Part shown: in pieces, positions 1-19,325 of the stretch
Position numbering within the stretch: the first letter of the stretch is position 1
Layout: each line of letters opens with the position of its first letter
Source of the DNA: Candidatus Woesearchaeota archaeon
Lineage (GTDB): Archaea > Nanobdellota > Nanobdellia > Woesearchaeales > JAFGLG01
Direction of reading: 5' to 3'
DNA: 19,325 nucleotides
NCBI GenBank assembly: GCA_016928155.1
Contig: JAFGLG010000016.1
Location: forward strand, 1 to 19,325
Translations under genes and position numbers: made by a program
The notes under the pieces: model-generated
Seen by the model: only the letters and a program-made list of their open reading frames with translations
What the model was told of the DNA's origin: nothing
Databases searched by the model: none

Positions 1-324
1 AATTTTATTTTCAACTTTTCTGTCGGGCAAAAAACCTCTGTCATCAAATCTTAATAATTCTGCAATCATTGAAACAGCAGTAGGCAATACATCATCCTCG
101 CATCTTAATCTATGCCAAGGATACTTTTCCATATCGCCGTAACGCAAATCTCTGTTGGCTTTTGTGTTGCCCTCTTTTAGGGTTACGCGGTGAATGATTT
201 GATGACTGATCAAATTGCCCAGTTCTTTGACATCATCAGGAAGATTTTGAAGAAATTCTTTATAACAGCCGGGATTGGTAAATGTGCCAAATTGTAAATA
301 GTGATTTAAGATTTTTTTGTCCAT
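1..324 (-). CDS. transglutaminase-like superfamily protein, 5' part only
   Basis: The frame is open for 108 codons from an ATG at 324 to the left edge, so only the N-terminus is seen. The protein begins MDKKILNHYLQFGTFTNP and contains RYGDMEKYPWHRLRCEDDVL, followed by a helix (PTAVSMIAELLR). From memory, this N-terminal region precedes a transglutaminase-like domain in small archaeal and bacterial proteins. The Cys-His-Asp catalytic triad would lie outside the window, so neither the family nor activity can be confirmed here. The start is supported by a TATA box centred 25 nt upstream (346-353), which fits a leaderless transcript. It is divergent from the nuclease/recombinase pair at 950-2789 and separated from it by the repeat-rich gap. 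Confidence 0.6.
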   Translation of the reverse strand, partial: MDKKILNHYLQFGTFTNPGCYKEFLQNLPDDVKELGNLISHQIIHRVTLKEGNTKANRDLRYGDMEKYPWHRLRCEDDVLPTAVSMIAELLRFDDRGFLPDRKVENKI

Positions 325-345
325 AATATTGATGAATTAGCGATC

Positions 346-353
346 TATATAAA
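346..353 (-). promoter_or_regulatory. TATA box for the transglutaminase-like gene
   Basis: On the minus strand this reads TTTATATA. Its centre is about 25 nt upstream of the ATG at 324, so transcription should begin at or next to the start codon, giving a leaderless mRNA. Confidence 0.5.
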
Positions 354-400
354 TTTTTGCCCCTACATTATTCTTTCTTTGTTCCTGACTCAAATTACAT

Positions 401-613
401 ATAATCCCCGTTATATTCGTTTCTGGAACAAAGTGAAAGAAACCAAAAGATTTAACTCAATTTTTTTGAGATTAAAGCTTTTGAGTCCGAAGGATTGAAT
501 ATAATCGCCGTTATATTCGTTTCTGGAACAAAGTGGAAGAAACCAAAAGATTTAACTCAATTTTTTTGAGATTAAAGCTTTTGAGTCCGAAGGATTGAAT
601 ATAATCCCTGTTA
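401..613. repeat. 100-bp tandem repeat, 2.1 copies
   Basis: Positions 401-500 and 501-600 are near-identical copies differing at two positions (a C/G near the start and an A/G in the AAGTGAAAGA/AAGTGGAAGA stretch). The first bases of a third copy follow at 601-609. Each copy holds an imperfect hairpin, at 445-482 and 545-582: arms AAAAG-TTTAA-CTCAA and TTGAG-TTAAA-CTTTT around a T5 loop. No coding frame was found. The near identity points to a recent duplication. It sits between the divergent gene starts at 324 and 950; its function is unknown. Confidence 0.85.
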
Positions 614-748
614 AGTCGCCGATCCCATACGAAGTATGGGGAGGGGACGTTTTTTTCTTTATTGTTCTAATGAATAAAGCTCTCTAGAGCCTTAGGTTTT
701 GTTTTTTCCCAATGCTGTCTCAACCAAAGAAAAAAATGCGACTTAACA
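609..748. repeat. 11-bp inverted repeat bounding a 140-bp element
   Basis: TGTTAAGTCGC at 609-619 is matched exactly in inverted orientation by GCGACTTAACA at 738-748. The left end falls right at the junction with the partial third copy of the 100-bp repeat. No flanking target-site duplication was seen, so a transposon remnant is only one possibility; a closing stem of a structured RNA is another. Confidence 0.55.
615..658 (+). terminator. hairpin followed by a T-run, terminator-like
   Basis: CCCATAC (624-630), GAA loop, GTATGGG (634-640) form a perfect 7-bp stem. It can be extended by the flanking GTCGCC/GGGGAC with one mismatch, and is followed by seven to eight T residues at 650-656. On the plus strand this looks like a factor-independent terminator. 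No gene lies upstream on this strand, so it would end an unrecognised transcript over the tandem repeat, or it may be purely structural. Confidence 0.35.
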
Positions 749-782
749 ACATATATACGCCGAAGGGGTATATATGTTGTTA
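744..782. repeat. perfect 15-bp palindrome with 9-nt loop
   Basis: TAACAACATATATAC at 744-758 and GTATATATGTTGTTA at 768-782 are exact reverse complements around GCCGAAGGG. The left arm overlaps the right end of the 11-bp inverted repeat. It could be a hairpin in RNA, a protein-binding palindrome or a remnant of a mobile-element end. Confidence 0.7.
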
Positions 783-792
783 CAGGTCCTCT

Positions 793-843
793 ACTGGCCA
801 AATTCTTCAGGGTGGTTCCAAAAAACTGGTGTAATTGGCCAGT
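793..843. repeat. 9-bp inverted repeat upstream of the YhcG-like gene
   Basis: ACTGGCCAA (793-801) and TTGGCCAGT (835-843) are exact reverse complements 33 nt apart, with further partial pairing (AATT on both inner sides). It lies about 80 nt before the TATA-like element at 921-928, so it may bind a regulator of the nuclease/recombinase pair or act as a recombinase site. The rest of 325-949 shows nothing coding. Confidence 0.45.
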
Positions 844-920
844 GAAAATGTGTATTTCTTCTAATGATTGCCAAAATACTGCGGATTCAGTAAAAAAACA
901 CTTGTTTTTCTTCAGGTAAC

Positions 921-928
921 TATTTTAA
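921..928 (+). promoter_or_regulatory. TATA-like element for the nuclease/recombinase pair
   Basis: TATTTTAA is centred about 25 nt upstream of the ATG at 950. No Shine-Dalgarno is evident, consistent with a leaderless start. Confidence 0.35.
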
Positions 929-949
929 GGCCAAAATGACTTAATTTGT

Positions 950-1963
950 ATGCCTAACATATCCAAATATGGGAAATTCTTGAAGGAAATCAAAGAGCGC
1001 ATCCAGAAGGCACAATACGAAGCTTTGAAATCTGTCAATAAAGAGCTTATTAACTTATATTGGGATCTTGGCATGATGATTGTTGAAAAACAAATGAATC
1101 AGGGATGGGGCAGAGGCATCATCAAAACTCTTGCCAAAGACCTGCAAAGGGAGTATCCGGGGATCAGGGGATTCTCTGCACAGAACCTATGGTATATGAG
1201 GCAATTCTATATGCATTATAAGGACAATGCAAAACTCCAACCACTGGTTGGAGAAATCAGCTGGGCAAAGAATATTATCATACTGGGTGGCTGTGAGGAT
1301 GATTCGCAACGGGAATTCTACATAAGAATGACCAAGAAATTTGGATGGACAAAAAATGTCCTCCTAAACCAGCTGGAAAACAGAGCCTATGAAAAATATC
1401 TTCTCAACCAGACTAATTTTGATAAAACCCTGCCCGAAAAATACAAAGCGCAGGCAAAGCTGGCTGTCAAGGATGAGTATATCTTTGATTTTCTTGAACT
1501 GGGAGAGCAGCACTCTGAACGAGAATTGGAAAGATCTTTAACAGACCAAATTAGGGGGTTTCTTACTGAGATTGGAAACTACTTCTGTTTTATTGGGAGT
1601 CAATTCAGATTAGAAGTCGGCGGTCAAGAGTATCTTGTTGATTTGCTGCTCTACCATAGAGAATTAAGATGCCTGATTGCAGTTGAGCTGAAGATTTGCG
1701 AGTTCAAGCCTGAATATGCCGGGAAGATGCAGTTCTACCTTTCTGCGCTGGATGATACGGTCAAACTGGATCATGAGAATCCTTCAATCGGCATGATCAT
1801 CTGCAAGAGCAAGAATAAGACGATAGTCGAGTACGCTTTGAAGGACACTAAGAAACCTATCGGGATTGCCTCTTATCGCCTGAGCAGGGAGTTGCCTGAA
1901 AGACTTTCAAAGTACTTGCCTTCTGAAAAGGATATTGGAAGGGGATTGAATGGACATCATTGA
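950..1963 (+). CDS. PD-(D/E)XK nuclease, DUF1016/YhcG family
   Basis: This 337-aa protein has the two-part build of the YhcG family. The N-terminal DUF1016 helical region (about 1-160) includes INLYWDLGMMI, GRGIIKTLAKDLQ and GFSAQNLWYMRQFY. The C-terminal PD-(D/E)XK endonuclease fold spans about 165-320. The catalytic set is intact: D231 in YLVDLLLYH, E246-L-K248 in AVELK, and Q261 downstream. Family members occur in restriction-associated and mobile contexts, but the DNA target and role are not settled. It overlaps the recombinase start by 14 nt, so the two are probably co-transcribed. Length is normal for the family. The family is certain; the biological role is inferred. Confidence 0.9.
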   Translation: MPNISKYGKFLKEIKERIQKAQYEALKSVNKELINLYWDLGMMIVEKQMNQGWGRGIIKTLAKDLQREYPGIRGFSAQNLWYMRQFYMHYKDNAKLQPLVGEISWAKNIIILGGCEDDSQREFYIRMTKKFGWTKNVLLNQLENRAYEKYLLNQTNFDKTLPEKYKAQAKLAVKDEYIFDFLELGEQHSERELERSLTDQIRGFLTEIGNYFCFIGSQFRLEVGGQEYLVDLLLYHRELRCLIAVELKICEFKPEYAGKMQFYLSALDDTVKLDHENPSIGMIICKSKNKTIVEYALKDTKKPIGIASYRLSRELPERLSKYLPSEKDIGRGLNGHH

Positions 1964-2789
1964 AGCGATGAAGAAAGAGATGCTCAGAAGGAAACTGAGC
2001 CATAGGACAATAATGACATACCTTTTTTATGTCAGGAAATTCTTGTTGTTCTGCCCTAAGGATCCAAAGCAATTCTCAAAGAAAGACTGCAGGGAGTTCC
2101 TGATGAGATTCATGGAGAAGGACCTCAAGTGGGCAGGCAAGAAGAATTCGGAGATTGCAGGATCTACCTTGAATGTGGCTCTTAACTCATTGAGATTCAT
2201 GATGGAAGAAGTGCTGAGAAAGAGCATGAGACTCAACATAAGATATTCAAAGACACCAAAGACAGCAGCAACCTGCCTGAGCAAGGAGGAAGTCAAGGCC
2301 TTGATATCTGTGATTGTCAATCCCAAGCACAGACTACTCATATCCTTGATGTATGGAGCAGGGCTTCGTGTCAGCGAGGCTGTCAAGCTGAAGGCAGAGG
2401 ATATCGAGCTTGAGGAGGATTTAGGATGGGTGAGAAGAGGGAAAGGCAATAAGGACAGGCCATTCATCGTTCCTAAGGGTTTGAAGGAATATTTACAGAA
2501 GCTTATTGAAGATTCAGGCACTTATCTGTTTCCAGGGCAGAATGGACACCTTTCAGCAAGGTCAGTGCAAGAGATAGTGAAAAAAGCATCAAAGAAGGCT
2601 AAGATAAAGAAGAAAATACATCCCCATACATTGAGGCACAGTTTTGCAACACACCTTCTAGAGGTTGGGAATGATGTTACAGTTGTACAAGCCTTGCTGG
2701 GCCATAATGAAGCCAGGACCACGCTGGAATACCTGCATAATGTGAAACCGAGAATGATCAGTGTGAAGAGTCCATTCGACAATCTATAA
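1950..2789 (+). CDS. tyrosine recombinase, archaeal Xer-like
   Basis: This 279-aa protein has an N-terminal SAM-like DNA-binding domain (about 1-95) and a C-terminal catalytic domain (about 108-279). All catalytic residues are visible: R140 in GAGLRVSE, K165 in the RGKGNKDR hairpin, H226-x-x-R229 in HPHTLRH, H252 in LLGH and nucleophile Y261. The C-terminus KSPFDNL resembles the tail of archaeal XerA proteins. The start is preceded by a GGGG-type Shine-Dalgarno (AGGGGATTGAATG) and overlaps the nuclease gene by 14 nt. It could serve chromosome dimer resolution as XerA does. Its pairing with a YhcG-type nuclease, the repeats upstream and the recombinase fragment downstream fit a mobile or accessory recombinase better. 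Confidence 0.9.
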   Translation: MDIIEAMKKEMLRRKLSHRTIMTYLFYVRKFLLFCPKDPKQFSKKDCREFLMRFMEKDLKWAGKKNSEIAGSTLNVALNSLRFMMEEVLRKSMRLNIRYSKTPKTAATCLSKEEVKALISVIVNPKHRLLISLMYGAGLRVSEAVKLKAEDIELEEDLGWVRRGKGNKDRPFIVPKGLKEYLQKLIEDSGTYLFPGQNGHLSARSVQEIVKKASKKAKIKKKIHPHTLRHSFATHLLEVGNDVTVVQALLGHNEARTTLEYLHNVKPRMISVKSPFDNL

Positions 2790-2792
2790 ATC

Positions 2793-2975
2793 ATGCAATT
2801 GATGAAACTTGCCTTGCTGGGTCATTCAAGGCTCTCCACGACACAGATATACACAAGAGTTGCAACCAACAAGATTGAAGGCATAGTCCGCTTGATTAGT
2901 AAAGAAGATATCAGCCCTGTCCTTAAGAAAAAACTGACAAATGGCATTACAGTCAGAAATGAAAAAAGAGATTGA
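2793..2975 (+). pseudogene. C-terminal fragment of a second tyrosine recombinase
   Basis: This 60-codon frame begins one codon after the TAA of the intact recombinase and lies in the same reading frame. Residues 7-25 (ALLGHSRLSTTQIYTRV region) repeat the final catalytic block: H11 of the LLGH motif and nucleophile Y20. The arginine, lysine and HxxR motifs are missing, so it cannot be an active enzyme on its own. GCCTTGCTGGG-CAT occurs at 2691-2705 and again at 2811-2825, with one mismatch and 120 nt apart. The tail (NKIEGIVRLISKEDISP) differs from that of the intact protein, so this is more likely debris of a paralogous recombinase than a simple duplication. Confidence 0.7.
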
Positions 2976-2980
2976 ATTAT

Positions 2981-3568
2981 TCACTTCTTGCTACCCATGT
3001 AGAACATCTTCTCTATAGAGACATCCTCCGGGGTGTACTTGCCAGACCTCGGGGAGCTCTCGCATGGATCGACTTTCCTCATCTCAGGTCTCGGCTCTGA
3101 CCTGAATGTCGCCTGCACTTCTTCCTTGGGCCTGGTTTCGATGACAGGCTCTGGCCTGTTCAGCTTCTGCTTGATATTGGAAATCTCTGTAAGAAGATCA
3201 TTTATCCTGTTCTGCATGAAATCAATCTGCTTGGCCTGGGTCTCGATGCTTGTGTGCAGCCTCTTGACAAAGGCATTCAGCTCAAGATTTGATCTCATCC
3301 CGGAGTCAGGCAAACCCTGCTGTGTTGGCTGCTGGATCGGTTGTGATGACTGCGGCTTTGAATATGATGATTGTGGATAGCCCTGAGGCTTTGGATATGA
3401 AGGGCTCGCTTCCCTCACCTGGAACTCAGTGCTGAACCTCACAGCATCCTTATCCCTGTTGATCATGTCCTCTGCCTGGGCAAAGGCATCTTCACTTGAT
3501 TCAGCCATACCATGCTTCTTAAGATCTTCAGTGAGCTTGTTCATCTTCATAAGCTTAGCAACATCCAT
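2981..3568 (-). CDS. conserved archaeal coiled-coil protein, unknown function
   Basis: This 195-aa soluble protein starts MDVAKLMKMNKL. Its parts are a helical N-terminus (1-48), a Pro/Gln/Ser-rich linker (about 55-90), a coiled coil (about 94-137) and a charged, probably disordered stretch ending in EDVSIEKMFYMGSKK. The frame is open further upstream, but the ATG at 3568 is favoured. It carries AAGGTGAT just upstream, its Shine-Dalgarno overlaps the stop codon of the flavin reductase, and the longer form would run deep into that gene. It is the last gene of the DUF1189-flavin reductase operon. The repeated helical ends and disordered middle suggest a scaffold or adaptor, but this is inference. 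Confidence 0.75.
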   Translation of the reverse strand: MDVAKLMKMNKLTEDLKKHGMAESSEDAFAQAEDMINRDKDAVRFSTEFQVREASPSYPKPQGYPQSSYSKPQSSQPIQQPTQQGLPDSGMRSNLELNAFVKRLHTSIETQAKQIDFMQNRINDLLTEISNIKQKLNRPEPVIETRPKEEVQATFRSEPRPEMRKVDPCESSPRSGKYTPEDVSIEKMFYMGSKK

Positions 3569-3572
3569 ATTA

Positions 3573-4067
3573 TCACCTTCTTGTTGTTGTAAATTTGTTC
3601 CCATCTGACTGGAACAGCCGTCTGCCTTCCTTATTTGTCCACTGTTTATTAACTTTTCCCACCAACAAAAGGTGGTCACCTAGCTCGATCTCCTTAAAGA
3701 GCTCGCACTCAAGATAGCCCAGCGCATCCTTCAGACGAAGGCAGTCAATAGTGTCACAGTGCTCAGTCTTCAGTCCTGCTTTCGCGAACTTGTCCTGATG
3801 CATGCCAGACTCCCTGCCGACTATGATGCACTCCTTCTCCCACTTCTCTGGGATGAAGTTGACACAGAATACCTTTGATCCGCTTATCAGCTTATAGGAG
3901 AACCTCTTGTCGCTTATCAGGATGCCGTAGAGCAAAGGGTCCCAGGAAATAGGGGCGTGCCAGGAAGCAGCCATGACATTGTCCTTCTCAAGCCTCTTCC
4001 CCATGACATCAGCGATGCCCCTTGATGTGACAAAAACTACCTGCCTAGGATAAGCGACCTCAATCAT
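3573..4067 (-). CDS. flavin reductase family protein (FMN-binding split barrel)
   Basis: This 164-aa protein shows the flavin reductase-like fold: YPRQVVFVTSRG at the start, VMAASWHAPISWDPLLYGI (the FMN-contacting segment), then SGSKVFCVNFIP, and near the C-terminus GDHLLLVGKV. Such proteins reduce FMN with NAD(P)H or bind FMN as electron-transfer partners; the exact substrate cannot be read. The frame continues upstream to 4124, but the extra residues would lie inside the DUF1189 gene. The ATG at 4067, overlapping that gene's stop by 8 nt, gives the usual N-terminus. The stop is 4 nt before the next start, so translation is probably coupled through the operon. Confidence 0.85.
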   Translation of the reverse strand: MIEVAYPRQVVFVTSRGIADVMGKRLEKDNVMAASWHAPISWDPLLYGILISDKRFSYKLISGSKVFCVNFIPEKWEKECIIVGRESGMHQDKFAKAGLKTEHCDTIDCLRLKDALGYLECELFKEIELGDHLLLVGKVNKQWTNKEGRRLFQSDGNKFTTTRR

Positions 4068-4908
4068 CTTTATGCCTGAAGCTGAATTTCCTGACCTGCC
4101 TTGACTGGTGGACCTCGACGTCACCAGCCTTCAGGGCACCGATGATGTAGAAAAGCAGGAAAAGTGCGTAATGCACAAAATAAGTCCTGCTGAACAGGAT
4201 CTTTCCCACAATCTCGACAACGACCATGACAGTCGATGCATAGAAACCAACCTTCAATACCTCCTTGTAGTATATCTCGAACTTGAGCAGCCTTATCAAG
4301 ATGAAAACAAGCAATGATGCGATCAGGATGATGATGAGATATTTCAGCGCGAAGAACATGTACGCGAAGAAGATCAGAGACGGGAGCATCAGGATGAGCA
4401 CTGTGGTCAGAAGAGAGCTGATCCTTTGGCTGTTGCCTGCGACATCAGAATAATCGTCAAGCATGATATGATTCTCCCTGAACCAGCATCTTGTCATGAT
4501 CTCCTTGTTCGTGATGTACATGAACGGGGTGCTGTATCCTGAGATGTCTATGGTTCCTGCAGTGTCAAGGATGAACATAGAATCCTTCTCCGGCAGAATT
4601 ATCGGAGAATCCATCTTCTGGGTTATGTCAACGCTGAACTCGCTGAAATGGGAGATCTGATCCTGCAAGAAAGATGACATGCCGATGATCTGCGGAAGGG
4701 CAATGAGAGTTACGATGATGAAGACGATGAAAATCAAGGAGAGATAGTAAGAGACGACCTTCTTGCAAGGCCTGTTGGCAAGCTCCCTGTACAGCATTGG
4801 ATTGAAGGCATGGAAGAAAGTCCTGAAGAAATGATTCTCAGCTATCTTCTGGCCAGCCCTGTGGATATGCTTCCTAGCTTCAGTCTTGCTTTTCCCTACT
4901 TTGAACAT
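4060..4908 (-). CDS. DUF1189-family integral membrane protein
   Basis: This 282-aa protein has a basic N-terminus, then FFHAFNPMLYRELANRP typical of DUF1189. One TM segment follows (about 52-75), then an extracytoplasmic domain with MDSPIILPEKDSMFILDTAGT, then four closely spaced TM segments (about 165-260). The C-terminus is basic. Function of the family is not established. A TTG two codons upstream (4914) would add MS, but the ATG at 4908 has AGAGG at proper spacing and is preferred. A TATA box at 4940-4947 supports this as the first gene of the operon with the flavin reductase and the coiled-coil protein. Confidence 0.8.
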   Translation of the reverse strand: MFKVGKSKTEARKHIHRAGQKIAENHFFRTFFHAFNPMLYRELANRPCKKVVSYYLSLIFIVFIIVTLIALPQIIGMSSFLQDQISHFSEFSVDITQKMDSPIILPEKDSMFILDTAGTIDISGYSTPFMYITNKEIMTRCWFRENHIMLDDYSDVAGNSQRISSLLTTVLILMLPSLIFFAYMFFALKYLIIILIASLLVFILIRLLKFEIYYKEVLKVGFYASTVMVVVEIVGKILFSRTYFVHYALFLLFYIIGALKAGDVEVHQSRQVRKFSFRHKDD

Positions 4909-4939
4909 GCTCAAACCTCTTTTTATGGTGTTTTTAAGC

Positions 4940-4947
4940 CTTATAAA
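4940..4947 (-). promoter_or_regulatory. TATA box of the DUF1189 operon
   Basis: The minus strand reads TTTATAAG here. Predicted initiation near 4918 leaves a roughly 10-nt leader that contains the AGAGG Shine-Dalgarno. A second AT-rich block (ATTTATATATTAATATA, around 4970-4986) is an alternative box. Confidence 0.45.
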
Positions 4948-5021
4948 TTGATATTGTCAGAAAAAGCTATATTAATATATAAATATTGTGTTCTAATAAG
5001 GCTGGTCCATAGAATTTATCT

Positions 5022-5321
5022 TTACTCTAATATATTGAACAACTTTGTGAAATTACTGTTTGTCTCTTCCCTGAATTCCAACATCTCTTTCTTGAAACTG
5101 CGATAGTCTCTTGACAGAAATTTCAGCTCTGTCTCTACTTTGGCCAGTTGCCTTGCTGTCTGTAAAGTATTTATAAACAGTATTGTAACTAAGGTCAAGG
5201 TCAGTGATTCTGTTATCCATGAGCCACCCAGCACTTTGTGCATGATCTGATAAAAGACAAAAAGTGTAAGAAATATCAGGGTGAGCATGTATATAATATT
5301 GTAAATATCTTTCCTCTTCAT
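5022..5321 (-). CDS. small two-TM membrane protein with coiled coil
   Basis: This 99-aa protein starts MKRKDIYNIIY. It has two hydrophobic segments (about 7-27 and 36-54) and a charged coiled-coil tail (about 57-96, ARQLAKVETELKFLSRDYR). The tail lies on the same side of the membrane as the N-terminus, probably the cytoplasm. The frame is open upstream to 5378, but the ATG at 5321 has GAGAGG at good spacing. It also forms an ATGA overlap with the stop of the preceding 36-aa gene. No family recognised; a partner of the 36-aa membrane peptide is likely. Confidence 0.65.
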   Translation of the reverse strand: MKRKDIYNIIYMLTLIFLTLFVFYQIMHKVLGGSWITESLTLTLVTILFINTLQTARQLAKVETELKFLSRDYRSFKKEMLEFREETNSNFTKLFNILE

Positions 5322-5428
5322 GTGCCGCCTCTCATAAGATAGACCAGCAATATAATTGTGCCAATGAGGGCAATCCACTGTGTCACATACTGCACTTTCA
5401 ATACAAGCATATCAGTGTCGAATTCCAT
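5318..5428 (-). CDS. 36-aa single-pass membrane peptide
   Basis: The short frame reads MEFDTDMLVLKVQYVTQW, then a hydrophobic segment (about 15-32), then LMRGGT. The stop overlaps the start of the 99-aa gene in an ATGA, the normal sign of coupled translation. A TATA-like TTTAAATA is about 25 nt upstream of its ATG, suggesting leaderless translation. Too short for family assignment. The coupling, membrane segment and promoter spacing argue that it is real. Confidence 0.5.
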   Translation of the reverse strand: MEFDTDMLVLKVQYVTQWIALIGTIILLVYLMRGGT

Positions 5429-5449
5429 GGATTCTATATGGGTGATCTT

Positions 5450-5457
5450 ATTTAAAT
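5450..5457 (-). promoter_or_regulatory. TATA-like element for the two small membrane proteins
   Basis: The minus strand reads TTTAAATA. Its centre is about 25 nt from the ATG at 5428. It lies just past the stop of the methyltransferase gene on the same strand, so the pair may have its own promoter. Confidence 0.35.
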
Positions 5458-5460
5458 GTT

Positions 5461-5955
5461 TTATTCAGATTTCTCCGGAAAGTTTTCGAGCAAGAAGAGG
5501 ACATCCTTCTCTTCCAGGACAATCTTTATTGTGTCAAAATTTGCTTGAATGAGATCTCTGATCTTGTCAAATTTAGGGCTTTTCCTGAGGATTGTTATGA
5601 TTATTTTGTCTTTTGCGACCCTCTTGATCTCTTCAATTGCTTTGTCTATGTCCCTAAAGTTGTGGATTGATGAGACGCAGGTCACATAGTCGAATGAGCT
5701 ATCTTCGAAAGGGAGGGATTCTGCTTCTGCTTTTTTTGTCTCGAAAGGATTCTGTTTCAGGAGCTCTTCGCTGGGGTCGATTCCTATTTTTTTGCAGTCC
5801 CAAGGCTCCATTGAGATGCCAGTGCCGCAGCCGATGTCGAGCAGGGATTCGTGTTTCTTCGGCTTGATGAGATCCTGGATGATCTGCATCTTCTTCTCCT
5901 GCTCTTCCCTGTGCAGCTCATCGTATCCATTGGCAATCTTGTCATAGTATGTCAT
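5461..5955 (-). CDS. class I SAM-dependent methyltransferase (type 11-like)
   Basis: This 164-aa protein has the Rossmann methyltransferase signature. Motif I is LLDIGCGTGIS (D40 to G46), followed by the acidic D60 in IGIDPSEELL for the ribose hydroxyls, then AEAESLPFEDSSFDYVTCVSSIHN (motifs II/III region) and the post-motif helix IEEIKRVAKDK. It is a minimal single-domain enzyme, shorter than many relatives, with no substrate-binding cap, so the substrate is unknown. The ATG at 5955 gives the typical MTYYDKIANGYDELH beginning. Candidate TATA elements lie 28-47 nt upstream. Confidence 0.88.
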   Translation of the reverse strand: MTYYDKIANGYDELHREEQEKKMQIIQDLIKPKKHESLLDIGCGTGISMEPWDCKKIGIDPSEELLKQNPFETKKAEAESLPFEDSSFDYVTCVSSIHNFRDIDKAIEEIKRVAKDKIIITILRKSPKFDKIRDLIQANFDTIKIVLEEKDVLFLLENFPEKSE

Positions 5956-6042
5956 TTTGGTGATCTGAATTATCTGCTGCTGATATTTATTACTTCTTAT
6001 ATCCCACCCACCACTAATCAGGATCTAACCGCAATGTCATAT

Positions 6043-6465
6043 TCACTTCCTGGATCTTGTCCTGTCATAATACAATCTCAGGAAATCCTTCGGACTAAGG
6101 ATCCCTATGCTTCTAAACTCCTTTATCCTAAGCAGATGCCTGTCCTGACTTATGATATAATCAGATCTGCCTTCAACAGCAGCTTCAATGAATTTGTCAT
6201 CATCAGGATCAGCCTTGATAATCTTGAATCTCTTCTCAGGTTTGACAATCGCGGAATTTTCAATAATTTTCTGAACAACCCTTGGCAGGATCAATCCATT
6301 GTCAACAATCTTCTCTATGATCCTATCACTCTGCAACACTTTATTGTACTCTTCTATTATGGGATCGGAGAGAACACATATCAATTCTTTCCTGTCTATC
6401 AAATCCATTATCCTGAAAGAATCTCCGCTCCAGAAAGTGCCAGAGACCAGCACATTCGTGTCCAA
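6043..6465 (-). CDS. PIN-domain toxin of a toxin-antitoxin pair
   Basis: PIN-fold ribonuclease of the family annotated as toxin component (TIGR00305-like). Acidic residues expected for Mg-dependent RNA cleavage are present: D2 in DTNVLVSGTF, E38/E39 in DPIIEEYNKVL, D86-D90 in KADPDDDKF and D108 in IISQDRHLL. The only usual start codon in frame is the TTG at 6465, but it would remove the first beta strand. The codons just upstream read I-R-V-T-L-D, exactly the strand expected, and begin with ATT at 6477, which overlaps the antitoxin stop (ATTAG). So either an ATT start, giving 144 aa, or a TTG start is used. It follows the AbrB-type antitoxin in one operon. Confidence 0.82.
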   Translation of the reverse strand: MDTNVLVSGTFWSGDSFRIMDLIDRKELICVLSDPIIEEYNKVLQSDRIIEKIVDNGLILPRVVQKIIENSAIVKPEKRFKIIKADPDDDKFIEAAVEGRSDYIISQDRHLLRIKEFRSIGILSPKDFLRLYYDRTRSRK

Positions 6466-6472
6466 AGTTACC

Positions 6473-6733
6473 CTAATCTTTCCTGAGATGGTGTACTAAT
6501 CTATTCACGTCACCTTCATTAATCTTCTTCCTCTTTTGTCGTAGAGGTTCTGTAATCTGCGAAAAAGTTTCAGATGTCACTTTCTTTATAAGCAATGTGC
6601 TATCTGTCAGTATGAACAATACTCTTGCGCCTTCCTGCAGATTCAATCGGTTCCTCATATCAGTAGGGATTGCAATCTGGCCTCTTGAGCTCACTTTTCC
6701 GATGTCAATCATATCAGTTGCCATAAGTATCAT
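6473..6733 (-). CDS. AbrB/MazE-type antitoxin
   Basis: This 86-aa protein has the AbrB swapped-hairpin DNA-binding domain (MIDIGKVSSRGQIAIPTDMR, then LNLQEGARVLFILTDSTLLIKKV). The C-terminal tail (about 62-86) probably wraps the PIN toxin. It is expected to neutralise the toxin and repress its own promoter. The frame opens at 6760, but that ATG is only a few nt from the TATA box and could not be in the transcript. ATGs at 6733 (chosen, leader about 10 nt) and 6724 both fit. The toxin gene overlaps its end. Inverted repeats in its promoter (6732-6765) are candidate operators. Confidence 0.85.
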   Translation of the reverse strand: MILMATDMIDIGKVSSRGQIAIPTDMRNRLNLQEGARVLFILTDSTLLIKKVTSETFSQITEPLRQKRKKINEGDVNRLVHHLRKD

Positions 6734-6772
6734 CTTATTTACAAGATTAATAAGATACATCTTGTATATAAA
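6732..6772 (-). promoter_or_regulatory. TATA box and overlapping operator of the AbrB/PIN operon
   Basis: The minus strand has TTTATATA at 6765-6772. Two exact inverted repeats overlap the expected transcription start (near 6742): ATCTTATT (6732-6739) with AATAAGAT (6749-6756), and ACAAGAT (6741-6747) with ATCTTGT (6759-6765). Symmetry at this position fits autorepression by the AbrB dimer. Confidence 0.5.
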
Positions 6773-6800
6773 TGTTTCCAGGTTTTCTTATGTTCCTTAC

Positions 6801-6857
6801 TTGTCCGCCCTCCGGCCTATACCCCCGGCCACCCACCCCCTATGAGCCAGGCGGGTT
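6801..6857. other. GC-rich island with G-tracts on the minus strand
   Basis: This stretch is far richer in G+C than its surroundings. On the minus strand it has runs GGGGG, GGG, GG and GGGGG within about 20 nt, which could form a G-quadruplex. Short flanking CCGCC/GGCGG arms may also pair. No coding frame is evident. It lies upstream of the antitoxin promoter and downstream of the six-cysteine protein gene. Confidence 0.35.
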
Positions 6858-6865
6858 GTAATGCA

Positions 6866-6939
6866 AGAAAATTTCAGTGGAAAAAAATAAATTCGCATCG
6901 CGAATTTGATAATGCCAGAAATATTCACTGAAATTTTCT
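6866..6939. repeat. nested hairpins (14-bp outer, 8-bp inner)
   Basis: AGAAAATTTCAGTG (6866-6879) and CACTGAAATTTTCT (6926-6939) are exact reverse complements. Inside them AAATTCGC (6889-6896) and GCGAATTT (6900-6907) form a second perfect stem with an ATC loop. It begins about 58 nt past the stop of the minus-strand gene ending at 6997, so a 3'-UTR structure or transcription-ending element is likely. A small non-autonomous mobile element is the alternative. Confidence 0.6.
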
Positions 6940-6996
6940 GTTGTGCAAACAAGATAGGCAAAGAATCAAACGAACCAGAAAAGAATTCTTATCCTC

Positions 6997-7533
6997 CTAA
7001 GCAGACTCTGCCTGCAATTCCATCAAAGTAAGCTCATATTGGGAGATCATGACCTCGTAGATAGCTTCCTTGAGGGGTCCTTCGCAGAGGTATAAAGAGC
7101 CTGTCAATGTGTCTACCCAGTCTGTGTTGAAATTGCCCAGCTGATACTGGCAGGTCAGGGACTTATCAAAGAAAAGATTCTTGATCTCGTCAGGCTCTTC
7201 AGCAGAGAGCTTGATGATCTTCTTTGTCATGATGCAATCAGAATCAATGCTGAACATAGTTATTGTTCCAAGATCATCCTCAATATATTCAGCGGGAGTG
7301 CACTCCTGGGCTGCCAGGATGAAACAGGTCTTGTCAGAATCGCAGTCCTTGATACCTGATGTCATCTCTCTAGGCCAATAGATAAAGGCTAACAGGGCAA
7401 TAAGGATTATGAGAGCGACTGACAGGGAAATGATAGCAGTCTTCCTGGTCTGATAGGATCTCTCCATGTCCAGCTTCCTTATCTGGTCATCGAAATTGAA
7501 ATCCAGTTTCCTGTCCTCTTTTCCGTTCGGCAT
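6997..7533 (-). CDS. one-TM protein with six-cysteine extracytoplasmic domain
   Basis: This 178-aa protein has a charged cytoplasmic N-terminus (about 1-31), one TM segment (about 32-53, AIISLSVALIILIALLAFIYW) and an acidic extracytoplasmic domain. Six cysteines (about residues 64, 70, 78, 100, 128 and 150) all lie outside the membrane and could form three disulfides. No family recognised; such proteins are common in DPANN genomes. ATGs at 7536 and 7533 both exist. The second is favoured because the TATA-like TTTTTAAA is centred 26 nt away, giving a leaderless mRNA. Confidence 0.65.
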   Translation of the reverse strand: MPNGKEDRKLDFNFDDQIRKLDMERSYQTRKTAIISLSVALIILIALLAFIYWPREMTSGIKDCDSDKTCFILAAQECTPAEYIEDDLGTITMFSIDSDCIMTKKIIKLSAEEPDEIKNLFFDKSLTCQYQLGNFNTDWVDTLTGSLYLCEGPLKEAIYEVMISQYELTLMELQAESA

Positions 7534-7555
7534 CATCCATCCTAATCATACCCAA

Positions 7556-7563
7556 TTTAAAAA
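7556..7563 (-). promoter_or_regulatory. TATA-like element for the six-cysteine protein
   Basis: The minus strand reads TTTTTAAA, centred about 26 nt upstream of the ATG at 7533. Confidence 0.35.
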
Positions 7564-7575
7564 GGTTATTATAGG

Positions 7576-7604
7576 CTAACATGGGTTTTTTAGTTACCCA
7601 TTAG
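7576..7604. repeat. inverted repeat between divergent genes
   Basis: CTAA-C-ATGGGT (7576-7586) pairs with ACCCATTAG (7596-7604) apart from one bulged C. It lies upstream of the promoter of the minus-strand gene and may be its operator; no further support is visible. Confidence 0.3.
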
Positions 7605-7683
7605 TAATAAAATTTTTAAATGATTGGGATTCCCAGATTTCCAGATGATATGCAAAATTGAACTCGAGACCTGTCTTGAAAGA

Positions 7684-7691
7684 TTTATAAA
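7684..7691 (+). promoter_or_regulatory. TATA box of the 156-aa gene
   Basis: TTTATAAA is preceded by the purine-rich GAAAGA (BRE-like). Its centre is 26 nt upstream of the ATG at 7714, which decides the start of that gene and implies a leaderless mRNA. Confidence 0.6.
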
Positions 7692-7713
7692 CTACAAAAA
7701 CCCCCCTAATAGC

Positions 7714-8184
7714 ATGGGGGAAGGATACAAACCAAAGGCTCTGGATTACCAGAATCTTCCACAGCAGGAGAGAGATAAGATTAATGATGCAGCTACAGTA
7801 ATGCTAGGAATACTTGAAGGAGCAAGGTCATATCAAGGAGCAAAGCGATATCTTTCTGGTGATACATTTCTTGTCTCGTTCCTAGATACAGACATGATGC
7901 TTGAGGGACTGGTGTACCTCATCGAAAGAGAGGACCCTGATGCAGAGCCCAGAGGAGCTGAGAACATGGCCATCAATGCAGTGCTCTTCCTAGCAACAAC
8001 AGAACGGAAAGAAATGATACCCTACCTGAGATCGATCGGTGGCAATGCAGAACCTAGATTAAGCAAGGCTAGCTGCACACCGGCACTTGTGGCAGCAAGC
8101 CAGCAGGCATTATACAAATTGAGCAACGGCAAAGAAGGGCTTGAGCATGCCCTGGATACATATGACATGATGTCAAGTGCCTAG
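7714..8184 (+). CDS. alpha-helical protein of unknown function, HEAT-like
   Basis: This 156-aa protein is predicted to be soluble and mostly helical. It starts MGEGYKPKALDYQNLPQQ and contains helices such as AATVMLGILEGARSYQGA and, near the end, ALVAASQQALYKLSNG, which resembles one HEAT-type helix. The frame is open to a TTG at 7624, but the promoter places transcription at 7714, so the longer form would not be made. No signal peptide, TM segment or catalytic motif seen. It overlaps the end of the giant gene by 12 nt, tail to tail. The same promoter type is found on the 221-aa gene at 13632, and the two may belong to one regulon. Confidence 0.6.
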   Translation: MGEGYKPKALDYQNLPQQERDKINDAATVMLGILEGARSYQGAKRYLSGDTFLVSFLDTDMMLEGLVYLIEREDPDAEPRGAENMAINAVLFLATTERKEMIPYLRSIGGNAEPRLSKASCTPALVAASQQALYKLSNGKEGLEHALDTYDMMSSA

Positions 8185-11100
8185 TGCTCCTTCAATAGTA
8201 CCTATTATCCTTCCATGATTGGCCACGAAATTGTCAAGCAAATCTATCATCATCAATATCCTGTTCTGCTCATCCACTGTGATGCCAGCCTTATTCTGAT
8301 CGCTCCTCAATCTCATCGGATCCTGATAGTACTCCTTCATCTGTTCTATTGTCTCCTCATGCGAATCCGGCTCCTCCACAGAATATCCATACATCGGAGA
8401 ACGTGACCTATATGCATTATATGAGTCTATCACCATCAGCAGAATTGCATCGTCAGAACGGTATTTCGGGTCTATGAAACGACTAGGATAACCACTTGTG
8501 AAATGATGCCCCATGATTATCGAAGCAATATCCTCCGGGAATCCATCATCTATCCTGTCCTGGATATCCTGGTCCTTGAGATGGCTGTCATACAGATCCC
8601 TCATCTGCAGGGCTTCAATCTTGGTGTCATGCGCAGCTGCCCAATCCTGCGCCCAAGACAAGGCTTCCTTCTCGTCGCTGTCCAATTCAAGCCTGATGCG
8701 GCCTTCTATTGTCTCACCGACAGAATACTCGTTGAAAATGGTCCTAAGATTGGGGTCTGTGGCAGCATCCTCTTCAACCTGAGCAATCCTGACCTTGAGA
8801 TAAATCCCCCCCAAGGCAGTCCTCGAGTCAGCAGTGCGCAACTCCCTGTCAATCTGCTCTGCAAACCTCGTGCTCTTGAGTCCGCTCATGATCCTTGTTA
8901 TCCTTTCCCTCACCTGATCACTATCCATGCCTTCCAGCTCATCCTCATATGTGAATCCTATATGCCTCTTGATCGCATTAAGTCTTATTGCATCATTCAC
9001 AAGCATCCCACCAAGGGATCTTCCAGAGAACCTGAATATTATGGCTCTCCCTCTCTCGCTAACCTTACCAAGGTCATGGAACCTTGCAGCGCTCTGAACA
9101 CTTCCTGGATGAACATCCAATGCCATCCCTTCCTGAGATGCAACCCATCTCGATACCTGATCAGCAAATATCCCTGACAATAATGAGACCTCAACAATAT
9201 GCTGGCGCAGATCACCATATTCCCTCAAGACCTTGAGCTCATCACCAAGCCCCTGTTCTCCCCAAAGGCCAAAAATCCTCTCGCTCTCCCTCAATACCTT
9301 CCTCTCCAGAGGGGCATACTGCTCAGGATGAAGGATGACACCGCCAACCTCAATCTCCTCATCCCAGCCATCGACTCTTATGGCTTTCATGACCAATGGG
9401 CTTCCGCTTCCAAGCTCTGTGTTAAACTGGTCATCGAGCTGCTGCTTGATCTCTAATGGTAGATCATTGCGATCCACTTCAACACCATCCTTAGTATAGA
9501 CAACAACACCTTCTTCGTTGACATTAGCGGAAAAGCCGTCGATGACGAGGGTTGCTTGAGCTTCTTGGTTTACAGCAGATCCTTGATCAGTGCCTTTGGT
9601 GGCTATAGGTATCCCCATGGAGATTCTGTACCTATCATAAACAGCCAGGCCATTCCATTCACCTAAGGTCATACCACGATTCGGTAGGAAGGTTGAGGGA
9701 TCTTTAGTAGAGAGGATTTCGATATCATCACCCTTCTCCTTATAAACATCATCGAAGAGCCTCTGTTGAGTATCTGCAATGAGGCGCTGCTTCTGCTCTA
9801 TGGAAAGCTGAGAGAATTGGGTCCGGCTTACTCCTAAAACTGTTTCCATCTCCTCAACAGATTCAGCAGGTCCAAACAGGGCAAAATCACCAATCTTGCG
9901 GCCTCTCAGATTCTCAAGGGTATCCGGGGTCTGTGACATAAGAGCAAGCGTCTGTTTGATGCCATCAACAATATTACTTTTATCTCTTATATGGAATGTC
10001 TCATAGCGCTGATATCTGGCCATCAAATCATCTATGGACTCTGATAATCTTGGGTCATCAAGTGACGCTATCTCCTGTTCAATCATATCCCTCAATCCCT
10101 GCAAAGTCAGGGGAGTCCCTTTCAAGGCCCCAGTGCCTGTATACAGCACATCAAAATCAGAAGCCAGGATCTTCTCATTGTTCAACTTCCTATCTAGTAT
10201 CCTATCCATCATCCTGTCAATATCAAAACCCGCATCCAGCAATGGCTGCAACAAACCAAACCTCATGAGAGCTGATTTTGTCCTATCTGCTCCCTGTCTG
10301 TCTCTGATATTACTGAAGATCGACTCAAATTCCTTGTTCATAACGCTGCTAAAAATAAGATTGCTGACAGAGATATGATCAGCGACAAATCCAGCTGCAA
10401 TATTCTTCAGTCTCTGTTCAGTCTCTGGATCAGGTTCAAGGGAATGCTCACCCATGAACCGTATACCTCTCAGCAACTGTCTCAATTCAGGGTCCCGTTT
10501 AACATCCTTGCCGGGAACCAATCTCAGGACACCATTCTCAGAATCAGATATGGCCTGGGCTGATCCGTATAAGATGCCATCAGAGGACAACTGGAATCTT
10601 GAAACTGTGAAGCCCCACTCATCAAAAATCTCTTCTCCTATACCCTGTGAAAGAAAATCAATAGTGACTGCATCCGGGAACAATCTTGCTGCCTCAGATC
10701 TGAGTGCTGCTTCCTGATTTTCAGTGATCCCTTTCGGGGTTACAATATCAAGATCAGAAAGGCCTGTGAATCCAGGCATCCCAAGCATGGGCCTCCTTAC
10801 ATCACCTCCAGTTATGGCAACATCAATATCCAGCCTTCTTCTTGCGAAATTGAAGAATTCGGTTATCCTAGGATCAACAGTCATCTGCCTTGGCCGGCCA
10901 GTCGCATGCTCAGTGACCTGCAGGACATGGAAGCCGTCAGATGTCGTCGATACAGGTTTAATGCCTTGTCGGGAACGATTTGAAAGCCAGTTGACAGCCT
11001 TCATAGCATAATAAGTCGTTCCAACAGCTGCCGCGATGCCAAGACCATACCATAAAATGGGGCTTGAGAGGAGTCCAGTCTGAGCATTCTGGACACTGCC

Positions 11101-13377
11101 GAGGGAGTCAGCCCAGGCGCTCATTGATGATGCTAAAAACACACCTGCTGTTATGGCACCATTCCGCGCAGCAGAGCCCAGTCTCCTGAGGAAGCCTGTT
11201 GAGGCAGGGGCTTGGGCGGGCGCTTGGTCTTCTTGGGCTGGTGATTGAGCAGATGGCTCTGCTTCTTGGACTGTTTGTGTTTGCTTCGCCTGTGCTTTTG
11301 CAATCAGGCCATCCCTGATAGCTTCCTGCTCTTGGGTCAAACCTGTCAATGCGTTAAGGTCACGGATGACGGTTGCAGGGCTCATTCCATTCTGCAGATC
11401 CAACCTTGCCTTGTCGAGAGCTGCTTCGACTGAGTACCCTTTTTCTGAAATCTCCAATAACTCATCCATCAATGCAGACTCTTCAGCATCTGTCATCGAG
11501 TCATATCCATCAACATACTGCATGAGATCAGACAGATGGAGTCTGAAATCATATTCCCCTACCTGGAAATCAATGATCTTCACATTGCCTTGTGAGTCAA
11601 CCACAATATTCTGTGCCTTAAAATCATACAGTCCTATGCCTGACTGCTTTGCAAAATAATATGCGTTGGATATGTCTCGTAATGCATCTGCATGGATTGT
11701 TGTATCAGATATCACATCACCCTCAACATACTCCCTGAGGTATGCGTCCCCATAATATTCATAGGGGATCACAAATGCCCCTGAGTCCTTGAGCTTATCC
11801 AGAGTATCATATTCAGTTCTCAAGGAAGTGCCAGGCATAGCAATTTTCAATACAAATTCTTGTCCATCCTTCTCTACAACCTGAACAATACCAAAACCAC
11901 CGATACCAATCACTCTCTTGAATATGAGTGTCGGATCAATCTGGGATGTGGACCTGAGAGATCCTACCCTCTGTGCAATAGTATCCATGCTGTTCACAAT
12001 TTGAGATAAGCGATCAAATTCTTCTTGGCTTAGCAATCCTTCGAACATGTCATAGCTCAGACCTTTAGCAATATTCTGACTCTTGTCCAGATTATTGACA
12101 ACGTTTCTAACTACGATATCAATAATCTCCCCGCTGAACATTTCCTGATATGGGTTGAAAAGAACCCTTATTCTATCCTGCATCTCGGAAGTTCCAGTGT
12201 CTGCCCTAGGCTGATATCCAGACTTATCATCATTCTCCTCCTGGATCCACTTGTATGCTTCTGCTGCCCCATATGCAATCGCGCCAGCCACTGCACTGAT
12301 CCCGATAAAGGGCATGAGCGGAGCTGTGAATACTGCGAGGGAATCTGTCATAGCAGGAGAGAAGACCAATCCCATACCCGCAAACAGTGATGCCATCATC
12401 ATGCCTGGTGTTGCGAAGCCTGCCTCAGGGAATGGCACTTGCAGAGCAGACTGTATTGCTTGTGCCTGTCCAGGTGTTGCCTCTCTGCCCCACCCGTCAA
12501 CCTGATCCTGTGTTGTGAGACCTATCGCTTTTCCGTCAGGGGCAGTGTAGAGAGTTATGTGGGCAGGACTCCTCGCTATCGGTTCCTGTATACCCAATGC
12601 TTGCAGTCGTTGGTCAATATTGTCATAGAATTCCTGCATCCCTTCAGCCTGTACATGTTCTATTATTGTCCTTCTTCCCTGATCATCCCTGACGATGCTG
12701 TATCTGCCTGTCCTTGTGACGCTGAAATCTATCCCTTGCGCTGCTTGAGTCATGATCTCTTTGGCCTTGTCCTTTGCCTCCTTGTTTGAGAGGCCTATGG
12801 TCTTCAAGATCTTCTGAAGATCATGGCCAAAACCAATCAATGTCGTGTGGAATTCTGCCTTCGGTGTCCATTCCTCACCATCCATGGTGAATGGAGAAGG
12901 TCTTTGGATATCAAGAGACAATGCTGTGCCAGCAGAGGTTATATCCACTTTTGGTGATAATACAGCTGAAGGCCTCGCAGGCTCTATCATCACCATGCTC
13001 TCGACAAGACCATCAGCTTTTTCTTTATGACCTTGTTTGATATTATAATTGAGATTGTAATAATCAGTAGCAAGTGTTAGAGTATCAACTGAGCCAAAGT
13101 ATCTTAGGAGCACATCATCACTGATCTCATAACCTGCTTCGCTTAACTTGTCCCTTATCAATCCCTGAAATATGGATTGTATCTCTGCATCAGCCCTGCC
13201 AGTAGCACCAGCGGCAAGCAGATCAGACCTTATCGATTCAATAATTGGTGCAACAGAATCTTTCCCTATCATACCCTGTTCATTAGGGGTAGGACAGACC
13301 TGCGCAAAAGAGAAAGGCATGCCTATTATCAGAAGCGTCAAGAAGATCGCTATGGCCTTGCAATTCTCCTTCCTCAT
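8173..13377 (-). CDS. giant multidomain membrane protein: 2H, kinase, NTase, HD-GYP
   Basis: This 1734-aa protein starts with a signal peptide (about 1-25, IFLTLLIIGMPFSFAQ). Domains in order: 2H-phosphoesterase-like (about 174-280; H177-TTL and H273-ITL). Hydrophobic segments (about 318-372). Protein-kinase-like domain (about 486-645; loop GIGGFG at 491-496, K511, E522, D585-FKAQN590, D603-FQ in place of DFG). A Gln/Ala/Pro-rich linker (about 695-725). Hydrophobic segments (about 738-795). Class II nucleotidyltransferase (about 835-910; GGDVRR, D875-L-D877, third acid D907), followed by a helical region like the RNA-binding neck of CCA enzymes (to about 1050). HD-GYP-like domain (about 1385-1680; H1393, H1434-D1435-LGK, H1472, H1624-H1625-FTSGYP, D1651). 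The start has GAGGTGA upstream and overlaps the RHH gene by ATGA. Individual domains are well supported; the overall function is unknown. Confidence 0.85.
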   Translation of the reverse strand: MRKENCKAIAIFLTLLIIGMPFSFAQVCPTPNEQGMIGKDSVAPIIESIRSDLLAAGATGRADAEIQSIFQGLIRDKLSEAGYEISDDVLLRYFGSVDTLTLATDYYNLNYNIKQGHKEKADGLVESMVMIEPARPSAVLSPKVDITSAGTALSLDIQRPSPFTMDGEEWTPKAEFHTTLIGFGHDLQKILKTIGLSNKEAKDKAKEIMTQAAQGIDFSVTRTGRYSIVRDDQGRRTIIEHVQAEGMQEFYDNIDQRLQALGIQEPIARSPAHITLYTAPDGKAIGLTTQDQVDGWGREATPGQAQAIQSALQVPFPEAGFATPGMMMASLFAGMGLVFSPAMTDSLAVFTAPLMPFIGISAVAGAIAYGAAEAYKWIQEENDDKSGYQPRADTGTSEMQDRIRVLFNPYQEMFSGEIIDIVVRNVVNNLDKSQNIAKGLSYDMFEGLLSQEEFDRLSQIVNSMDTIAQRVGSLRSTSQIDPTLIFKRVIGIGGFGIVQVVEKDGQEFVLKIAMPGTSLRTEYDTLDKLKDSGAFVIPYEYYGDAYLREYVEGDVISDTTIHADALRDISNAYYFAKQSGIGLYDFKAQNIVVDSQGNVKIIDFQVGEYDFRLHLSDLMQYVDGYDSMTDAEESALMDELLEISEKGYSVEAALDKARLDLQNGMSPATVIRDLNALTGLTQEQEAIRDGLIAKAQAKQTQTVQEAEPSAQSPAQEDQAPAQAPASTGFLRRLGSAARNGAITAGVFLASSMSAWADSLGSVQNAQTGLLSSPILWYGLGIAAAVGTTYYAMKAVNWLSNRSRQGIKPVSTTSDGFHVLQVTEHATGRPRQMTVDPRITEFFNFARRRLDIDVAITGGDVRRPMLGMPGFTGLSDLDIVTPKGITENQEAALRSEAARLFPDAVTIDFLSQGIGEEIFDEWGFTVSRFQLSSDGILYGSAQAISDSENGVLRLVPGKDVKRDPELRQLLRGIRFMGEHSLEPDPETEQRLKNIAAGFVADHISVSNLIFSSVMNKEFESIFSNIRDRQGADRTKSALMRFGLLQPLLDAGFDIDRMMDRILDRKLNNEKILASDFDVLYTGTGALKGTPLTLQGLRDMIEQEIASLDDPRLSESIDDLMARYQRYETFHIRDKSNIVDGIKQTLALMSQTPDTLENLRGRKIGDFALFGPAESVEEMETVLGVSRTQFSQLSIEQKQRLIADTQQRLFDDVYKEKGDDIEILSTKDPSTFLPNRGMTLGEWNGLAVYDRYRISMGIPIATKGTDQGSAVNQEAQATLVIDGFSANVNEEGVVVYTKDGVEVDRNDLPLEIKQQLDDQFNTELGSGSPLVMKAIRVDGWDEEIEVGGVILHPEQYAPLERKVLRESERIFGLWGEQGLGDELKVLREYGDLRQHIVEVSLLSGIFADQVSRWVASQEGMALDVHPGSVQSAARFHDLGKVSERGRAIIFRFSGRSLGGMLVNDAIRLNAIKRHIGFTYEDELEGMDSDQVRERITRIMSGLKSTRFAEQIDRELRTADSRTALGGIYLKVRIAQVEEDAATDPNLRTIFNEYSVGETIEGRIRLELDSDEKEALSWAQDWAAAHDTKIEALQMRDLYDSHLKDQDIQDRIDDGFPEDIASIIMGHHFTSGYPSRFIDPKYRSDDAILLMVIDSYNAYRSRSPMYGYSVEEPDSHEETIEQMKEYYQDPMRLRSDQNKAGITVDEQNRILMMIDLLDNFVANHGRIIGTIEGALGT

Positions 13378-13511
13378 AAGTCACCTCTGGAGAAAAGCTT
13401 CACCTTGATATAAGCAGAAAGAGAGATGCCAAGCTTCTTTGCCTCAGCCTCTACCTTAGCTTTCTCTTCAGGGCTGAGATACACGTGGACCATATGTTTC
13501 TTTGAAGCCAT
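13374..13511 (-). CDS. 45-aa ribbon-helix-helix DNA-binding protein
   Basis: The frame reads MASKKHMVHVYLSPEEKA, then KVEAEAKKLGISLSAYIKVK and ends LFSRGDL. This is the CopG/Arc fold: a short beta strand (MVHVYLS), helix (PEEKAKVEAEAKKLG) and the ISLSAYIK second helix. It would bind DNA as a dimer. Its stop overlaps the start of the giant gene (ATGA), so the two are translated together. A TATATAAA box on its 5' side lies within the palindromic divergent promoter at 13528-13581, its probable operator. An orphan regulator or an antitoxin-like role are alternatives; no toxin is next to it. Confidence 0.8.
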   Translation of the reverse strand: MASKKHMVHVYLSPEEKAKVEAEAKKLGISLSAYIKVKLFSRGDL

Positions 13512-13527
13512 AGTATTATTAGAATAT

Positions 13528-13581
13528 TTTAATAGTAATATATAAATATTTTTATAATATTACTTTTTAATAACTATTAAA
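13528..13581. promoter_or_regulatory. divergent promoter palindrome, candidate RHH operator
   Basis: Two nested exact inverted repeats occur in very AT-rich DNA: TTTAATAGT (13528-13536) with ACTATTAAA (13573-13581), and AGTAATAT (13534-13541) with ATATTACT (13557-13564). They cover the TATA box of the RHH/giant operon (13539-13546) and lie just upstream of that of the opposite operon (13602-13609), so one bound protein could control both. Confidence 0.55.
13539..13546 (-). promoter_or_regulatory. TATA box of the RHH/giant operon
   Basis: TTTATATA on the minus strand. Predicted initiation near 13516 leaves a leader of about 5 nt before the ATG at 13511. Confidence 0.5.
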
Positions 13582-13601
13582 GAGTGGTGAAAAACACAAC
13601 A

Positions 13602-13609
13602 TTTATAAA
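13602..13609 (+). promoter_or_regulatory. TATA box of the 221-aa/ARH operon
   Basis: TTTATAAA, centred 26 nt upstream of the ATG at 13632. This fixes that start over the upstream GTG at 13584 and implies a leaderless mRNA. Confidence 0.6.
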
Positions 13610-13631
13610 TATTGTATCATATGAATTCAGG

Positions 13632-14297
13632 ATGAGTCCAAACCAAGATTCAGGATTTTCTTCAGTACAGAATTATCTAAGTGCTGTGAATGATTATCTA
13701 AAGCAGGAACCATCAAAGGGAGAAGATGCAGATTTTGCAGAACTTGAAGCAGTATGCAACATGGCAGGTGCCAGGCTCATCAGTTATCAGAGAGATCCCA
13801 GAGTCCTCTTGATAGGGACACATGCATCTTTCGCCTCACAGGACAGTCCAATCGCATCAGTGATCAGAGATAATCTCGAAGAAAATGATTCAGTCATGTT
13901 CCCTTATGAATTCAGAGGTAGGATATTGACCGGGCTGGATATGATGAAGGGATTTGTCTCACTTATCCACGAAGAGCTTCAAGGGAAGAATGCTTATGTA
14001 ATAGCTAATGATGATCCTGCAATCGTATGCCAGATAGCAGACACTGCAAGGGATCTCGATAGACTGGTCATCGGTGAAGCTGCAAAAACAGATATTGATA
14101 AGACAGCAGACAGGCTCTTAATACTTTATAATATGAGAGAGAACAACTTCTTGTACTCCAAATGGGGTATCATCCCCCAATTGGAGCTATCAAGAAAGGT
14201 CTTCCAAGTGCTCCCTGTAAAGCATCTCGCTTCGCAATACATAGCAGGAGCACTTCAGGAGAAAGGGATAAGCTATTGCGAAATATTGCCAGGCTGA
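13632..14297 (+). CDS. 221-aa protein of unknown function
   Basis: It begins MSPNQDSGFSSVQNYLSAVN. A beta-strand-like core RVLLIGTHASFASQDSP leads into a helix and DSVMFPYEFRGRI. A second alpha/beta part follows (NAYVIANDDPAIVCQIADTA, RLVIGEAA), then YNMRENNFLYSKW. The pattern GTxH...V..E..R followed by a later R-E-N block loosely recalls the TraB/TIKI and EreA/ChaN group of hydrolase-like proteins. The match is weak and could be chance. No signal peptide or TM segment. It is first in an operon with the HEAT/ADP-ribosylglycohydrolase, 4 nt downstream, and divergent from the giant-protein operon. Function unassigned. Confidence 0.65.
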   Translation: MSPNQDSGFSSVQNYLSAVNDYLKQEPSKGEDADFAELEAVCNMAGARLISYQRDPRVLLIGTHASFASQDSPIASVIRDNLEENDSVMFPYEFRGRILTGLDMMKGFVSLIHEELQGKNAYVIANDDPAIVCQIADTARDLDRLVIGEAAKTDIDKTADRLLILYNMRENNFLYSKWGIIPQLELSRKVFQVLPVKHLASQYIAGALQEKGISYCEILPG

Positions 14298-14301
14298 AAA
14301 A

Positions 14302-15912
14302 ATGACGGACCTTGAGAACATAATGAAGACAGGAAGCGTGTCAGAGAGGATCGAAGCCTTGACAAGGTTCGCTCTCACTCAAGACACAGAAAATCTTCCG
14401 TATGTATTGGGAGAATTAGAACACCATAGGAGCCTGAATGTCAAGCAAGCAATGTGCCTCAGCCTGAGATATTTCGATGCACCTGGGACAGGTTTCAAGC
14501 TTGAAAAGATGCTAGAAGATGATTCACCAAAAGTGAGATGGGCTGCTGCATATGGACTAAGCGGCATAACCAGTTATACACCCCATGATTTTTTCCGAAG
14601 AGCAGCTGAATCCTCAGATAGGGAGACCTGGAGCCTAGCCTTGCAGAGCTTAAATACAACAAACCTACCCGCAGCTGAACACATGATAGAATCAGCCCTT
14701 TCCCACAGCGATCCCTTCGTGGTATCTACAGCCGTATACAGGGCAGGTAAACTTACCGGACCTGACTTCATTGAGAGAGCGAAAGGCTTCACAGGACATC
14801 CAGACGTAACAGTAAGGGAGAATGCTTTCAGAATATTATACGAGCTGGGGGATAATGGGGTCCTCGAAGACATGGCAAATGATGAGGACGAGATCATCAG
14901 GATGAGAGCGCAACTCTTGGCCAAGGGCAAGATAGAAGAGAAAAAATCTTATGATCCAGAACTTGAAGACAAGTTCATAGGTTGTATGGTGGGAGCGGCT
15001 ATCGGAGATGCCATCGGAGCACCAATAGAGACATTATCCCAAGAAGGAATCCAAAAGAGATATGGCACTGTCACCAGTTACATATCAAATGAACTCAGGA
15101 GAGGCACGCCTCTAGGAATCGCAGAATGGACTGATGATACCGAGATGGCAATGACAGTTGCTGAGTCCCTAATGAGAATGGGGGGCATAGACCCCCAACA
15201 CCTGGGTGAGCTTTTCGGCAGGGACATTGACAGGATAGATTCACTCCAAGAAAAAGAAAGAGGGTATTCAGTCAGATCAATCCAAGTCTCCAGAATGCTG
15301 AGGTTAGGGGTAAATTGGAGATATACCGGAATTGATTCGCTCGGATGCGGTTCAGTCATGAGGGCACACCCAATCGGGTTATTCTTCAGGGACAATATGC
15401 CTGATATGAAGAAGAATTCTGATCTTCAATCCAGGATAACCCATAATGGAGAAGAATCATCAGCCTCTTCCCTACTATTATGCTATGCAGTCTCATTGGC
15501 TTCACAATACAAACCTGAAGACGGAGGCATACCACAAGATTTCTATAAGAGAATCCTGGATCTTTCAGGATGTTCAGGAACTCTCCATGACGAGCTGAAG
15601 GATTATGCAGATAACCAGAATCTCACTTTGTTGGAACTAGTAGAATTGAAGAAAGGTGGCAGAGGTCCTGTAGGCACAGTCACTGTAGCTGTAGATTCTT
15701 TCATGAGAAGCCCTGATGATTTCCGTGATGTAATAATCCGAGCGATAAACCACAGCGGGGATTCAGATAGTGTAGGATCGATGGCAGGAGCAATGGCCGG
15801 AGCATACAATGGATTCAGCAGAATACCGGAAGATATGGTCAAGCCATTATACAGGAAAGATGATCTGATTGAGTTGGGGAAACAATTATACAAAGCTTAC
15901 AGAAAGACCTAA
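14302..15912 (+). CDS. HEAT-repeat/ADP-ribosylglycohydrolase fusion
   Basis: This 536-aa protein has about five HEAT-type helical repeats at the N-terminus (about 1-210), for example SPKVRWAAAYGLSGI and HPDVTVRENAFRILYELG. An ADP-ribosylglycohydrolase (DraG/ARH) domain follows (about 221-536). Metal-binding motifs are intact: GAAIGDAIGAPIE (230-243), W276-TDDTE with D278 and D279, GCGSVMRAHPIGL (348-360) and H484-SGDSDSVGSMAGA with D487 and D489. ARH enzymes remove ADP-ribose from protein side chains (often Arg) or from related adducts; the HEAT part would choose the partner. No ADP-ribosyltransferase is recognised in the window. It overlaps the stop of the convergent phosphatase gene. Confidence 0.88.
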   Translation: MTDLENIMKTGSVSERIEALTRFALTQDTENLPYVLGELEHHRSLNVKQAMCLSLRYFDAPGTGFKLEKMLEDDSPKVRWAAAYGLSGITSYTPHDFFRRAAESSDRETWSLALQSLNTTNLPAAEHMIESALSHSDPFVVSTAVYRAGKLTGPDFIERAKGFTGHPDVTVRENAFRILYELGDNGVLEDMANDEDEIIRMRAQLLAKGKIEEKKSYDPELEDKFIGCMVGAAIGDAIGAPIETLSQEGIQKRYGTVTSYISNELRRGTPLGIAEWTDDTEMAMTVAESLMRMGGIDPQHLGELFGRDIDRIDSLQEKERGYSVRSIQVSRMLRLGVNWRYTGIDSLGCGSVMRAHPIGLFFRDNMPDMKKNSDLQSRITHNGEESSASSLLLCYAVSLASQYKPEDGGIPQDFYKRILDLSGCSGTLHDELKDYADNQNLTLLELVELKKGGRGPVGTVTVAVDSFMRSPDDFRDVIIRAINHSGDSDSVGSMAGAMAGAYNGFSRIPEDMVKPLYRKDDLIELGKQLYKAYRKT

Positions 15913-18900
15913 CATACTTTTGCCTTCTCTGCCTGTACACCTATGTGCATGTCTAAGATGCTTTCTCTTGAATCAATCAACCCATTCTGCAAGAGATGCT
16001 CTTCATATACCCTAAAAGCAGATATCAACTCTTCATCTGAATACTGCAGACCCAATGCACCTGCAATCTGCCTAAATCGTGTGAAGTCAAGAATTCTCAC
16101 CTCAGACCTCATCTTATCCCTGAATAACCTGGACTGCTCAGCGCTAATATCTGAAGGTGATTCTCCATCTGAAAGGAGAGTCCTGTCACCTGATTGAGAA
16201 ACCTCTGACATCATGTCACTATCTATATAAAAGTGGGATATCATGGAAGCTGTCTCTTGGACATCAACATCCTCACCTTGCCTTTCTCTCTTCTGATCCA
16301 CATCAAGCTTGATGAACTGGCTATTCAATCCAATCCTATTTACTGAAGTTATCTGGTTTGCAATGCCTGGCAAGATTGAATCAGAAGGTTCTACATTCCC
16401 TAGACCATAGAATGGATTATGGCCCCCCGCCAGTAAGTCAGCACCCAGTATGTCAAGGAAACTAGTCAACAATCCAGGATCCAGTAAGAAATCAGGGAAT
16501 CTAGCCTGACCTCCAGCAGCCTTATCTGACTTGTCAGCAGCCAATATTGTGGTGCTGTCTGTCGTGAAATATGGTGTGTTCAATCCTTCAGACAGCCTTC
16601 TTGCGAGAAGCTCATTCACATCATTTATTGAGATGGATCCTTTACTCTGACGCAAATCCTGAAGCTCCTTCATGAATTCAGCGGTGGGTCCTCCATGCAC
16701 AAATGCAAGAGAGGGTCCGCCTTCAACATTAACCTTTGCGATCATCGGCCTGGTCAGGAGCCAATCAATATATTGCATAGCCTGCGGGTTGATTTCCCTA
16801 AGTTCCTGCAGTGCTCGTTGGTCATTTGATGCAAGTGCTCGTATAAGCTTAGGTATCTCACCTGTGCCCTCATCAAAAACAGTCTTCTTACCCTCCTGGA
16901 CAAAACCAATATCACCTGTGAAGCCGAATGCCTTGAGCATATCCACCCTTCTCCATTTCCTGCCAACAGGATAATGCCACATGCCTCCTGGTACAGCCAA
17001 GAAATCAACTTCATGATTACCCATCAATACGACAACTGCTCCATCTTTCTCTCTGGCCTGTGATTCAAGATCCTTCAAAAGCTTTATTGCCTCAGCTGAT
17101 TGGATACCTGAAGTGTCGCTGCCTCCGTCGATGAGATCCCCTATCTGCAGAAGAACTGTTCCAGGCTCCGCAATCCAGTTCCCAGATTCATCCATGATCC
17201 CCCTATCCACGAGGGTCTTCCTCAAGTTGGCAGTGCTCGCATGAAGATCACCGATAGAAACAAGACGCTTGGCAGAGACTTCTACGACAGGACCTTCGGA
17301 TCTCACTGATTCTTTCCTTGATGGCCCAACCCTGGTCATCTCTGCGTCGACATATGATCCTAATTCATTTACCAGATCATCAATAGTATCCACCCTATCC
17401 TGCAGAACTGCTGTTTCCAGGATAGGGACAAAATCCCGGTCCACTTCCTCTACACCATAAAGCTTCTTACCCGCTTCACTCTGCGGGAGATCCCCATATC
17501 TTTCTGATAGGTAATCTGTGGCAATCTTGATTGATACTTCGGTCAACTTAGTATCCTTCAGAAGCACCTGTTTAATCCTAGCTATATCCAGATCAGCTCT
17601 TCCTGCAACAAGATCCTCATCTATTATAGACAGAACCTGACCTTGAGCCTTGCCCGGAATATTAATCCCATGTTTTTCAGCTAAGCTATCAATCATTGTT
17701 TTTCTGAAATTCCTACGTTGAGTCTGGGTCATGCCACTACTTGTATACAATCTTTGAATTGACGGCTGAGATTTGGTAGCTGCACTCTTAGCCTTTTTCT
17801 CATACATCGTCTTGTAATCCTCAAGGGTTCCACCTTCTATGACCTTGACAGTGGCTCCCGAGACTTCTGTTGTCTCTCTTATAGGAAGTTCTGTCAATCC
17901 AACTGAGAACAAGTAAGCCTCAAGCCTGCCTTGAGAATAGCTCTCCCAATCACTCCCTTCCATAAAATATACCTGCAAACCTTGGCAACCAGTGCATGCT
18001 TCCAAAGAACGTGTAATCCATTCCCTGTCTGTGACCGGAGCCATGATTATCTGATCAGATAATGGTATGGAATTTGGGATATGACCTTCAATCTTACCAA
18101 CCACGCTGTTTGAACTCATCCCCTGAAGAACACTTATTATCTGATTGAAATGCATACTGTTCTGAACAAGATAGGTGATATCAAGCCCAGAATCCAGATT
18201 GGTCTTCAGGTGATTATAGACTATTGATGCAGCTAGCAATCTTTTCGCATCATCCTGATCCATAGCTGCACTGATCTTCTCTTCAAGGGACAAGGTCGGC
18301 ATGCCATAGCTTGTATAGAATCCATAGTTCTCATCCCTAGGAAGATAGAAGGAGTCCTCTGATTCCTGCAATCCTTGAGGGCTGAAGATGAAAACAATAT
18401 TGCCATACATGAAGTCCCCTGGGCTTCCAAGATTGACATGGACATGCTCAGTGCCTGCCCATAGCTCATCCTTGGTACTGAACCCTGTCTCAGCTGACCT
18501 GTAAAACATAGGCGTATGGCCTTCACTCAATACAATGTCCAACAGTCCACCTTCTCCTGAATCCTTGATCATTGTCCTGGTATGTGGCAGGCGAGAGACC
18601 ACAGGCATGATCATCTCAGACATTTGCTTGACATAATCCTTGACCCTCGACCTCAATTCATGGCTTATCTCAAATCTATCGACAAGACTGTCTACCAACT
18701 GATCAACACTCTTCTCAGTATTCTTATCAGACTTCCCCTTCTTGTCTTGTATCACCTGCAATATCGCACTATGGTAGGCCTCGGGATCAGCCATTTGCGC
18801 CTTCAGTATCAGGAAGAACTCTTCGATAAGAGGATAATTCCCCAATATGCTCTCAATCTCCTTCTTCTTCAGTTCCACTTCCTCCTGAGAATGCGTTCTT

Positions 18901-19325
18901 GAGGGATCAGGCTTCTTCGGCTCAATCGGAGATACTTCCAGGAATATGTTATCAGGTTTAATATCCTCTGGGTCTGTCTTATCCCCTACAAATAATGAGA
19001 TCCTCATACCATCCAGATCAGCTACCTGGAAATAATATCTGCTCTTTGCATGTGTCGGAGATGCGAAACTTATCGGGTAGAGCCTGCCCATGAAGTTCAG
19101 GTTCATGTTACCTCTCTCGTCCTCGACAATCATGATGCCTTTCTGGCCAAGGAATGTCCTTGTCTGGCTGGATGCTAATGATTGTCTAATACTGTCTGCG
19201 AGCCTGATCTCTTCCTCTGAAAGCTGAGAACCTATAGGTTCAACCTGCTCTGAAGATGGCGCTTCAGGCATTTCAGGTATGACGACTGCAAATCTCCCTT
19301 CCCATTGGCTTGCCGGCGGTATCTC
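15909..19325 (-). CDS. giant protein with PPP-type metallophosphatase, N-terminus outside window
   Basis: The frame stays open past the first ATG (19271) to the window edge with no stop, so at least 1138 residues are present and the true start is unseen. Counting from the ATG at 19271, residues 1-660 match nothing recognised (a helical/coiled region about 130-220, then GTEHVHVNLGSPGDF). Residues about 668-955 are a PPP-type (Shelph/ApaH-like) metallophosphatase with all metal ligands: D675-LH677, D712-LID, N752-HE754, H859 in FVHGG and H951 in GGHNPF. The second motif reads GDLIDGG, lacking the arginine of the usual GDxxDRG. The C-terminus (about 990-1120) is acidic and helical. It converges with the ARH gene (stop codons overlap). 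Likely substrates are phosphoproteins or dinucleotides; not decided. Confidence 0.82.
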   Translation of the reverse strand, partial: EIPPASQWEGRFAVVIPEMPEAPSSEQVEPIGSQLSEEEIRLADSIRQSLASSQTRTFLGQKGIMIVEDERGNMNLNFMGRLYPISFASPTHAKSRYYFQVADLDGMRISLFVGDKTDPEDIKPDNIFLEVSPIEPKKPDPSRTHSQEEVELKKKEIESILGNYPLIEEFFLILKAQMADPEAYHSAILQVIQDKKGKSDKNTEKSVDQLVDSLVDRFEISHELRSRVKDYVKQMSEMIMPVVSRLPHTRTMIKDSGEGGLLDIVLSEGHTPMFYRSAETGFSTKDELWAGTEHVHVNLGSPGDFMYGNIVFIFSPQGLQESEDSFYLPRDENYGFYTSYGMPTLSLEEKISAAMDQDDAKRLLAASIVYNHLKTNLDSGLDITYLVQNSMHFNQIISVLQGMSSNSVVGKIEGHIPNSIPLSDQIIMAPVTDREWITRSLEACTGCQGLQVYFMEGSDWESYSQGRLEAYLFSVGLTELPIRETTEVSGATVKVIEGGTLEDYKTMYEKKAKSAATKSQPSIQRLYTSSGMTQTQRRNFRKTMIDSLAEKHGINIPGKAQGQVLSIIDEDLVAGRADLDIARIKQVLLKDTKLTEVSIKIATDYLSERYGDLPQSEAGKKLYGVEEVDRDFVPILETAVLQDRVDTIDDLVNELGSYVDAEMTRVGPSRKESVRSEGPVVEVSAKRLVSIGDLHASTANLRKTLVDRGIMDESGNWIAEPGTVLLQIGDLIDGGSDTSGIQSAEAIKLLKDLESQAREKDGAVVVLMGNHEVDFLAVPGGMWHYPVGRKWRRVDMLKAFGFTGDIGFVQEGKKTVFDEGTGEIPKLIRALASNDQRALQELREINPQAMQYIDWLLTRPMIAKVNVEGGPSLAFVHGGPTAEFMKELQDLRQSKGSISINDVNELLARRLSEGLNTPYFTTDSTTILAADKSDKAAGGQARFPDFLLDPGLLTSFLDILGADLLAGGHNPFYGLGNVEPSDSILPGIANQITSVNRIGLNSQFIKLDVDQKRERQGEDVDVQETASMISHFYIDSDMMSEVSQSGDRTLLSDGESPSDISAEQSRLFRDKMRSEVRILDFTRFRQIAGALGLQYSDEELISAFRVYEEHLLQNGLIDSRESILDMHIGVQAEKAKVC

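Follow-up and report, generated by a model that had tools for sequence, protein, structure and literature searches.

The window analysed here is an entire contig of 19,325 bp from a woesearchaeal genome of 1.48 Mb and 99.7% completeness. It contains a gene, P0001, that runs uninterrupted on the minus strand for 1734 codons, from an ATG at 13377 to a stop at 8173–8175, with an SD-like AGAGGTGA upstream of the ATG. The random chance of equally many open codons at the window's base composition is ~1e-45, and codon-position GC is of the coding type (position 1 highest) in at least 10 of 12 successive 145-codon segments, without a break pointing to fused genes. A mis-binned contig was considered and rejected, since its tetranucleotide profile agrees with those of the other contigs of the genome (r 0.91–0.94), and an archaeal origin of P0001 is supported. 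A tyrosine recombinase and a YhcG nuclease lie at the far end of the window. The features discussed below are as follows.

15909..19325, minus strand: neighbour gene of at least 1120 aa that runs off the contig end as an open frame; aa 660–870 form a PPP phosphatase domain of the Shewanella type
13374..13511, minus strand: 45-aa ORF, ribbon-helix-helix (RHH)-like by sequence pattern only, with an ATGA overlap with the P0001 ATG
8173..13377, minus strand: P0001, complete gene, 1734 aa (one open frame with a coding signal along its whole length and an SD-like site)
13303..13377, minus strand: predicted Sec signal peptide, aa 1–25 (MRKENCKAIAIFLTLLIIGMPFSFA, then Q)
12523..12930, minus strand: 2H phosphoesterase-like domain, about aa 150–285, with HTT 177 and HIT 273 (profile match and predicted structure)
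12253..12423, minus strand: hydrophobic region 1, aa 319–375, one or two membrane helices (hydropathy 1.52 and 1.84)
11458..11940, minus strand: Hanks-type kinase domain, about aa 480–640, comprising the N-lobe, catalytic loop and metal site (Pfam Pkinase; alignment with kinases of the order)
10993..11175, minus strand: hydrophobic hairpin 2, aa 735–795, resembling region 1
10198..10893, minus strand: class II nucleotidyltransferase-like domain, about aa 829–1060, with GGDVRR 857, D875-x-D877 and D907 (tblastn relative, profile comparison, PDB profile search)
9226..10197, minus strand: linker, aa 1061–1384, no domain recognised
8308..9225, minus strand: divergent HD-GYP domain, about aa 1385–1690 (Pfam HD, HD-GYP HMM, hhalign)

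The RHH-like ORF is likely the first gene of an operon with P0001, and no such ORF was seen upstream of the other giant proteins examined. The phosphatase domain of the neighbour is supported by matches to Metallophos (E=2.6e-8) and to PDB 2zbm (E=1.6e-6). Genes for conjugation (T4SS) or for phage portal, terminase and packaging functions were absent among the genes scanned in this short 19,325-bp contig.

The N terminus of P0001 combines a hydropathy maximum of 2.13 (aa 9–27) with a basic n-region and a cleavage-like S-F-A site, from which cleavage after residue 25 is predicted. The two internal hydrophobic segments resemble one another, with a local alignment score of 51 that was reached by none of 1000 shuffles; hairpin 2 is flanked by basic residues on both sides (charges +2/+3), and the flanks of region 1 are acidic. 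Judged from these features, P0001 is probably an exported, membrane-anchored protein. Its topology was read from hydropathy and charge alone: the basic flanks of hairpin 2, together with the ATP/NTP need of the enzymes, would make the kinase, nucleotidyltransferase and HD-GYP domains cytoplasmic, and the N-terminal 2H domain would lie outside the membrane.

The 2H segment matched TIGR02258 at E=0.021, and an alignment-free AlphaFold2 model of the single sequence (pTM 0.55, pLDDT 58) found 2H enzymes in all of its best 15 VIA matches except rank 10, a mitoribosomal chain not identified as 2H. Because the model is rough, Z values were at most 4.0, but the predicted two-lobed fold and the two H-x-T/S motifs support membership of the 2H superfamily. 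The kinase segment matched Pfam Pkinase at E=2e-7 with 31.1 bits, slightly below the Pfam cut-off of 31.7 bits, and the match stops at position 144 of the 263 in the profile. The Hanks-type core is present, with a G-loop (GIGGFGIV491), the lysine (K511), the catalytic D..N pair (D585/N590) and the Mg-binding aspartate (D603). Neither the profile nor the alignment with kinases of the order revealed a recognisable C-lobe, activation segment, APE motif or alpha-F Asp, and two motifs are altered, LYD replacing HRD (the His is absent) and DFQ replacing DFG.

Direct Pfam and PDB matches of the nucleotidyltransferase and HD-GYP segments were sub-threshold or absent, so these segments were instead assessed by profile comparison against shuffled and reversed controls. 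The nucleotidyltransferase belongs to a family for which Pfam has no model and which gave no Pfam match; a relative was found by tblastn at E=3e-8, and relatives were retrieved from frames of 839 aa (G504), 5913 aa (G185), 5699 aa (G301) and 5578 aa (G394 C30). Compared by hhalign with CCA-adding enzymes and poly(A) polymerases (CCA/PAP), the family profile scored 97.2% (E=3e-11; shuffles at most 0.9%) and the P0001 sequence alone 91.6%, while a PDB profile search placed PAP/CCA enzymes on top. The D-x-D motif is invariant in all five family sequences and the third acid is kept in all four aligned; homology with the class II head domain, with its GG and DxD, is supported. The nucleotide-recognition motifs of CCA-adding enzymes are not retained, the RRD of RRDFTIN and EDxxR being replaced in P0001 by DEWGFTVS and RDPELR (the E of EDxxR is missing) and degenerate in the relatives too. 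An alignment-free AlphaFold2 model of this segment (pLDDT 51) gave uninformative Foldseek results and was left out of the fold evidence. The PolyA_pol of the order was rejected as a close source of the domain, as it occurs in only 3 of 145 genomes and is absent from the source genome.

Within the linker region, the fragment 9000–10200 gave one weak Pfam match under the cut-off and otherwise none. The C-terminal segment matched Pfam HD at E=1e-3, an HD-GYP HMM scored 15.4 bits compared with 10.4 bits for the best of 500 shuffles, and hhalign against HD-GYP gave 65% (reversed control 0.3%). By motif alignment, the ligand set H..HD..H..HH..D with GYP appears to be present as H1393, H1434-D1435, H1472 (the third His, a tentative assignment), H1624-H1625, D1651 and GYP 1629–1631. 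The HHE..dGxGYP loop is shortened to HHFTSGYP, so that HHExxxGxGYP is lacking, and a long insert separates HDLGK from HH. The PF13487 (HD_5) profile matched two other genes of the source genome and not P0001. These two HD-GYP matches and three GGDEF matches in the genome make nucleotide signalling likely in the source archaeon.

The original prediction, made from the DNA letters, had the coordinates 8173–13377 right, the gene being on the minus strand, and every motif position it gave is exact (H177/H273; K511, D585, N590 and D603; D875, D877 and D907; H1434-D1435; H1624-H1625 with the following G-Y-P). The signal peptide and two hydrophobic sets it named are present, and each of its fold calls agrees with the analyses above: a 2H domain by model comparison, a Hanks kinase by profile (with an unrecognisable C-lobe), a class II nucleotidyltransferase of CCA/poly(A)-polymerase type, and an HD-GYP domain, as a divergent form. 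Its description of nearly all key residues as intact was too generous given the altered HRD/DFG, RRD/EDxxR and HHE loop motifs, and because several catalytic motifs are degenerate one or more of the domains may be inactive.

Full-length relatives of P0001 were absent from 60 near genomes, 371 genomes of the phylum and 352 of the order (overlapping sets), as well as from a scan of GTDB contigs by peptide patterns, and viral contigs gave no match for the HD segment or the CCA query. That the domain order, for which the original prediction knew of no described system, is without precedent is supported. Individual parts recur in much larger proteins. The nucleotidyltransferase sits in giant frames of 5578–5913 aa, and C-lobe-less kinases and the PPP phosphatase domain of the neighbour occur in frames of 2094–17312 aa, combined in a single giant in G006 (17312 aa), G023 (12045 aa) and G396 (2094 aa); nucleotidyltransferase and PPP phosphatase share a giant in G394 C30. 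Signal peptides begin the giants of G006, G394 C18 and G301. None of the giants examined has more than one detectable domain in common with P0001, the nucleotidyltransferase being the sole pairwise-detectable link, and neither 2H nor HD-GYP was found inside them. An order of domains kept in no other genome, with nucleotidyltransferases and C-lobe-less kinases in differing combinations in giants, points to domain shuffling. We therefore read P0001, on about equal terms of belief and doubt, as a Sec-targeted, membrane-anchored multi-enzyme protein belonging to a Woesearchaeales class of giant proteins with shuffled domains. Its length of 1734 aa is modest by the standard of that class.

The class is best read as SPEARE-like in style, and not SPEARE by its domains. 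Woesearchaeota sequences similar to the SPEARE proteins of Nanohaloarchaeota were reported by Hamm (2019; PMC6642349), and the resemblance extends to the great size, multidomain make-up and membrane association of these DPANN proteins and to the Ig-like and ResIII/DEAD helicase domains carried by giants of the order. P0001 is, however, much shorter, has a different enzyme set and gave no Pfam match to serine protease, adhesion or restriction-enzyme domains. The polyvalent proteins encoded by phages and conjugative elements (Iyer 2017; PMC5512222) likewise carry many catalytic domains per chain, C-lobe-less kinases, 2H domains and nucleotidyltransferases being typical, but membership was rejected: P0001 has a signal peptide and membrane segments and, within this short contig, lacks a packaging or T4SS context, while the nucleotidyltransferases of polyvalent proteins are Pol-beta enzymes that modify proteins, and the main text of that study does not mention HD-GYP. 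The giant ORFs of Omnitrophota (PMC10066038) are similarly secreted or membrane-bound and poorly conserved between species, but they are bacterial with few recognisable domains, whereas P0001 is far smaller with recognisable enzyme domains. HD-bearing class II CCA-adding enzymes and poly(A) polymerases share the GGxxR...DxD head fold and the placement of the nucleotidyltransferase before a C-terminal HD; in P0001, by contrast, RRD and EDxxR are lost, the HD is HD-GYP-like and lies more than 300 aa further off, and the nucleotidyltransferase forms a separate family.

The function is probably membrane-anchored signalling by phosphoryl and nucleotidyl transfer, and a signalling role is possible in a genome with this GGDEF and HD-GYP complement. 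The 2H domain would bind or hydrolyse nucleotides or RNA ends on the outer side, the kinase and the adjacent PPP phosphatase could form an opposed phosphorylation pair, the nucleotidyltransferase might use proteins or small molecules as acceptors of a nucleotide, and HD-GYP would either hydrolyse a nucleotide phosphodiester or serve as a binding module. Taken as a whole, P0001 would be a surface-anchored protein for signalling or contact, of modular build and with enzyme modules that are swapped between lineages.

The original prediction suggested instead a self-contained device. In a nucleotide-messenger form of it, the nucleotidyltransferase would make a cyclic or linear nucleotide, HD-GYP and 2H would destroy it and the kinase would set the balance. 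Four folds on a single chain in an unprecedented order are supported, but a self-contained device whose order matters is not: the order is kept in no other genome searched, and domains are shuffled among giants, in which the nucleotidyltransferase is accompanied by neither HD-GYP nor 2H. The presence of enzymes that make and that break phosphodiesters within a single chain, the conserved D-x-D triad, the mostly present HD-GYP metal ligands and the signalling genes of the genome speak for such a device; the 2H domain, however, is probably across the membrane. RNA ends are the substrates of class II CCA/PAP-type enzymes, which extend them by nucleotides, and, to our knowledge, messenger-making nucleotidyltransferases belong to other families. 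We consider the device unlikely. Equally unlikely is a further reading, an undescribed class II-type nucleotidyltransferase family of giant membrane or secreted archaeal proteins, coupled here with kinase, HD-GYP and outward-facing 2H as a membrane-spanning nucleotide-transfer or messenger machine unprecedented in archaea.

A comparably small chance is given to an exported contact effector with domains that work inside or on the surface of a partner cell, as in polyvalent or SPEARE proteins. A signal peptide on ATP-dependent enzymes that function only inside a cell would suit this role, as would the polyvalent-type kit (PMC5512222), the SPEARE-like content of the order's giants and the connection of giant ORFs with attachment to hosts among other nano-sized prokaryotes (PMC10066038, PMC6642349); yet P0001 lacks a delivery module and adhesion, protease or restriction domains, the positive-inside flanks favour enzymes in the cytosol, and the window has no conjugation or packaging genes. 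RNA-end processing, also proposed originally, would have 2H opening cyclic phosphates, the kinase phosphorylating 5' ends, the nucleotidyltransferase adding and the HD trimming. Although 2H, CCA-type nucleotidyltransferases and HD are RNA-end enzymes elsewhere, and a nucleotidyltransferase followed by HD within one chain is also the arrangement of HD-bearing CCA enzymes (e.g. L016, L018), this is very improbable because the kinase has the Hanks fold rather than that of a P-loop polynucleotide kinase, nucleotide-reading RRD/EDxxR is lost and P0001 has a signal peptide; the HD, moreover, resembles HD-GYP. An assembly chimera or a decaying gene with leftover inactive domains, as a short contig ending within the neighbouring frame and several degenerate motifs might suggest, is the least credible explanation given one frame with coding signal end to end, matching tetranucleotides, two similar membrane hairpins within the chain and nucleotidyltransferase acids kept in distant relatives.

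Because parts of P0001 recur in other arrangements within giant proteins, thousands of amino acids long, of related archaea, it is tied to a poorly understood class of giant surface proteins. Reports on giant proteins from nano-sized prokaryotes usually name few recognisable domains; here a set of enzymes (C-lobe-less kinase, PPP phosphatase, a nucleotidyltransferase of CCA type not covered by Pfam, HD-GYP and 2H) is distributed among such proteins within one archaeal order. Since P0001 is small enough for domain-by-domain expression, a class that is otherwise very hard to handle becomes testable.

The giant gene is a single frame of 1734 codons on the minus strand (13377-8173). Coding signal over the entire frame and an SD-like site bear out the original prediction of one chain of 1734 aa at 8173-13377, and the motif positions quoted with it proved exact. 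The window spans a complete contig of 19,325 bp, and its tetranucleotide use agrees with that of the source genome, which belongs to a woesearchaeal DPANN archaeon, measures 1.48 Mb and is 99.7% complete. The chain comprises:

aa 1-25: signal peptide
aa about 150-285: 2H domain, with both H-x-T motifs found
aa 319-375 and 735-795: hydrophobic regions
aa about 480-640: kinase domain (Pfam Pkinase, E = 2e-7, fragment)
aa about 829-1060: nucleotidyltransferase domain (class II CCA/PAP profile)
aa about 1385-1690: HD-GYP domain (Pfam HD, E = 1e-3)

The nucleotidyltransferase fragment has no match in Pfam, and against it the class II CCA/PAP profile scores 12.0 bits over two collinear motifs (best of 1000 shuffles, 5.4). 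A full-protein search of 352 genomes of the order led to a relative (E = 3e-8) encoded by a frame of 839 aa, and the nucleotidyltransferase profile then matched giant frames of 5913, 5699 and 5578 aa. Aligned with CCA/PAP by hhalign, four nucleotidyltransferase sequences gave 97.2% (E = 3e-11, 219 columns) and the giant gene's sequence alone 91.6%, with column shuffles at ≤0.9% and the reversed control at 0.2%. The PDB profile search placed poly(A) polymerase and CCA enzymes on top, yet at E-values of 0.11-0.9. D-x-D is invariant (5/5 members), RRD and EDxxR are degenerate in the giant gene's protein and largely likewise in its relatives, and no member (0/5) has a convincing Pfam family match. 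The 5913-aa frame (related genome G185, contig 18, locus L083) is without a Pfam match at E 0.01, apart from the nucleotidyltransferase that the profile detected. At locus L075 (1-2517), the frame of a nucleotidyltransferase relative carries, by eye, a JAMM-like HTHPS...PSTTD in its N-terminal part.

The HD-GYP domain, missed by the curated HD_5 model, scores 15.4 bits with an order-derived profile (best of 500 shuffles, 10.4) and 65% in hhalign (reversed, 0.3%). Its residues H1393, H1434-D1435, H1624-H1625 and D1651 line up with the metal ligands, with H1472 a tentative match; HHE is changed to HHF, the loop is shorter by three residues and a long insert precedes it. Compared with nine kinases of the same order, the kinase retains the G-loop, Lys, D..N and metal Asp, carries LYD for HRD and DFQ for DFG, and has no recognisable activation segment or C-lobe; the Pkinase match (31.1 bits, slightly under the 31.7 cut-off) stops at profile position 144 of 263. 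Sequence evidence for the 2H domain is weak (TIGR02258, E = 0.021), and a PDB sequence search with it returned no match. For its alignment-free AlphaFold2 model (pTM 0.55), Foldseek ranked 2H enzymes at 1, 2, 9, 13-15, 17, 18, 25, 27 and 31, and the top 15 VIA rows are nearly all 2H enzymes (Z 3.0-4.0), a ranking that is telling for the predicted fold, though no match is significant singly. The two hydrophobic regions are alike (score 51, equalled by 0 of 1000 shuffles), by the small margin of 51 versus 49. The second region, a hairpin, has basic flanks at both ends (+2, +3) and, by the positive-inside rule, the kinase end and the nucleotidyltransferase would be cytoplasmic.

Other genes of the window are:

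950-2975 (within), plus strand: YhcG-type PD-(D/E)XK nuclease (PADLOC PDC-S02, E = 1e-145)
950-2975 (within), plus strand: tyrosine recombinase
2793-2975, plus strand: apparent C-terminal remnant of a second recombinase
6043-6760, minus strand: small tandem genes of AbrB-like and PIN-like type that by eye look like a toxin-antitoxin pair
13374-13511, minus strand: 45-aa RHH-like ORF, its stop overlapping the ATG of the giant gene (ATGA)
14302-15912, plus strand: HEAT repeats, then a fused ADP-ribosylglycohydrolase, adjoining the giant gene
15909-19325, minus strand: neighbouring large gene with a Shewanella-type PPP phosphatase domain, its frame running off the contig end

The RHH-like ORF was not found ahead of three other giants checked, and the 237-aa gene preceding the ADP-ribosylglycohydrolase gene (13584-14297) has no Pfam match. 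Because its frame is open, the neighbour protein may exceed its visible length.

No full-length relative of the 1734-aa chain was found in the genomes searched. The neighbour's PPP domain recurs in frames of 17312, 12045, 7993, 5578 and 2094 aa from four related genomes; the 17312-aa frame also contains two kinase domains lacking the C-lobe, helicase/ResIII, DnaJ, HEAT and Ig-like domains, and those of 12045 and 2094 aa have kinase matches too. A signal peptide opens three giants whose start is in view. This recurrence of PPP and kinase indicates that both large genes of the contig hold parts of a shared kit, distributed among giant proteins of the order. Woesearchaeales giant frames of 5578-17312 aa (loci L046-L048 on contig 36 of genome G006, L050-L052, L053-L055, L083 and L085-L086), several interrupted by contig ends, collectively encode kinases, PPP phosphatase, helicase/ResIII, DnaJ, HEAT, SpoIIE, FHA and Ig-like domains.

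Beyond the frame, folds and recurrence, which the data establish, we infer an anchored protein with the 2H domain outward and the kinase, nucleotidyltransferase and HD-GYP inward, which would act in phosphoryl and nucleotidyl transfer; the neighbour phosphatase would probably oppose the kinase. The main alternative is an effector role for the protein. GGDEF has been described as nearly absent from archaea. The source genome encodes three GGDEF domains, which are found in 27 of 50 relatives of the order, and HD-GYP occurs in 43 of 145 genomes of the order; since both are common there, nucleotide signalling in the source archaeon is plausible. GGDEF hits in DPANN were recorded previously (PMC8646023).

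The nearest known kinds are SPEARE proteins (PMC6642349), polyvalent proteins (PMC5512222) and Omnitrophota giant ORFs (PMC10066038). The chain lacks the defining domains of the first and the gene context of the second, and is therefore assigned to neither. It behaves as a member of the giant-protein theme, one that is small, rich in enzymes and equipped with a nucleotidyltransferase family outside Pfam coverage.
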